This document shows positions 1 to 64,000 of a stretch of 64,000 nucleotides of DNA, one piece after another. Position 1 is the stretch's first letter, and the number at the start of each line of letters is the position of its first letter. This DNA comes from Arenicellaceae bacterium (GTDB lineage: Bacteria; Pseudomonadota; Gammaproteobacteria; Arenicellales; Arenicellaceae): the NCBI GenBank assembly GCA_029246505.1, contig JAQWNC010000006.1:1-64000 (forward strand), written 5' to 3'. The translations under genes and the position numbers were made by a program. The notes beneath the pieces are model-generated. The model saw only the letters and a list, made by a program, of their open reading frames with translations, had not been told where the DNA came from and searched no databases.

Positions 1-1034
1 TCAACTATGCGCATATTTTCTAGTGCTGCAACCGGACCCGACATACACCCGGCAAAAGTCGAGATATCTCTAAAATAGCCCATTCGGTCGTTTGATTCGC
101 CTTTAAACAAATCAAAAACCGCTTCTGTGGTAACTGTGCAAGAGATTGCTGCATATCCAGAGGCCAGTCCTTTTCCCAGAGTGACTATATCGGGCTTAAC
201 GCCATAGTGTTGGTAGCCAAACCATTTTCCAGTGCGGCCGAGACCACACACAACTTCATCGATATGAAGCAATATATCGTACTTGCTACAAATCTCCTGA
301 ATGGTTTCCCAATATCCTTCTGGTGGCACAATCACACCGCCACCTGAAGTTATTGGCTCAAGCACCACTGCTCCCACCGTATCTGGTCCTTCTGCCAGAA
401 TCACTTTTTCCATCTCCAAAGCCGCTTTCACACCGTAATCTGGATCACCACCGATCGAAGACCGATAAGCACAGCAGTCTGGGAATTCGACAAAACCGGG
501 AGTGAACGGGCCGTATTGGTTTTTACGTTCAAAATGCGCGGAAGAACTTAACGCTGTTATAGTAGTTCCGTGGTAATCACGGTTGCGATACAAGATTTTG
601 TATTTTTTACCGTCATATTTTTTGTGCGCAATCTGACGGACCATTTTATAGCCCTTCTCGTTTGCTTCAGAACCCGAGCTGGAATAATAAACGCGACTCA
701 TTCCAGGCATTTTATCGATCAACCTCTCAGCAAATTCAGAGGCTGGAATATTACTAACCGACTGCACAAAATAATTCATGGTCACTAGCTGTTCATATAC
801 CGCCTTGGCAATACTCTCGCGGCCATAACCAACGTTAGTCGTCCAAACTCCGCCTGAAGTCGCATCTAGATATTCCTTACCCTTAGCATCAGTAACCCGC
901 ATACCCTTTCCTTTTACTACCAGCATCGGGTCGTGCTGTTCAAAAGGCTTATGCTGGGTCATGTGGTGCCAAACATGATTGCGAGCAGATTTTATCGCGG
1001 CGCTGATAGCTTTAAGCTTTTTATCGTGATTCAT
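1..1034 (-). CDS. Class III aminotransferase, taurine:pyruvate aminotransferase-like (C-terminus off the left edge)
   Basis: This is a PLP-dependent fold-type I, class III aminotransferase. It runs from an ATG at 1034 through the left edge, so the C-terminal part is missing. Visible marks are SGGVWTTNVGYG near residue 60, YYSSSGSEANEKGYKMVRQ near 115, the acidic cofactor motif LHIDEVVCGLGRTG near 250, and the Schiff-base lysine in TLGKGLASGYAA near residue 288. From memory of the family, the run of these blocks, with FPDCCAYR between them, resembles taurine:pyruvate aminotransferase (Tpa), which moves the amino group of taurine to pyruvate and gives sulfoacetaldehyde. Substrate is not provable from sequence alone; other omega-amino acids are possible. 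It lies 53 bases downstream of the secreted unknown protein on the same strand, so it may be the last gene of a minus-strand operon starting near 5.77 kb. No sulfoacetaldehyde acetyltransferase gene is in the window. Confidence 0.85.
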   Translation of the reverse strand, partial: MNHDKKLKAISAAIKSARNHVWHHMTQHKPFEQHDPMLVVKGKGMRVTDAKGKEYLDATSGGVWTTNVGYGRESIAKAVYEQLVTMNYFVQSVSNIPASEFAERLIDKMPGMSRVYYSSSGSEANEKGYKMVRQIAHKKYDGKKYKILYRNRDYHGTTITALSSSAHFERKNQYGPFTPGFVEFPDCCAYRSSIGGDPDYGVKAALEMEKVILAEGPDTVGAVVLEPITSGGGVIVPPEGYWETIQEICSKYDILLHIDEVVCGLGRTGKWFGYQHYGVKPDIVTLGKGLASGYAAISCTVTTEAVFDLFKGESNDRMGYFRDISTFAGCMSGPVAALENMRIV

Positions 1035-1087
1035 TTTTATTCCAAAGCCTCAAACTCTTGTGAGCTAGCATCCCTCAGATGCAAAAA

Positions 1088-1735
1088 TTAGTTGGATTCT
1101 AAAAAACGAGAAGGGTATGTTGCCTCCGCTCGCTCATACTCCCGACGGGGCCCCCAGCTTTGCAAGACCGCGTGTTCATCACTGCAAGTCTCAAAAGATA
1201 ACCGGCGTATTTGCGGAATATCTACATTATCTTTAGGCGGTCGTGCACCGACTGGTGCAAGCCTACCGCCGCCGGGAATAGTGCTTGAACCCAGCGTCAA
1301 ACATAGCTCTGGCGCTATTTTAGGAATTATCTGTCCTGCACTGCTCCATTCAAACTCTTGCGCAGGTGCACCAGTACAGGTTTCAGCCGCGACAAATGAT
1401 CGCGGATTTGGATCATGTAAGGTAAGACACACATCCCAGTAAACCAAATCTAACACTCCTTCCTGTTCAAACTTTTCTGCATCAAAACCCTGATCTTCTG
1501 TGGGTCCACGCTCCATATCCAGGAAACAGTTATGGCCCTGAAAACCACCCAAAGGTAACGCATTTCTTAGATGGGCAAATAGATCAACGCACCAACCGCG
1601 AGGTTCATCCAAGGGATCGACCAGTTTAATTTCAATTCGATCAGCATTTTCCCAAGCTTCTTCCTGTGAAATTACCGATTGCGCAAAACCGCAAGCAATA
1701 GCGCTAATAATCACTAACCTTGATATCGTTTTCAT
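1088..1735 (-). CDS. Secreted protein of unknown function, possible beta-trefoil
   Basis: 215 residues with a clear Sec signal peptide (about residues 1-23, ending before QEEAWEN). I do not recognise a named family. The mature part has six or more Cys and spaced motifs GWCVDLFAH, GFQGHNCFLD, ELCLTLGSS and AVLQSWGPR. These loosely recall the repeated C-x-L and Q-x-W units of ricin-type beta-trefoil lectin domains; this is inference only. Its ATG overlaps the stop codon of the dihaem cytochrome gene by four bases (ATGA), so the two are translationally coupled. The upstream neighbours are the cytochrome and a sulfatase lipoprotein, so an accessory role in the cell envelope is plausible. Confidence 0.7.
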   Translation of the reverse strand: MKTISRLVIISAIACGFAQSVISQEEAWENADRIEIKLVDPLDEPRGWCVDLFAHLRNALPLGGFQGHNCFLDMERGPTEDQGFDAEKFEQEGVLDLVYWDVCLTLHDPNPRSFVAAETCTGAPAQEFEWSSAGQIIPKIAPELCLTLGSSTIPGGGRLAPVGARPPKDNVDIPQIRRLSFETCSDEHAVLQSWGPRREYERAEATYPSRFLESN

Positions 1736-2475
1736 TTATCTGCCTCGATAGAGTCAATGTAGGCAACAACGTCGGCAATCGCTTGTTCATCGGCCAGAAG
1801 CTTCGCAAAAGAAGCCATTTGCGCACCATAAACATCCTCTGAATTACTACCTCTCACGCCATTTTTAAAATACTGCAACTGCCGATGTGAGTAGGCAACC
1901 GACAGGTCAGTCAATCTCGGCGACCCCAAAATCTGGCTTCCTTCACCATTTGTGCCATGACAGGCTGCGCAAGAACCATTATATATTTCAGCCCCTCGAA
2001 CAGCATCAGCCGGTTCTGAGTGCTCCAATTTTGCGTACTCAGAACGCCAAATAAATGGCCTTGCGGTTCCAGCAACTTCACCTCTGGCTAACTCAGGTGC
2101 TGCCCCAGGAGTTAGGCTCTCGATATACCTGGCAACATTACTAATCGTCACATCGTTTCTGACCATTCCAGAAACAATCGACATCTGCATACCTGGCACG
2201 TCTTCAGGGTGCATACCCCGGACACGACTTTTAAACGCTTTCAATTGTCGTTCGATATACCAGGCTTCCATTCCAGCCAGCGGTGGCGCATCTAACGCCG
2301 GGCCACCCTGACCTTGCATCCCATGGCAAAAACCGCAAACCGCGAACAATTCCTCTCCATCTACCCCCTCATCGGAGCTAACTGGATACTGCTGCGCCGA
2401 AACTGTAGAGACTGAAGCAACTGTCGCCAGACCAAAAATGCATACTCGAAGAGACTTAACTACTTTTAATTTCAA
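1732..2475 (-). CDS. Periplasmic dihaem cytochrome c (c4-like)
   Basis: 247 residues with a signal peptide (about 1-27). Two class I cytochrome c domains are visible, each with a haem-binding CxxCH: CGFCH in the first half and CAACH in the second. Each domain has the matching helix end (VARYIESL and VVAYIDSI) and a Met-containing stretch that can supply the axial ligand (PGMQMSIVSGM; YGAQMASFAK). This is the layout of cytochrome c4 and related electron shuttles of the periplasm. It lies between a sulfatase gene (48-base gap) and a secreted unknown protein (4-base overlap), so it is probably co-transcribed with them. An electron-transfer partner is not evident from the neighbours. Confidence 0.88.
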   Translation of the reverse strand: MKLKVVKSLRVCIFGLATVASVSTVSAQQYPVSSDEGVDGEELFAVCGFCHGMQGQGGPALDAPPLAGMEAWYIERQLKAFKSRVRGMHPEDVPGMQMSIVSGMVRNDVTISNVARYIESLTPGAAPELARGEVAGTARPFIWRSEYAKLEHSEPADAVRGAEIYNGSCAACHGTNGEGSQILGSPRLTDLSVAYSHRQLQYFKNGVRGSNSEDVYGAQMASFAKLLADEQAIADVVAYIDSIEADK

Positions 2476-2523
2476 AATGTCACCTTTTGTTCAAATCAGA
2501 TAATCAAATCAAAGTCTGAAACC

Positions 2524-4005
2524 TTATTCTCCACTTCCGCGTACCGCAGCCTCCGCCCAGGGCGGCAAAGTCTCTGCCAAACGGGCTTCGTAATCCTTAC
2601 TATCGCCAGTAGCGTAAAAAAGGCTCGCACTGTTAGACCCTGGATCACGCTTAGATGCAACTACCGGCATCGCTTCAAGCACCGCGAGCAGCTCGTCAAG
2701 CTTCTCCGGATTCTGTGCAGCCAAGTCGTTGTGCTCATTTGGGTCATCAAGAACATTGTACAACTGTAGATCCTCCTTGGTTCCGGCAGCCAAATTTTCT
2801 AGATGCACCAGCTTCCAGGGCCAGTCAAACACGGCCTTATTCTCGCGCCCGCCCATAACTACTACATTTGAGTCAACTTTCGCCCCATTAGCAATTGCGC
2901 CCCACATACTGCGCCCATATGCATTGTCAACAACAGAGGCATCACCACCGATCGCATCCAACAAAGTCGGCAACCAATCGTGTGTTACTATGGGCTGCTC
3001 CAGCACACGGCCACCTTCGATATAGCCAGGCCACAAGACCAATCCCGGCACCCGCATTCCACCTTCTAAAGTTTCACCTTTACCGCCACTCAAAGGGCCA
3101 TTACTTGCACCCCATGGCAGCGATCCTCCATTATCACTGGAAAACACTATGAGTGTATCTTCAAGCACCCCTTCTGCCTCTAGTTTAGCGAAAACCTGGC
3201 CAACCCCTGCATCCATCTGGGTAACCATTTCTGCGTAAACCTTACGATCTCCCGCCTCAACATCATCATTCAAACCACTGTTTATCGGCGTGGTTTGTAA
3301 CGGCGAGTGTGGCGCGTTATAAGCCAGATAAAGAAAAAATGGCGTGTCTTGATCTCGAGATTCAATGACTCGAAGTGCTTCTGCGGTTAGCAAATCGGTG
3401 GTATGCCCCTCTTCCCGCAATGATTGACCGTCACGCTGCCAATCCAAACCACCTGCTGATACGTGAGTATAGAAATCTACCCAACCACCAACAAAACCAT
3501 AGTGCGAATCAAAACCTCGAGAAGTTGGCCAATAATCGGTATTACCGACGCCCAAGTGCCATTTACCAACCATAAACGTCTGATAGCCTAAGTCCTTGAA
3601 ATATTCAGGCATGATTTTAACGTCCATCGGAAGCGCTTCCTTGAGAGATATTGGCGCATCAACTCCAAGGTGTAAGGGGTTCCGCCCGGTCAGCAATGCG
3701 GCTCGGGTTGGGCTACAAATTGGATAAACGTAATTCCTATCCAGGAGCATTCCATCACTCGCCATTTGATCCAAAACCGGTGTAGCGATTTCACTACCGT
3801 TATAACCCACGTCGCCATAACCCATATCGTCAACTAAAATAAAAACAATATTAGGGGGCCCGGTGTGTTCAAAAACTTCTGATGCCGGTACTGCCGGGGC
3901 CGAATCGGTATTCTCACCGACTTGCGGTTGCTCTGCCGTTTTACTGCAAGCCGATAAGCCAAAACCAATTAACAAAATTACTATAGATAGAATCTTTGTC
4001 TTCAT
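2524..4005 (-). CDS. Sulfatase (arylsulfatase family), lipoprotein
   Basis: 493 residues of the alkaline phosphatase superfamily sulfatase type. A lipoprotein signal peptide ends in LSAC with Cys20 as the lipid site. Metal-binding Asp pairs are in FILVDDMGYGD (Asp59-Asp60). The active-site sulfatase signature CSPTRAALLTGR begins at Cys97, the residue that is converted to formylglycine. Further conserved blocks are GKWHLG and FSSDNGG. Such enzymes hydrolyse sulfate esters of aryl or carbohydrate substrates; the substrate cannot be told here. It is a Cys-type sulfatase, so a maturation enzyme (FGE or anSME) is needed, and none is in the window. It is less similar to the sulfatases at 21.1 and 61.8 kb than those are to each other. 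It probably shares an operon with the cytochrome downstream. Confidence 0.93.
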   Translation of the reverse strand: MKTKILSIVILLIGFGLSACSKTAEQPQVGENTDSAPAVPASEVFEHTGPPNIVFILVDDMGYGDVGYNGSEIATPVLDQMASDGMLLDRNYVYPICSPTRAALLTGRNPLHLGVDAPISLKEALPMDVKIMPEYFKDLGYQTFMVGKWHLGVGNTDYWPTSRGFDSHYGFVGGWVDFYTHVSAGGLDWQRDGQSLREEGHTTDLLTAEALRVIESRDQDTPFFLYLAYNAPHSPLQTTPINSGLNDDVEAGDRKVYAEMVTQMDAGVGQVFAKLEAEGVLEDTLIVFSSDNGGSLPWGASNGPLSGGKGETLEGGMRVPGLVLWPGYIEGGRVLEQPIVTHDWLPTLLDAIGGDASVVDNAYGRSMWGAIANGAKVDSNVVVMGGRENKAVFDWPWKLVHLENLAAGTKEDLQLYNVLDDPNEHNDLAAQNPEKLDELLAVLEAMPVVASKRDPGSNSASLFYATGDSKDYEARLAETLPPWAEAAVRGSGE

Positions 4006-4074
4006 TGTGTTCCCCTCGTAAACCTATTCGTTATTTTCTAGTATTAAAGTCTTCAAACACCAAGCTAGCCTCGA

Positions 4075-5772
4075 TTACTGCGCCGGTGTTTGTGTCGCGG
4101 CATCGTATACGACCCGGCCGCCAACCATAGTTAATAGCGGCTCAATTTCGAAAATCTCATCTACTGGAATAGCCATATAATCTTTATCCAAAACCACAAT
4201 GTCGGCCAATTTTCCGACTTCAAGAGTACCAATATCGTTTTCCTTATGCAGTAAAAAAGCATTGCTTCGTGTATACGCGATCAACGCTTCCTCACGCGTT
4301 ACCGGCTCTTCATTAATAGTTTTGCCATTAATAGATTTACCTGTTGTCGCCCAACCCAAAGTAATAAAAGGCTGGTATGCAGAGACAACGCTTGCATCCG
4401 TACCTAAACCCCAAACAATGCCACTGTCTTGCATCTTGCGAATTGGTGGTTGTAAAAATGGCGGCATATTCATGGACACCTGATGTACCGCCAAGGTGAC
4501 ACCCAAATCGCGGGCACGCTGAATATTTTCTTCTGAGATAGTAAGCACATGCTCCAAACTCCAACGCAGTGGTGCCAAAGGGGTCTCTGCATTTACTTGC
4601 TCCCATGCATCCAGAATACTGGTAATGGTTATATCCATCATTGAGTGCTCATTTATGCGGTACCCACCACTCGCTGCAGCCTGAGAAATTTGCCTGAATT
4701 CATCCACCACCTCGTCGGGGTATGGCTCAGTAACATTTGGCAAATCAAACATAGGTAGATAAACGTGCTCGCCAACACCCAAAAGTCCCAGATAGTCATC
4801 GGTGCTATTTGCGGTATTACTTTCGATTAGCTCAATGGTTGAGGAAACATCCTCTACGCCGTAGGCCTGATATTTAAGAGTATGCCAAACACGCAGATTA
4901 AGCGGACCATTAGTGGACATTCGGTCAAGCAGGCTTATATCGCCTTCGGGTGGTCGGCCCACGTCGTAAACGCTAGTTAACCCTGATTGATTAAGCGCAG
5001 CAATAACGTCTAATACATTTTGCTCAAGCTGAGCTGCACTCACCGGGGGCATTTTCTCGTTTAATAGTCCGTAAGGCGGCTCAGCTACAATATATGGAGA
5101 GCCTAGTCGTGACCCTTCAGAAGGGTCTCCACCAACTGCTTCTATCGCAAGAGTATTTGCGAAGGCGTGGCTATAAAGGATTTGTAAAAACACGGGATTA
5201 TTGGGGGCTGCTCCATCCAGCTCTTGCAAGGTAAAGCCACCTGCCTCATCAGCAAACTGTCCTTCACTCCAACCACCTTGAACCATAATCCATTCACCTT
5301 GCTCCATGCTAGCCGCTTTTTCCGCGATCACGTCCAACGCTGCCTGACGCGTATTAATGCCATCAATACGGGCCTGCAAATTCCAACGCTGAGGCATACG
5401 AATAAAATGAATATGGTTATCGATTAATCCGGGGATTACGGTTTTCCCATCCAAGTCGATCACTTGAGTAGTGTCACCAATCAAACCGTTTACATCTGCA
5501 TTACTACCCATGGCCACGATTCGCTCTTCATCAACAGCCAACGATTCAACAATGGAAAAAAAATTGTCAACTGTTAGAATATTACCATTGATAAATACTG
5601 TATCGGCAAAACTTTTAGTTGTCGTTTCTTCAACCGCTACCTCCGCCTCAACTACTGGTGCCAGTTTATTTGAAGCCTGATTATTACAGGCCGAAACGAG
5701 CAACCCAAAAAACGATAAGATTACAATAGAATAGGTCTTGGTATAGCTCTTAGAGTAGCTCTTGCGATTCAT
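4075..5772 (-). CDS. YtcJ-type amidohydrolase, lipoprotein
   Basis: The ATG at 5772 is preferred to a GTG 15 bases upstream because a GGGGG ribosome site lies 5 bases before it. The product has about 565 residues. A lipobox LVSAC gives Cys29 as the lipid anchor. The amidohydrolase signature is GKTVIPGLIDNHIHF (His120 and His122), with further metal-ligand regions INEHSMMD and EHVLTISEEN, and a C-terminal beta-sandwich (LEVGKLADIVVLDKD). This matches COG1574/YtcJ-like metal-dependent hydrolases; the substrate is unknown. The gene is 69 bases upstream of the sulfatase on the same strand and may head that operon. A paralogue with the same lipoprotein architecture lies at 16435-18144. Confidence 0.9.
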   Translation of the reverse strand: MNRKSYSKSYTKTYSIVILSFFGLLVSACNNQASNKLAPVVEAEVAVEETTTKSFADTVFINGNILTVDNFFSIVESLAVDEERIVAMGSNADVNGLIGDTTQVIDLDGKTVIPGLIDNHIHFIRMPQRWNLQARIDGINTRQAALDVIAEKAASMEQGEWIMVQGGWSEGQFADEAGGFTLQELDGAAPNNPVFLQILYSHAFANTLAIEAVGGDPSEGSRLGSPYIVAEPPYGLLNEKMPPVSAAQLEQNVLDVIAALNQSGLTSVYDVGRPPEGDISLLDRMSTNGPLNLRVWHTLKYQAYGVEDVSSTIELIESNTANSTDDYLGLLGVGEHVYLPMFDLPNVTEPYPDEVVDEFRQISQAAASGGYRINEHSMMDITITSILDAWEQVNAETPLAPLRWSLEHVLTISEENIQRARDLGVTLAVHQVSMNMPPFLQPPIRKMQDSGIVWGLGTDASVVSAYQPFITLGWATTGKSINGKTINEEPVTREEALIAYTRSNAFLLHKENDIGTLEVGKLADIVVLDKDYMAIPVDEIFEIEPLLTMVGGRVVYDAATQTPAQ

Positions 5773-5898
5773 TATTCCCCCTAGCACTTACCGATAGATA
5801 GACCGACAATCAATTCATTTTAATATTTTCGACAATCTGGAATATATAGTATTTTTATATACATATCTTCCGAATACCTAACAACACCGGAGGCTGGC

Positions 5899-6447
5899 TT
5901 GGCCAAACAAATACGAAGACTAATTACTGGCCATGACAAGAATGGCAAAGCTATCTGCATTCAGGACGATAACGCGAAGTGCGTACTGTCAAGGCCCGAA
6001 CGCGAGGGGGTTACGCTAACAAATCTTTGGCAAATCGATTCGGTACCGGCTGAGTTCGATGGCGCCGAAGAAACTGTCGATGGCCCTTTGGTACTGCACC
6101 CGCCAACTAATGGCAGTGTATTTCGAATTGTCGAGTTTGAACCTGAAGACCCAGAGGTAATTGCTGACGTGGACGGCAAAGCCGCGTTTGCAACAATGGG
6201 AGCAGCCCACAATGTGGTCGAAAATGCCAGGCACCCGTACATGCATCGAACTGACTCGATTGACTACGGAGTAGTACTTTGCGGTGAGGTTTATATGATG
6301 CTGGATGAGGAGGATTACCTGCTTAAAGCCGGAGACACCTTCGTACAACGCGGCACAAATCATGCCTGGTCAAATCGTGGCACAGAAACATGCCAAATCG
6401 TATTCGTACTAGTAGATGGAATTGCTAAACAAGGGGAAACAGAATGA
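5899..6447 (+). CDS. Cupin-domain protein
   Basis: 182 residues starting at TTG; a GGAGG at 5889-5893 with a 5-base spacer supports this start. The C-terminal half is a single cupin fold: GVVLCGEVYMMLDEED followed by LKAGDTFVQRGTNHAWSNRG, where the His of NHAW sits in the second cupin motif. The first motif lacks the usual paired His, having ML and E instead, so metal binding is uncertain. Its stop overlaps the start of the TAXI-type binding protein by four bases. Cupins with this layout are often associated with small-molecule metabolism or sensing; here it probably acts on or senses the substrate of the transporter. Confidence 0.85.
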   Translation: MAKQIRRLITGHDKNGKAICIQDDNAKCVLSRPEREGVTLTNLWQIDSVPAEFDGAEETVDGPLVLHPPTNGSVFRIVEFEPEDPEVIADVDGKAAFATMGAAHNVVENARHPYMHRTDSIDYGVVLCGEVYMMLDEEDYLLKAGDTFVQRGTNHAWSNRGTETCQIVFVLVDGIAKQGETE

Positions 6448-7388
6448 TAAAAAGACTATTGCTAGCATGCGCGCTAATTAATATTGCCGCTTGCGCACCG
6501 CCAGAGCAAGGTGGCGAAATGCGACTTGGCACTGCCAGCCTAGGTGGAGCCTATTATCCACTTGGTCAAAGCATAGCTAATCTCGTTAACAAGTACGGTA
6601 ACGGTGTAACAATGGTTCCCATTGTTACCGCAGGCTCACCACAAAACCCCCGATCTTTGGCACAAGGGGAGATTGAAGCCGGTTTAACCAATGCCGACCT
6701 AGCGTACTTTGCTGTCAACGGTTTACCCCCGTATACGGAAAAATTGGCGCTTCGTTCACTCGGCGCACTGCACGCAAGTGTTTTACAGTTAGTAACGCTT
6801 GAAGACTCATCGCTAAATAGCTTTGAAGATATTCGTGGTAAACGCGTCGCAGTTGGACCGGCGAATGGCGGCACTCTGGCATTTCTTGATATGTTATTGC
6901 TTGAACACGGCATGACAATGGATGACATCAGCCCCAGCTACCTCTCATACAGTGATGGTTTTTCTCAACTCGCCGATGGCAATGTCGATGCCAGTTTTGG
7001 TCTGATTGGAGTACCGGGAGCCGCCGTTTCGCAATTACGCGCAAGCCAGGAGATTAAATTTCTGGATTTAGGCGAAACAATGATGAGCCATATTCTGCAA
7101 AAGTACCCTTACTACCAATCAACCGACATCCCACGCGAAACATACAATACCGCAGAAAATGCGACCGCTTTGGCAGTAATCAACTTGCTAATCGTGAGGG
7201 AAGACTTGCCAGAACCAATTGCGTACAGCATTGTTGAATCTGTATATGGTCACATGCAGGAGTTTGCAGACAGTAATGCCAACGCACGTCAAATAAACCT
7301 AGCGAGCATTGCCGACTCACCAATACCGACACACCCAGGCGCAGCGCAGTTCTTTTCGACACTAAACACCCTCAATGCCCAACAATAG
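6444..7388 (+). CDS. TAXI-family TRAP transporter substrate-binding lipoprotein
   Basis: 314 residues. A lipoprotein-type signal peptide is followed by IAACAPPEQ, so Cys17 is the likely lipid site. The mature N-terminus MRLGTASLGGAYYPLGQSIA and the segment TAGSPQNPRSLAQGEIEAGL are typical of TAXI (TRAP-associated extracytoplasmic immunogenic) binding proteins, and VAVGPANGGTLAFLDMLL continues the fold. It captures a solute, often a carboxylate or amino acid, in the periplasm and hands it to the fused permease encoded next. It overlaps the cupin (4 bases) and the permease gene (14 bases), so the three form one operon. The ligand is not predictable. Confidence 0.9.
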   Translation: MIKRLLLACALINIAACAPPEQGGEMRLGTASLGGAYYPLGQSIANLVNKYGNGVTMVPIVTAGSPQNPRSLAQGEIEAGLTNADLAYFAVNGLPPYTEKLALRSLGALHASVLQLVTLEDSSLNSFEDIRGKRVAVGPANGGTLAFLDMLLLEHGMTMDDISPSYLSYSDGFSQLADGNVDASFGLIGVPGAAVSQLRASQEIKFLDLGETMMSHILQKYPYYQSTDIPRETYNTAENATALAVINLLIVREDLPEPIAYSIVESVYGHMQEFADSNANARQINLASIADSPIPTHPGAAQFFSTLNTLNAQQ

Positions 7389-9261
7389 TACTGAGCGAAA
7401 CTTTGTCACAAATATAGTCGCTACCCTAGCGTTATTATTAGGCCTGTTTCATTTAGTAAACGTTTCGGGGCTACTGCTTCTGTCTACAATGGTGGTCCGT
7501 ATAGTCCACTTAACCGCCATATTGAGCCTGGCATTTTTGGGCAGCAAGTTGCTCAAATCTAAACAGTTGGATTGGAAAGTCGTGGCCTGTTATATGGCGA
7601 CAATTCTAGCCGCAGTATCTGGCGCTTTCGTACTTAGTCGCTGGGAGGCAATCGCTCGCAGCGGTACAATCGAAAGTTTGGATGTTCTCGCAGGCGTGGT
7701 GATCATTGCACTAGTCATCATCTCAGCCTTGTGTTTTGTAGGGCGTGCATTGGCGATCATCACCACCATATTTCTGTTATATCCGTTCTTGTGTCAGTAC
7801 TTGCCAGGGATTTTTTATAGCCGAGGCTACGGGGCCGAGCGGGTGGTGAACTTTCTGGTACATACCGGTCAAGGTATTTATGGAATCCCAATTGGGGTTG
7901 CCTCAACCTACATTATTTTATTCACCATTTACGGAGCTTTCCTGAGCCAATTCGGCGCCGGAGATTTCTTTTTCAAACTCGCTCGTTTATTAACGCGTGG
8001 TTTAACCGCAGCCTCCGCCAAAGCAGCCGTCTTATTTAGCGCCTTGCTTGGGACAATTTCAGGCTCTGCCGCAGGCAATGTTGCCGTTACCGGCTCGTTT
8101 ACTATTCCGATGATGAAAAAAGAGGGCTATAAACCCGAGCAAGCTGCTGCCATCGAGGCTGTAGTATCTACTGGTGGGCAGATCATGCCACCGGTTATGG
8201 GGGCTGCCGCTTTTATAATGGCAGAGATAATCGGGGAGCCTTATTTAACCGTTATGCAGGCCGCAATTGTACCGGCCATATTGTTTTTCGTATCGATTCT
8301 GTGCGTGGTTCATTTGCAAGCACGCCAGCTCGGATTAGATGGCGAGTTGAACCAGGGTAAAAACAACTCAGCATCCCAACCATTTTTGACAACACTACTT
8401 GAAGGCCTGCCGCTTATCATCCCATTTGTAGCATTAATCTTCATGATGCTGTTTGGGTATTCGCCGTTTAAAGCCTGCTTCTGGTCGATTATTACTTTAT
8501 TGGTCGCGCAGTTAATATTTCGACCTAAAGAATCAGGGCAACTTGCTAACAATACAATGCAGGCGATTCAAAACGGTGCTAAAAACGCGATCCCAATATC
8601 GGTGGCCTGCGCAGCAGCGGGTATTATCGCCGGCACACTGGCCATGTCTGGGCTCGGCGCCAAAATGTCTGGGTTTATTGAAGTTCTTTCTGGTGGTATT
8701 CCACTTGTAGCTTTGGTGCTAACAGCAATAACCGCAATAATTCTAGGTATGGGTCTACCAACAACCGCGGCGTATTTAATTTTGGCCACGGTGATCGCCC
8801 CAGCACTCGGGAATATGGGTGTACCGCTATTAACCGCACATATGTTCGTTTTCTTTTTCGGCTGTATTTCTACTATAACGCCGCCGGTTGCGTTGGCCTC
8901 TTATGTCGCCGCTGGTATTGCCAATGCAGATATAAATAAAGTCGGCTGGACTGCATTTCGATTTGGTCTGGTTTGCTTCGTATTACCGTTCATGTTTTTC
9001 TATGGGCCAGCGTTGCTGGCGCAAGACACGGCATTGAACATAGTTTTAAGCGGTGTTAGTGGCACAATTGGAGTCGTCTGCTTTGCTGCCGGCGTCATCG
9101 GGTTTCTGCAGACGAATCTAACCAGCATCCCACGTTTGCTATGTCTGAGCGCAGGCGTGCTATTACTTATGCAGGGACTGATTAGTGATTTAGTTGGTCT
9201 ACTAATAATTGGCGGAGTTGTTGCAATGGTACGGCCAGAGACTACTCAGCAAAAACAATAG
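7375..9261 (+). CDS. TRAP transporter fused permease (4TM/12TM type)
   Basis: 628 residues, strongly hydrophobic with many membrane segments. It combines a DctQ-like N-terminal region with a DctM-like C-terminal region, as usual for permeases paired with TAXI proteins. Family marks are LFSALLGTISGSAAGNVAVTG followed by TIPMMKKEGY, VVSTGGQIMPPVMGAAAFIM, and GMGLPTTAAYLILATVIAP; a second PP-containing loop is STITPPVALASYVAAGIA. It is a Na+- or H+-driven importer in the inner membrane. It is the last gene of the cupin-TAXI-permease operon, and the next gene faces it across 174 bases. Confidence 0.93.
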   Translation: MPNNSTERNFVTNIVATLALLLGLFHLVNVSGLLLLSTMVVRIVHLTAILSLAFLGSKLLKSKQLDWKVVACYMATILAAVSGAFVLSRWEAIARSGTIESLDVLAGVVIIALVIISALCFVGRALAIITTIFLLYPFLCQYLPGIFYSRGYGAERVVNFLVHTGQGIYGIPIGVASTYIILFTIYGAFLSQFGAGDFFFKLARLLTRGLTAASAKAAVLFSALLGTISGSAAGNVAVTGSFTIPMMKKEGYKPEQAAAIEAVVSTGGQIMPPVMGAAAFIMAEIIGEPYLTVMQAAIVPAILFFVSILCVVHLQARQLGLDGELNQGKNNSASQPFLTTLLEGLPLIIPFVALIFMMLFGYSPFKACFWSIITLLVAQLIFRPKESGQLANNTMQAIQNGAKNAIPISVACAAAGIIAGTLAMSGLGAKMSGFIEVLSGGIPLVALVLTAITAIILGMGLPTTAAYLILATVIAPALGNMGVPLLTAHMFVFFFGCISTITPPVALASYVAAGIANADINKVGWTAFRFGLVCFVLPFMFFYGPALLAQDTALNIVLSGVSGTIGVVCFAAGVIGFLQTNLTSIPRLLCLSAGVLLLMQGLISDLVGLLIIGGVVAMVRPETTQQKQ

Positions 9262-9353
9262 AGTAATCTATTACCGCGAGCTATTTACCAAGTTCCCAAA
9301 AGCCAGCTCTGGATACCAGCGCGATATACCAAATAAACGCCGCTATAATTTGA

Positions 9354-9403
9354 GTAGCTATCCCGAAGCTAAAGCCCTATTTAGCACCGGGATGTGTTGC
9401 TAC
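9354..9403. terminator. Interrupted hairpin between convergent genes, possible bidirectional terminator
   Basis: Three nested stem segments pair across this interval: GTAGC/GCTAC, ATCCCG/CGGGAT and GCTAAA/TTTAGC, with small bulges and a short loop. On the plus strand it is followed by a T-rich run (9410-9427). It lies between the ends of the TRAP permease gene (plus) and the DUF6152 gene (minus). Confidence 0.45.
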
Positions 9404-9435
9404 CCGATATTTTCTATTCTTTTTTACCCCTTTAT

Positions 9436-10557
9436 TTAATCTGGCCTTTCGTTACTGACACCACCCAACTCCACACATCCGTATTCTGGCAAGGCAATGC
9501 TAGTCCTGTTCCACGCATTAGTACCTGTCACTGGTTTTGCTAAATACTGCGGGTCGACCGCCGAATAGGCTCGGGTCAATTGACCTGTTTCTGACAGACT
9601 CAAACGTTCTGTGATAATCATATCTTCGCTATGTAATAAACCAGGATGCGGAACCAACACACCTGCTTTAAACCTAGTGGTTTCAATGACCAGAACATTA
9701 TCTTCATACCAACCAACAGAGTGCCCGGTCATACTTGGTTCTATATCGCTAGGGTGCTCGCGAGTATCCATATTTATGACTCGCACTGTGTCCATAAACT
9801 CATGCTTGATAACTATTTGATCACCAGACTGAGTGACTTCTGAAATACCAGAAGGTTCGCTCCAACCTCTTAAGATACTGGATGGGCTGCACTCTAGCGC
9901 TGGGTCATCAAAACGCTGGTCGTACGTCGCCGATGCTGTTCTGCCAGCCTCGGTCACTAAATCTCCATAACGACTATCAAAAAGTGCTGCCTGGTCTGCA
10001 GGCGTACCACTTCCGGCAGGACCACCAGGTCGACGATTACGCGGTGCAGTCTGCCAGGTACCAAAGAACGAATTTTTATCCGGATCAACATCAGGGACCG
10101 CCACTTCTTCAACGCTAACAACTTCTACCTCTGAACCTGCAGTTATTTCACCATTGCGTGCTAATTTAGTTCCGTCGCCTAGTTCAGCACTCCGAAAAGA
10201 ACAACCGAATGGATCCCGACGTGCTGCAATTCCCCTTATCGTTATTTTAGTACCAGGCTTTAGTAATCCCTCACTCCACCCAACTCGACGATAATTAGAT
10301 GCGGCGCCAAACTCACAATTCCACGCCTCGGTACTTCCATCTGCACCGACAACATCCAGATAAACCCAGGCATGCGGATTAACAAATCTAAAATTTGTCA
10401 CCACACCTGTAATGGTAAGTGTCTTACTTGCATCGAAATGTGGTGATGAAGAATGATGCGCATAGCTGGAGGTCATACCAAATAGCAGCATCGTACTAAT
10501 CGATAATACCGTGCCTGCAGTTGTTAAAAATTGTTCCCTGATTGTTGCTATTTTCAT
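9436..10557 (-). CDS. DUF6152-family secreted protein, copy 1
   Basis: 373 residues. A signal peptide ends at SSYA, so the predicted mature protein begins His-His (HHSSSPHFDASK). An N-terminal module of about 100 residues (ITGVVTNFRFVNPHAWVYLD, then WNCEFG and KPGTKITIRG) looks like the small OB-fold-type domain of DUF6152. After a variable linker comes a second conserved module: PALECSPSSILRGW, RVINMDTREHPSDIEPS, TGHSVGWYEDNVLVIETT and HSEDMIITERL. Function is unknown. Three paralogues occur in the window (13858, 22765 and 60628). It is divergent from the dienelactone hydrolase gene across a 264-base AT-rich region. Confidence 0.85.
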   Translation of the reverse strand: MKIATIREQFLTTAGTVLSISTMLLFGMTSSYAHHSSSPHFDASKTLTITGVVTNFRFVNPHAWVYLDVVGADGSTEAWNCEFGAASNYRRVGWSEGLLKPGTKITIRGIAARRDPFGCSFRSAELGDGTKLARNGEITAGSEVEVVSVEEVAVPDVDPDKNSFFGTWQTAPRNRRPGGPAGSGTPADQAALFDSRYGDLVTEAGRTASATYDQRFDDPALECSPSSILRGWSEPSGISEVTQSGDQIVIKHEFMDTVRVINMDTREHPSDIEPSMTGHSVGWYEDNVLVIETTRFKAGVLVPHPGLLHSEDMIITERLSLSETGQLTRAYSAVDPQYLAKPVTGTNAWNRTSIALPEYGCVELGGVSNERPD

Positions 10558-10821
10558 TTTTTATTGTTTGTTAAATTTAGTTGTCTTCAATTGAAATACA
10601 GATTGTGTAAATCGCCTGTTTATAATTTTATTGGTTATAAAAATAATAATAATATTTCATCATTATAGCCACAGGCCTTTGCTTCTCAATACCTAACTAT
10701 TACAATTACAGGTATGGAATAGAGCTTATGATCTAATTGACTTAAAGAACCTAAGCCTGACTTTGAAACAAAGCGTATTAGTGAGACTGCATCCACCCAT
10801 ACAATTTTGGAGTAACGTACT

Positions 10822-11703
10822 ATGAAAGATCAAAAAATTGACCCTCAAGTAATCGACCTATACGATAAGTATTGTCATGGCCAAATTGATCGTCGAGAGT
10901 TTTTTCGACGCGCTGGAGCCCTCTCTTTAGGCGCAGCCGGCCTAACCATGGCGCAGGCGCTATTACCGCGCTACGCTGAAGCTCAAACCATTTCCTTTAC
11001 CGATGAACGCATCAAAGCTAATTACGTTACTTACCCTTCGCCCGGCGGCAATTCGGGTGAAATGCGTGGATACCTTGTTCAACCAACTGGCGATGGTCCA
11101 TTTAAAACAGTTCTGGTTATTCATGAAAATCGTGGCCTGAACCCACATATCGAAGATGTAGCCCGACGTTTTGCCGTTGAAGGATTTCTTGCACTAGCAC
11201 CCGATGGTCTTGAGCCAGCCGGTGGTTACCCTGGTAATGATGACGATGGAAGAACATTGCAGAGCGACCTGGATGCAGACAAGTTGCTTCAGGATATGGT
11301 TAACAGTGCTGAGTTCTTGAGTAATCATGATCTTGCTGCGGGCAATATCGGAGTAACCGGATTCTGCTGGGGCGGCTATGCGACCAATTTCGTAGCAGCG
11401 CGACTGGGCGATAAAATTAGCGCTGCCGTACCGTTCTATGGCCGCGGTATAACCGCCGAAGAAGCCACGAACATTAAGGCTACACTACTGGTTCAATCTC
11501 CCGAACACGATGAACGCATCAATGCCGCATGGCCGGATTTTGAAGCTGCCCTGAATGCAAGTAACGTTGAATTTGAGCGTCATCTATACCCTGGAGCTAA
11601 CCACGGTTTTCATAATAATTCGACACCACGTTTTGATGAAGAAAACGCAGCATTGGCATGGGAGAGAACAGTAGCGTTTTTCAATCAACATATAGAAGGA
11701 TAG
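10822..11703 (+). CDS. Dienelactone hydrolase family protein with Tat-type signal
   Basis: 293 residues. The N-terminus has twin arginines in RREFFRRAGALSLGAAG, followed by a hydrophobic stretch and a cleavage site near YAEAQ, so it is probably exported folded by Tat. The alpha/beta-hydrolase core matches dienelactone hydrolases: Glu102 in HENRG, the nucleophile Cys182 in GFCWGGYATN, Asp230 in EHDERI and His261 in GANHGFH. The Cys nucleophile is the family hallmark. Known members open lactone rings of chloroaromatic catabolites; exported homologues have no fixed substrate. A GGAGT ribosome site precedes the ATG and a strong terminator follows the stop. Confidence 0.9.
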   Translation: MKDQKIDPQVIDLYDKYCHGQIDRREFFRRAGALSLGAAGLTMAQALLPRYAEAQTISFTDERIKANYVTYPSPGGNSGEMRGYLVQPTGDGPFKTVLVIHENRGLNPHIEDVARRFAVEGFLALAPDGLEPAGGYPGNDDDGRTLQSDLDADKLLQDMVNSAEFLSNHDLAAGNIGVTGFCWGGYATNFVAARLGDKISAAVPFYGRGITAEEATNIKATLLVQSPEHDERINAAWPDFEAALNASNVEFERHLYPGANHGFHNNSTPRFDEENAALAWERTVAFFNQHIEG

Positions 11704-11720
11704 CCATCATTTAAAATCCT

Positions 11721-11760
11721 GTAGGTAAAAAGGGGCTCTAAAGAGCCCCTTTTTACCTAC
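11721..11760 (+). terminator. Strong intrinsic terminator
   Basis: A perfect 18-bp inverted repeat (GTAGGTAAAAAGGGGCTC and its complement) with a TAAA loop. The stem core GGGGCTC/GAGCCCC is followed by TTTTT, and AAAAA precedes it, so it can stop transcription from both sides. It lies 17 bases after the dienelactone hydrolase stop codon. Confidence 0.92.
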
Positions 11761-12025
11761 GATCAGCACTGCCTGCACTTACACACTGATAAACTCATTG
11801 CGTAACGAACGTCCGCTTTATACTCAAAGCGGTTATTCGTAATGTTAGAGATAATGTGCCGGTATCCCATGTTTGCTACTCGCAGAGATAGTTAGATTTC
11901 ACCCAGTTGAGGCTATTTTCAAAGGAAGTGATGAGGTTTTGGGCTGGCTGATACTTATTGATATGGGGAAATAGAGAGTTTATGCTTCCTATTACTTCGT
12001 AAAATTCTCAGGGGAGTACAATATT
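11761..12025. other. Intergenic region upstream of the arylsulfotransferase gene
   Basis: Apart from hairpin copy A I see no coding sequence here. AGGGGAG at 12010-12016 is a good ribosome site for the TTG at 12026. A promoter must lie here for the plus-strand gene, since the strong terminator at 11721-11760 separates it from the dienelactone hydrolase gene, but I cannot place -35/-10 boxes with confidence. Confidence 0.5.
11806..11840. repeat. Dispersed hairpin repeat, copy A
   Basis: Stem CCGCTTT/AAAGCGG with loop ATACTC, with an outer ACGAA/TTCGT pair. The GCTTT-containing half and the flanking cgaa/ttcg are shared with the hairpins at 13751, 15055 and 16334. This copy is the most divergent of the four. 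Confidence 0.5.
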
Positions 12026-13591
12026 TTGAATACCACGTTACAACGTCTTTCAATTGCTACCGCTTCCGGATTTCTCGTACTGACGGCGGGTTCCCTCTCC
12101 GCCTAGGAGTCGTCACGAGGTCCCACCGAGCTGATTTACTGGGATCAGGAAAAGGCGGAGCCAGGCTACTCGTTCATCAGAACGCGTGTGCGTGGCATCG
12201 CCGGCTCGTATCTGGTCGATATGGCCGGGGAGGTTGTTAACTACTGGGCGGGATTCACGGACGCGTATCTACTCGAGGACGGTACGATGATCGGAGCGAA
12301 AGGGCCAGCGCACTTCGTCCAGGCGGACTGGGACGGCAACGTTCTATGGGAGTACGAAGAGACGCGTGAGAACTATCACCCGCACCACGATTTCTTAAGA
12401 ATCTACAACGCCGAACTTCAGAACCGAACCCTGTTGTTCATCGCTAACGTGGATCTGACTCATGAGGATGTCATCGCACTGGGCGCCGATCCGGACGCGG
12501 TGGAACGTTACGAGGGTACCCAGATGGACGCCATCGTCGAGGTGGACCGAAATGGCGATGTGGTTTGGGAGTATCACTTCACTGACCACCTAGTTCAGGA
12601 CCTATTGTCGAACGCCCTCAACTATGTCGGCAGCGGCCAGACGATCTCCGATCATCCGGGCCGGCTCGATATCAACTGGGGTACCGTGTCACGGGATTAT
12701 CTGCACCTGAATGGCATCGACTACAACCCGGCGAGCGGCCATCTCGCGATCAGTTCGAACAGAACGCATGAGATCTACATCGTGGATCACGACGGCACGT
12801 TCATCGCCGGAAATCCTGCGGAGAGCATGCGCCTTGCGGCGAGCGAAGCTGGAGATCTTCTCTACCGCTTTGGTAACCCAGCCAACTACGGTCAAGGCGA
12901 GTCCCCGCACTACGCGAAGAAAGACTGGTCTCTAGAAGAATTCTCGGGGCACAAGCAGGTGGGTGGCAATCACGACATTCAGTGGATAAAGGACGGACTC
13001 CCGGGTGCCGGTAACCTTCTGCTGTTTAACAATGGCTTGTCTGTTCCACGGGGCCCTGGTGACTCCGATCCCCAGTCGGAACTACTCGAACTCAACCCTT
13101 ACCTCGATGCCAACGGCGTGGTTAGGGACGGCTACGTAAACCCGCCCGACGCAGGATATACGCCCATCATGCCAGGCACCGACAGTTCCGGCGTACCAGC
13201 CACGCGGCAGTTCTCCGAGCAGATCGTTTGGATGTACCACACGACAGATGGCTTCAACAGTCATCACGGTTCCGCCGTGCAGCGCCTGCCGAACGGCAAC
13301 ACAATGGCACAATTGGCTCGCGTTGGTCGTCTACTGGAAATCGCGCCCGACGGGGAAGTTGTTTGGGAGTGCGCCAACCCGCTGACCAACGCCGGGATTT
13401 TGAAGACGATTGTTACTTCCGAGCATGAGAATATTTTCGGCGGCTGGTCGCCGCTGCGCTATCTCGAAGGTTTCCCGGGTCTTGTGGGAAAGGATCTCTC
13501 GCCGAAGGGGCTGGTCACCGACTTTCACTCAGCAACCAATCCCCGCTCCGGCGCTGAGCTAGAGCGGGCGACGGAAGAGAAAGGGTATTGA
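12026..13591 (+). pseudogene. Arylsulfotransferase (ASST) family protein, interrupted by an in-frame amber codon
   Basis: Reading from the TTG at 12026 gives a signal peptide of 26 residues (LNTTLQRLSIATASGF, then LVLTAGSLSA). A TAG at 12104-12106 follows directly, and the same frame then continues ESSRGPTELIYWDQEKAEPG into a full-length ASST-like propeller. The body has LHLNGIDYNPASGHLAISS, GGNHDIQWIKDG, LLLFNNGLSVPRG, HHGSAVQRLPNGNTM and GRLLEIAPDGEVVWE, which match arylsulfotransferase/ASST repeats. A Gln codon CAG changed to TAG would explain the stop. Without suppression only an unexported protein could be made, for example from the GTG at 12188 (467 residues). The gene is clearly GC-richer than its neighbours, which suggests transfer. 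Family role: moving sulfate between phenolic compounds in the periplasm; activity here is doubtful. Confidence 0.8.
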
Positions 13592-13743
13592 AACTAAGTC
13601 GGAAAAGAGTTCGACCCTTAATTAACCGTTTTGGCGAGACATTAAATAAATCCGAAGGCATTATGCTAGGCAAACCACGTGAAATACCGCCAGAGACTCG
13701 CAAAGGCAAATGGATTTTCGTTGAATGCCCGGTCTATTCATGA
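13588..13743 (+). CDS. Small open frame after the ASST gene, possibly not real
   Basis: A 51-codon frame opens with a TTG that overlaps the ASST stop codon and ends at a TGA at 13741-13743. Its translation is basic at the start (LKLSRKRVRPLINRFGETL) and ends KGKWIFVECPVYS. I recognise no family. It has no clear ribosome site. It could be a coupled small gene, a remnant, or chance. Confidence 0.2.
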   Translation: MKLSRKRVRPLINRFGETLNKSEGIMLGKPREIPPETRKGKWIFVECPVYS

Positions 13744-13750
13744 ATGATTA

Positions 13751-13784
13751 CGAATGACGGCTTTGGGCAATAAGCAGTCATTCG
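13751..13784. repeat. Dispersed hairpin repeat, copy B
   Basis: The most regular copy. The stem is CGAATGAC with GCTT, paired to AAGC with GTCATTCG, with one mismatch between the segments and an 8-base loop TGGGCAAT. The same loop and GCTT/AAGC core recur at 15055 and 16334. Confidence 0.75.
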
Positions 13785-13857
13785 ATTATTGGAATATATG
13801 CTTAACACGACTTATACTTTGGTCTAATTGTTTAATATTCAAACCATAGAAATTCAT

Positions 13858-14895
13858 ATGAAACGATCTAATCTGGCCTTCGGACTTATCTTTACTTTAT
13901 TGTCGACAGCAGCTGTTGCCCATCATTCACCGTTTATATTCTTTGACTCAACGCAAACGATTGAGATTGAAGGCGAAATCACCGGGATAGCCTGGCGAAA
14001 CCCACACATATCGTATGAGCTGCGCTCACAGGAGGCAGACGGAAGTATGCGTGTATGGGAGGTCGAGGGGCTCTCGCTCAGCTGGTTGAAGAGAATGAAT
14101 CTTACGCGGGAGTCAGTAAGTGTTGGCGACCAAGTGCGAGTTTTCGGTTGGCCGGGGAAGGGTGGCGGAGCGGATATATTTGTACTTAATATGCTTATTT
14201 CAGATGCTACTGAGATTGTATTCATACCCGGCCGCCAACCACGTTGGTCCAGTGACATCACTGGTGATACAGGTAAGTGGATGCTTACCGAAGCTGATAT
14301 TGTAGCGTCTCCCGAAGCTACCAGCATCTTCGATACTTGGAGCCACAGTCTTGGCATTAATGGTGAAGCACAAATGTTTGGTGGTTACCCCTTTAAGTTA
14401 ACTGAGGCCGCAGCTTCGATACGGGCAAGCTATCAACTCTACGATAATCCAATTTTCGAAGGTGAATGTGTCCACAAGGGGATGCCGACAATCATGGAGC
14501 AGCCATACCCAATGGAGTTGGTGGATAATGGCGAGGTTATTACTGTTCGAATGGAAGAGGGCAATGCGTTACGCGAGATTAGGATGAGCGAGGCCATCGA
14601 TGCCGCAGACCTCACTGCCAAGGTCATGGGTCACTCTTTTGGCAAGTGGGAAGAAAATTCTTTGGTTGTTACCACTGTGAAGAGTAGTTGGCCGTACATC
14701 GACATGACCGGCGTTCAAAACAGTGAAGATGCGGTCTATGTAGAAAAGTTCACGCTCATAGCAAACGGAAAACGTTTGAACTACACGATGACCATCACTG
14801 ATCCTGAAATTCTTGTAGAACCTATTTTGTTAAATAAATCTTGGCTAAGAATAGAAGGTATCGAAGTCGAACCCTTTGACTGCCAGTCTGGGTAA
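13858..14895 (+). CDS. DUF6152-family secreted protein, copy 2
   Basis: The ATG at 13858 is chosen because the signal peptide (MKRSNLAFGLIFTLLSTAA) starts there. A TTG 30 bases upstream would only add a polar tail. Cleavage after AVA leaves a mature His-His N-terminus (HHSPFIFFDSTQ). The first module has IEGEITGIAWRNPHISYELR and WEVEGLSLSWLKR. The C-terminal module has EGECVHKGMPTIMEQPYP, REIRMSEAID, MGHSFGKWEENSLVVTT and EDAVYVEKFTL. It is the most divergent of the four copies in the window. Function is unknown. It stands alone between two hairpin repeats, downstream of the broken arylsulfotransferase. Confidence 0.83.
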   Translation: MKRSNLAFGLIFTLLSTAAVAHHSPFIFFDSTQTIEIEGEITGIAWRNPHISYELRSQEADGSMRVWEVEGLSLSWLKRMNLTRESVSVGDQVRVFGWPGKGGGADIFVLNMLISDATEIVFIPGRQPRWSSDITGDTGKWMLTEADIVASPEATSIFDTWSHSLGINGEAQMFGGYPFKLTEAAASIRASYQLYDNPIFEGECVHKGMPTIMEQPYPMELVDNGEVITVRMEEGNALREIRMSEAIDAADLTAKVMGHSFGKWEENSLVVTTVKSSWPYIDMTGVQNSEDAVYVEKFTLIANGKRLNYTMTITDPEILVEPILLNKSWLRIEGIEVEPFDCQSG

Positions 14896-15256
14896 GAGTT
14901 CGTCGTAAGTAATGGTTCCCAAGCAGATATACTCGATTTCAGCACTCTATGATCCATAGTTTTAGGCATTGCGTTATATAATCTACATCTAGTTAATTCA
15001 ATAACTCGTGTCTCGTTAGGTCCTAGTTATTTGATTTACGAATGATTGCCTATAATCGCTTTGGACAACAAGCGATCATAGCGGCTATATACTTATTTAA
15101 GTTAGCATTTAGCCTAAAACTTACTTCCATTAATTGCTATTATATTTCACTGCGGGCCCTGAATATGTATTCAGGGCTCAAGAACATCTGATGCCACGCT
15201 TCCTTTTTTCTAGATTGGTATTGCATATTCTGACATTAGCTAACCAAGAATTATAT
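14896..15256. other. Intergenic region with hairpin repeat copy C
   Basis: No convincing gene. It holds copy C of the dispersed hairpin and AT-rich sequence that probably carries the promoter of the aldo/keto reductase gene. A short frame from 15134 runs into that gene but lacks its signal peptide context, so I take it as untranslated. Confidence 0.5.
15055..15076. repeat. Dispersed hairpin repeat, copy C
   Basis: Stem ATCGCTT/AAGCGAT with an 8-base loop TGGACAAC. The preceding TACGAATGATTGC resembles the left flank of copy B, as though an insertion separated flank and core. Confidence 0.65.
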
Positions 15257-16204
15257 ATGCGAACAGTAAACCGAAGACAGCTTTTATCATATAGCTCCGC
15301 TTTATCTGCTATGACCATGCTACCTGCTCGTTCGTTTGCGCAGGAGACAATGCGTACTCGACCTATACCGGGAACCAATGAAACACTGCCTGTGATCGGA
15401 CTGGGTGCAGATCAGATATTTATTCAGACTCCTGAAGAAGACAAGAATCTCCCGAAATCTATTATTCAAGCTATGACAGACATGGGTGGCAGAGTTATTG
15501 ATACTCCGGCTTTTTTTGGTGCCAATGAACTCGGCCAAACATTCTCTGGTAAACCGATTCTCGGCGAACTTATTACGGAAATGGGCCTGCAAGAGAAATT
15601 GTTCCTCACAGGTAAGATCACTGTAAAAGGTAAAGAGGAAGGGATCGCTCACCTTGAAAAAACTGAACAGTATGCGAACAAACGGCCCATGGATTTGTTA
15701 CTAGTACATAACATGCTTGAGATGAACAACCATTGGCCCACTCTTAAAGCATGGAAGGATTCAGGAAGGGTCCGATATATTGGTACTAGCCTGACCAGAC
15801 AAAAGACTTATGAAGGTTTAGAGAAGTTCATGAAGGAGGAAAAACCTGATTTCATTTTGACAGGTTATTCTATGGCACATCCGCAAGCTGCCGAGCGTGT
15901 ATTGCCACTGGCGTTAGATATGGGAATTGCGGTAATCGGCGCGGAGCCCTTTAAAGCTGTCGTAGATGGCGCTTATTTTAACGTGGTGGCTGGCAAACAA
16001 TTACCTGAATGGGCATCTGAATTTGATTGCGAGACCTGGGCTCAATTCTCCTTGAAATACATACTGTCTAATCCAGCTATGACTTGTGTTCTCACAGAGA
16101 CCTCACGCCTCCACCACGCCAAAGATAATTTGATGGCGGGTTACGGACGTCTCCCTGACGAAACTACCCGTCAGCGAATGAGTGAGCATTTCAGGTCGCT
16201 ATAA
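15257..16204 (+). CDS. Aldo/keto reductase-like protein with Tat-type signal, catalytic Tyr replaced
   Basis: The ATG at 15257 opens 315 residues beginning MRTVNRRQLLSYSSALSAMT, a Tat-like leader with cleavage near RSFAQ. The rest is a TIM-barrel aldo/keto reductase: GLGADQIF, RVIDTPAFFG, LTGKI, LLLVHNM, and late segments YSMAHPQAAERVLPLA and LKYILSNPAMTCVLTETS. Of the catalytic tetrad, Asp82, Lys120 and His151 are in place. The position usually held by Tyr (five residues after the Asp) is Phe87. It may therefore lack normal carbonyl reduction or act on a different chemistry. Exported members of this family are widespread but mostly uncharacterised. Confidence 0.85.
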   Translation: MRTVNRRQLLSYSSALSAMTMLPARSFAQETMRTRPIPGTNETLPVIGLGADQIFIQTPEEDKNLPKSIIQAMTDMGGRVIDTPAFFGANELGQTFSGKPILGELITEMGLQEKLFLTGKITVKGKEEGIAHLEKTEQYANKRPMDLLLVHNMLEMNNHWPTLKAWKDSGRVRYIGTSLTRQKTYEGLEKFMKEEKPDFILTGYSMAHPQAAERVLPLALDMGIAVIGAEPFKAVVDGAYFNVVAGKQLPEWASEFDCETWAQFSLKYILSNPAMTCVLTETSRLHHAKDNLMAGYGRLPDETTRQRMSEHFRSL

Positions 16205-16333
16205 AAAAGAGTTTAGAAAAAGGAGACCACTCAATATCAGAGTCCTTTATTTAGTTTACCGACGCAAATGCCATTAACGCGCACTAGCGAGCGACCACTA
16301 TTTACCAATAGCTGCCATATTAGCGTTCAAGTG

Positions 16334-16363
16334 AGTGACCGCTTTGTGCAATAAGCTGTCATT
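16334..16363. repeat. Dispersed hairpin repeat, copy D
   Basis: Stem TGAC plus GCTT pairs with AAGC plus GTCA around an 8-base loop TGTGCAAT, the same design as copy B (loop TGGGCAAT). It lies 72 bases before the amidohydrolase start. Confidence 0.72.
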
Positions 16364-16434
16364 AATCTTTTAAGGCAAATATGTGCTTTAATGCTACCCC
16401 GCACTTGGTCAAGCAACCCAAAATAGGAAACATT

Positions 16435-18144
16435 ATGACAACTTGGTGGCGACTAGCACTAATCACAGCAGCACTTACTGCAAGCGCATGCAATGCACCT
16501 GTAAGCCCAATAAATATAGCTGATGCTCCAGACATAGTGTTGCTTGGCGGTAAAGTACTTACGGTAGATGCCAATGACGGCACCGCAGAAGCGATCGCGA
16601 TTTCAGGTAATCGAATTTCCGTCGTCGGTGGAACGGATGAAATCCGCGCACTCGTCGGCGAGAATACATCGGTCATTGAACTCGATGGGCGAACCGTAAT
16701 TCCAGGTTTAACAGACAGCCATATTCACGTCATCAGAGCTGGCCTTACCTGGGCGCAAGAGATTAGCTGGGCCGATATTCCAACTTTGGACAACGCTTTG
16801 GCTCTAGTTCGTGAAGTAGCTGCCAACACACCGGATGGTGAGTGGCTAATTGTTGCTGGCGGCTGGCACAAGTTTCAATTTAAAGAGAAACGGCTACCTA
16901 GCGCTACGGAAGTATCTGAAGCGGCAGGCGACCACCCGATTTATGTTCAGTATCTTTACGATACCGCGATACTCAACCAGGCAGCTATGAGTGCGCTGAG
17001 TATTACCACCGATGCTGACATACCCCCCAATGGAAGCTTACGGCTTGATGCCGACGGAGCACCAACTGGTGAAATTGATGGCACCATCGGAGTTTTCCAT
17101 CGACTGCTAGACGCTTTACCAAAGCCTGATTTTGCCACCCAGGTCAAAGGTACCAAAATATTTATGGCTGAACTCAACCGGCTTGGAATGACCTCATTCT
17201 CTGATGGCAGCGGAGGCAGCCAGTACCCCGAAGGTTACAAACCACTTTTCCATATTTGGCAAAATGGTGAGATGACTATGCGTGTTGCCTATCGCTTAAT
17301 GTCACAAAACCGGGGGCAGGAACTTGCGGACCTAAAAAACCTAACTCAACTTTTGCCTCAAGGTTTTGGAGATGATTGGTTACGCTTTAACGGATTTGGA
17401 GAAGTCATTATCTGGGGAATGCACGATGGTTCGCGAGCAAGGCTCGAATTCAACCCCACGGACGAAGCCAAAGCTTCTCTGATCGAAACGCTGACCTGGA
17501 TGGCGACGAATCAATACGCTATGGAAATACACGCTTCATCCGATTCAAGCGCCCAACAAATTCTGAATATTATTGACGATATTAATAAAATAACGCCCAT
17601 TGCCAATTTACGCTGGTCCATCCTGCACATAGATGCAGCATCGGTAAGCACTCTTGAGCGCATGAAGGTATTAGGCGTAGCCTATGGTGTACAAGACCGA
17701 CTCTACTTCGATGGAGAAACTTTAGTCAAAACGTTTGGTGCAGAACATGCGCGTTCAGCACCGCCGCTCAAAACGGCTATAGATATAGGAGTGATGGTCC
17801 TCGGCGGCACCGATGCACCGGCCGTTGGACCATACAACCCCTGGGTATCAATCCGTTGGATGCTGGATGGCAAAACTGTTAACGGAATAACTATCCGTGG
17901 CCCTGAAGAAATACCCAGTCGAGCAGATACACTGCGAATATATACTCAAAACGGAGCGTGGCTTCAGTTCTCCGAAGATGAACGAGGCTCAATCGAAACC
18001 GGAAAATTAGCCGATATTGCGGTACTGTCACACGATTACATGAATACGCCGGTAGAAAAACTCAACCAAATGACTTCGCTGCTCACTATTGTTGATGGTG
18101 AGGTAGTACATGCAGGCGCTCCCTATAGCAATCTGACGCCCTAG
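16435..18144 (+). CDS. YtcJ-type amidohydrolase, lipoprotein
   Basis: The ATG at 16435 follows AGGA with a 7-8 base spacer and opens a lipoprotein signal peptide (MTTWWRLALITAALTASAC, lipid Cys19). An ATG at 16381 in frame adds 18 residues but no leader. The product of about 569 residues has the amidohydrolase signature VIPGLTDSHIHVIRAG, an internal EIHASSDSSAQQ and ILHIDAASVSTLERM, and the C-terminal strand IETGKLADIAVLSHDYMNTP. It is a paralogue of the lipoprotein amidohydrolase at 4075-5772 and belongs to COG1574/YtcJ-like enzymes. The substrate is unknown. A terminator-like hairpin lies after the gene. Confidence 0.9.
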   Translation: MTTWWRLALITAALTASACNAPVSPINIADAPDIVLLGGKVLTVDANDGTAEAIAISGNRISVVGGTDEIRALVGENTSVIELDGRTVIPGLTDSHIHVIRAGLTWAQEISWADIPTLDNALALVREVAANTPDGEWLIVAGGWHKFQFKEKRLPSATEVSEAAGDHPIYVQYLYDTAILNQAAMSALSITTDADIPPNGSLRLDADGAPTGEIDGTIGVFHRLLDALPKPDFATQVKGTKIFMAELNRLGMTSFSDGSGGSQYPEGYKPLFHIWQNGEMTMRVAYRLMSQNRGQELADLKNLTQLLPQGFGDDWLRFNGFGEVIIWGMHDGSRARLEFNPTDEAKASLIETLTWMATNQYAMEIHASSDSSAQQILNIIDDINKITPIANLRWSILHIDAASVSTLERMKVLGVAYGVQDRLYFDGETLVKTFGAEHARSAPPLKTAIDIGVMVLGGTDAPAVGPYNPWVSIRWMLDGKTVNGITIRGPEEIPSRADTLRIYTQNGAWLQFSEDERGSIETGKLADIAVLSHDYMNTPVEKLNQMTSLLTIVDGEVVHAGAPYSNLTP

Positions 18145-18201
18145 TCCGCTACCCATTCCCCAGCATGTGTCTGATCTGACATGCAAATAGCCTTAAGCTA
18201 A

Positions 18202-18230
18202 TAAAAAAGAGCACTCGAAACGGAGTGCTC
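18202..18230 (-). terminator. Intrinsic terminator for the double-SnoaL gene
   Basis: On the minus strand an 8-bp stem GAGCACTC/GAGTGCTC with a 6-base loop is followed by TTTTTT. It lies 46 bases after the stop of the minus-strand gene. It may also slow plus-strand transcription from the amidohydrolase. Confidence 0.85.
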
Positions 18231-18275
18231 TCTATACACATTAATACAAGATTCGGCCTTTAAAAGACCGAGTAT

Positions 18276-19418
18276 TTATTCAGTAGATGCCTCCAGTGCA
18301 AAATAGTCTGGACTGCCACCGACCTGAGACAACATGCCATGATCATCGCCAAACCACCAGCCTAAATCCCAGTCATCGCCATTAAAGGTCATAATACCGA
18401 CTTCCCACGCGGCAACTGGACCATTCGTCGCTGGAATTCCGAATAAGCTTTGAGTGTTTGTAGCCGTTAGTAAAAATCTAACTACCGCCTTATCCCCGTC
18501 TGCGATTAATGTGCTAATCATATCTACCCGATCTGGAAAGGCACCTCCCATTGGAAACTCAGATTTAGCAGGCTCCTTAGCGAACTCGGATAAATGCAAA
18601 AACCCTGAACGTGTGTAGGTATTATACGGTCTACCATTTGCCTTTTTCGGATACATGCCATCTGGGGCACCCTTGGCTTTATAAGCGTTTAGCTTTAGCT
18701 TGTTACGATATTCCTGTGAATCAATCGGGTTTGCTAGTGCATCGGCAAGAATAGCATCACCAGTTCGTGTGGCAACATTTGAAGGCGGCACGATACTTTC
18801 CCCATCGGCCCGCGCTGGCATTATTGTTCCGAGTTGATTTAGCAATCTAACTTCATCCGACATAAACCAGCCATCTACGATTTTTCCGTCAGCTAGCTCC
18901 ATGATTGCTATAGCTTCGACATCTATCGATTTCCCGGTCGCTGGAATACCATAGAAATTCCCTTGATGGGTGCCTTGTATCTGATACCGTACAACAACAG
19001 TACTACCCTCACCAATAAGTTCTACAACTTCAATGTTTCGGTCAGGAAATGCATTTTGCAATGAATCATACATATCCGCCAATTCAGATCCATCAGCGTT
19101 ATAACTTAAATTATGGAACTCGCCGCGGATCATTTTATAGTCAGCAGCCAAAAATTCCTGCTCCGCTTCTGCATCACCTAATACTTCCATATACGACGCA
19201 ATAACCGCTTTATTGCGCTCTCTCTCGGCTCGTTCTTCCTGGGAAGGAGGTTGGAGAATAGGCGCTGCCAACTGTTCAACAGTGGCTTCAACTGCCGGTG
19301 CGGCTTCAGTTACAGTCTCGGTACTTTGATCACTGCCACAGGCTGCTAAAAGCATTAGCATAGCGGTTGAGGCTCCTAAACTAAGAATATTCATACGTTG
19401 TGTTTGTTTTGTCGGCAT
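18276..19418 (-). CDS. Lipoprotein with two SnoaL-like (NTF2-fold) domains
   Basis: The ATG at 19418 is chosen because AGGAGGAAGG lies just before it. The ATG at 19436 would place that site inside the gene. A lipoprotein signal (LMLLAACGSDQ) precedes an acidic linker. Two copies of an NTF2/SnoaL-like fold follow. Domain 1 has YMEVLGDAEAEQEFL, GIPATGKSIDVEAIA and DGWFMSDEVRLLNQLG. Domain 2 has GFLHLSEFAKEP, FGIPATNGPVAAWEVG and LGWWFGDDHGMLSQVG. The paired GIPAT and final Q-L/V-G motifs show an internal duplication. Family members include polyketide cyclases and isomerases; a catalytic role here is not shown. It is followed by a good terminator. Confidence 0.8.
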   Translation of the reverse strand: MPTKQTQRMNILSLGASTAMLMLLAACGSDQSTETVTEAAPAVEATVEQLAAPILQPPSQEERAERERNKAVIASYMEVLGDAEAEQEFLAADYKMIRGEFHNLSYNADGSELADMYDSLQNAFPDRNIEVVELIGEGSTVVVRYQIQGTHQGNFYGIPATGKSIDVEAIAIMELADGKIVDGWFMSDEVRLLNQLGTIMPARADGESIVPPSNVATRTGDAILADALANPIDSQEYRNKLKLNAYKAKGAPDGMYPKKANGRPYNTYTRSGFLHLSEFAKEPAKSEFPMGGAFPDRVDMISTLIADGDKAVVRFLLTATNTQSLFGIPATNGPVAAWEVGIMTFNGDDWDLGWWFGDDHGMLSQVGGSPDYFALEASTE

Positions 19419-19436
19419 TGCCTTCCTCCTAATCAT

Positions 19437-19781
19437 ACAGTTGATAATAAGCAGACACCCTACAAAGAATTGCGATGTCTTTAACTATTCTAATAAACGG
19501 AGACCGATTCTACGCTACTTCCGCTTTGTTCTGAAAATCATCATCTATCGCGATTTATCAGAAAAAAACTTAACCCTAAATAGGAAATAGTAGCGCACCG
19601 GTATACTTTTCCAGGTAAAAAACACCCAGCAGCCCGGGATTTAGCCCCGCCGCAAGCCCAAAGGTAAAAGCAGCGATCACAAAACTCATATACCCTTTTT
19701 TATTGGCTAGCTATTGGTAAGCCTGAACCGAGGGGCTCTGCACCTCGCAGACGCATAACCCTAAACAGGATATATCCCGCA
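19437..19781. other. Intergenic region between the SnoaL lipoprotein and madM
   Basis: Apart from the short LysE-like frame I see only a weak hairpin, CGAGG/CCTCG near 19728-19747, which could end madLM transcription but lacks a T-run. The promoter of the SnoaL gene must lie in 19437-19560. Confidence 0.4.
19576..19689 (-). pseudogene. Possible LysE-family exporter fragment
   Basis: A 37-codon frame (ATG at 19689, TAG at 19578-19576) begins MSFVIAAFTFGLAAGLNPG. The stretch resembles the first membrane segment of LysE-type translocators, which usually read GLxPGPLG there. Homology fades after about 22 codons and no downstream frame continues it. I take it as a remnant or a small membrane peptide. 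It lies 92 bases after madM. Confidence 0.3.
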
Positions 19782-20546
19782 TTAACCTAATAAGTATTTA
19801 ACCGCGAAAAATAAGACCGAAGGGGCTAACAGACAACCAACACCGGTATAAAAAGTGGCGGTCATTGCGCCATAGGGAACCAATTTTGGGTCAGTAGCGG
19901 CCAAGCCTCCAGCAACCCCGCTGGTAGTTCCCATCAGGCCACCAAACACCATTGCTGATTGCGGATTATTCAAACCAATACGTTTTGCTACCAGAGGTGT
20001 TGTGGTCATTACCAAAATGGATTTAACCAAACCCGCGGCAATACTCAGCGCAATAATATCTGATCCTGCACCCAAAGCGGCGCCGGTAACCGGCCCAACA
20101 ATATAGGTCGCAGCCCCTGCACCAATAGTACTTATGTCCACCGGGTCGGTGTACCCAAAAGCCAGCGCGACAAGGGCGCCTACAACAAAGGATAAAACCA
20201 CACCAATGATTACCGCTAATCCCCCTCTAATACCTGAACGTTTTACTTCGTCCAGATGAATACCAAAAGATGTAGCGACAAGCGCAAAATCACGAAACAT
20301 TGCACCGCCTAAAATACCGATGCCGGCAAATATTTCTATATCAGCCAACCCTTGTGTGCCGCCGGTGACCACGCCACCGATATAGGCTAAAAGTAGCCCA
20401 GCAACAATTGCAAGCGCCGACCCATGAATTCTGCCGTTGGATAAATATTTGCAAAGTAGATAAGAAATCCACGTAACAAAACCCACAATGAACATGGCAA
20501 AAATCAGGCCATTTTTTACTAGCACATCAGTTATCAGATCAGCCAT
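19782..20546 (-). CDS. madM: Malonate transporter, MadM subunit
   Basis: 254 residues, almost wholly hydrophobic, with about seven to eight membrane segments. It resembles the MadM subunit of the malonate/Na+ symporter: YLSNGRIHGSALAIVAGLLL, IFAGIGILGGAMFRDFAL, GAGAATYIVGPVTGAALGAG and VFGGLMGTTSGVAGGLAATD. It pairs with MadL, encoded two bases upstream. The pair imports malonate or a related dicarboxylate across the inner membrane. No malonate decarboxylase genes lie in the window, so the pathway end-point must be elsewhere. Confidence 0.85.
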   Translation of the reverse strand: MADLITDVLVKNGLIFAMFIVGFVTWISYLLCKYLSNGRIHGSALAIVAGLLLAYIGGVVTGGTQGLADIEIFAGIGILGGAMFRDFALVATSFGIHLDEVKRSGIRGGLAVIIGVVLSFVVGALVALAFGYTDPVDISTIGAGAATYIVGPVTGAALGAGSDIIALSIAAGLVKSILVMTTTPLVAKRIGLNNPQSAMVFGGLMGTTSGVAGGLAATDPKLVPYGAMTATFYTGVGCLLAPSVLFFAVKYLLG

Positions 20547-20548
20547 TT

Positions 20549-20938
20549 TTACACCTGACCCTTAGTTTTAGATTCACCAACATCATTTTCAACAGGCCCG
20601 CTCAGCAGGGGCAGAAGAGCAAAGCTCACCAACACAGCCAACAAACCTGCTGATAATGCAACCGGCCCACCGGTCAGCGCCGCCAGTACGTTCTGTTTGG
20701 CTGCCATTGCCACAACAATTGGAATATACATTGCGCTCCAAAAGGAAATACCAAGCGCTGTATCACCGAAATCTTTTTTGAACGAGTCAAATCGGTGGCT
20801 AATTGCGATAAGTAGTAACATGGCTATGCCGACACCGCCCACGTTCGATTGAACACCAATCGCCACGCCTAACCAATCACCAAGAAATTTACCTGCGATT
20901 ACGCAGACCGACAGAATTGCAACACCATAAACTATCAT
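20549..20938 (-). CDS. madL: Malonate transporter, MadL subunit
   Basis: 129 residues with four predicted membrane segments. The start MIVYGVAILSVCVIAGKFLG and the segment VQSNVGGVGIAMLLLI are typical of MadL, the small subunit of the two-part malonate carrier. A C-terminal polar tail follows (VENDVGESKTKGQV). It precedes madM with a two-base gap, so both are translated from one message. Confidence 0.87.
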   Translation of the reverse strand: MIVYGVAILSVCVIAGKFLGDWLGVAIGVQSNVGGVGIAMLLLIAISHRFDSFKKDFGDTALGISFWSAMYIPIVVAMAAKQNVLAALTGGPVALSAGLLAVLVSFALLPLLSGPVENDVGESKTKGQV

Positions 20939-21065
20939 CTAGCTAATTCTCCTCAATTAATTTGTTTGGCATGATTAACTGGAAAACCCGAAGATACAAG
21001 TCCCAACTTAATGCTTTGCCCTCATGTGATCAAAATACAGCCCAACACGCGCAAATACGGTGACG

Positions 21066-21100
21066 ATAAAAAAGGCCCAGCATTTTCACACTGGGCCTTT
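21066..21100 (-). terminator. Intrinsic terminator after the sulfatase gene
   Basis: Stem AAAGGCCCAG/CTGGGCCTTT with a 10-base loop. On the minus strand it runs into TTTTTT. It lies 21 bases downstream of the sulfatase stop and separates that gene from madL. Confidence 0.9.
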
Positions 21101-21120
21101 CAGTCTTCATCCAACCTTCT

Positions 21121-22626
21121 TTAACTGGCTCTCAAATCTGTAAACTGCTTAAGTAGCGCATCATACTGCCCCTGCTGCTCAACAGTTAGCTCACCTTCAA
21201 GCAGGTTATTTGATTCCCAAGGATCATCAACTAAATCGTAAAATTCAATATTGCCCTGATGCCGAAGCAACTTGTGTGTTTTATTCCTAACTGCATAATT
21301 CGAGTCTGGTATACCAGAAAAATTACCTACAAAAGTATCTACGTAGGCATAGTCACGAACAGACTCCAACATTGGATTAGATAAATAAGGTAAAAAGCTT
21401 ACTGAATCGTGGACAACATTTTCTGGCACGGTTTCAGCAGCATCAATACCAGCCATATCCATGATGGTTTGGAATATATCAGTTGAGTTTACTAAGGCAT
21501 CTGTCGAGCCATTTACCACGCCCGGTCCGGTAACAAACAAAGGTACCGCCACCCCGCCTTGGTAAATTGTCCCCTTGGCCTTCCCGCTTACAACTGGCGG
21601 GCGTATTGTTCTATTCCCGGAACCATTATCACCCATAAAAATGACATAGGTATTGGCGCGAACTTCTGGTGACAAGGAATCAAGCAAACGCGCTATTTCA
21701 ACGTCAAGAGACTCAAGCATCATATTGAAGTAGTCAAGTTGATTGTCACTTGGATCTGCTTGCGGGTCGATATGCGACCAATCGCTGCGCCAGCGGTTCT
21801 CAGGGGGCAAGTGCAGAGGCGTATGGCCAAGGTTATAGGCCATCCAAAGAAACCAGGGGTTATCTTCCTGTTGAGCGATCCAGTCAATAGCATCATTCGT
21901 CTTATCATCTGGAATATAGCCCGTCTCGCCGAACCACTCGCCGTTAACTGTCTTTATCCAAGTAAAAAAACTATCCGGAAAACCTCTTACCAAACCAGAA
22001 AAATGATCAAAACCTACAAGATTAGGATGCTGCTCCCAACCATTACGCTTATCCGCCAGATGCCATTTACCGATCGCAGCGGTTGAATAGCCGAACTGCG
22101 GATTAACCTTGAACGCCATGGGCAAGGTAAATTCATTTAACAGCAAGCCATAACTTGGTGCGCCACGTAGCCCACGTCGACCGCCCAGCGCGCCACGAAC
22201 TGGCTCACGAGGCGCAGTCTCTGGTTTAGGCGGTTTTTCCGGCCAATAGCCCATCACTCTCGGATCATCACCAGTCGGACGCCCAACGCCAGTTCGAAAT
22301 GCATAACGGCCAGTTAGCATCGTTGCTCTTGTCGGAGAACATACTGGCTGTGCCCAAAAGTTATCGAATCGAACACCCTGATTGCATAAGTCATCGAGCG
22401 TGGGCGTATTGGCTGGATTATCATTTAGGCCGTAACAAGAGAAGGCCTCGTTACCCATATCATCGCCAATTATCAACAAAATATTTGGTTTACTCTCACT
22501 TCCAGTCAGGTCCGTATCAGAGCTCGACGTTTGCGCCGAGCTAATCTGCGAACCAATAATTATCGCACCGGTAATCAAACTCAATTTGATTATTTGTGAT
22601 CTTGCGGAGACGATTAGTTTACTCAT
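21121..22626 (-). CDS. Secreted sulfatase, cassette 1
   Basis: 501 residues with a Sec signal peptide (about 1-31). The sulfatase core starts at KPNILLIIGDDMG. The formylglycine site is Cys96 in AQPVCSPTRATMLTGRY; the metal-binding blocks IGKWHLAD and FMGDNGSG follow. The layout, including FNMMLESLDVEIARLLDSL, VSGKAKGTIYQGGVAVPLFV and DYAYVDTFVG, is shared closely with the sulfatase at 61803-63305, while the one at 2524 differs. A sulfatase maturation enzyme is needed but not encoded here. A DUF6152 gene lies 138 bases upstream on the same strand. Confidence 0.93.
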   Translation of the reverse strand: MSKLIVSARSQIIKLSLITGAIIIGSQISSAQTSSSDTDLTGSESKPNILLIIGDDMGNEAFSCYGLNDNPANTPTLDDLCNQGVRFDNFWAQPVCSPTRATMLTGRYAFRTGVGRPTGDDPRVMGYWPEKPPKPETAPREPVRGALGGRRGLRGAPSYGLLLNEFTLPMAFKVNPQFGYSTAAIGKWHLADKRNGWEQHPNLVGFDHFSGLVRGFPDSFFTWIKTVNGEWFGETGYIPDDKTNDAIDWIAQQEDNPWFLWMAYNLGHTPLHLPPENRWRSDWSHIDPQADPSDNQLDYFNMMLESLDVEIARLLDSLSPEVRANTYVIFMGDNGSGNRTIRPPVVSGKAKGTIYQGGVAVPLFVTGPGVVNGSTDALVNSTDIFQTIMDMAGIDAAETVPENVVHDSVSFLPYLSNPMLESVRDYAYVDTFVGNFSGIPDSNYAVRNKTHKLLRHQGNIEFYDLVDDPWESNNLLEGELTVEQQGQYDALLKQFTDLRAS

Positions 22627-22764
22627 TATATTTCCTCGAAGCTATATAACAGCTAGATGTAACAACTTAATTATACTTAATTCTTGACGATGACTATGCA
22701 GTTAATTTTAGGTGCACCACGGCTAGCCTCATACAGCAACCACCGAATCGGTTTACTACAAAGA

Positions 22765-23823
22765 TTACTCTACTGTCCGGTCGTCACAGGCATAAGGTTC
22801 ATATGGATAGTCCGCTAAAAACACAGTATCTTCGCCGGTTTGCTGCTGCCCTGGATTCCAAAATAGAGGATCTTCTCCAACATAACTTCGAACCAATGCA
22901 CTACTTTCTGCATCGAGTACAAAGCGCTCGATAGCATGAAATTCTTCACTGTGTGTGCCTCGGCGATTGGAAACAACGCTAAAACCGACAGTATCTACAA
23001 CCAAGACCCCACCTTCCCATTTACCGATAGAATGCCCTGCCCACGACGGTTCCAGATCCGCAGGGTGCTCTGACATATCCATATTAATAGTACGAACGGT
23101 ATCCATAAAACCGTATCTGAGTATGATTTGATCTTTTTCCTGCTCGATACGGTTCGCCGGTTGATCGAAAGTCCAATCCGAGAAAAAATCTCGAGGGCTG
23201 CAGTCCAAACGGCCTGCAACACCTTCCTCACTCGCGCTTGCTATTTCAGCGGCCGCCGCTTCACCCGCAGCAGAAAGTTCGATTTGAGGCCCACGTCCTC
23301 GCCCTCCTCGTGGCGGACGAGGCGCCGCATTCGGACCACTTATAGCACCAACTAAACGCTGGTTCGCTGCCCAATCCCCAGCAATGTATGGATCACCCCA
23401 GGCAGTAGTTAACGGCCGTGTTGTTTCTGGCTCCAATTGATTCTCTTCGATCTGCGCATAGCGCTCAATCGGCTCGCCACCATTGAATGCAATAGTTTCG
23501 ATATAGCACCCATTACCTTCGGCACGCGACATTATTCCAACAATATCTACTTCCGTACCATTGGTGAACATTTCCTCTGTCCAACCAGAGCGTTTTAAAA
23601 CTGAAGAAGCACGCATCTCACAATGCCAGTTAACCACTTCACCAGTCTCAGTAGTTACGTCCAAATAGACATATGAATGTGGATTAACAAATCCGAGATC
23701 GGTTACCACCCCACTAATTTCGACTATTCTGCTGGCATCAAACTGGCTGCTAGTACCGTGATGAGCCAGCAATCCGCCAGGGTGTAGAGCAATTATAGTT
23801 ACCAATGTCAGAATTTTTTTCAT
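22765..23823 (-). CDS. DUF6152-family secreted protein, copy 3
   Basis: 352 residues. The signal peptide (MKKILTLVTIIALHPGG, then LLA) is cut just before HHGTSSQFDAS, again giving a His-His mature N-terminus. Module 1 has VVTDLGFVNPHSYVYLD, WHCEMRASSVLKRSGW and GTEVDIVGIM. A Pro/Gly/Arg-rich linker (PRPPRGGRGRGPQ) follows. Module 2 has RLDCSPRDFFSDW, YGFMDTVRTINMDMSEHP, AGHSIGKWEGGVLVVDTVGF and HSEEFHAIERF. Function is unknown. It is directly upstream of the sulfatase at 21121 and may be co-transcribed with it. Confidence 0.85.
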   Translation of the reverse strand: MKKILTLVTIIALHPGGLLAHHGTSSQFDASRIVEISGVVTDLGFVNPHSYVYLDVTTETGEVVNWHCEMRASSVLKRSGWTEEMFTNGTEVDIVGIMSRAEGNGCYIETIAFNGGEPIERYAQIEENQLEPETTRPLTTAWGDPYIAGDWAANQRLVGAISGPNAAPRPPRGGRGRGPQIELSAAGEAAAAEIASASEEGVAGRLDCSPRDFFSDWTFDQPANRIEQEKDQIILRYGFMDTVRTINMDMSEHPADLEPSWAGHSIGKWEGGVLVVDTVGFSVVSNRRGTHSEEFHAIERFVLDAESSALVRSYVGEDPLFWNPGQQQTGEDTVFLADYPYEPYACDDRTVE

Positions 23824-24113
23824 TTATGTTCACCAATACTAAAAAGATATATAAGTTTAAAAACTTCACCTAGCTCAAGCAAGACCACGCAATGAGAATT
23901 CACTGGCCTGAGATTACTCAATTGAGGGTAGGAAGCAATAAAACTAGGACTTTACCTACACTACTATAATCAACATAAAATGATTACTCTGTATTATTCG
24001 ATAATTATTATAAAAAATATTATGAATTCGTGTATTTTAACACTTAAGTTGAAGCATTCCTTAACTGATAAGCTACACTGATTGAAAATCTAGAACACAC
24101 AAAGGGGAAAATC

Positions 24114-25103
24114 ATGCGTACCCGAAGTAAACGAAAAAGCCCTATACAAACTATAACCTCAATAATTTTGACTTTAGCGGTATTCCAAGGCCAGGCGCAG
24201 GAAACGAGTCCACCATCAGAATCTGCTGAAACACTTTCGCAACTAAGCATTGCACGCGAAAAAGCGGGTACAGATTGGCGAGCGGCATATGATTTTTTAT
24301 GTGCTCCAGCCCCTAGTGTTGGCTCCCCGCATCAAAGCCCAATCATTGAGCCGGCCCAAATTTTTGATAACCTATTCGTGATTGGCCGCACTGGAACAGT
24401 GGTCTATGCATTACAAACGTCAGAAGGAATAATCCTCATTGATGCTGGTTATCGAGGGCAAGAAGAATCAGTTCTACTGCCGGGGCTGGAGGCCTTAGGA
24501 TTACAGGCAGAGGACATCAAACTAGTTATTATCGCGCACGGACACCGCGATCATTACGGCGGCGCACGATATTTACAAGAAAATTATGGTGCACGCGTAG
24601 CCCTCGCCGAGGCCGATTGGGCAGTGATCGACGCTGCCCGCAACTCACAAGACGAAGAACAGATTGCACCAAACAAAGATATAGTTATAAATGAAAGTGA
24701 GCCGATGACTCTAGGCGATACCGAGGTTTTACCGGTACTAATCCCGGGTCATACACCTGGATCTATCGGGCTAGTGTTCAAAGTTCAAGATGGTGACACA
24801 GAACATACTGCCGCCTTGTTCGGAGGAACAATACTAATAGCCTCCCGAATTTCTAGCGAGGGTTTACAGCAATACGTTGATTCGGTGACACACTTTTCAG
24901 AAATTACTAGCAATATGGGTGCGACTGTCGAACTGCAGAATCACCCTATATTTGACAATATGCCCGCCAAACTTGCCGCCCTTAAGACCAGACAAGACGA
25001 CAGTGAACACCCTTTCGTCGTCGGAGAGGCCGCATACCAAAATTATCTCGGTGTAATTTCTGAATGCACAAACGTTGAACTGGCGAGACGTGGTGATTTA
25101 TAG
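24114..25103 (+). CDS. Secreted MBL-fold metallo-hydrolase (subclass B3-like)
   Basis: 329 residues with a signal peptide (cleavage near GQAQE, residue 29). The metallo-beta-lactamase fold is marked by AHGHRDHYGGARYL (His142, His144, Asp146, His147), GHTPGSIGLVF with the third zinc-ligand His near 224, and the early strand IILIDAGYRGQEE. The HGHRDH form and secretion resemble subclass B3 beta-lactamases and their many non-lactamase relatives, so activity on beta-lactams is possible but not shown. A divergent, AT-rich 290-base region separates it from the DUF6152 gene. Confidence 0.85.
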   Translation: MRTRSKRKSPIQTITSIILTLAVFQGQAQETSPPSESAETLSQLSIAREKAGTDWRAAYDFLCAPAPSVGSPHQSPIIEPAQIFDNLFVIGRTGTVVYALQTSEGIILIDAGYRGQEESVLLPGLEALGLQAEDIKLVIIAHGHRDHYGGARYLQENYGARVALAEADWAVIDAARNSQDEEQIAPNKDIVINESEPMTLGDTEVLPVLIPGHTPGSIGLVFKVQDGDTEHTAALFGGTILIASRISSEGLQQYVDSVTHFSEITSNMGATVELQNHPIFDNMPAKLAALKTRQDDSEHPFVVGEAAYQNYLGVISECTNVELARRGDL

Positions 25104-25297
25104 ATAAGCCAGCGCTTACTATATGATAGCTCGTAATAGTTACGTCAGATCTCCACAATTTCTGGATGATCTGGGACACATAGTTTGCTAATATGAATAT
25201 GCTAGAACTTCCCAACCATCGTTCAACAGCAACTCCCATTGGTCAACTAATTATTAGACATTGAGCCCCTAGGTGCATCGTTAGCAGTAATATTACT

Positions 25298-25912
25298 ATG
25301 GCCAGATTAATTCTATTGTACCTAAGTTTTCTTATTGCATTCAGCAATGCCAACGCGCAAATGGGTGGGGGTAGAGGCGGACAACGGCCACAAATTCCCA
25401 ATGTTGAGGAGGAAACCCTGATTTTCCAGCCGCCAGCTGATTGGTCGCGATTTGGCAACAGTAGCGAAGAGAAAACAGAGACCTACGCATTCCCTGAAGG
25501 ACAAGAACCTGCGAGCTGGGAGGAAGCGATACACTACGAGCGTTATGTAGGCACTCAGGGAATCACCCAATCTCGACAAGTATTTGAGCTGCGAACGGAA
25601 GGTGACCGCAGCCACTGCGTAGACCAAAATGTGACGCTAATAAAGCAAGAACCTGAAAATGGTTATTCCATGATCGAGTGGACCGATAGTTGTACGTCCG
25701 CAGATGCCTCAGTGATGCAAACACTGAATAAAATCATCCTTGGAAACGAAAGACTTTATTCTATTTCCAAGGCCTGGAAATTTGCACCCGAAGAAAATGA
25801 CATGGGCATCTGGCTCAACTACATGAACCAAGTCTACGTTTGTGACCCGAACACCGGCGTCAACGACTGCAGGCCACTAAACCCACCACCTGGTAGGCGT
25901 CGACGTCGCTAG
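25298..25912 (+). CDS. Secreted protein of unknown function
   Basis: 204 residues with a signal peptide (MARLILLYLSFLIAFSNANA). The mature start is Gly-rich (QMGGGRGGQRPQ) and the C-terminus is strongly basic (PPPGRRRRR). Four Cys (SHCVDQN, DSCTSAD, VYVCDPN, NDCRPLN) could form two disulfides. I do not recognise the family. It stands alone, converging on the small secreted protein at 25949. Confidence 0.7.
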   Translation: MARLILLYLSFLIAFSNANAQMGGGRGGQRPQIPNVEEETLIFQPPADWSRFGNSSEEKTETYAFPEGQEPASWEEAIHYERYVGTQGITQSRQVFELRTEGDRSHCVDQNVTLIKQEPENGYSMIEWTDSCTSADASVMQTLNKIILGNERLYSISKAWKFAPEENDMGIWLNYMNQVYVCDPNTGVNDCRPLNPPPGRRRRR

Positions 25913-25948
25913 ATTATTCTAGGGGTACAAAAATTAATCAGCTGTCTA

Positions 25949-26329
25949 CTACTGCGCCGCCGCTATTCTCGCTGCTGCCAGATCATACGTAATATAAAAT
26001 TCAGTTTGGTAAGCACCCCATGCACCTATCTCCAATGCAACATTAACTCGTCGCAAATGATCCGGCGGCATACGCAGAACGATTACCTGTCCAATACCCA
26101 TCATGACGTAGTGATCGACAACCTCAACACCCTCGGGTGGAAACGTATCGTTAAAACCTGTTTTTTCTAATAGCTCTCCTCGCTCGGAATTATTCATGGT
26201 CTGATCATGCTTAAGAAAAACAGTCAACAACATGGTATCGCTATCTGGAAGTAGCGGTACTTGCGCCTGCACAACTGACCTAACCAACATAGATATCGCT
26301 AAAAGCGAGCTAAATAATATTTTCATCAA
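25949..26329 (-). CDS. Small secreted protein, possible dimeric alpha/beta-barrel fold
   Basis: 126 residues with a signal peptide (cleavage near VQAQ). The mature part TMLLTVFLKHDQTMNNSERG, then VVDHYVMMGIGQVIVLRMPP and GAYQTEFYITYDL, has the beta-alpha-beta-beta rhythm of muconolactone isomerase-like or GYD-type ferredoxin folds. No catalytic residues are clear. It overlaps nothing and has a 36-base convergent gap with the preceding gene. Confidence 0.6.
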   Translation of the reverse strand: MMKILFSSLLAISMLVRSVVQAQVPLLPDSDTMLLTVFLKHDQTMNNSERGELLEKTGFNDTFPPEGVEVVDHYVMMGIGQVIVLRMPPDHLRRVNVALEIGAWGAYQTEFYITYDLAAARIAAAQ

Positions 26330-26532
26330 AATTCACCGTTTTTCGAAGTTATACAACAGATTTTTGTAAGCCAGCAATCATAGTACGTCATGCAGGCGAT
26401 ATGAAAGGTCCTTCTGGATTTCAGATATAAACATTTGATACAACCAATGACACCGGGTCATTACTTGCTGAGGATTTCCATTAAGATTTAAACCCTGATC
26501 GGTATCCGATATTTTCGCATTATTAAACGCAA

Positions 26533-27030
26533 TTAAAACTGATCAACAAATGCACTGGTCCGCTTTATTTCTCGACTATTAGGGCTTTCCTGCCACAGCA
26601 ATTTGCCAGCTCCCTTATTCCAACTCTCTATATCAATAGCCGTAAGACTACTATTCGACATTAAAATATCTTCATTGGTCAAATACGTTAACAAATTGCA
26701 GAGGCTAGACTCATGGCTAACCAACACTATATCGCCACCCGATAAATCAATGTTTTCAAGAGTAGCGACAATCTCTTCACCCCGGGTAAGCTTGGTCAAA
26801 CTCTCGTTAACGGTCAGCTCACCCTGATAAGCAATAACTTCACCGGCAATTATTGCCGTTTGTTGAATCCTACCCATTGGCCCACTATGGATTTGAAATA
26901 CGTTAGCCATTTCGGGAATTCGGCGGCCCACTACCTCCTTGAGAACCGAAATTCCATCGTTGGTAAGTCGACGATCAAGATCGTTATCTGCCCTTGCTGT
27001 CATTCCATGCCTGAGTAAGAAAATTTTCAT
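26533..27030 (-). CDS. Histidine phosphatase family protein, SixA-like
   Basis: 165 residues without a signal peptide. The phosphohistidine site FLLRHGMTAR, then RRLTNDG, HSGPMGRIQQTA and VLVSHESSLCNLL match the short SixA branch of the histidine phosphatase superfamily. These remove phosphate from phosphohistidine in phosphorelay proteins, though many relatives act on other phosphoesters. The gene stands alone between two secreted-protein genes. Confidence 0.82.
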   Translation of the reverse strand: MKIFLLRHGMTARADNDLDRRLTNDGISVLKEVVGRRIPEMANVFQIHSGPMGRIQQTAIIAGEVIAYQGELTVNESLTKLTRGEEIVATLENIDLSGGDIVLVSHESSLCNLLTYLTNEDILMSNSSLTAIDIESWNKGAGKLLWQESPNSREIKRTSAFVDQF

Positions 27031-27132
27031 CTCTATTAAATGTCTGCCTTACATACACCCGCTATGGGCACTTTATAAACCCAAAGTTAGTGCATGGGGT
27101 TGTTAATCTCTTTAGTAAACTTAGTATTAATT

Positions 27133-27732
27133 CTACAGAGCAGATATTTTCAAATTACGGAATTTCACCGCCCCATTATCACCACCATATTGAAGGCCGA
27201 TGTGGCCACTGACATAGGTTTCATCCATCAAATCTGCAGTAGTCTGACCATTGACAGTTACTACAATGTGGCCACCTTCGGCACGGATTATCATGGTAGT
27301 CCACTGACTAAGGGAGTCAATCGCGATCAGGGGCGGAACAAAGTGAATGATGGCTCCAGTACGATTGTCAGGGTTTTCGTTTTCATCCCAAATATTTATT
27401 TCATAACAACTACCGGCACTGATGGCATCGGCATCTAGGCACCGTATATAAACTCCGCTATTAGTTGCGGGTTCGGCCCAATACTCTATGCTTAATTCAA
27501 AATTATCGTAGGGCTCGGGTAACACCAAAAAGGCAGACTCAACATTACTTATCGAAGTTACAACGCCATCTTCCAAAGTAAATGCTTCCGCACCGCTTGT
27601 TCCTACATCAGCTTGCATAGCTAGTTCGAGTAAACCGCCATCCATTGACGAGTTGTCGGATTGTGCAAAACTGGTATTAGCAATCAAGACAAGTGAAACA
27701 AAAATAATTGGGGTAAATAAATTCTTGGTCAT
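27133..27732 (-). CDS. DUF1080-domain secreted protein (concanavalin-like fold)
   Basis: 199 residues with a signal peptide (cleavage after SFAQ). A single 3-keto-disaccharide hydrolase/DUF1080 domain is visible: FLVLPEPYDNFELSIEYWAE, NSGVYIRCLDA, CYEINIWDENENPD, and the closing strands TYVSGHIGLQYGGDNGAVKF with RNLKI. The fold is LamG-like. Members are often glycan-active or glycan-binding in the periplasm; its substrate is unknown here. Confidence 0.85.
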   Translation of the reverse strand: MTKNLFTPIIFVSLVLIANTSFAQSDNSSMDGGLLELAMQADVGTSGAEAFTLEDGVVTSISNVESAFLVLPEPYDNFELSIEYWAEPATNSGVYIRCLDADAISAGSCYEINIWDENENPDNRTGAIIHFVPPLIAIDSLSQWTTMIIRAEGGHIVVTVNGQTTADLMDETYVSGHIGLQYGGDNGAVKFRNLKISAL

Positions 27733-27928
27733 GAGAAAAACTCCTGGTAAGAGGCTATAAAGCCTTGAAGATGAACTAATACTACTTTTACTAATATTAA
27801 CGGAAGCATATACAAAGCTACAGCTATATTAAGCACCGCTATAAATTTGTGCAAAGGTGAAAACTTCGCAGGCAAAAGCGCAATCAATAATATAGCCTAA
27901 CACCAGGTGGTAACTGCCTGGTCTGTAT

Positions 27929-28816
27929 TTAACAGCTGCAGGCAACTGCGTTAAGGTCGGTTGGTTCTGCCTCGACTGGGTTCGAAAGTTTTCCTATACC
28001 TGAAATGCTAACTTCAACTGTCTCCCCAGCTTGCAGGTAACGAGGTGGCTTATTATCAGCACCGACACCTCCGGGCGTGCCCGTGCAAACAATGTCACCA
28101 GGTTGAAGCTCCATACTCGAAGAAATATAGGCGATGATATCTTCAATACGATGCGACATTAAAGATATAGATGCATTTTGAACCTGCTCTCCATTGAGAT
28201 GAGTCTGTATCTCGTGTTGATATGGATCACCAAATTCATCAGCGGTCACAATCACTGGACCAAAGGCGCCAGAGGCATGAAAGTTATTGCCTAACCCAAA
28301 CTGTGAAGTATGAATTTGATACTCTCGCACCGAACCCTGGTTATAGATCGAATAGCCAAAAACGTGATGCAAAGCGTGCTCTGTTTCGATATGCCTGCCA
28401 CGCTTGCCAATTACAGCAACCAATTCACCCGCCCAATCCAAACTATTGCTCCTGACTGGCACCATCAATGGCTCACCATGGGCCACATGATTACGTGGCA
28501 AGCGCCAAAAAAGAGTCGGGTGCTCTGGACTGCCTAAAGATTTTTCAGCAGCCGGATCAGGGTAGTTAGAATCTACGCAAAAGATTCCACCTGGCACTAT
28601 CGGATCAAGAAGTTTCAATTCTTCCAAATTGAAACTTTCCAGTGTAGTTTTGGATGACATAAGCTGATTTCGGGCATACGGCCCACGTTTAATCAAATCC
28701 ATAATAGATTGGGGCATATTTATATCGTCAGGATCTGAAGACAATACGGTCTGCCCATCGTCCATTAACCAACCTAACCGATTTGAGCCTTTAAGCTTAA
28801 ATGTTAAAAGTTTCAA
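27929..28816 (-). CDS. Fumarylacetoacetate hydrolase family protein
   Basis: 295 residues, cytosolic. The N-terminal part (MKLLTFKLKGSNRLGWLMDD) is followed by the FAH core: FCVDSNYPDPAAEKSL, LDWAGELVAVIGKRG, VFGYSIYNQGSVREYQ, LGNNFHASGAFGPVIVTADE, and LQPGDIVCTGTPGGVGADNK. Family members cleave carbon-carbon bonds or hydrate 2-oxo acids, often in aromatic compound breakdown. The usual metal-ligand Glu lies in WAGELVAV. The substrate is not predictable. It stands alone. Confidence 0.88.
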   Translation of the reverse strand: MKLLTFKLKGSNRLGWLMDDGQTVLSSDPDDINMPQSIMDLIKRGPYARNQLMSSKTTLESFNLEELKLLDPIVPGGIFCVDSNYPDPAAEKSLGSPEHPTLFWRLPRNHVAHGEPLMVPVRSNSLDWAGELVAVIGKRGRHIETEHALHHVFGYSIYNQGSVREYQIHTSQFGLGNNFHASGAFGPVIVTADEFGDPYQHEIQTHLNGEQVQNASISLMSHRIEDIIAYISSSMELQPGDIVCTGTPGGVGADNKPPRYLQAGETVEVSISGIGKLSNPVEAEPTDLNAVACSC

Positions 28817-29170
28817 TTACGTCCTCTGGTGAACATTTTAATAATAAGATTAATGAGATAACGCACGTAAAGTGCGTAATAAAAATGGTAGAGAAGTGTC
28901 ACAGCGAATGCAAATAAGGTATCTACCTAAAAAATGGAGTAGTAAAATACGAACCCGTAACGTTAAAAGACAGTACGTGGCTCAATTAAATATAAAAACT
29001 GATTATAGTTTTTTTTGTCAATATATTTTGATATTTTACCGGGACAATACAGCATCATTACCTTGTGTATAATGATCAAATTTATCCTATCAACCCAGCG
29101 ATTAACTCCGGACCGATCGGCTATCACCATCAACCAGAAATCATTTACATAAACACTACAGGATTAAAAA
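28817..29170. other. Intergenic region upstream of the YceI gene
   Basis: No convincing gene. AT-rich sequence between divergent genes; probably carries promoters for the FAH-family gene (minus) and the YceI gene (plus). An open frame in 28872-29072 has no ribosome site or family resemblance. Confidence 0.4.
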
Positions 29171-29746
29171 ATGAAATTACTTACATCCACTCTAATCGCA
29201 TGTCTTGTCATCTTGGGCAGTGCGCCTTCTGCTTTTGCAGATAAATATGTTATTGATCAAGGTCACTCTTCGATTAACACTAAATTTAAACATGTCGGTA
29301 TCAGCTGGCTGAAAGCTGAATTCAAGAGCTTCAGCGGCTCAATAGAATACGATCCGGAAAATATTTCCGCCTCTTCCGTTGCGGTAGAAATTGACGTGAC
29401 GAGCATCGATAGTAACCACGAACTTCGCGATGAACACATGATAGATGAGAGTCATTTAAATGCCGCACAGTTCCCAACCGCAAGCTTTACTAGCAACAGC
29501 GTTATGGATAAGGGCGATGGCAATATGACCATCAACGGAAATCTAACCTTGCATGGTATTACTAACGAGGTCGCGATAGAAACCACCATAGCCGGCGAAG
29601 GCGAAACACGATGGGGTGATTATCGAATGGGCTTCGAAGGGACGACTACTCTTGATATGCGTGAGTTCGGTTTAGACAACTATGGGCCCACTAATATGGT
29701 AGAAATGTCATTACTTCTGGAAGTTGTTAAAGAAGCAGCAGAATAA
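29171..29746 (+). CDS. YceI family periplasmic protein
   Basis: 191 residues with a signal peptide (cleavage near AFADKY). The YceI fold is shown by YVIDQGHSSINTKFKHVGIS, FSGSIEYDPENISASSV, DEHMIDESHLNAAQFPTAS, NLTLHGITNEVAIE and RMGFEGTTTLDMREFGLDNY. It is a lipocalin-like barrel that can bind isoprenoid-type lipids. The ATG follows AGGATTAAAA. A terminator follows. Confidence 0.93.
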   Translation: MKLLTSTLIACLVILGSAPSAFADKYVIDQGHSSINTKFKHVGISWLKAEFKSFSGSIEYDPENISASSVAVEIDVTSIDSNHELRDEHMIDESHLNAAQFPTASFTSNSVMDKGDGNMTINGNLTLHGITNEVAIETTIAGEGETRWGDYRMGFEGTTTLDMREFGLDNYGPTNMVEMSLLLEVVKEAAE

Positions 29747-29761
29747 CCAACCTAGTATTCT

Positions 29762-29796
29762 GGGCTCACTTGCTGTTTAAGTAGGTGAGCCCTTTC
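29762..29796 (+). terminator. Intrinsic terminator after the YceI gene
   Basis: Stem GGGCTCAC/GTGAGCCC around a 15-base loop, followed by TTTCTATTT. It begins 15 bases after the stop codon. Confidence 0.8.
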
Positions 29797-29843
29797 TATT
29801 TATACAGTTTGATTATTGGCATGGCCTGGTTGATTGATATGGT

Positions 29844-30692
29844 CTAGTCCTTAATATTTAACGCGATCAAACGATACGACTTAAACAACAAAAAACTTTT
29901 CCCGTTGTATTTCTTACCAAGGTATTTTTGACGTTTTTTACTAAGTTTCTTTTTAAACTTCCACGCGAACACCCAGGAAACCCGGGGGAAATTAGATTTA
30001 AAGTAATCGCCCCATATTTCCCAAATCGGAGCGACGATTTGGTTTAAAAATTCATCCCATATATCCAATGTTGGCGCTGTTTCCTTGGTGATGTCTATAT
30101 CTTCGCCGATCTCAATCGGAAAATTTTTAAGCGTTTGGTAAAAATCGTTTAAGCCATGCCCCCCACCGATCGGGCTTTTGCCTTCTGTCTGTTTAGTAAA
30201 GTAATCACAAATCAAGATATGGCCCTGTGGATTCAAAAGTTTGATCGCATTTTCAAACGATCGATCCATTCTTATGTACTGAAAACTTTCGCTAAACAGA
30301 ACGAGATCATAGGTCTTTGTTGTATCAATATCTTCAAAGCGGCATTCGAAAATATGACTACGATCACCCAGCAAGCGACGCGCATGATTACTTAAATGAG
30401 TACTGGGAGAAACGCAATGCACCTGATACCCAACATCAATCAGTTTTTCAGCAAGCTTTCCCACTCCGCAGCCTACATCCAATATTGATTTCGTTCCCTC
30501 AGGAATATGAGACACGATCAAGTCCGAATATTTTTCCTGAGCAGCAGCGATATTATCGATCTTGACCTCCATGCCGTCTGCCCAATATCCGTAGTGTAGG
30601 TATTCAGATTTGAAAAAATACTTTCCGATAAGTATGCCTGTGTCTAGCGCAGCTTCTTTTGAAGCTACCTTTTGAATGCCACCCATAACCAA
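29844..30692 (-). CDS. Class I SAM-dependent methyltransferase
   Basis: 282 residues. The SAM-binding motif I ILDVGCGVGKLAEKL (about residues 65-80) is followed by VHCVSPSTHL and YDLVLFSESFQYIRM. The upstream HYGYWADGMEVKIDN resembles the entry segment of tocopherol/mycolate-type methyltransferases. The basic C-terminus (KFKKKLSKKRQKYLGKKYNG) suggests membrane or nucleic-acid contact. The acceptor is unknown. It is followed upstream by the MBL-fold gene after a 57-base gap on the same strand. Confidence 0.8.
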   Translation of the reverse strand: MVMGGIQKVASKEAALDTGILIGKYFFKSEYLHYGYWADGMEVKIDNIAAAQEKYSDLIVSHIPEGTKSILDVGCGVGKLAEKLIDVGYQVHCVSPSTHLSNHARRLLGDRSHIFECRFEDIDTTKTYDLVLFSESFQYIRMDRSFENAIKLLNPQGHILICDYFTKQTEGKSPIGGGHGLNDFYQTLKNFPIEIGEDIDITKETAPTLDIWDEFLNQIVAPIWEIWGDYFKSNFPRVSWVFAWKFKKKLSKKRQKYLGKKYNGKSFLLFKSYRLIALNIKD

Positions 30693-30749
30693 TCTCTCGC
30701 AAATTATACTTTGCTTAAATATGCCTTATCGCTTACCAAAATACTTAGG

Positions 30750-31712
30750 CTAGCGTCCGGCGTTATAGATGCTTACTTTATCATCTACTATAAACGTCAT
30801 CAGATCCTCACCAATCACCAAAGGTCCTTGGTAGTTTATTCTTGTGCGGGTAATCAAGCTATCAAGTGGTGCTTCGGGAATTTCTGCACTGCTTAACATA
30901 ACCAGGTGAGTATAAACCGCCAATTTCGGATTTATTTCCGCAAAAACTATACCTGCCTCTTCAGGGGTAGTGTGGTGCCCCACAATTCTTCGAAACTGTT
31001 CTGAAGAAGCAAGTAATTCCTCGCTAGCCAACGCGACTTCGTGAATTACAAGATCAGCGCCCTTTGCAGCTTCAATCAAATTCTTATCGAATTTAGTGTC
31101 ACCTGATATAACAACAGCACGCCCTTTATAGTCAATGCGATAACCGTAAGATGGTTTAATTAGCTCACCATGGTCCACCGTAAAAGCCGTGACTTGCACT
31201 CCATCCTTCTCATAAACAACACCGTCTTCGTTAAATTCATGAGCAATCGTCTTAATCCCTTCAGGAGGAAGCAGCTCATCTGGAATTCGAATATTGGTAT
31301 TCAAGATAAATGCCTGCTTCAAATTCTTGAGCATATCTTCTGTTCCGGTTGGACCCCAAACCTCAAACGGTACACTTCGGCGTCCAAATGGTGGCGGAAT
31401 CCAACCAGTCATCCACAAATCAGGGATTCCAGTTATATGATCAGAGTGAAAATGAGTCAGGAACACTGCATCCAATGCACTAAGTGCAATATCAAGCTGC
31501 ACCAGGCGCTGCGTAACCCCTCGGCCCACATCAAACAATAGCTCCTGTCCGGCTACTTCTACTAAAGTGGCTGGCCCAAAACGATCTATGCGTGGAATCG
31601 GATCTCCAGTACCTAACAAGGTAACTCGAAAATCATCTTGAGCGAGAACCTGGTTCGATACGCCAATTAAAATTAGCGAGACTAGAACAAACAATCTTTT
31701 AATAAAAAGCAT
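30750..31712 (-). CDS. Secreted MBL-fold hydrolase, RNase Z-like type
   Basis: 320 residues with a signal peptide (cleavage near VLAQDD). The zinc-binding block FLTHFHSDHITGIPDLWM (His87, His89, Asp91, His92) and a later VISGDTKFDKNL and IVGHHTTPEEAG fit the RNase Z/ElaC-like or arylsulfatase-like branch of the MBL fold. Because it is secreted, RNA processing is unlikely; an esterase or sulfatase-type activity is possible. Confidence 0.82.
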   Translation of the reverse strand: MLFIKRLFVLVSLILIGVSNQVLAQDDFRVTLLGTGDPIPRIDRFGPATLVEVAGQELLFDVGRGVTQRLVQLDIALSALDAVFLTHFHSDHITGIPDLWMTGWIPPPFGRRSVPFEVWGPTGTEDMLKNLKQAFILNTNIRIPDELLPPEGIKTIAHEFNEDGVVYEKDGVQVTAFTVDHGELIKPSYGYRIDYKGRAVVISGDTKFDKNLIEAAKGADLVIHEVALASEELLASSEQFRRIVGHHTTPEEAGIVFAEINPKLAVYTHLVMLSSAEIPEAPLDSLITRTRINYQGPLVIGEDLMTFIVDDKVSIYNAGR

Positions 31713-32009
31713 CTATATTTCTTCTCTTAGGATTAACGATTTAGGTGATTAGTTTTTGACTACTGGTACAAGGAAGTTGAGGCTGCTTTTCAACTTTTCA
31801 GTTTTTCTACTTTTATGCTTAGCCCGCGCAACGAGAAAAACAAAAGGCCGTACCCTGTAGGTTCCTCCACCACTACGACCTATTGTGAACTTAGTTAGAC
31901 CTGACAATAGCCTATATATACGAATCAGGTTTGCTGAATCAACTTTTTAAAAAATAATCTCGAATAAAATGTATCCCAGCTCTTAAACATTCGCGATATT
32001 CATGATCGC

Positions 32010-33029
32010 CTATAGTTTTAATAGCCGCGCTAAATTTCCACCGAGTACGGCCTCTTTTTGATCTGCGTTCAAGGCGTCAGATGCTTCAATAATCGGCACG
32101 GTATCAGGCCAACTAAATGGTACGTCAGAACCAAATACAATTTGACCCGATCCCATTTCGGCAACCAAATGTCGTAAACCTTCGTCAGAGAAAACCATTG
32201 AATCAACAAATATCTGACTCTTCAAATATTCACTAGGGCTTTTCGTATTAATGCATGCTGCATCGGGACGCAATTCACAAGCAACTTCGAACCTACTCAA
32301 ATAGGAAGGTAAATACCCACCACCATGCGAACCTACAACTTTTAGATCAGGGAACCGATCAAACACCCCTTCGTAAATCAACTTACTTAGAAATATCGCT
32401 GTTTCTAACGGGTTACCAATAATATTTGGCAGACTGCCAGCACCAGAGAATATTTCAGGATCTACCCATTGATCTGAATTATTAGGATGCATAAATACCG
32501 GTACGTTCAATTCAGCTGCCTTCGCCCAGAAAGGGTCAAATCTTGCCCCTGATACTGCTTCGCCATTAGTATGCCCACCAACGCTTGCGCCACGAAGTCC
32601 GAGCTCATTTACAGCATACTCAAGCTGAGCTGCGGCTAATTCAGGGTATTCCAAGGAAACACTACTGAGCGCAGTAAATCGATCAGGATACTGATTACAC
32701 CACGCTGCTAGCTGCTCATCATGATAACGAACAACCTTGTCGGCTATCTCTGGCTCCAAACCATTCCACCAGTAGCGGTTTACACTTAAAACCTGCATAT
32801 CAATCGCCCGGCCATCCATCAACTCCATTCGCGCCGGGCTTAGAGTTTGCCAATCAGCAAAACCAGTATCCTTTAATGGAGTATCTTTTATTATTTCTGC
32901 CACTTCAGGAAATACGCAATGCGCGTGGATATCAATAACTCGGGGATGTGTCTGCGCCAAGGCCCATTTAGGGGCAAGTACTGTGGTAGAAGCTATTGCC
33001 ATTTGGGACATAAAATTGCGACGATTCAT
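32010..33029 (-). CDS. Amidohydrolase family 2 protein (ACMSD-like) with Tat-type signal
   Basis: 339 residues. The leader MNRRNFMSQMAIASTTVLAP is Tat-like. The metal site is VIDIHAHCVF (His35, His37), VMHPNNSDQW, VVGSHGGGYLPSYLSRF and VFGSDVPFSWPD. This is the ACMSD/2-pyrone-dicarboxylate type of amidohydrolase, whose members decarboxylate or hydrolyse aromatic-derived acids. The substrate is unknown. Confidence 0.87.
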   Translation of the reverse strand: MNRRNFMSQMAIASTTVLAPKWALAQTHPRVIDIHAHCVFPEVAEIIKDTPLKDTGFADWQTLSPARMELMDGRAIDMQVLSVNRYWWNGLEPEIADKVVRYHDEQLAAWCNQYPDRFTALSSVSLEYPELAAAQLEYAVNELGLRGASVGGHTNGEAVSGARFDPFWAKAAELNVPVFMHPNNSDQWVDPEIFSGAGSLPNIIGNPLETAIFLSKLIYEGVFDRFPDLKVVGSHGGGYLPSYLSRFEVACELRPDAACINTKSPSEYLKSQIFVDSMVFSDEGLRHLVAEMGSGQIVFGSDVPFSWPDTVPIIEASDALNADQKEAVLGGNLARLLKL

Positions 33030-33145
33030 ATTTACTCTCCTATTATCTGAATTTCTGAATGGTAATTCTGGATGATTAAACCCTGCCTGTTACAAATACT
33101 GGTGCAATCGCGGCAATGGCTGGGACTATCAATATTTGACCAAGA

Positions 33146-33862
33146 CTATTCGTACAAGTAAAGCCCTGCTTGATCGCCCTTACTCGCTATGCCCGGTGCG
33201 ACTTTACGAAACTCGGGCGCTGACGCATTTATATTAATTGTAAAATACTGCTCGTCGAGTTTGCAATCTGTGCAATATAGACTATATGTCCCTTCTTGCT
33301 CAGGCGCTTCCCAGATCAAATTACCGCTGGTTCGCGCGGCTATTTCTATGTCTTCGATACCCATATTGTCACTCTTAAATGTGTGTGCATCAAAGCCACC
33401 ATTTTGCAAGATCACCTGTAACCGGGTGCCGGGACGAGCGCTAAAAACTTCTGGTAAAAATCGCCCACGCTTTACTAACGATCTAGCGACCTGTGCCGTG
33501 CCCAGGTAGTTTAAATAAGCAGAGACCGATGTAATCTGCTCATCGGTAATTACGTTTTTAACCACAATCATTTCGCCTATGCCGCTAACGGCTGCACTAA
33601 CCATACCTTCATTAGCACCACGGGTAAACGGCCCTACCCCTAGATCACCTTCGGCATATTCACCATGACAACCCTTACAGCCAATGACGGCTATCGTGTT
33701 GTATACCTCTTCGCCTTGGGCGAGTAGCTCACTATTTACCGCAGCATCTTGTGCACTAGCCGCATGTGCGGTTATCAATACCGCACAAAAGGCGATAAAT
33801 CCTTTTGCTAAGTTCAAATTGCTAAATTGAGTCATTTTAATATCCACTATATTTTTAATCAT
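33146..33862 (-). CDS. Cytochrome c fused to a cupredoxin-like domain
   Basis: 238 residues with a signal peptide (cleavage near AASAQ). Domain 1 is a class I cytochrome c with CKGCH at 62-66 and GVGPFTRGANEGM as the distal side. Domain 2 (about 140-215) looks like a cupredoxin strand set: RLQVILQNGGFDAHTFKSD and YSLYCTDCKLDEQYFTI. His160 and Cys197 sit where copper ligands are expected, but the usual C-terminal His and Met ligands are absent; a second Cys200 gives a C-x-x-C pair instead. The ATG overlaps the stop of the beta-propeller gene by four bases. The role is probably periplasmic electron transfer linked to that protein. Confidence 0.72.
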   Translation of the reverse strand: MIKNIVDIKMTQFSNLNLAKGFIAFCAVLITAHAASAQDAAVNSELLAQGEEVYNTIAVIGCKGCHGEYAEGDLGVGPFTRGANEGMVSAAVSGIGEMIVVKNVITDEQITSVSAYLNYLGTAQVARSLVKRGRFLPEVFSARPGTRLQVILQNGGFDAHTFKSDNMGIEDIEIAARTSGNLIWEAPEQEGTYSLYCTDCKLDEQYFTININASAPEFRKVAPGIASKGDQAGLYLYE

Positions 33863-35265
33863 TTTGGTTGATACTCGCCTGCAACAATCTGTCGCTTAGC
33901 TTCCAAGGCACTACCATGTAGGCCCGCCATATCTGATACGTTCTCTCCCGGACTATCCCAACCGTTCGGGTAACTTACAAAGGCTCCGGAATGCGTACTA
34001 CCGCCACGAGGCAGAGGAAGTCGATCAGTCACCTCTCGTAAATCCAAATCAAAAATTACTACTTCAAAACTAGCGTTACAGCTAATCCACATCTCATTGG
34101 CTTCCGGGTCAGGATGCAAAGTGCCGTGGTCACCACGCACACATCCTGTATAAAATTGATCCATCGCTCTAGAGCCAGGAACCGCCATGGTCGTTTTATC
34201 AACCATACCGAGCATTTTGCCGCGATTGTGTGATTCTTCGCCCTTACCTATGGTGTAGATAAACCGGTCATCCCAACCAAAATGCGCACCATAAGGGCCA
34301 TCAACACCCGCCCTCTGCTCATGAACAATCTTTTGCTCCTTCACATCGTACTCCATCACAATGCTATTCCGGGAACCACTAATAAAGGCAGTTTCACCAT
34401 CAGAAGTGAAAGACATCCATACCGGTGCGCTATCAGGTACGTTGATCCATTTTTTTACTTCCCACGTTTCAGTATCTATAAGCCAAATCGGGTTATCCAA
34501 AAGATGCTTGCGCATATCGAAATCCCGGTAGCGGCCCATTCCGTAGATACTCTTACCGTCAGGACTCGGCCAGTATGAGTATGCCTCACTGCCCTGGTCT
34601 TGTTGTGTAACGCTGCCAACTACACGATTATCATCATCGGGGTCTAATACAAACAATGGCTGGGACCAACCATATAACACAACCCGCTGCTCACCGCCTT
34701 CAGTGCTGAATGATTTGGCATGATGCGCCTGACCGGTAATTTTAATTACCTTGTCTATCTTTAAGGTTTCAGCATTTATAATCAGGTAGCGACCAACACC
34801 ATCTTCTGATGTGGTCATAAACGAACCCACTCCAGTAGGTAGATATATCCATTTACCGTCAGGTGACACACCCAAGCCATGTGGTTCAAAGACATTCTCC
34901 CAACCCCATGCAAGCACGTCGTAATCTTTACTTAGCACTGGCTTACGAGTGTCAGCGTCAAAAATTGCAAATCCGGGTAAAGTTACTCCACCCAACATAC
35001 CACCATAACCTGGGCCTTCTGTTGTCATGAAAACAAGCGGGTGTTCCGCGGAGTTCCAAGCGGCGTCACCACTGGAATCAAAACTATACTCCAGCTCAAC
35101 CCCAACCTGTCTCGACCATTCAGTAGCCCAGGCAGCTTTCTCTTTAGCACTAGCTGCTTTTGGTGCTTGCGCATCAGCTGTCGGAGCAAAGCCCGCCAAG
35201 GTGACCGCGAATAAAACAACCGCAATTCCAGCAAAGTGTGAAGCGGTTTTGTACATTGATAACAT
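33859..35265 (-). CDS. Secreted beta-propeller protein (YVTN/N2OR-propeller-like)
   Basis: 468 residues. GGGGG seven bases before the ATG supports the start. A signal peptide is cut near TADAQ. The rest has propeller-type repeats: EPHGLGVSPDGKWIYLPTG, GRYLIINAETLKIDKVIKI, AYSYWPSPDGKSIYGMG, GAHFGWDDRFIYTIGKG and MWISCNASFEVVIFD. Some repeats recall the propeller domain of nitrous oxide reductase, but the seven copper-binding His are not all present, so this is not a typical NosZ. It is translationally coupled to the cytochrome/cupredoxin gene. Substrate or partner is unknown. Confidence 0.7.
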   Translation of the reverse strand: MLSMYKTASHFAGIAVVLFAVTLAGFAPTADAQAPKAASAKEKAAWATEWSRQVGVELEYSFDSSGDAAWNSAEHPLVFMTTEGPGYGGMLGGVTLPGFAIFDADTRKPVLSKDYDVLAWGWENVFEPHGLGVSPDGKWIYLPTGVGSFMTTSEDGVGRYLIINAETLKIDKVIKITGQAHHAKSFSTEGGEQRVVLYGWSQPLFVLDPDDDNRVVGSVTQQDQGSEAYSYWPSPDGKSIYGMGRYRDFDMRKHLLDNPIWLIDTETWEVKKWINVPDSAPVWMSFTSDGETAFISGSRNSIVMEYDVKEQKIVHEQRAGVDGPYGAHFGWDDRFIYTIGKGEESHNRGKMLGMVDKTTMAVPGSRAMDQFYTGCVRGDHGTLHPDPEANEMWISCNASFEVVIFDLDLREVTDRLPLPRGGSTHSGAFVSYPNGWDSPGENVSDMAGLHGSALEAKRQIVAGEYQPK

Positions 35266-35279
35266 CTATTTACCCCCAG

Positions 35280-35317
35280 GTAATTGAAACTCTATGTAAT
35301 TGAAACTCTATGTAATT
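35280..35317. repeat. 16-bp tandem repeat upstream of the propeller gene
   Basis: Two perfect direct copies of GTAATTGAAACTCTAT (35280-35295, 35296-35311) and a partial third (35312-35317). It starts only 15 bases upstream of the propeller gene's ATG, so it lies in the 5' untranslated region. Confidence 0.8.
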
Positions 35318-35446
35318 GGAATGTGAGTAATTAGAATATTAATAAATAAAATTTTTAGCACCCATAAATCGCCGAATATGCGCGAAATAGATAATCAAAA
35401 ATATCAACTCTGATGCTTATGGATACTATCCATAAGCATAAATAAA

Positions 35447-35459
35447 CGCAACGTGTGCA
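35447..35459. promoter_or_regulatory. LacI-type operator-like motif, site C
   Basis: CGCA-ACGT-G-TGCA, 13 bases, almost identical to site A at 43439 but one base shorter. It lies 182 bases upstream of the propeller/cytochrome operon start and 41 bases past the LacI regulator gene's stop. Confidence 0.4.
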
Positions 35460-35499
35460 CCCGTTTCAAGTCGATCAATTTAGATCAAACAAACGCCAT

Positions 35500-36522
35500 T
35501 TAATAATTACCAGCTCGCGAAGTTGAGTTACGTACCATTAAGCGTGGCTGCATTCTTAATAGTAAAGGTTCGCGCGGTTCACCGTTAACCAATTCCAGCA
35601 GTATTTTGGCAGCCTGAGCCCCCATGTCATACTTTGGAATTGAAACTGTAGTAAGAGCAGGATTCATACGTGCAAGAAATATAATATCGTTATTACCTAC
35701 CACCGAAATATTCTCTGGACACAATAAACCTAATTCCTGCATAGCATCGATACACCCCATCGCGGTCAAATCACTTGCCGCTACCACTGCTGTAAATTGA
35801 TTATCTCGGGAAAGCAACTTCTTAATCGCACGATAGCCATCTGCTACGGTAAACTTCTCCGTGTACTCGACTAAATCGGATTCCATATTTTGTAGGGTTA
35901 AATAATCGCTAAATGATTTGGCGCGTTCATACCCGGTAGATGAGTGTTGCGGTCCAGCTATATGCGCAATCCTTTTATGGCCCAAACTTATCAAATGATC
36001 CAGGGTTGCACGTATGCCAAATTCTTCATCCACTATAACGCCATTAACGCCATCTCGATCTACCGTTCGATTAACTAAAACAAACGGCAACTCGCGTTCA
36101 ATACACTTGTCGACTATCGCATCATTTCGCCGTGCAGTGGCTATAATTAAACCATCTATGGATCGCCCCGACATCATATTTAGCGCACCTTGCTCTTTGG
36201 TTTCATCGTCATCTGTGTTCGCAGTCAAGATGGTATAACCCTTCGCCTCAGCGGTATCTTGAATGCCCCGAATAATCGGTGGAAATACAGGGTTCATTAA
36301 ATCCGGAATCAATACACCCAATGCAAATGAACGATTTTGTTTTAAGGTCGCAGCTGCGATGTTCGGAAAGTAGCCTAGTTTTTCGGCAGCCTTGTCCACC
36401 TTACGAACCATATCGGGAGAAATTCGATCCTTAGTCTTGGGATTCAGGGCACGCGATACAGTCGAGTGATGAACACCCACCAACGCAGCGACGTCCCGGA
36501 TAGTTATCTTGCCATTCGTCAA
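35500..36522 (-). CDS. LacI family transcriptional regulator
   Basis: 340 residues. The N-terminal HTH is ITIRDVAALVGVHHSTVSRALN followed by the hinge helix (SPDMVRKVDKAAEKLGYFPN and ATLKQNRSFALGVLIPD). A periplasmic-binding-protein-like effector domain follows (ILTANTDDDETKEQGALNM, RIAHIAGPQHSSTGYERAK). It should repress or activate genes in answer to a small ligand, likely the substrate of the adjacent transporters. Palindromes with a central ACGT lie upstream of the propeller operon and in the M24/dehydrogenase divergent region. It is followed on the same strand, upstream in the order of reading, by the TSUP exporter gene after 19 bases. Confidence 0.92.
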   Translation of the reverse strand: MTNGKITIRDVAALVGVHHSTVSRALNPKTKDRISPDMVRKVDKAAEKLGYFPNIAAATLKQNRSFALGVLIPDLMNPVFPPIIRGIQDTAEAKGYTILTANTDDDETKEQGALNMMSGRSIDGLIIATARRNDAIVDKCIERELPFVLVNRTVDRDGVNGVIVDEEFGIRATLDHLISLGHKRIAHIAGPQHSSTGYERAKSFSDYLTLQNMESDLVEYTEKFTVADGYRAIKKLLSRDNQFTAVVAASDLTAMGCIDAMQELGLLCPENISVVGNNDIIFLARMNPALTTVSIPKYDMGAQAAKILLELVNGEPREPLLLRMQPRLMVRNSTSRAGNY

Positions 36523-36541
36523 TTTAGGTTTAGTTTTCCGC

Positions 36542-37297
36542 TTATACCCATGCTGTTATGCTATCCCAAACTAACTTCAAGCCGGTAGCAAACAGTAAAA
36601 AATAAATTATTCGATAAATGACTAGTTGAGAGGTGTACTTTAGAACCTGATACCCAAGTATCACCCCAATAGGTCCCAGTGGTGCAAGTAATAGCGATGT
36701 ATATAAGTTTGACACATCAAGTTGACCTAACATTCCGTAAGGAACTAACTTTACATAATCTACCACTGCGAAAAAAATTGCCATAGTCCCAAGCAGCACA
36801 TATTTATCGAGTCGTTTAGGCATTAAATAGATCGATAAGGGGGGAGCGCCAGCATGAATCTGAAGACTGGTAAAACCTGCCATCGCTCCGCAAATCCACC
36901 CACTAGTTTTACTGGTAGTCATATTGTCAAAACGAGCACCTACTAGCCAATAATTAAGTGCGAATAGGACCGAGATGACACCCACTAAACCCTTGAGCAT
37001 TACCGGTGAAACAGACCCTAACATGACAGAACCCAATGCCACTCCAATCAAACTGGCAGGAATTATTATCTTAAGGCTGGGAACATCCACTGTTTTCCAG
37101 AAAGTCTTAACCGCCATAATATCCATTAGACAAATAATGGGTAACAAAATAGCTGCGGCCTGAATCGGTTCCACGGCCAAGGCCATCATCGGTACCGCGA
37201 CTGCCCCAGCAGCCCCTCCCAAGCCACCTTTCCCCATTCCTGTAATTAATACCGCAGGCACGGCAAGAAAGTAGAAAAAAGGATCAGTGATGATCAT
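36542..37297 (-). CDS. TSUP (TauE/SafE) family permease
   Basis: 251 residues with seven or eight hydrophobic segments. The motif GMGKGGLGGAAGAVAVPMMA near the start and AGFTSLQIHAGAPPLSIYLM in the second half mark the TauE/SafE (DUF81) family, which exports sulfite, sulfoacetate or other anions. Substrate is not predictable alone, but a sulfite or sulfonate role fits with the aminotransferase at the left edge. It lies between the LacI gene and the TRAP transporter genes on one strand. Confidence 0.85.
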   Translation of the reverse strand: MIITDPFFYFLAVPAVLITGMGKGGLGGAAGAVAVPMMALAVEPIQAAAILLPIICLMDIMAVKTFWKTVDVPSLKIIIPASLIGVALGSVMLGSVSPVMLKGLVGVISVLFALNYWLVGARFDNMTTSKTSGWICGAMAGFTSLQIHAGAPPLSIYLMPKRLDKYVLLGTMAIFFAVVDYVKLVPYGMLGQLDVSNLYTSLLLAPLGPIGVILGYQVLKYTSQLVIYRIIYFLLFATGLKLVWDSITAWV

Positions 37298-37398
37298 TTA
37301 ACTACAATCACAGTCTTGGAATTAACCAAAAGGCTAATTTTTGGCGCTTAACAATACTTGGCTGTATACCAACCCTACTCCGGCTTTTACAAGGCAAG

Positions 37399-38679
37399 TT
37401 ACAGGCCTAGTGCATTCGGTAAAGCAAGTGATATCGAGGGAATGTAAGTAATCAACATCAGTGCAGATAACAACACGACGAGCCATGGCAATGCAGCTTT
37501 TATTGTATCTTCAAGGCTCATATTCGCGACCCCGGCAGTAACAAACAAATTCAGTCCTACCGGCGGTGTAACCAACCCAATCTGCATGTTCACCACCATC
37601 AATACACCAAGATGAATTGGATCAATACCTAGCTGCATTGCAATGGGAAATACGATAGGGGTCAAAATCAACACAACTGAAGTGGGCTCCATGAAGTTAC
37701 CAGCAGCCAGTAATAAAAAGTTCAATACTAATAGAAATGCCCAAACTGGCAAACCTAGTCCAGTGATATATTCAGTTGCGGCATGCGGTATCTGCAGTGT
37801 CGTAAGAACAAATGCAAACATAAATGCATTTGCTATTACAAACATTAGCATTACCGTTGTTCGAGACGCATCTATAAGTACTTTGGGGACTGATTTGATG
37901 CTTATATCTCGATATACATAAACCGCAATAAAAAATGCATAAACAGCCGCAACTGCAGCAGCCTCAGTAGGCGTAAATATGCCCGCGTAAATTCCGCCCA
38001 TGATGATGATAATCAGGAGAAGCCCCCAACCTGCCTCACGAAAAGTACTCCAAACTTTTGCAAAGTCTGCCTTTGCTTGACGAGGTAAATTCTCCTTACT
38101 CGCAATTACTCCAATGGTAATCATCATCATCGCAGTCAGCAAAACGCCAGGTATGACTCCAGCCATAAACAGTTTGCCAATTGACGTTTCTGTTATCGCA
38201 CCATAAACCACCATAACAATCGAAGGCGGAATCAAAATCCCGAGTGTGCCAGCATTACAAATTAATCCTGCGGAAAAATCTTTGCTGTAGCCCGACCGGA
38301 TCATCCCAACCATCATTACGCTGCCTACGGCTACTACTGTCGCCGGTGCTGACCCAGAGACTGCAGCAAAGAACGCACTGGCCAAAAGTGCTGCTAGCGC
38401 TAAGCCACCACGAAAGTGTCCGACAATAGCGTTGGCAAAATCGATCATCCTTCTGGCTACACCCCCAGTGGTTAGAAAGGTACCGGCCAATATAAAGAAA
38501 GGGATCGCCAGCAAAGGGTAAACTTGCATGGTGTGGAAAAACTTCTGAGCTAGCGAGGTTAGCGATTGATTCCCAAACATCAAGATAGTCGTAATACTTG
38601 ATAAGCCTAATGACACCGCAACTGGAACACCAAGCAGCATAAACAAAAATAATAGAAACAGTAGGAATAGAGCGCTCAT
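37399..38679 (-). CDS. TRAP transporter large permease, DctM-type
   Basis: 426 residues, 12 or so membrane segments. Family marks: YPLLAIPFFILAGTFLTTGG, AAVSGSAPATVVAVGSVMM, GTLGILIPPSIVMVVYGAIT, and LGVLMVVNMQIGLVTPPVGL. It forms the transport channel with DctQ. The start overlaps the DctQ stop by four bases. Confidence 0.95.
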   Translation of the reverse strand: MSALFLLFLLFLFMLLGVPVAVSLGLSSITTILMFGNQSLTSLAQKFFHTMQVYPLLAIPFFILAGTFLTTGGVARRMIDFANAIVGHFRGGLALAALLASAFFAAVSGSAPATVVAVGSVMMVGMIRSGYSKDFSAGLICNAGTLGILIPPSIVMVVYGAITETSIGKLFMAGVIPGVLLTAMMMITIGVIASKENLPRQAKADFAKVWSTFREAGWGLLLIIIIMGGIYAGIFTPTEAAAVAAVYAFFIAVYVYRDISIKSVPKVLIDASRTTVMLMFVIANAFMFAFVLTTLQIPHAATEYITGLGLPVWAFLLVLNFLLLAAGNFMEPTSVVLILTPIVFPIAMQLGIDPIHLGVLMVVNMQIGLVTPPVGLNLFVTAGVANMSLEDTIKAALPWLVVLLSALMLITYIPSISLALPNALGL

Positions 38680-39221
38680 TTCGCTAGGTCTCCTGAGTTA
38701 TCTACAGGCATTTCCGTATCAGTACGCAATCGCTCTTCTTCAGTCGGCACCAGAGCCCCCAAATTACCACGATAAGCTTTAATACCGGCCTCGACGAAAC
38801 GTCCAGCAAGCAGCAGAAAACCCAAAGGCATAAAGATTGTAAGTAGCCATTTTGGAGCCGGTATATCACGCGCATGATTACCCAGAACATAGAGTCGATT
38901 AACCAATGTGCTCGCGCCGTAAAACATCAATGCACAATAAACCAGGCAAATAGCCACGACGAACAAAATAACAGCCCTGTTCAGTTTTGGTGATAAGCGT
39001 CTAGTGAACATATCGACCGCGATGTGCGAACGAGTGCGCACACCATATGCCATGCCAATTAAAACCAACGCTCCAAACGAATAGGTAGTCGCTTCAAGCG
39101 ACCAAACCCAACCAGTATTAAATATGTAGCGTAAAACTACCTGAATAAAGGTGAGCACGGTCATAAAAGCCAACAAACCAGAAAGTAAAGCTTCCTCGAA
39201 CTGATTAATAATATTGCGCAT
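38676..39221 (-). CDS. TRAP transporter small permease, DctQ-type
   Basis: 181 residues, four membrane helices. VLRYIFNTGWVWSLEATTYS and GMAYGVRTRSHIAVDMF are the typical DctQ core. It pairs with DctM (4-base overlap) downstream and is preceded by the DctP gene with a 56-base gap. Confidence 0.92.
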   Translation of the reverse strand: MRNIINQFEEALLSGLLAFMTVLTFIQVVLRYIFNTGWVWSLEATTYSFGALVLIGMAYGVRTRSHIAVDMFTRRLSPKLNRAVILFVVAICLVYCALMFYGASTLVNRLYVLGNHARDIPAPKWLLTIFMPLGFLLLAGRFVEAGIKAYRGNLGALVPTEEERLRTDTEMPVDNSGDLAK

Positions 39222-39277
39222 GCTGTTAAACCTAATTTATCCGTGAGTAAATGAGCTAACGCTTCAGTAAAAGGTAA

Positions 39278-40306
39278 CTATTGCTGTCCAGCTGCTAACG
39301 CGGCATTTAGCAGATCTTCACCAATACTATCAGAAAACGTATCCCACACCGGGAGCATAGTATCTGCCCATACTTTACGTTCACCATCATTCAATCGGGC
39401 TATCTCAGATCGCCCCGACTCGATAATGTTTGCTAGGGCACCGGCGTTAACTTCCTTCGCCTGATCATTTCCCCAAGCACTTACTTCATCAATAATTACC
39501 TGCAGCTGTTGCCGTACATCCTCAGGTAACGATTGCCAAAATGGCTCATTAACTGCCAGCAAATAGCCAAGGTACCCGTGGTTGGATTCAGTTAGGTACG
39601 GTTGCACCTCGTAAAACTTCGAGGAATAAGTGTTTGCCCAGGTATTTTCCTGAGCATCAACCGCGCCAGTTTGTAGTGCTTGATAAACCTCACCAAAGGC
39701 CATTTTTTGAGGATTTCCCCCCATTTGTAAAATTTGCGCTTGCAGTACATCAGACTCCATTATTCTAAACTTTAGCCCCTCTGCAGCCTCAGGAGACGTT
39801 ATTGGAACGGGCCCACCAAACTGCTTCATACCGTTATGCCAAAATCCCACACCTCGTATTCCACTTTTGAGCACAGCCCCCAAGAGTTCTTCGCGTGCAG
39901 GGCCCGATTGGAAACGTTCGGCGGCAGCAAGATCTACAAACAAAAAAGGTAAATCAAAAACTTGGTACTTCTTAGTTAAGCGATCCAATTTAGATAAAGA
40001 TACGGCAATCATCTGCACTTCACCAAAAGCCAAGGCGTCAATTGAATCATCGTCATTCATAAGTTGCCCAGAGGGATAAACTTCAACCGTTACAATTCCA
40101 GGCATACGCTCTTCAACCAGCATCTTGAATCGATCTGCTGCTAAACCCTTAGGTGTTCCGGGCGCAGTTACATGAGGAAATTTAATCAGAATAGGTCCGT
40201 TTGAGGAATCGCTACCACAAGCGGATAAAAGGCCCACCAATAAAACCAAACCGATAAGCCCAAATTGTGATCGATATTGAACAGTTGCACTCTTAGTTGT
40301 TGTCAT
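39278..40306 (-). CDS. TRAP transporter substrate-binding lipoprotein, DctP-type
   Basis: 342 residues. A lipoprotein signal ends LLSACGSDSS (Cys30). GAGG seven bases before the ATG supports the start. The DctP fold is seen in FPHVTAPGTPKGLAADRFKM, VYPSGQLMNDDDSIDALAFG, FRIMESDVLQAQILQMGGNP, and YQALQTGAVDAQENTWANTY. The Arg in FRIME normally pairs with the ligand's carboxylate, so a carboxylate or sulfonate-type anion is expected. Lipid anchoring of DctP is less common but known. Confidence 0.92.
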   Translation of the reverse strand: MTTTKSATVQYRSQFGLIGLVLLVGLLSACGSDSSNGPILIKFPHVTAPGTPKGLAADRFKMLVEERMPGIVTVEVYPSGQLMNDDDSIDALAFGEVQMIAVSLSKLDRLTKKYQVFDLPFLFVDLAAAERFQSGPAREELLGAVLKSGIRGVGFWHNGMKQFGGPVPITSPEAAEGLKFRIMESDVLQAQILQMGGNPQKMAFGEVYQALQTGAVDAQENTWANTYSSKFYEVQPYLTESNHGYLGYLLAVNEPFWQSLPEDVRQQLQVIIDEVSAWGNDQAKEVNAGALANIIESGRSEIARLNDGERKVWADTMLPVWDTFSDSIGEDLLNAALAAGQQ

Positions 40307-40381
40307 AGTTATACCTCAGTATTTATAATTTAATTTGTTCTGTCAGGGCATGCCAACCGAAATACCTATTTCGATCAACGT

Positions 40382-41839
40382 CTACCATTCTACCGCTATA
40401 TATTTTGATTCGAGAAACTCTTCAATTCCCGCATCACCGCCTTCGCGACCAATACCACTTTGTTTGAATCCACCAAACGGAGCTGCTGGCTCGGAAATAA
40501 AACCTCGGTTTATTCCCACTACGCCGGCCTCAACGCGCTCAGCAACAGATAAAGCAGTGCCTATATTCCGACTAATCACATAAGCAGCAAGGCCGAGATG
40601 CGTATCATTAGTACTCTGCACCATTTCATCAACATCATCGAATGATACCAGCGCGGCAACCGGACCGAAAATTTCCGTGGTTAAAATATCAGCACCGGCT
40701 GGAATGTTATCCAATACCGTCGGCTGGTAAAAATACCCGACGCCTGGTGGACATTTACCGCCAGTTCGCACAGTAGCGCCCATTGAAACTGCTTCGTCTA
40801 CCAATTGTTTAACTTTGTCTCTGGTCGAAGCATTGACCAATGGACCAACATCGATACCATCCTCCAATCCAGGGCCTACTTTTAATTTAGCCATTCGAGC
40901 TGTAAAACCGCTAGCAAACTCCTCGTACACGGATGAATGTACAAAGAATCTATTCGCGCTTACACAAGACTCGCCAGCATTTCGAATCTTGGCTACAAAT
41001 GCAGAATCAATAGCAACATCAATATCTGCATCTTCCAATACTATAAACGGTGCGTTTCCACCTAGTTCCATCGAGCAATTTTGAACTTTTTCTGCGGCCT
41101 TGCTCAATAACAGGCGCCCGACTTCAGTTGAACCAGTAAAAGATACTTTACGCACCCGAGAATCCGACAGCACGGTATTTGAAATAATTGAAGATCGACG
41201 GGAGGGTAAAACATTGAGGACCCCTGCCGGCACTCCAGCCTCTTCAAATAAACTCGCTATCATTAATGCTGTGAGTGGCGTTTCAGAAGCGGGTTTCAAA
41301 ATCGTGGTACAACCTGCAGCCAACGCTGGGGCAATTTTCCGAACCGCCATCGCTGCTGGGAAATTCCACGGTGTAATTAACAAACATATTCCCACCGGGT
41401 GCTTTTGCACAACAATATTGTTAATGCCACCTGGGGCCCTACCAAAGCTGCCAGTAATATGAGTCGTTTCCTCTGCATACCATCTTAAATAACCGGTTGC
41501 GTAAGCCATTTCACCCAAGGCCTCAGCAAAGGTCTTACCTTCTTCGCGAGACATAAGTGTTGCAAAATCACTTTGGCGCGCATGCATCAGTTCATACGCC
41601 TTGTGTAAAATTTCAGCACGTTGGCGTGGAGCAGTTCCCGCCCACCCTACACTCGCGGATTCAGCCGCATCAACCGCCGCTATAGCATCATCTGCGCTAG
41701 CGCTAGCAACCGAAGCAATTACCTGCTCAGTTGCAGGATCAAAAATATCAAATCGCTGATCATCAGATGCCGGACGCCATTCACCATTAATATATAAATC
41801 GGTGGCAACGGATTTTATTAGTTGTTCGCTATGATTCAT
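40382..41839 (-). CDS. NAD(P)-dependent aldehyde dehydrogenase, succinate-semialdehyde type
   Basis: From the ATG at 41839 the product has 485 residues; an in-frame ATG at 41893 adds only 18 polar residues. Catalytic residues are Glu258 in MELGGNAPF and Cys292 in NAGESCVSANRF. LLITPWNFPAAM and SFTGSTEVGR are conserved cofactor segments. The sequence is of the GabD type, which oxidises succinate semialdehyde; other short polar semialdehydes (such as sulfolactaldehyde, malonate semialdehyde) are possible. It lies 75 bases upstream of DctP on the same strand. Confidence 0.92.
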   Translation of the reverse strand: MNHSEQLIKSVATDLYINGEWRPASDDQRFDIFDPATEQVIASVASASADDAIAAVDAAESASVGWAGTAPRQRAEILHKAYELMHARQSDFATLMSREEGKTFAEALGEMAYATGYLRWYAEETTHITGSFGRAPGGINNIVVQKHPVGICLLITPWNFPAAMAVRKIAPALAAGCTTILKPASETPLTALMIASLFEEAGVPAGVLNVLPSRRSSIISNTVLSDSRVRKVSFTGSTEVGRLLLSKAAEKVQNCSMELGGNAPFIVLEDADIDVAIDSAFVAKIRNAGESCVSANRFFVHSSVYEEFASGFTARMAKLKVGPGLEDGIDVGPLVNASTRDKVKQLVDEAVSMGATVRTGGKCPPGVGYFYQPTVLDNIPAGADILTTEIFGPVAALVSFDDVDEMVQSTNDTHLGLAAYVISRNIGTALSVAERVEAGVVGINRGFISEPAAPFGGFKQSGIGREGGDAGIEEFLESKYIAVEW

Positions 41840-42021
41840 GAGGTTCTTTCTGTTCTGCTGTCTATTTGGAAATTGAATTCTATTTAAAGCCAAGCTCGCA
41901 CAAGCCGCAGCTTACGTACGAAGTTTAAGGTTTAGCAAACACCACATCGGATACGACGTGACAAAGGCGTATTCGGGTCACCTTAAAATTTACGAAAAAG
42001 GCGCCTAGCCTATGCCCTATT

Positions 42022-43344
42022 TTAATACTTGTTGGCGACAAATAATTCTTGAGCAGGGAACAGCGTAATAACTTTCGCCCCATCGGCGGTAACTACTACT
42101 TCCTCCTCAATTCGTGCTGCGCCACTACCATCTGCAGCCGGACAATATGTCTCGAGCGCAAATACCATTCCTTCTTGCAATTCAAATGGATTATCAAACG
42201 ATGTTAATCGACTGATAATTGGCCGTTCATGCAAAGCTAGGCCAAGCCCATGACCAAACTGAAGCCCGAAAGCTTCCATTTCATTGGCAAAGCCAAATTC
42301 TTCCGCTGCAGGCCATATTCCTGCAATTTTATCAGTAGTAAGCCCTGGCTTAACCATTGCAATCGCGTCATCGATCCATTCTCTTGCCTGCTTATAAGCG
42401 TCGACCTGACCCGGCGTTGACAAACCAACGTTCAAGGTTCGATAGTAACAAGTTCGATAACCCATAAATGACTGAATAATGTCAAAAAATGCTTGGTCAC
42501 CAGGACGGTACATGCGATCGGTAAAATTATGCGGATGTGGGGAGCAACGCTCGCCAGAAACTGCGTTAACGGCCTCGACATCGTCAGAACCCATTTCGTA
42601 CAAGAGCTTATTCGCCAGAGCAACCATCTGATTTTCTGTGGCGCCGGGCTTTAGAGCCTCAGCAATATTTTGATACACGCCATCAACCATAGAGGCTGCC
42701 TGATTAAGTAACACAATCTCGTCCATGCTCTTAATTTGTCGAGCATCAAGAAACACTTGCTGCGCATCGCGCACATCTAGACCTACGGCCTGCAGAGCCA
42801 GGAACATTGGTGGTTCAGCGACATCAACTCCTAATGGTTGATCCGCCACTCCAGCGGCTTTAAGTAGGTCGTAAATTTCTTTGGCGGCACGCTTAAATAA
42901 TCCAGCCTCTTCGCTTACCGAACCCCGCAACCCCAGCATACCTGCGTGGCAATGGTCTTGCTTTAACCACGGTGCGTATAAACGATGATGTGCCGCCGCT
43001 GACCCAAAATCCCATAAATACGGATGTGAGCTACCCTTGGTGTAAAGCGCATACCGACAAATTTTATCGCGGCTCCATTCACCTATGACACTGCCGGTTA
43101 AGTAACGAATATTATTATTATCAAAACACAACACCGCACCTAACTCGGAATCTTCTAATGCAGACTTAGCGCGCGCCAAACGATATCTCCTTAAGCGCTC
43201 AAAATCGACACGCTCTTCAAAATCGACCGCCATTTTTCCAGGAGAATGAATTGGTCGATCCCAATTCCATCTTGGATTGGCATCTTGTACTGAAATATCA
43301 CGTGGAATAATTATTTCAGGTTCAGTTGCTTTAATAATTGCCAT
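42022..43344 (-). CDS. M24 family metallopeptidase-like hydrolase
   Basis: About 440 residues. GGGA six bases before the ATG at 43344 favours it over the ATG at 43356. The N-terminal creatinase/prolidase-like domain is followed by the pita-bread fold: NAVSGERCSPHPHNF, QAFFDIIQSFMGYRTCYYRT, FGHGLGLALHERPI, and VFALETYCPA with ARIEEEVVVT. Counting from 43356, Asp292 is the first metal ligand; the expected second Asp eleven residues later is Cys303, while His369, Glu402 and a Glu near 417 are kept. The altered ligand set suggests non-peptidase chemistry, as in creatinase. Divergent from the beta-hydroxyacid dehydrogenase gene across 541 bases. Confidence 0.85.
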   Translation of the reverse strand: MAIIKATEPEIIIPRDISVQDANPRWNWDRPIHSPGKMAVDFEERVDFERLRRYRLARAKSALEDSELGAVLCFDNNNIRYLTGSVIGEWSRDKICRYALYTKGSSHPYLWDFGSAAAHHRLYAPWLKQDHCHAGMLGLRGSVSEEAGLFKRAAKEIYDLLKAAGVADQPLGVDVAEPPMFLALQAVGLDVRDAQQVFLDARQIKSMDEIVLLNQAASMVDGVYQNIAEALKPGATENQMVALANKLLYEMGSDDVEAVNAVSGERCSPHPHNFTDRMYRPGDQAFFDIIQSFMGYRTCYYRTLNVGLSTPGQVDAYKQAREWIDDAIAMVKPGLTTDKIAGIWPAAEEFGFANEMEAFGLQFGHGLGLALHERPIISRLTSFDNPFELQEGMVFALETYCPAADGSGAARIEEEVVVTADGAKVITLFPAQELFVANKY

Positions 43345-43438
43345 ACAGCGTCCCATTAGATTAGTGTGTTTATAAAAATACGTTTTTCTCGAGCCTCAAA
43401 ATGAAGGATAGCGCAGCATCGTTTTAGGTCTAAATATG

Positions 43439-43452
43439 CGCAAACGTGTGCA
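43439..43452. promoter_or_regulatory. LacI-type operator-like palindrome, site A
   Basis: CGCA-A-ACGT-G-TGCA. Fits the pattern (T/C)G-CA-n-ACGT-n-TGCA with a central CG, as usual for LacI family operators. About 95 bases upstream of the M24 start codon. Confidence 0.5.
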
Positions 43453-43658
43453 TCCTCCAATAGTAAAGCACAATAATTAAATAATCAATGGCCCTGAGAC
43501 CAATATAGTCAAATAATTCTTTGCACATCGATTGCTTAAATAGCGACAATTAAAATATCAAATCATGCTGGGGCCAATACGCGTTTAAACCAGTATTTCG
43601 TAAACTTCAAGGCGCTAATATATCTGGATTGCGCAATAGTCAATTCACTGCTACACTA

Positions 43659-43672
43659 TGCACACGTATGCA
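43659..43672. promoter_or_regulatory. LacI-type operator-like palindrome, site B
   Basis: TGCA-C-ACGT-A-TGCA. It fits the same pattern as site A and is symmetric except at one pair of positions. Next to it, one base on, is a separate 29-base palindrome. Confidence 0.5.
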
Positions 43673-43673
43673 C

Positions 43674-43702
43674 AATATTAAACGTAATTTACGTTTAATA
43701 TT
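43674..43702. promoter_or_regulatory. 29-bp perfect palindrome
   Basis: Half AATATTAAACGTAA, one base, then the exact reverse complement. It is AT-rich with ACGT-like cores, lies in the divergent region, and could be an operator for a second regulator or part of a composite site. Confidence 0.55.
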
Positions 43703-43885
43703 TCAGTATTTACCTCTATAAATAACTAGCTATCAACATCAGCTATAGTTGCACAGAAGTTTATAGGATACGGATGCAAAAAGCCGATCAAACCCTGTGT
43801 GCTCGATTTGAAACGGCTCAATTATAACAAGTCGCTTAAGCAAATAGCATAAATTTAACAAACACCACTAGGAAGCAATAATTTA

Positions 43886-44839
43886 ATGTCTACTACAAAC
43901 CAACATACATCATCTATCGGCTGGATCGGCATGGGCCGCATGGGTTACGCGATGGCAGAAAGGCTATTGCAAGCTGGCAACGACGTATCGGTCTGGAATC
44001 GAACTCAAAGCAAAGCAGAACCATTAGTAGCCCAAGGGGCAAAACTTGCCCAAGTCCCTTCGGATCTTGCTTCATGCGATATTATCTTCACAATGTTATC
44101 CACCTCTAACGATGTCAAGCAAGTGCTGTTCGGGGACACGGGCTTATTGAGCGGCAACGGTAAGCCAAAAATGATCGTAGAATGCTCTACAATTTCTGGG
44201 GAAGCATCAGCGGAAATTTGTGCCGAACTGAATAAAATTGGTATTGATTATTTAGCCTCGCCAGTAAGCGGCAATGCAAAATGCGTCACCGCAGGTAAGC
44301 TGGCAATAGTTACCTCCGGGCCAGAACACCTGTTCGAAAAAGTACAGCCTTATTTGGAAACTATTGGTGGCCTGGGAGTTACATATGTTGGCGAGGGTGA
44401 GCTGTCTCGTACGGTAAAAATTTGCCACAACGTATTTTTAGGTATCGTCACGCAGTCTCTTGCTGAACTCACCATACTCGCGCAGCAATCTGGTGTGTCA
44501 CGTAGCGCATTTTTAGATTTCATGAATAAGAGCGTTATGGGTTCTATTTTTACAAAATACAAAACTCCAGGTTGGGTTAATCAGGATTATACCGTCACGT
44601 TTACGCCGGAATTAATGCGTAAAGATATGGACCTTGGCTTGCAGATGGGTCGCAATCTGGAAGTCCCTATGCCAACGGCATCAGTCGTTCGTGATCAGAT
44701 GCAACAATCGATGGGAACAGGGAATCGAACCACCATGGACTTTAGTATCGTGCTTGATCACATGGCTAAATGCTCAGGCATTGAAAAGCTGGTATCAGAG
44801 AATGTCGAAGTTCCTGATGGCTTAGAAGTTGATTCTTAA
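43886..44839 (+). CDS. NAD(P)-dependent beta-hydroxyacid dehydrogenase (3-hydroxyisobutyrate dehydrogenase family)
   Basis: 317 residues. The dinucleotide site IGWIGMGRMGYAMAERLL leads, then NRTQSKAEPLVAQGA, the substrate motif ASPVSGNAKCVTAGKLAIV and catalytic Lys178 with Asn182 in VKICHNVFLG. Family members oxidise 3-hydroxyisobutyrate, tartronate semialdehyde, sulfolactaldehyde or similar beta-hydroxyacids. It is divergent from the M24 gene and probably under the same LacI control. Confidence 0.9.
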   Translation: MSTTNQHTSSIGWIGMGRMGYAMAERLLQAGNDVSVWNRTQSKAEPLVAQGAKLAQVPSDLASCDIIFTMLSTSNDVKQVLFGDTGLLSGNGKPKMIVECSTISGEASAEICAELNKIGIDYLASPVSGNAKCVTAGKLAIVTSGPEHLFEKVQPYLETIGGLGVTYVGEGELSRTVKICHNVFLGIVTQSLAELTILAQQSGVSRSAFLDFMNKSVMGSIFTKYKTPGWVNQDYTVTFTPELMRKDMDLGLQMGRNLEVPMPTASVVRDQMQQSMGTGNRTTMDFSIVLDHMAKCSGIEKLVSENVEVPDGLEVDS

Positions 44840-44921
44840 TTCAGAAATTCAGCACCAAAGCCTTAAATTTCGACGTCAACCCAACTATAATTGATATAAG
44901 TTAACCCTCGACACCAAAATC

Positions 44922-45170
44922 ATGCCTACATATATCTATCAGACTATTCCTGAAAATAGCCAACAAGAGCCGCATCGATTCGAAGTGTCCCAAAGGATGA
45001 CTGACTCACCACTCACTCATGATCCAGATTCTGGCGACCCAGTACGCCGAGTAGTGACTGGCGGGTCGGGGATCAAACTAAAAGGCTTAAAACGCAGCAC
45101 AATGGTTGATAAGTCCAGCCCAGCCGCAACTGCTTGCGGCTGTGCAACTGGTCGCCCACATAGGCATTAG
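44922..45170 (+). CDS. FmdB-like small protein with degenerate zinc ribbon
   Basis: 82 residues. The start MPTYIYQTIPENSQQ and RRVVTGGSGIKLKG match FmdB-type small regulators, but the usual two CxxC pairs are missing: the positions read T and HDPDSG instead. The C-terminus has ACGCATGRPHRH, with two Cys and two His that could still bind a metal. Function unknown. It lies 82 bases after the dehydrogenase. Confidence 0.6.
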   Translation: MPTYIYQTIPENSQQEPHRFEVSQRMTDSPLTHDPDSGDPVRRVVTGGSGIKLKGLKRSTMVDKSSPAATACGCATGRPHRH

Positions 45171-45303
45171 CTCGGCATCGATGCGATAAACAAGTGCACT
45201 ACCAGCCTATTTATATCGAAAAAAATGTAGTTTTAGTAAAAATTACGATATTATCCGCCTCCGCATGAAACTCTGCCGTTTCTGCAAATAACATTAAATA
45301 ATC

Positions 45304-46341
45304 ATGGGTACAAAAGTGACTAAGTCAAAAGCGAAAACCGGTTCTGCTGGAAAATACCCTCTCAACGAGACTAAACAACTTGAGCTCTATCAAAAGATGG
45401 CTGAATGCCGTGCATTACAGCAGCGAGCTCACGATCTTTTTATGCAAAATTTGGTAAAAGGAACTACCCACCTTGGCTTGGGCCAGGAAGCAATTGCTGC
45501 AGGGTTTGGCGCCGCGATGAGAGAAGACGATTACACCTTTAATACTTATCGTGGCCACAATCATAATTATGTTCGTGGCGTCTCCATGACAGCTATTCTT
45601 GGTGAGTTGATGGGGCGTGATATTGGGCAGCTACGTGGCAAGGGCGGTTCTATGCATATAACCGATACAACTAAAGGCGCCATGGGCTCATACGCTATTA
45701 TCGGCGCACATATGCCTATTGCAGCAGGGGCAGCATGGTCCGCACAATATCGAGGCACTGAACAAGCGGCAGTCTGCTTTTTTGGCGATGGCACAACTAA
45801 TATTGGCACATTCCACGAAGCACTAAATTTTGCGGCCGTCTGGAAACTGCCGGTCGTGTACGTCTGCGAAAACAATCAGTACATGGAATACACGGCAATC
45901 GGTGATGTGACTGCTGTGCCTAATCCCGCAGCTGATCGCGCGGCATCCTATGGATTGCCCTCTATTTTAGTTGACGGAAACGATGCCGAGGTCATGTATG
46001 AAACTGCCATGGCTGCGCTTGAAAAAGCACGCAGCGGCGGCGGCCCTACTCTTATTGAGGCCGTAACTTATAGGCACTATGGCCATTCGCGAGCTGACCC
46101 AGGAAAATATCGTCCTGACGAAGAAGTCGCCGAGTGGAAAAATAATAGAGATCCAGTGCCGAACTACAGAAATAAACTACTTGCCGCAGGCATGGATGAA
46201 TCCAAGCTAGCCGCGATTGACGCAAATACAGAAGAAATGGTTGATAAAGCTACCGAAGAAGCGAAAAGCAGTGGGCCTCCGCCGGATGAAATTGCTTTCA
46301 CCGATGTGTGGGCAGACGGAGGTGCAGCATGGCGCAATTAA
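45304..46341 (+). CDS. 2-oxoacid (pyruvate/acetoin-type) dehydrogenase E1 alpha subunit
   Basis: 345 residues. The thiamine diphosphate motif FFGDGTTNIGTFHEALNFAA with CENNQYMEYT and SMHITDTTKGAMGSYAIIGA are standard for E1 alpha of the PDH/acetoin dehydrogenase complexes. HYGHSRADPGKYRP is the phosphorylation-loop-type segment. It is followed by E1 beta (13-base overlap) and E2. Whether the complex oxidises pyruvate, acetoin, or a branched 2-oxoacid cannot be settled. Confidence 0.9.
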   Translation: MGTKVTKSKAKTGSAGKYPLNETKQLELYQKMAECRALQQRAHDLFMQNLVKGTTHLGLGQEAIAAGFGAAMREDDYTFNTYRGHNHNYVRGVSMTAILGELMGRDIGQLRGKGGSMHITDTTKGAMGSYAIIGAHMPIAAGAAWSAQYRGTEQAAVCFFGDGTTNIGTFHEALNFAAVWKLPVVYVCENNQYMEYTAIGDVTAVPNPAADRAASYGLPSILVDGNDAEVMYETAMAALEKARSGGGPTLIEAVTYRHYGHSRADPGKYRPDEEVAEWKNNRDPVPNYRNKLLAAGMDESKLAAIDANTEEMVDKATEEAKSSGPPPDEIAFTDVWADGGAAWRN

Positions 46342-47303
46342 GCTATAGAGAAGCGGTTGCTGCCGCTATAGCACAAGAAATGCGACGTGATCCAAACGTG
46401 TTGTTTTTGGGTGAAGACGTTGCAGTAGCTGGCGGCGTATTTAAAGCAACCGTTGGCTTGCTAGAAGAATTTGGCCCATTGAGGGTGCGCGACACACCTA
46501 TTTCAGAACAGGCAATTCTTGGCGCGGCTATGGGCGCAGCCATGACAGGACTAAAACCAATCGCAGAAATCATGTTTTCCGATTTCTTTGCTGTTTGTTG
46601 GGACACGGTTGTAAACGAAATTGCGAAAGCTCGCTATATGAGTAATGGCCAGCATGAATGTCCGTTGGTTATTCGTTCTGCAAACGGTGGCGGTGCCCGA
46701 TTCGGGGCACAACATTCGCAAAGTATTGAAAACTGGGCGATGGCGGTTCCTGGAATTAAAGTCGTAGCGCCTTCCAATGCAGCCGATGTTAAAGGCCTTC
46801 TTGCAGCCTCGATACAAGACCCGGATCCAGTATTGTTCTTTGAGCAAAAGTCTATGTACGGAACCAAGTGCGCCGTACCTGAAGGTGATTATGTTATTCC
46901 ACTTGGGCAAGCAAATATTTCACGTGAAGGTAGCGACGTTACAGTCGTAGCACTAGCGGCTATGGTACCAAAAGCACTTAAGGCGGCTAAAATACTGCAA
47001 GAAAAGCATGGCGTATCATGCGAAGTAATCGATCCGCGATGTTTAGTTCCACTAGATACTAAATCCATCCTGGAATCTGTATCGAAGACTGGACGGCTTG
47101 TCACCGTAGAAGAAAACCCCCGTCTTTGCGGCTGGGGCGCGGAAATCGCATCCATCGTCGGCGAAGAATGCTTTTGGAATTTAGATTCACCTATCACCCG
47201 CATAACTACACCACATATTCCACTCGCGTCGGTTGATGTTCTTGAAGATCTTATGATCCCAAGCGTTGATCGTATCGTTAGTGTTGTAAGTGAGATGGAT
47301 TAG
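46329..47303 (+). CDS. 2-oxoacid dehydrogenase E1 beta subunit
   Basis: The ATG at 46329 is preceded by GGAGG with a 6-base spacer and lies inside the end of the E1 alpha gene. 324 residues. Marks: VLFLGEDVAVAGGVFKATVG, RVRDTPISEQAILGAAMGAA, ANGGGARFGAQHSQSIENWA, EVIDPRCLVPLDTKSILESV, and TVEENPRLCGWGAEIA. It completes the thiamine-binding active site with E1 alpha. Confidence 0.93.
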   Translation: MAQLSYREAVAAAIAQEMRRDPNVLFLGEDVAVAGGVFKATVGLLEEFGPLRVRDTPISEQAILGAAMGAAMTGLKPIAEIMFSDFFAVCWDTVVNEIAKARYMSNGQHECPLVIRSANGGGARFGAQHSQSIENWAMAVPGIKVVAPSNAADVKGLLAASIQDPDPVLFFEQKSMYGTKCAVPEGDYVIPLGQANISREGSDVTVVALAAMVPKALKAAKILQEKHGVSCEVIDPRCLVPLDTKSILESVSKTGRLVTVEENPRLCGWGAEIASIVGEECFWNLDSPITRITTPHIPLASVDVLEDLMIPSVDRIVSVVSEMD

Positions 47304-47352
47304 GTTTAATGCTTGTGTATAGACCGCTGGATATATTAATAAGAGGTATGCT

Positions 47353-48639
47353 GTGAACGTACTAATGCCCCAATTGGGTGAAACTGTTAGCGAAGGGACT
47401 ATTGCCGTTTGGCATATAAAAGTTGGTGATACAGTTACGAAAGATGATCCCCTACTAGATGTGGAAACTGATAAAGCTGCCATCGAAGTACCCGCACCTG
47501 AAGCCGGCGTTATATCGGCAATAAATGTAGCCGAAGGTGACACAGTCGATGTCGGCGTTGTATTGGTAGTTATAGACGTTGAAGGTGAAAAATCCACAGC
47601 AGCAGATACTGAAACTGCTAACCCTGCCGCAGCGCCTGCACAAGTGCCAACACCTGTAGCCGCACTAATTAGTAGCCCTGCTAGTACACTAGCAACTGGG
47701 GCGGTTGCTAAAAGCGGCGCTATGTTGTCACCTGCAGTACGCAAATTAGTTTCGCGACATAATTTAGACGTCAGCGCAATTGCTGGAACCGGCAAAAAAG
47801 GCCGAGTCACACGTCAAGATGTTCTAGCAATAATTAACGGTGGCACTGCAAGAACAGACGCTGCACCCGCACAAACTGCTGTAACTGGCAGATCAACACC
47901 CGTTCCAGTACCCACGCCTATTGGTTCCGATGCCCGAAGCCTTATACCGTTTGATCGTATTCGCAAGCTAACTGCAGATCATATGGTTATGTCAAAAGCG
48001 ACCAGCCCACATGTATTGCAGGCTGTCGAAGTTGATTACACCGGAGTAGACGCCGTACGTAAGAGTCATGGTCCAGGCTGGAAAGCCGATAAAGGATATT
48101 CACTCACCTACCTACCGTTTATTGCGAAAGCAATCGTGTTAGGTTTGCGTGAATTTCCAAAAATAAACTCAAGTATCGTCGGAGAAGCTTTACAACTACA
48201 CCCGCTGATAAATTTAGGTATTGCCGTAGACCTTAATTTTGAAGGTTTAGTGGTACCTGTTGTTCGTGATTGCGCAAACAAATCGGTTGGGCAAATTGCG
48301 GAAGGTATCAAAGCCTTAAGTATTAAAGCACGGTCTAAATCTCTTTCTCCAGATGACTTTGCTGGAGGTACTTACACAATATCTAATTCAGGTCCATTTG
48401 GAACGTTAATGACTGCCCCAGTTATTAATCAGCCTCAGGTGGCAATTATGTCAACTGATGGAATCCGTAAACGACCTGTGGTTATTGAGAGCGAAAGCGG
48501 CGATTCAATTGCTATTCGGCCGGTCGGAATATTAGCCCAGTCATTTGATCATCGTGCTTTTGATGGTGCTTATTCAGCTGCGTTCATGAACCGTGTAAGA
48601 AATATTCTTGAACAACAAGATTGGGCGTCTGAGCTATAG
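47353..48639 (+). CDS. Dihydrolipoamide acyltransferase E2
   Basis: 428 residues from GTG at 47353, with AGAGGT upstream. A lipoyl domain (lipoylated Lys41 in DVETDKAAIEVPAPEAG) leads through an Ala/Pro-rich linker to an E3-binding domain (MLSPAVRKLVSRHNLDVSAI, GRVTRQDVL) and the catalytic domain, with His400 and Asp404 in SFDHRAFDGAYSAAFMNRVR. It is the core of the E1/E2 complex. No E3 gene lies in the window. Confidence 0.93.
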   Translation: MNVLMPQLGETVSEGTIAVWHIKVGDTVTKDDPLLDVETDKAAIEVPAPEAGVISAINVAEGDTVDVGVVLVVIDVEGEKSTAADTETANPAAAPAQVPTPVAALISSPASTLATGAVAKSGAMLSPAVRKLVSRHNLDVSAIAGTGKKGRVTRQDVLAIINGGTARTDAAPAQTAVTGRSTPVPVPTPIGSDARSLIPFDRIRKLTADHMVMSKATSPHVLQAVEVDYTGVDAVRKSHGPGWKADKGYSLTYLPFIAKAIVLGLREFPKINSSIVGEALQLHPLINLGIAVDLNFEGLVVPVVRDCANKSVGQIAEGIKALSIKARSKSLSPDDFAGGTYTISNSGPFGTLMTAPVINQPQVAIMSTDGIRKRPVVIESESGDSIAIRPVGILAQSFDHRAFDGAYSAAFMNRVRNILEQQDWASEL

Positions 48640-48677
48640 CGAACTCTAACGAACTATAAGTTTTCATTATTTACTTA

Positions 48678-48761
48678 TTTGAGTTTGAGAGAAATATTAC
48701 TGGCAAACTCAAAAATATACATTATTAACGTAGGGCTAATATTAAAGGACTATTTAGCCCT
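48678..48761. repeat. Two stem-loops between E2 and GST genes
   Basis: The first pairs TTTGAGTTTG (48678-48687) with CAAACTCAAA (48704-48713). The second pairs AGGGCTAA (48732-48739) with TTAGCCCT (48754-48761). Neither is followed by a clear T-run, so they may be weak terminators or leader structures. Confidence 0.45.
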
Positions 48762-48782
48762 TTCAATATCGTAGGTATTGTC

Positions 48783-49520
48783 ATGCCATTACTTCTATAT
48801 AACTTTCCCCACTCAACTTGCAGCCAGAAAGTTCGCCTTGTTCTTTGGGAAAAAGGTCTGGAGTTCGAAAATCATTATATTGACCATAAGATTCGTGAAC
48901 AGACTTCAGAATGGTATTTAAAGCTAAACCCAAATGGGGTTGTTCCAACACTAGATCATGATGGCTCTATCATCATTGATTCATCGGTAATTATCGAATA
49001 CTTGGACGAAATGTTCCCAGAGAACTCATTAACTCCAAAAGACCCGGTAAAACGCGCGCATATGCGCAAATGGCTACGTTATTTTGAAGAGGTTCCTACC
49101 CCGTCAATTCGTGTACCGACATTCAATCAGTATCTTGCCAAAAAACTCGCCAAATATTCAGATGAAGAATACCTGGAGATAGCCAATAATCACCCTGTTC
49201 GCAAACAGTTCTATTTAAAAATGACCAAGGGCGAAGGGTTTGATGATGAAGAAACAGATGGTGCGGTAGACCGATTGCGCCAAACCATAGTGAGGATGGA
49301 AAAAGGTCTTGCTGAAAGCGGTGGCCCTTGGCTAATGGGTGAGAAATTGACTTTAGCCGACTATTGCGTGGTCGCTATATTCGACCGTATGGAAGATTTG
49401 GGCCTAGCTGGCGTTTGGGAAAACAATAAAGTTTTTATTAAATGGTTCGATCAAATTAAACAAAGGGATGCTTACAAATTGACCTTTTTCAAAAATACCC
49501 GCCTTTCCGAAGTTATGTAA
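48783..49520 (+). CDS. Glutathione S-transferase family protein
   Basis: 245 residues. The thioredoxin-fold N-terminus FPHSTCSQKVRLVLWEKGLE with NPNGVVPTLDHDG and DSSVIIEYLDEMFP (glutathione binding), followed by an all-helical C-terminal domain (LAESGGPWLMGEKLTLADYC). The likely catalytic Ser or Cys is in STCSQ. Its neighbourhood suggests detoxification or a thiol-dependent step in catabolism. The substrate is unknown. Confidence 0.88.
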   Translation: MPLLLYNFPHSTCSQKVRLVLWEKGLEFENHYIDHKIREQTSEWYLKLNPNGVVPTLDHDGSIIIDSSVIIEYLDEMFPENSLTPKDPVKRAHMRKWLRYFEEVPTPSIRVPTFNQYLAKKLAKYSDEEYLEIANNHPVRKQFYLKMTKGEGFDDEETDGAVDRLRQTIVRMEKGLAESGGPWLMGEKLTLADYCVVAIFDRMEDLGLAGVWENNKVFIKWFDQIKQRDAYKLTFFKNTRLSEVM

Positions 49521-49857
49521 ACGGCATTGGCGGCGAACTTAGACGGCCAGCGCGAGAGCTGGCTTCGTTAAACCTCAGTCGAACACTTACCTAAACGGAC
49601 GTTCTTGTCTGGTTACACTCGTAATTAGGCACTCAATTATACTTTTATATTCCCTTCTCAGCAGTACTCTCCAATGCAGTCTGCCCGAACTGTATAGCAT
49701 GTAGTTCACTTGATTTGACCTGACAAGCGAAAGCCTATTCCCAATGTAGTTTATGCCTTACTCAGGTTAAATTAAGAAATAAAATGTATTATAATCATAA
49801 ACGTGTTTAAATCATATATGGCCTAATATCAATATAGACTGATCGAAAGATTTAATT
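49521..49857. other. Intergenic region between the GST and P450 genes
   Basis: No gene seen. A short stem GCCAGC/GCTGGC with a 6-base loop lies near 49546-49563 without a T-run. An AT-rich stretch before 49858 probably carries the P450 promoter. Confidence 0.4.
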
Positions 49858-51036
49858 ATGCAGACCACCCGCTTAGAAAGTGACCTAGAGCTATATACAG
49901 AAGAGGCCCTTACAAACCCTTATCCAATTTATAAAGAACTCCGAGATATGGAAGGCCCAGTTTGGCTAAATTCTTATGGGGTATATGTTTTGGCACGTTA
50001 TGACGACGTACGCGCTGCATTAGAAAACAACGAAGTATTCTCATCTGCAAAAGGTGTATCCCTAAATGAACATATGAACAAGGCTTTGGCTGGGGGTCTA
50101 TTGTGTAGCGACCCACCAAACCACGATGTACTAAGAAAAATAATTGAGCGTCCGGTTCTACCAAAACAACTTACTGCACTTCGCCAGAACATCGTGGAAG
50201 AAGCCGAGCGACACGTTGAGCAGTTAGTCAAGAAAGACCATTTCGAAGTAGTTACTGAGTTAGCTCAACATCTGCCAGTAACCATCGTATCTAATCTGGT
50301 TGGTCTGCCTGAAGCTGGACGCGAAAGGATGCTGAATTGGGCTCCGGCAAATTTCAACTGCTTTGGCCCAGCCGACAGTGCACTCACACAATCGTCCTTT
50401 CCAATACTCGAAGAGATGGTCAAATACGCCTTGGAAGAATGTGTCCCTGGAAAACTAAAACCAGGCGGCTGGGCAGCGCAGATATGGGAAGCCGCAGACC
50501 GCGGTGAGATTAGCCACGCAACCTGTCCCAAACTTATGAATGACTATATGGGACCTTCACTGGACACTACCATCTTCGCAACTACGAGTGCAATTTGGTT
50601 ATTTAGCCAGCACCCGAAGCAATGGGATATTATCAGAGGTAATCCAGCCCTCATTCCAAACGCCATCAATGAGGTTGTTCGAATGGAGTCCCCAGTGACA
50701 GCATTTTCTCGCATGACCTCTCGAGACCATGAAATGAGTGGCTATACCATCCCGGAAGGTTCGCGTGTAATAGTGCTTTACGGCTCTGCTAATCGAGATA
50801 AGCGACACTGGGGGAACCCCGAAACCTTCGATGTTCAGCGAAATAATGTTTCCGAGCACATGGGATTTGGATTTGGCGAGCACCAGTGCGTTGGAAATAA
50901 TCTTGCCCGATTAGAAATTCGAGCACTGCTTACGGCTTTAGCTAAGCACGTTAAACGATTTGAGCTAAAAGACGTGGAGTGGACCAAGAATAATGCGCTA
51001 CGCGGAATCTCCCGGTGCAATATAGCTATTCACTAG
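49858..51036 (+). CDS. Cytochrome P450
   Basis: 392 residues, soluble bacterial type. The haem-binding Cys344 is in FGFGEHQCVGNNLARLE. The ExxR of the K-helix is Glu272-Arg275 in NEVVRMES. The I-helix reads MGPSLDTTIF; the first residues differ from the usual AGxDT but the DTT is kept. It needs a ferredoxin and reductase, which are not in the window. The substrate is unknown. It may act on a carbon source imported by nearby transporters. Confidence 0.92.
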   Translation: MQTTRLESDLELYTEEALTNPYPIYKELRDMEGPVWLNSYGVYVLARYDDVRAALENNEVFSSAKGVSLNEHMNKALAGGLLCSDPPNHDVLRKIIERPVLPKQLTALRQNIVEEAERHVEQLVKKDHFEVVTELAQHLPVTIVSNLVGLPEAGRERMLNWAPANFNCFGPADSALTQSSFPILEEMVKYALEECVPGKLKPGGWAAQIWEAADRGEISHATCPKLMNDYMGPSLDTTIFATTSAIWLFSQHPKQWDIIRGNPALIPNAINEVVRMESPVTAFSRMTSRDHEMSGYTIPEGSRVIVLYGSANRDKRHWGNPETFDVQRNNVSEHMGFGFGEHQCVGNNLARLEIRALLTALAKHVKRFELKDVEWTKNNALRGISRCNIAIH

Positions 51037-51114
51037 GCTGTTTTTCTACCCCGACACCCTATCCCTAGTTTTTTTACACTTTAATATTCTAAAACAGCGC
51101 CCTTTAGGAACGAA

Positions 51115-51152
51115 TTTAAATAGGCCCCGCAATTTTAAATAGGCCCCGCAAT
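51115..51152. repeat. 19-bp perfect tandem repeat
   Basis: TTTAAATAGGCCCCGCAAT occurs twice back to back (51115-51133, 51134-51152) between the convergent P450 and S-formylglutathione hydrolase genes. Confidence 0.9.
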
Positions 51153-51158
51153 CAACAC

Positions 51159-51995
51159 TCAGAACAAAAACCGAGAGTGGAATTCAATATGGTCGCGGAT
51201 AAAGCTCGCGATAAAATAATAGGAGTGATCGTAACCAGGCTGAAAGCGCACCTGCAATGGAAACTCTTTAGTCTCAGCCACACTGATTATACGATCTGTC
51301 ATTAACTGCTCTTGCAGAAAATCATCCGCTTCGCCTTGGTCGATCAACATAGGTAGTTGGGTTTCGGCCACATCAATTAATTCGCAACTGTCATATTCCT
51401 TCCATTGACCAGTATCTTTACCCAAATAATTTGTAAAGGCTTTCTGCCCCCATGGGCACTGCATTGGCGCAACAATAGGGGAAAATGCCGAAGCAGATTG
51501 ATATCGTGCTGGGTTCTTTAACGCAATTGTTAGGGCTCCGTGACCGCCCATCGAATGCCCAGAAATACTGAGACGGGTTGAATCGACCGAAAAGTTGGCT
51601 TCGATCAATGCAGGTAACTCATCTACCACATAGCTATACATTTGATAATGGTCAGCCCAAGGCTGTTGGGTCGCATTCAAATAAAACCCCGCCCCCAAAC
51701 CGAAGTCCCAAGCTCCATCCAGATCATCGGGCACCCCATCACCACGGGGGCTTGTATCAGGGCACACAATGGCAACTCCAAATTCAGAAGCATACTGCTG
51801 TGCCCCGGCCTTAGTAACAAAGTTCTGGTCACTACAGGTTAGACCAGACAACCAATAAATTACCGGGACAGGCCCAAGCTCAGCCTGAGGGGGTAAAAAG
51901 ACCGAAAACTGCATATCGCAGTTTAAAACCTTTGAGTGATGGCTACACTGTATTTGCTGGCCATCAAATATTTTATTGGCTGTGAGCTGTTTCAT
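51159..51995 (-). CDS. fghA: S-formylglutathione hydrolase
   Basis: 278 residues, esterase D type. The nucleophile is Ser148 in SISGHSMGGHGALTIALKNP; YWLSGLTCSDQNFVTKAGAQ is the oxyanion region; Asp in DQGEADDFL and His in GYDHSYYFI complete the triad. It hydrolyses S-formylglutathione to formate and glutathione, the second step of glutathione-dependent formaldehyde oxidation. It lies 13 bases after the dehydrogenase gene. Confidence 0.94.
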   Translation of the reverse strand: MKQLTANKIFDGQQIQCSHHSKVLNCDMQFSVFLPPQAELGPVPVIYWLSGLTCSDQNFVTKAGAQQYASEFGVAIVCPDTSPRGDGVPDDLDGAWDFGLGAGFYLNATQQPWADHYQMYSYVVDELPALIEANFSVDSTRLSISGHSMGGHGALTIALKNPARYQSASAFSPIVAPMQCPWGQKAFTNYLGKDTGQWKEYDSCELIDVAETQLPMLIDQGEADDFLQEQLMTDRIISVAETKEFPLQVRFQPGYDHSYYFIASFIRDHIEFHSRFLF

Positions 51996-52008
51996 AGAGC
52001 GTCCTCCC

Positions 52009-53115
52009 TTAATAGAGAACTACTGATCGAATCGATTTACCAGCATGCATCAAATCAAATGCATTATTAATTTCGCCAAGAGGCATTGTATGGGTAATAA
52101 GATCATCAATATTAATCTTGCCATCCATATACCAATCTACGATCTTTGGTACATCGGTTCTTCCACGAGCACCGCCAAATGCAGTGCCCTTCCAAGACCG
52201 ACCAGTAACTAACTGAAATGGTCGCGTAGATATTTCTTGTCCCGCGCCGGCAACGCCAATAATAAAAGACTCACCCCAACCTTTGTGGGCACATTCCAAA
52301 GCCTGGCGCATGGTATTCACATTGCCAATGCACTCAAAACTGTAGTCAACACCACCGCCGGTCATATCAATAATGGCATCAGTTACATTCTCTACGTCCT
52401 TTGGATTAATAAAATCCGTCATGCCAAATTGCTTGGCCAAAGACACCTTGGATTCGTTCAAATCAATGCCAATAATTTGAGTGGCGCCAACCATCCTGGC
52501 GCCCTGAATTACATTTAAACCAATACCGCCTAAACCAAACACAGCAACCGTTGATCCCGGCTCTACTTTGGCATCAAAGGCAACAGCGCCAACGCCTGTG
52601 GTAACACCACAGCCTATATAGCAAATCTTGTCGAAGGGCGCGTCATCACGTACTTTTGCCAAAGCAATTTCTGGTAAGACCGTGTGATTGGAAAAGGTTG
52701 AACAACCCATGTAATGCAGAATAGGATCACCATCCAAACTAAAGCGGCTAGTACCATCTGGCATTAGGCCTTGGCCTTGAGTAGATCTACTAGACTGACA
52801 AAGATTAGTTTTAGGGTTCAGACAAAAATCACATTCCCGACACTCAGGGGTATAAAGCGGAACAACATGATCGCCGGGTTTGACCGAAGTTACGCCAGCA
52901 CCAACTTCTACAACAATTCCTGCGCCCTCGTGGCCCATTATGGCGGGGAAGACTCCTTCTGGATCATCGCCAGATAAGGTGAATGCATCTGTATGGCAAA
53001 TACCAGTCGCTTTAATTTCAACTAAAACTTCTCCTGGCTGTGGACCCTGCAAGTCCACATCACAAATCTCCAATGGTTTACCCGCCTCAAACGCTACTGC
53101 TGCTTTAGTTTTCAT
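52009..53115 (-). CDS. frmA: S-(hydroxymethyl)glutathione dehydrogenase / class III alcohol dehydrogenase
   Basis: 368 residues from the ATG at 53115, chosen over a TTG at 53121 because GGAG lies 8 bases before the ATG. Catalytic zinc ligands are in [12 protein letters not shown] and [11 protein letters not shown]; structural zinc Cys in [19 protein letters not shown] site [13 protein letters not shown]. It oxidises the formaldehyde-glutathione adduct to S-formylglutathione. Its length and motifs match class III enzymes closely. Confidence 0.95.
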
Positions 53116-53240
53116 TATCAACGCTCCAATTTTTATTTTTTTCTATACCCTGTATTTTGCCACGACCTTTTGGTCATGACACTACAGAAACGGCAAAAAA
53201 GGATAATTACCAGCCAAGAGTTTATGGCGATATTTTGGGT

Positions 53241-53957
53241 TCACACGTCCTGAAGCAAAAAAGAGAAATCGATATCTGCCTCGGGGTATTCGGGTAAAGG
53301 TACATTAGCTATGGCCTTAGCCTCATCAAGTGGCACACCCAAAACACGCAAGTTAGACTCAATCATTAAATTCTCATATTTAGCAGGATAATCGCCCATC
53401 ACAACATCACGCATGCCGCCTACTAACATCCACATAAGTATATTCCAAGTCGCGTCCAAATTGTCTCCAATAATTGAATATACCCCACCCTCAACTACAA
53501 GCCGCAAATCACGCATACCAAAAGGCCCGAATCCAAGACGCATTCTATCTACCAGAAGATCTGGCCGTTGCACCCACCATCGCCACATCGGAGCATTTAA
53601 GGCTTCTCTCACTACCAAGCGTTGTGAAGTGGATATCACTAATACGGGGCTCGTCCTTTTCAGTGCAGTAGTAGCAATATCATTACGCCTACCTATATCG
53701 TTGATAATGCAATCCAATACCTGAGCGGCGATTTCATCTTTATCTACAAAGTAGTTATATATCGTGCCAAAGCCTATATCAGCTTCCTCAGTTATTTCTT
53801 TTAGAGTAGAGAGTTCAATACCCTTTCTAGACATTACCTTGTAGGCAGCCTTTAGCAACTTTTCTCTTGTCACACGCTTTTTTCGCTTCATACGAGAGGA
53901 GTCGACTTTGCCTTGGACTGGGTAGTCTTCCTCCCTGTTTTTAGATATTGGCATCAA
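53241..53957 (-). CDS. TetR family transcriptional regulator
   Basis: 238 residues. HTH: REKLLKAAYKVMSRKGIELS with TLKEITEEADIGFGTIYNYF. The rest is an unlabelled helical effector domain. The gene precedes frmA on the same strand; the 125-base gap contains GTCATGAC (53173-53180), a possible operator. It may control the formaldehyde genes or the transporter-like gene upstream. Confidence 0.88.
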   Translation of the reverse strand: MMPISKNREEDYPVQGKVDSSRMKRKKRVTREKLLKAAYKVMSRKGIELSTLKEITEEADIGFGTIYNYFVDKDEIAAQVLDCIINDIGRRNDIATTALKRTSPVLVISTSQRLVVREALNAPMWRWWVQRPDLLVDRMRLGFGPFGMRDLRLVVEGGVYSIIGDNLDATWNILMWMLVGGMRDVVMGDYPAKYENLMIESNLRVLGVPLDEAKAIANVPLPEYPEADIDFSFLLQDV

Positions 53958-54020
53958 TTATTCTCATTACAATTCAATTGCTATTTAGATCGTTCATTAT
54001 ATCCAAGCACGTTCGTAAAG

Positions 54021-57000
54021 TTAGCGCTCGTCCTGTAACGTTTTATATTCATTTTGCAGAGTACGAATCGCATTTCGCACTTCCTCGCCACGTGCCTCGG
54101 AACGAGCAATCAACGTGAGTTGGGTTTCGAATACATTTAGGCGAACCAATATTATAGATAACTCAGCGTCAGAGAGATTATAAACACCATTGTTAGTTCG
54201 CTGCAGCTGATCTTCAAGGTAGGCAGCAACGTAGCGGCCGGATTCAATAAATATTGCATCGTCGTTTAGTGCTGCAGCTGCGGCGATGCGCAACACATAA
54301 AGATCGAGCTCAGGCCGAATTACTAATAGACGATCGACTAGCCGCAGCGCATCGAGGGCATACTGGCGTTGCCCGACGACCTTTGTACGCCAGTCAGCAC
54401 GCAGCTTAACGCTCGCCGGATACCAGAGGTCTGTCACGCGGCTAAGGCCTAACTCACGATCGATCTCTGCAAGAGCCTGCCAATTCTGTTCGGCACCAAG
54501 CGGCCAAGCTTGGATAACAACTGCAGGTATCTGGCTAAGCTTAGCCGCTAGAGCTTGTGCTTCCATCGATGGCAAACGACTTGCAAAACTAGGTAGTTCT
54601 GCCGCCAGAAGTTTAAACCGCGTCTGCTCGTTATTGGGGTTTTCATTTAGAGAGATTCGCAACGCTTGATTCATAAGGTCCCGGTCGCCGTTGTACTCGT
54701 AGCCAAGCGCAGCTATCAGGGCCTGAGTTGAACGATCCGGAATAACATCAGTCAGTTTAGCAACTCGGCTGACACGCTTTTCTTCTAATAATCGGAACGC
54801 GATATAGGCAAAGTTTAAGTTGTCACCGAAATCACGGTGTATCCAACTGGATGAATCGAGCAACGGATCGTGCTCTTCTACGAGCGCGTTCAATTCGGTA
54901 TTTCTTAAGCCATCGCCCCTGCTGCGGCTACGCGTTGCCATGAGATTTTTATTATCGGTACTTAACGGTGCGCTTTTGGCGAAGTTTCGCACACCATCTT
55001 CGTCTAACATCAACGCGGCTATAAAGTCCTCAATGCCATTAAAACTCATATAGCTGAAGTGGAGTGGCTCATCTTTTAAAGGCCGGCCTGTGAGCGCGAG
55101 CTGATGCTCAATATCTAACGGAGAATCAGATGCCAGAAAGAACAATACAGTCGAGTCCGCGCCGTACACGCGCACGTACTCGAACGCGTCGAGCAGGGTT
55201 GCCGCAAGGCTGCGCAATAACTCTTCGTCTACAAACTCCGCATTCATCCACTGCAGAAACAAACCACCATCGTTAAGATGATCCTTGACGATAGCGACGA
55301 ACTCACGAGTGAAAAGATGCGATGCACCCGCAGTCCAAGGATGCGAAGGCTGCGAGACGATGGCATCATAAGATTTATTCGTCAACCGTAACGCATTGCG
55401 TGCATCGTTAAAAATAATGTTGATACGAGGATCTTGCAGCGGATCATTCTCTCGACGATCAACAAGTAGCCGATTGGCGTTAAGCACCTCAGGCTCCAGC
55501 TCGATAACATCGACCTGATCAACAGAGTCTGGAACACCTTCAAGCGCGACGCCGCCGCCGAGCCCAATGACCAGCATTTCCTTGGTATCCGGACGAGCGG
55601 CTACCGGCAGTGCCGTCAGCCAGTGTTGCGTATGCCGAACCGGCGGAGCGCCTCGGATAGGAACTGAAGCCTCTGGTAATCCGTTAGTCCGTAGCGCAAA
55701 TGCCCCACTCGACTCGGTTAACAGTACAGTTGAGGAACGACCGACGGCAAAGTACAGTTCCTCCGACTGGCCTGATTCCAATATTGGAAAAGCCGTATTG
55801 GCTATCACCGCTTCTGGACGCCCGGGTTGATACACGATCAGCACCAGCAATGTCATTATTGCGGTAACGGCAACCAAGAGTCGTCGCGGCTCAGTCAAGA
55901 CATTCATCGCCCATAGCGCCAACGCAAAGTTGATCAAAACCCCAAGTTTGAGTGAGCCTTCAAACCCGAGCGCGGGAATAATATAGAATCCCGCCGCAAT
56001 CGCCCCGAGAATCGCTCCTGCGGTATTCCATGCGTAGATTTTGGCAGTGGCCTCACTAGCTTGGCTAGGTATTTCAGCAAGTATTCTGACTGCCAAAGGC
56101 AGCGTCGCACCGATAAAAATCGTTGCTGGCAACATTACCGCGACAGCATACGCCGACAGACCGGCTACCGAGCGCGCATCTGGAATCGCGAATCCCATCC
56201 ATTGATATATGCCAATAGATAATATAGCGATAGCTACCTGAGCGAGCCCAAAATTTACCGCTGCGCTGCGGCGATCCTTAGCAAATACACCAGAAAACCC
56301 TCCACCCAGCGCGATGCCTGTTAAGAATGCAGCGAGCATTGTCGCAAACGCATAGATACTGCCGCCGAGAATGTGCGACAGCATGCGTGTCCACAACACT
56401 TCGTAAAGAAATGCATTAGCACCAGAAAAAAACATTAGCAAAAGAATCCAGCTCGGCTGTGCCCTAAAGACATCCCCAGCACGTTCACGCATAGATCTCT
56501 GTGTCGCGAGTAACGGTTTAAGGCAGCAGCTGATAAACCCCGGTAGCGGTTTGTTCGATGCATGATCTGGCTCAGCCTCGACTGAGGGAATCCGCTTAGA
56601 TATCGCCGCGGCGACAACAAACACCAAGGCGTTAACCGCTACGCCGACCCATACCGTACCTTGCAAACCGATAGTTGGTAGTAACACAAATGCCGCAACC
56701 AGCGTGCCCGCCACGGCACCTGCCGTATTCGACCCATAGAGTAGTGCCACCTTTGACCCAAGGTCGCGGTCACTTCGAATAACCTGGCGGATCAGTAACG
56801 GTAACGTCGCACCCATGAACCCGGTTGGCAACGCCAGCACCAGAAAGGCTACCACCAGATAGAACAGTGGTTGCCCGAACGTACCAGCGCTAGGCGGTTC
56901 TGAGAGATCTCCCAGAATCCACACATAGGCTGCACCGGCTGCCGAAAGCAAAAGTGGCACGGACAACGCAGAGATTGCGATTGCCGCCTCCAACAGGCCA

Positions 57001-57308
57001 TAGACCCGAATAGGATGCTGCACCCGATTGACCCAACGGGCGGCGATGGCAGCCCCACCAGCAAGACCGGCCATATAGGCGGCAAGTACCGCAGCAACTG
57101 CTAGCTCCGAGGTGCCAAATACCAAAGAGAATTGTCTGAGCCAGGCGGTCTGATACAGCAATGCGGCGAACCCCGAAAGCATGAAACATGCAACGACACC
57201 CGCCAGCACAAAGCGCGACTCGCTTGTCACAAAATTCCCATTACCGAGAGCAGAACCTTTTCCAACATGAGGAGCGGCCTTAGAAGAATTTTTTTGTCTA
57301 CTCATCAC
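54021..57308 (-). CDS. MFS-like membrane protein fused to a spermidine synthase-like domain
   Basis: 1095 residues. The N-terminal half is hydrophobic with many helices in two similar sets (LLYQTAWLRQFSLVFGTSEL and FLYEVLWTRMLSHILGGSIY begin them), which is the pattern of fused spermidine synthase proteins. The second half holds a SAM-binding domain near residue 578: MLVIGLGGGVALEGV, VIELEPEVLNANR, SQPSHPWTAGASHLFTREF. The polyamine-synthase Asp is not obvious, so aminopropyl transfer is doubtful. A helical C-terminal region of about 300 residues follows. Function unknown; GC is slightly higher than the neighbours. Confidence 0.82.
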   Translation of the reverse strand: MMSRQKNSSKAAPHVGKGSALGNGNFVTSESRFVLAGVVACFMLSGFAALLYQTAWLRQFSLVFGTSELAVAAVLAAYMAGLAGGAAIAARWVNRVQHPIRVYGLLEAAIAISALSVPLLLSAAGAAYVWILGDLSEPPSAGTFGQPLFYLVVAFLVLALPTGFMGATLPLLIRQVIRSDRDLGSKVALLYGSNTAGAVAGTLVAAFVLLPTIGLQGTVWVGVAVNALVFVVAAAISKRIPSVEAEPDHASNKPLPGFISCCLKPLLATQRSMRERAGDVFRAQPSWILLLMFFSGANAFLYEVLWTRMLSHILGGSIYAFATMLAAFLTGIALGGGFSGVFAKDRRSAAVNFGLAQVAIAILSIGIYQWMGFAIPDARSVAGLSAYAVAVMLPATIFIGATLPLAVRILAEIPSQASEATAKIYAWNTAGAILGAIAAGFYIIPALGFEGSLKLGVLINFALALWAMNVLTEPRRLLVAVTAIMTLLVLIVYQPGRPEAVIANTAFPILESGQSEELYFAVGRSSTVLLTESSGAFALRTNGLPEASVPIRGAPPVRHTQHWLTALPVAARPDTKEMLVIGLGGGVALEGVPDSVDQVDVIELEPEVLNANRLLVDRRENDPLQDPRINIIFNDARNALRLTNKSYDAIVSQPSHPWTAGASHLFTREFVAIVKDHLNDGGLFLQWMNAEFVDEELLRSLAATLLDAFEYVRVYGADSTVLFFLASDSPLDIEHQLALTGRPLKDEPLHFSYMSFNGIEDFIAALMLDEDGVRNFAKSAPLSTDNKNLMATRSRSRGDGLRNTELNALVEEHDPLLDSSSWIHRDFGDNLNFAYIAFRLLEEKRVSRVAKLTDVIPDRSTQALIAALGYEYNGDRDLMNQALRISLNENPNNEQTRFKLLAAELPSFASRLPSMEAQALAAKLSQIPAVVIQAWPLGAEQNWQALAEIDRELGLSRVTDLWYPASVKLRADWRTKVVGQRQYALDALRLVDRLLVIRPELDLYVLRIAAAAALNDDAIFIESGRYVAAYLEDQLQRTNNGVYNLSDAELSIILVRLNVFETQLTLIARSEARGEEVRNAIRTLQNEYKTLQDER

Positions 57309-57749
57309 TTACTTCAATCCAAAGCATACCCACAGTCATGGAAGTTGCTATCCCCATCAGCTCGCCTTAATTTTTTATTACGCCGAAGCATACCGTAAAG
57401 TTTGTATTTTGCGGAAGCATAACCATACTAGACCGCATTAAATTGCACTGGTAGGCCTTTGGAAATTAAGAAACTCAAAAGTTTTCGTTCGAAAAGCATC
57501 CGATATGATCGCTAATTATCCTATCCCAAACACGGCTGAACGGTTTAATAGATAAACTGGTATTTTATTTTATTTGTGATCTAAAATCACTTATGAAAAA
57601 ATATCAAGTTATCTTAATTACAGACTATTAATACTTGCTATACATTGTTACACTGCCCCAAATTTGTGAAACAAAAAATACTAATAAAATTAATAATAGC
57701 TAAGGTCTTAAAATATTAAAACCCAATAGCAAAACTATTAAGGAGAAAT
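57309..57749. other. Intergenic region before the TonB receptor gene
   Basis: No gene seen. Very AT-rich, with GAAGCATA repeated near 57385 and 57411. AGGAG at 57741 is the ribosome site of the receptor gene. It should hold the receptor's promoter. Confidence 0.45.
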
Positions 57750-60194
57750 ATGATGTTTCTAAAATGTATGAAAAAGAGTCTATTTTTGTCGTTGGTAATA
57801 ACAACAATGGTACTAATGCTTCCAGCGCAACAAGCAACCGCTCAACAGGTCGGTGCGTTAAACCTGGAAGAGATTATCGTGACGTCACGACGACGAGAAG
57901 AATCACTTCAAGACGTACCACTGTCTGTGAACGCTTTCTCCGCCGATGAGATGGACTTACGCGGAATGCTCGATATCACAGATATCGCTGCGGCAACTCC
58001 AAATGTCAATATGGACAGCACTTCAAATACCAGTGGTCTGACAGGGAGTCCTACTGTTTTTATTCGAGGCATTGGCCAAGCTGACTTCGTGATTAATACC
58101 GATCCGGCTGTTGGTATTTACATAGATGGCGTATATATGGCGAGGTCTTTGGGCAGCATGATGGATCTAGTAGACCTAGAACGTGCGGAAATATTGCGGG
58201 GACCTCAAGGTACATTATTCGGTCGAAATAGTCTCGCGGGTGCAGTCAACCTTATAAGCAAACGGCCATCGACTGAAGCATTCGAGGCTAATCTAAAAGC
58301 AGTTTTAGGTGAGCAGGGTTACCAAGAGCTTGGTGCCTCAGTTAATATGCCGATAAGCGATCGAACTGCTGCTCGTTTTTCCGTTATGAGTCGTCAGCAG
58401 GACGGTTACGTACAAGCACTTCAGTATGATGATTTTTGGCTTGGTAGTGAAGATAAAAAGGGGCTCCGTGGTCAGTTAGAGTTCTTACCCACTGATAATT
58501 TACGAATTAATTTGTCCGCGGACTATTCAAAAACAAACGGATCTCCGGGTGCTACTGTACCTACATCTTTGGGAAGTGCCTTCGGTGACACAACTAATGC
58601 TACTGTCGAATCAGTACAAATGGGTGGTGCTTGGTGGAATACGAGTCGACCAATGGGTCTACCAGCATTCTCTGGAGACCCTAGCTGTAAAACACAAGCT
58701 GGTCGACTAACTAATACCGCGTGTCACGGTATGGCTAATGTCCCAGCAAACAAATATGCGACAAATGCAATCTGGTACAATGAAAGAAACGAGAGAGTCG
58801 CACCTGATAATGAAATTGAAATCCGCGGTACTACAGCAACTATAGAATATGATGTTGGTCCAGGTACTATTAAGTTGATCTCAGCTTATCGAAAGTTTGA
58901 AACATACTTCATGAATGATAATGACTATGGCCCTCACGCACTATCAGGCAACATTAACGAAGAGTTCTATCAAGACCAAACTTCGCATGAACTTCAGTTC
59001 AACGGTCAGGCAGGGGATGGCAAACTAGATTACACCGTAGGGCTGTATACTTTTGAAGAATCAGGTAGAGAAACCGTAACACTTATCGGCGTTAATGGTT
59101 TACAAATAACCATGGGGTCGTCTGGTGGGGTTTTCCAATCTATCGTCCGTGATATGGATAATGAGTCTGATGCAATGTTTGGACAGCTTACCTATAACTT
59201 TGATATACCATTACATTTGACGCTGGGTATTCGTAAAACGAAAGATACTAAGTCTTTTGTTGTAACCCCACACCGGGATTTTTGTCCCTCAAGAACCACT
59301 CCTAATACTGCAAATGGAGATGGTGTCGTCATACATGACCAAGTAACGGATATCTGCGGAGGCGCTACTGGTTCTTCTAGTTGGGATGAAACTGATCCAA
59401 TGGTTTCGCTTAGTTACGATATCAGCGATTCGTCAATGGTTTATGGTACATTTTCTACCGGATTTCGTGATGGTGGATTCGCGAGTCGTTTCCCAGATGG
59501 GCTCCCTAATCCAATACCTGCATTTAGACCTGAGTATGTCGAATCTTACGAGATAGGCGCTAAGATGACGATGCTTGATGGCCGCTTAAGACTAAATGCC
59601 TCGCTGTTTAAAACTAACTACACCGACATGCAAGTTACAGCGCAACCTGTCGACATAGCTTTCGGAGGAACTGGAATAAATAACGTGGGTGCTGCAAGTC
59701 TAGATGGGTTCGAGTTGGATGGAATGTTCGCTGTTTCGGATAACCTAAGACTGGATTTTACGTTAGGGTTATTAGATGCAGGTATCGACAACCTCTTAGG
59801 TGGAACGCTAGCATCTGGTCCTTTTAATATTACTAAAGATGCCACGCTGCCATATACGCCCGAGACAAACTACACAGTAGGTGCTACCTGGCGCATACCA
59901 CTAAGTAGCGGTGCGAATATTACTTCGCGGCTCGATTGGATCCATACGGATGAGATGAGATGGCGACTTGAATCCCACCCTCTTACAGGCCACCCAGCAT
60001 ATGACCGAGCAAACTTTAGTGCGACTTATAATAATGCTGATGCAGACTGGGCATTAACATTTGGTGTACGCAACTTAACAGACGAAATGTACTCAACCGC
60101 TGGGACATACAGTACTGGTAACGCTCATTCAAGTACAAACCGGTCTCGTCCAAGACAAGCCTTTCTGCGTTTACAATACTGGATGGATCAATAA
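57750..60194 (+). CDS. TonB-dependent outer-membrane receptor
   Basis: 814 residues with a signal peptide (about 1-32, ending QATAQ). The TonB box region EEIIVTSRRREESLQDVPLS starts the plug; FIRGIGQADFVINTDPAVGI, GVYMARSLGSMMDLVDLERA and GPQGTLFGRNSLAGAVNLIS are plug motifs. A 22-strand beta-barrel follows, ending FLRLQYWMDQ with the C-terminal aromatic. It imports a siderophore, vitamin or larger organic solute across the outer membrane. The receptor stands alone between the MFS fusion and the GC-rich sulfatase block. A terminator follows. Confidence 0.94.
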   Translation: MMFLKCMKKSLFLSLVITTMVLMLPAQQATAQQVGALNLEEIIVTSRRREESLQDVPLSVNAFSADEMDLRGMLDITDIAAATPNVNMDSTSNTSGLTGSPTVFIRGIGQADFVINTDPAVGIYIDGVYMARSLGSMMDLVDLERAEILRGPQGTLFGRNSLAGAVNLISKRPSTEAFEANLKAVLGEQGYQELGASVNMPISDRTAARFSVMSRQQDGYVQALQYDDFWLGSEDKKGLRGQLEFLPTDNLRINLSADYSKTNGSPGATVPTSLGSAFGDTTNATVESVQMGGAWWNTSRPMGLPAFSGDPSCKTQAGRLTNTACHGMANVPANKYATNAIWYNERNERVAPDNEIEIRGTTATIEYDVGPGTIKLISAYRKFETYFMNDNDYGPHALSGNINEEFYQDQTSHELQFNGQAGDGKLDYTVGLYTFEESGRETVTLIGVNGLQITMGSSGGVFQSIVRDMDNESDAMFGQLTYNFDIPLHLTLGIRKTKDTKSFVVTPHRDFCPSRTTPNTANGDGVVIHDQVTDICGGATGSSSWDETDPMVSLSYDISDSSMVYGTFSTGFRDGGFASRFPDGLPNPIPAFRPEYVESYEIGAKMTMLDGRLRLNASLFKTNYTDMQVTAQPVDIAFGGTGINNVGAASLDGFELDGMFAVSDNLRLDFTLGLLDAGIDNLLGGTLASGPFNITKDATLPYTPETNYTVGATWRIPLSSGANITSRLDWIHTDEMRWRLESHPLTGHPAYDRANFSATYNNADADWALTFGVRNLTDEMYSTAGTYSTGNAHSSTNRSRPRQAFLRLQYWMDQ

Positions 60195-60226
60195 CTGATC
60201 ATCCTTAAGCAACAATTGTGATAGCT

Positions 60227-60259
60227 ATGGCCGCGGTTTAAACCGTGGCCATTTTTTTT
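60227..60259 (+). terminator. Intrinsic terminator after the TonB receptor gene
   Basis: Stem ATGGCCGCGGTTT paired to AAACCGTGGCCAT (one G-U pair) followed by TTTTTTTT. It starts 32 bases after the stop. Confidence 0.93.
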
Positions 60260-60627
60260 GCTAAATCGTAATGCGGAATCAATCCAGCTAAGGAGCCGGG
60301 GCAAGTTGACTCTCAACTTGGCTGCTAGGAAAGCTAATCTTACCATCAAGTTAAACGGTTCAATGGTGATCAGCGTTGCCCCATATCTTATTGGTATTTT
60401 AAGTAATAGAGTGTAAAGCTGATGAAAAAGTCCAGATCACCATATGCCAGGCTCGTAACGGCGCAAATTTAATAGTAATCAACGAGATCATCATACCAAA
60501 CGGTAGAAGTGTTCCGCTTTGGGAAGTACTCGCGTTAGGTTCGAGCGTACGTTCTTTAGTAACTCAAGCTGGAAGGCAGCGGCCCCGTATTGATCGAGTG
60601 GGTTCAATAGTATAAGGGTCTATGAAG
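60260..60627. other. Intergenic region between the receptor terminator and DUF6152 copy 4
   Basis: No gene or clear repeat. A CCGCTTTGGG at about 60514 recalls the hairpin repeat loop of the 11.8-16.4 kb region but has no paired arm. GC content rises from here to the right edge. Confidence 0.4.
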
Positions 60628-61707
60628 CTAGTTTGCCACAGGCCGCACATTATTCTCTCCCCCTAAATCTTCGCAGCCGTAGGGCACATAGGGCTCGGTC
60701 GTCAGTGATGCCGAATCTTGTAGCGTGTAACTACCGTGCATGTATAGCGGATCATCAAACGTATAGGTTCGGGTTAACATGCGACCATCCCCGCTGACAA
60801 CGAATCGCTCCATCACATGCCACTGATCGCTATGCATAGTGAACCCCGATCGGCCAACGTAACTCAGTACGCCGGGCAGAAAACCGATGGTGTCGACGAC
60901 CAGTACTTCACCTTCCCACCAGCCTATGGAATGCCCTGTGACGCTTGGCGAGAGATCCAATGGGTGTTCGGTCTGATTGAGAAAAATTGTTCTTTGTTGA
61001 TCTAAATAGCCATATTTTAGCGTGATTTTGTCGTCTTGCTGGTAAATATCGTTCGATTCCCGCTCGAAAATCCAGTCGTAAATGATATTTGTCGGCTGAC
61101 AGCTAAGCGCCGGACTATCGAAGTGGCGGACCAGCCCTATCCCAGCTTGCTCGCCTTCTGTCGTCGGCTCGACTATAGGCATATTAAGTGATTGTTGTGT
61201 GGTTACCCAAGGTCCGCTCAGGTTGCGTTGGCCATTAGGTAGGTAGGCTAGGCGAGATTGCGAGTCCGCCACAGAAACTAACCCATCAAAAACTTCTTCT
61301 GCCGATGGGCGGCCAGCAAATTCGCTTAGGATTGAACCGTCTGCCAGTGTGATTGTATCAACATGGCAGACATTACTCTCACGCAAACCCGGCGAACCGG
61401 CGATGGATATAACCTGCCCCGGAAGTAGCGACCCCACCGTCCAGCCGCGCCGTTTCAACCGGCTAGCAGCGGCCATCTCGCAACGCCATTCGGCGGTTGC
61501 ACCCTGATCGTCGGGAACGTTTACATAGAGATAGACGTGAGGATTGACGAACTTGAACTCGGTTAACACAGCGTCCGTCAGAATGACCTCTTTAGCAAGA
61601 TCGAAATTCGGAGCCACCGCATGGTGTGCGTAGAGCGACGCCGATAGCGCGAAGAGTGCCGCAAATAGAAATATTTTGATCCGCAATGGCCTATCCGAAT
61701 AATTCAT
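60628..61707 (-). CDS. DUF6152-family secreted protein, copy 4
   Basis: The ATG at 61707 is chosen because the signal peptide (MNYSDRPLRIKIFLFAALFA) starts there; the ATG at 61761 would add 18 residues in front of it. No strong ribosome site is visible for either. Cleavage after SLYA leaves HHAVAPNFDLAK. Module 1 has LTEFKFVNPHVYLYVN, WRCEMAAASRLKRRGW and PGQVISIAGS. Module 2 has PALSCQPTNIIYDWIF, YGYLDQQRTIFLNQTEHP, TGHSIGWWEGEVLVVDTIGF and HSDQWHVMERF. It is GC-rich compared with copy 3 though similar in protein. It lies downstream of a sulfatase and an M19 dipeptidase gene on the same strand. Confidence 0.85.
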   Translation of the reverse strand: MNYSDRPLRIKIFLFAALFALSASLYAHHAVAPNFDLAKEVILTDAVLTEFKFVNPHVYLYVNVPDDQGATAEWRCEMAAASRLKRRGWTVGSLLPGQVISIAGSPGLRESNVCHVDTITLADGSILSEFAGRPSAEEVFDGLVSVADSQSRLAYLPNGQRNLSGPWVTTQQSLNMPIVEPTTEGEQAGIGLVRHFDSPALSCQPTNIIYDWIFERESNDIYQQDDKITLKYGYLDQQRTIFLNQTEHPLDLSPSVTGHSIGWWEGEVLVVDTIGFLPGVLSYVGRSGFTMHSDQWHVMERFVVSGDGRMLTRTYTFDDPLYMHGSYTLQDSASLTTEPYVPYGCEDLGGENNVRPVAN

Positions 61708-61802
61708 AGGGGTCTGAGATAGAAGGTTAATACAGCGAACCCCGCGAAGATAGCATGACAATCAACTGTACAGCCCGCTTTTTAGTGGTGCCACAACACG
61801 CG

Positions 61803-63305
61803 CTACTGGCTACGCCTTAGCAGTAGAATCTCCGCCTTCAAAGTATCGTAGGCAGCACGCTGCTCGGCGGATAGCTCTCCACGTAGAAGGTCGTCGTATT
61901 CGTAGGGGTCAGCGTGCAGGTCGTAAAACTCTTCCCGACCTTCGAATCGCAGAAGCTTATAGCGCTCAGCCCTCATAGCGTAGTCCGCCGTCTGGATACC
62001 CTCGAAACCGCCGAAAAATTCATCCGCGTATATCCAGTCACGCCTTGATGGGGCATCAGGGTTCGAAAGCGATGCTAAAAAACTGACCGAATCGTGCCTG
62101 ATTTCGTCTGGCACTACTTCGTCGAGATCCATCCCAGCCATCTCCAGGATCGTCGCAAATATATCCGTGGAATTCACTAGAGCCTCCGAAACACCACCGC
62201 GCTCGATACCCGGGCCGGTAACGATCAGGGGTACATTGACGCCACCCTCGTAGATGGTCCCTTTCGCGTAGCCGCGGCGGAACGGTGCGCTGACTGTTGG
62301 ACCATAGGTGCCGTTATCACCCATGAATATCACGTAGGTATTTTCGCGAACGGTTGGGTCGAGCGTTGCCAGCAGCCGGTCGATCTGCGTATCCATGGCT
62401 TCAATCATCGCGGTAAACAATGCCTGCCCGTTTTCTTGAGGCATTTCGCCAGAATCAATGGCCGAGTAATCGGATCGCAAGTATTCTTCCGGCGGTAAAT
62501 GCAATGGGGTGTGCCCCAGATTGAAGGCGAACCAAAGAAACCAGGGGCTCTCGCCCTGCGCGCCCAACCAGCGGATAGCATCATCGACCTTATCGGCGGG
62601 CGTGTACCCGACCTTACCGATCACCTCACCATTGACAACTTTATTCCAGGCAAAATAGGACTCGGGGCGTCCACCTATCAACCCGGCGAAATGATCGAAG
62701 CCCGCTAGATTTGGGTGGTCAATCCAACCGTTACCCTCGCCGGCCAGATGCCACTTGCCGATGGCCGCTGTCGAATATTTAAGATCAGGCTTGGTCTTCA
62801 GCGCCCTTGGTAAAGTAAATTCACCTGGCAACAGGAATGGTCGTGGTAGCGCGCGATCCGCAGCGGAGACGCCACCTGGCACAATCGGGGACTCAGCAGG
62901 TGCCCAGGCTGGTATTTCCGGCGGGGGCGGCATCCTGCCATCCCCTACCGGGCGACCAATACCAGTCCTGAAACCATATCGGCCTGTCATAAGCGTCGCA
63001 CGGGTCGGCGAACAGACCGGTTGAGCCCAGAAATTTTTAAACCGGACGCCTTGCCTGGCCATTTCGTCGAGTGCATCCGTTTTCGGTGGGTTCTCTCCCA
63101 GGCCATAGGAAGCCAACGTCTCTACGCCCATGTCATCGCCAATAATTAACAGGATATTCGGGGCGGAGTACGCAACACCTGGCAAGCTAGTAGCTGCAAT
63201 AAAACACCCTAGTACGCCTAATCTAGCAAGAATCGCGACAGGCGGTAAGAGGCAGATCTCCTTTATGGTTGTTCTCAAACTGCCTAAGGTAAACTCACCA
63301 ACCAT
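61803..63305 (-). CDS. Secreted sulfatase, cassette 2
   Basis: 500 residues with an N-terminal hydrophobic segment (about 20-47) serving as signal. The core starts at APNILLIIGDDMG. The formylglycine site is Cys98 in AQPVCSPTRATLMTGRYGF. IGKWHLAGEGNGWIDHPNLA, FMGDNGTY and KGTIYEGGVNVPLIVTGPGI follow. The sequence parallels the sulfatase at 21121 along its whole length although its GC content is much higher. It sits 12 bases after the dipeptidase gene and 95 bases before DUF6152 copy 4. Confidence 0.93.
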   Translation of the reverse strand: MVGEFTLGSLRTTIKEICLLPPVAILARLGVLGCFIAATSLPGVAYSAPNILLIIGDDMGVETLASYGLGENPPKTDALDEMARQGVRFKNFWAQPVCSPTRATLMTGRYGFRTGIGRPVGDGRMPPPPEIPAWAPAESPIVPGGVSAADRALPRPFLLPGEFTLPRALKTKPDLKYSTAAIGKWHLAGEGNGWIDHPNLAGFDHFAGLIGGRPESYFAWNKVVNGEVIGKVGYTPADKVDDAIRWLGAQGESPWFLWFAFNLGHTPLHLPPEEYLRSDYSAIDSGEMPQENGQALFTAMIEAMDTQIDRLLATLDPTVRENTYVIFMGDNGTYGPTVSAPFRRGYAKGTIYEGGVNVPLIVTGPGIERGGVSEALVNSTDIFATILEMAGMDLDEVVPDEIRHDSVSFLASLSNPDAPSRRDWIYADEFFGGFEGIQTADYAMRAERYKLLRFEGREEFYDLHADPYEYDDLLRGELSAEQRAAYDTLKAEILLLRRSQ

Positions 63306-63317
63306 ATAACGTACCCG

Positions 63318-64000
63318 CTAGCCGGACTCGGCGGAGACCTTCTCGACCTCGCGCCAGACCCGCAGCAAATTACCGCCCCAGAGTTTTGCGATGTCTTCGT
63401 GGCTATAACCGCGACGCACCAGCTCAAATGTGACATTGAATGTCTCGCCAGCGTCCATCCAATCAATAATACCACCGCCGCCGTCGAAGTCTGAGCTCAA
63501 ACCCACGTGATCAATACCAATCAAATCTACAGCGTGATCCACATGATCGATAAAATCACCGACGTCGGGAAAGCCGATTTCACGAAGGCCATCTACAATT
63601 GTGTCGCGTTCATCAATAGATAGCGCCACCACATCACGGAATCGTTCCACCCCAAAACCCGCCAATAGCTCAGAAGTCGCTTTCTGTTGCTCGGGCGTCT
63701 GGGCTTTAACGAATTCAGCAAGCGCTGTAGCCTGCATGACTCCGCCGTTATCCCTGAGCGCCAGTAGTGTCTCGTCGTCCATGTTGCGAAAATGATCCCT
63801 GATTGCCGTTGTATTAGAATGAGAAGCGATAACCGGTGCACTGGAAAGTCTTATAGCATCGAGCGCTGAGGCCTTTGCTATGTGCGAGATATCAACCATA
63901 ATTCCGAGCCGATTCATTTCTGCAATGACTTCCTCTCCAAATACGCTGATACCGTCATGCTCTGACTCTTCATCTCCATACTCTGGGCGAACCCGTGAGG
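63318..64000 (-). CDS. Membrane dipeptidase (M19 family), N-terminus off the right edge
   Basis: The visible 227 codons form the C-terminal part of an M19/renal dipeptidase-like protein. The frame stays open to the right edge: HDGISVFGEEVIAEMNRLGI runs upstream of the first internal Met at 63917. Zinc-site region IASHSNTTAI (His) and IDHVGLSSDFDGGGGI (substrate Asp) are typical; LWGGNLLRVWREVEK is the end of the barrel. The remaining ligands (HxD and Glu) would lie beyond the window. M19 enzymes split dipeptides, often with a D-amino acid. The next gene starts 12 bases after the stop, so it heads the sulfatase/DUF6152 operon. Confidence 0.88.
   Translation of the reverse strand, partial: SRVRPEYGDEESEHDGISVFGEEVIAEMNRLGIMVDISHIAKASALDAIRLSSAPVIASHSNTTAIRDHFRNMDDETLLALRDNGGVMQATALAEFVKAQTPEQQKATSELLAGFGVERFRDVVALSIDERDTIVDGLREIGFPDVGDFIDHVDHAVDLIGIDHVGLSSDFDGGGGIIDWMDAGETFNVTFELVRRGYSHEDIAKLWGGNLLRVWREVEKVSAESG

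Follow-up and report, generated by a model that had tools for sequence, protein, structure and literature searches.

An in-frame TAG at the signal-peptide junction of an arylsulfotransferase-family gene is probably a very young loss-of-function mutation

Introduction

Orthologous in-frame stop codons have already been described in bacterial genes, with a proposed role as expression dampers or switches; among the described cases is a Paenibacillus sulfotransferase family with TAG/CAG (Belinky et al., 2021, PMC7918605). Readthrough of UAG in E. coli reporters is temperature-dependent, with means between 0.01% and 0.8% (PMC11126739).

Here we describe an arylsulfotransferase (ASST)-family gene interrupted by TAG in an Arenicellaceae bacterium (GCA_029246505.1), found within the first 64,000 nucleotides of contig JAQWNC010000006.1 (forward strand; hereafter the window). 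The locus resembles the cases of Belinky et al. (PMC7918605) in that a single in-frame TAG interrupts a gene that is otherwise intact and selected, with one relative carrying TAG at the matching alignment position and others a sense codon. It differs from them in that the one second case is ambiguous and the sense codon is Tyr TAY rather than CAG, and the enzyme is an ASST (PF05935), unlike the PAPS sulfotransferase of Paenibacillus. With ordinary bacterial nonsense pseudogenes the locus shares a single base change, absence of amino-acid decay, redundant paralogues, apparent foreign origin and the presence of other broken genes in the genome; what sets it apart is a stop that coincides exactly with the signal-peptide junction and takes the place of an invariant residue.

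Results and discussion

Layout of the interrupted gene

Direct reading of the sequence bore out the architecture described in the initial annotation, namely a ribosome-binding site, a TTG start, a 26-residue signal peptide, TAG and a full ASST body of 494 open codons, all in one frame:

12011..12017, + strand: Shine-Dalgarno-like AGGGGAG (read directly)
12026..12103, + strand: TTG start and signal peptide, MNTTLQRLSIATASGFLVLTAGSLSA; signal peptides of relatives end at the same junction, before Tyr
12104..12106, + strand: in-frame TAG at a family-invariant Tyr, the first residue past the predicted cleavage site (18 homologues and 6 additional pattern sites have Tyr; the relative L017 has TAG too, at a contig edge)
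12107..13591, + strand: mature body of a PF05935 (arylsulfotransferase-family) protein, beta-propeller-like and undamaged, with stop TGA (profile match, fold search, alignment)
13858..14895, + strand: neighbouring gene for a DUF6152 protein (PF19649; profile match)

The Shine-Dalgarno-like element is intact and lies about 9 nt 5' of TTG 12026, which is the sole usual start codon in frame ahead of the TAG. Directly after the TAG the sequence begins ESSRGPTELIYWD, and the frame stays open to the TGA at 13589-13591. One other in-frame TAG in the window (63320, - strand) was set aside as an ordinary terminator between two genes.

The body scored 49.8 bits against PF05935 in a profile search (cut-off 24.2), and the 494-codon frame immediately behind the stop, this match and 75-77% identity to full-length relatives are together not a product of chance. 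The three best fold matches of the predicted model were Cpz4 (9kf6, 9kf4) and ASST (4p07), at E values of 2e-13 to 5e-12 and TM scores of 0.47-0.50 for a model of middling quality (pLDDT 72.8), in which the first residues were poorly placed (pLDDT 45). The body is an arylsulfotransferase-family protein, possibly with the six-bladed propeller of AssT and Cpz4, and the family alignment has several invariant His and Arg. Like PAPS-independent arylsulfate sulfotransferases (PF05935; 4p07, Cpz4 9kf4/9kf6), it combines an above-cut-off family match, an export signal and a predicted fold resembling a beta-propeller; relative to the solved enzymes it is a distant member, with 14-17% identity in the fold alignment.

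The interrupted codon encodes tyrosine in relatives

A homologue search permitting any residue at the interrupted codon listed 18 homologues in which a Tyr codon (TAT or TAC) immediately follows the predicted signal-peptide cleavage site; they include L015, L019, L082, L083, three tandem copies in L016, the intact same-genome paralogues L002 and L003, and more distant copies. Pattern scans accepting TAT, TAC, TAA and TAG returned 20 sites in the order of genome G109 (19 TAY and one TAG) and three in the order of genome G112 (all TAT). Six of the TAY sites were new, bringing the number of Tyr sites to 24. In the family alignment no column before this Tyr is invariant, and the residue opens the conserved N-terminal motif of the mature protein, YExxRGPTEL. 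In a nonsense pseudogene a stop replaces the sense codon of functional relatives, and here TAG stands against Tyr at all 24 sites. Because relatives read TAT or TAC, the lesion is a third-position transversion (T/C to G). TAG in relatives, which the initial annotation had named as a refuting observation, was seen in a single ambiguous case, L017, at a contig edge.

The three tandem genes of L016 (2418-6139) belong to a Rhodospirillaceae-labelled MAG, and G112, the MAG behind L019, gives 33 ASST matches. A search of viral contigs yielded no relative.

A probable young null allele of an apparently acquired gene

Third-position GC content (GC3) of the interrupted gene was 0.686, compared to 0.42-0.44 in two paralogues from the same genome. 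At the thresholds used, searches of the congener, of the sampled family and order, and of 369 genomes sampled from the class gave no comparable or close ASST homologue, and in the congener a ferritin-like gene (named by eye), with no ASST, follows the dienelactone hydrolase homologue. This foreign composition, together with absence from the congener's spot and from sampled kin, makes the gene look horizontally acquired, probably from another bacterium.

None of the 79 family-invariant columns of the body is changed, no second lesion was found in its 1.5 kb, and pairwise dN/dS was 0.08-0.14, a value that averages the whole branch, with dS near saturation. An intact body and low dN/dS indicate that any neutral period since the stop arose has been short, and recent loss still fits. 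Further lesions and relaxed constraint, which pseudogenes usually show but a very young one need not, were both absent from the body. If the gene is a null allele, this state appears compatible only with very recent loss.

We consider it likely that one nonsense mutation has very recently turned a horizontally acquired, redundant arylsulfotransferase-family gene into a null allele. A gene for an exported protein of this family would have been acquired horizontally, and a very recent change of TAT or TAC to TAG would then have struck the invariant first mature Tyr. Translation from TTG 12026 would yield the 26-residue signal peptide and halt, giving little or no enzyme. Two intact full-length paralogues (C8:80389-81873 and C20:45612-47024) could render the gene dispensable and would make its loss tolerable. 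We infer from these data that the stop is real in cells, is recent and abolishes function, and that the paralogues cover that function. The initial annotation had listed a fresh pseudogene among its options, and this is the one best supported; its proposed route, a C-to-T change in a CAG codon, does not agree with the TAT and TAC of relatives. Read as a null allele, the locus would be an ordinary snapshot of gene loss following horizontal acquisition, in a genome retaining several arylsulfotransferase-like genes.

Three observations count against a null allele. Absence of a second lesion is also predicted by readthrough or by a base-calling error; the stop has hit a specific codon, to which 2 of the gene's 172 single-step routes to a nonsense codon lead; and L017 has TAG there too.

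Other nonsense-interrupted genes in the genome

A coding-score survey of 1.60 Mb (61% of the genome), with candidates chosen from its list by eye, identified eight further apparently nonsense-interrupted genes, an undercount in that the survey depends on codon usage of the native kind and did not pick up the ASST:

L153:1831 (G000 C7:41831), + strand: glutathione S-transferase, a single TAG after 38 codons, N- and C-terminal domains otherwise intact
L153:17684, - strand: PolB-like exonuclease, TAG and TAA
L133:19235, - strand: DnaQ-like exonuclease, TAA
L149:11512, + strand: MBL-fold protein, TAA
L173:17684, + strand: thiolase, TAA
L198:19443, + strand: SLT transglycosylase, TAG
L162:11200, + strand: LysR regulator, TAG
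L179:17238, + strand: alpha/beta-hydrolase-like frame, TAA (recognised by eye, without a Pfam match)

With the ASST included, about five TAG and about five TAA lesions fall in nine genes, which makes the ASST one of a background set. We saw no amber-specific excess among the broken genes, and the similar counts of TAG and TAA indicate that nonsense loss is ordinary here rather than specific to amber codons.

Base-calling error and the second TAG

The strongest of the alternatives, which we still judge unlikely, is that the TAG reflects a consensus error, a miscalled base or a base from a minority strain, and that in the cells the codon is TAT or TAC and the enzyme is made and secreted normally. 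The otherwise perfect body and the 30-contig draft state of the genome would suit such an error. The site itself, however, lies deep in the interior of a 164 kb contig, and the PolB-like exonuclease, with both TAA and TAG, exhibits multi-lesion decay of a kind unlikely to arise by error.

The only other TAG at this codon is also relevant to this alternative. L017 (VYEH01000006.1, MAG SB0676_bin_28; 77% identical) has its TAG at nucleotides 4-6 of a contig covered at 4.7x, an error-prone position. Using the first 150 bases of this contig, we sought its upstream neighbour in the bin and recovered only the self match. In the tree, L015, which has TAT, is sister to L017 with support of 100/99, and the window sequence falls outside the pair. 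A TAG inherited in common with L017 is therefore unsupported, and the L017 TAG, if real, arose twice or reverted. Since this codon offers 2 of the 172 opportunities, a second independent nonsense mutation here has a chance of about 1%, so that the coincidence calls for an error at the contig edge or for some non-random cause.

Readthrough and restart of translation

It is also doubtful that the gene works because a tRNA for Tyr, Gln or Lys occasionally reads UAG as a near-cognate codon, so that a little full-length enzyme is exported and the stop serves as an expression damper or a reversible switch. Purifying selection on the body over the whole branch without an added lesion, recurrence of TAG in L017 at this codon and the non-zero readthrough of UAG in the E. 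coli reporters (PMC11126739) are consistent with such decoding. Yet a recent nonsense mutation would give the same dN/dS, the L017 TAG sits at a contig tip and its sister has TAT, which gives an inherited stop no support, and TAG and TAA are about equally frequent among the broken genes of this genome.

The decoding apparatus likewise argues against readthrough. A suppressor tRNA, for which the initial annotation had proposed a search, was absent: none of the 35 tRNA genes found with the Rfam tRNA model, all of them typed, has a CUA anticodon, in a set that may be incomplete because it contains no tRNA-Ile(GAT) although the genome is 97.5% complete. Stops of the 1034 ORFs of at least 200 aa in the 1.60 Mb surveyed were TAA in 484, TAG in 356 and TGA in 194. 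TAG is thus the second most used stop and a normal terminator in this genome, which rules out genome-wide reassignment and speaks further against the suppressor-mediated readthrough originally suggested. Folding of the window, L017 and the TAT/TAC relatives revealed no conserved readthrough-stimulating RNA structure after the stop. The 103 nt around the stop in the window folded with a z of -2.49; when the stop and preceding codons were omitted, the 94 nt past it gave z -1.58 in the window versus +0.23 in L017, and neither L017 nor the TAT/TAC relatives showed the window's fold.

A bolder form of this idea, which we regard as highly improbable, is that in this ASST clade UAG at the invariant first mature Tyr recurs as a functional, leaky stop that lets few chains be finished and exported in two independent lineages, those of the window and L017. 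If reads confirmed the TAG in L017, a sponge-MAG relative, this would be a rare recurrence of a stop codon exactly at the export junction, and would offer a testable model of stop codons as expression dampers for secreted enzymes.

Restart of translation within the body, which would yield a cytosolic enzyme lacking the signal peptide and hence the protein in the wrong compartment that the initial annotation envisaged, is scarcely credible: the stop does lie in an SD-like TAGGAG with CTG 12131 and GTG 12188 in frame beyond it, but no in-frame ATG, GTG or TTG occurs within 26 codons of the stop, the first usual start, GTG 12188, is 27 codons into the mature protein, lacks a Shine-Dalgarno element and would delete the conserved YExxRGPTEL, and all relatives keep the exported form.

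Neighbouring genes, promoter-like site and dispersed repeats

Genes for DUF6152 proteins (PF19649) recur near the ASST gene, at 9436-10557, 13858-14895 and 22765-23823 of the window (the last recognised by eye), and L017 has a DUF6152-like gene, also recognised by eye, 3' of its ASST at about 2120-2490. This recurrence around ASST genes in the window and L017 suggests a functional link.

The ASST gene lies between copies of two dispersed repeats, the first of which bears a promoter-like site:

11822..11992, + strand: dispersed intergenic repeat copy bearing the ASST promoter-like site (matches elsewhere in the genome)
11958..11986, + strand: promoter-like TTGATA-N17-TATGCT, within the repeat copy (consensus scan)
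13733..13819, + strand: second dispersed repeat copy, 3' of the ASST gene (matches C10:52815, C2:1549, C1:57317, C8:2626 and others)

The promoter-like site is intact and agrees with the consensus at 9 of 12 positions; the scan found 3 sites in the region against 1.8 expected, weak evidence by itself. The first repeat has copies in G000 at C3:80894-81065 (88%), C3:71451-71548 (89%), C7:151867-151974 (87%) and C1:6906-6965 (85%). It is up to 170 bases long, with copies in L125 (those at C3:71451 and C3:80894), L157 and L164 and the promoter-like site at its end, and its copies sit 5' of several genes, many of which apparently encode exported proteins. The repeat is possibly a mobile promoter module. 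The second repeat, of 30-90 bases, occurs at a dozen or more sites in the genome.
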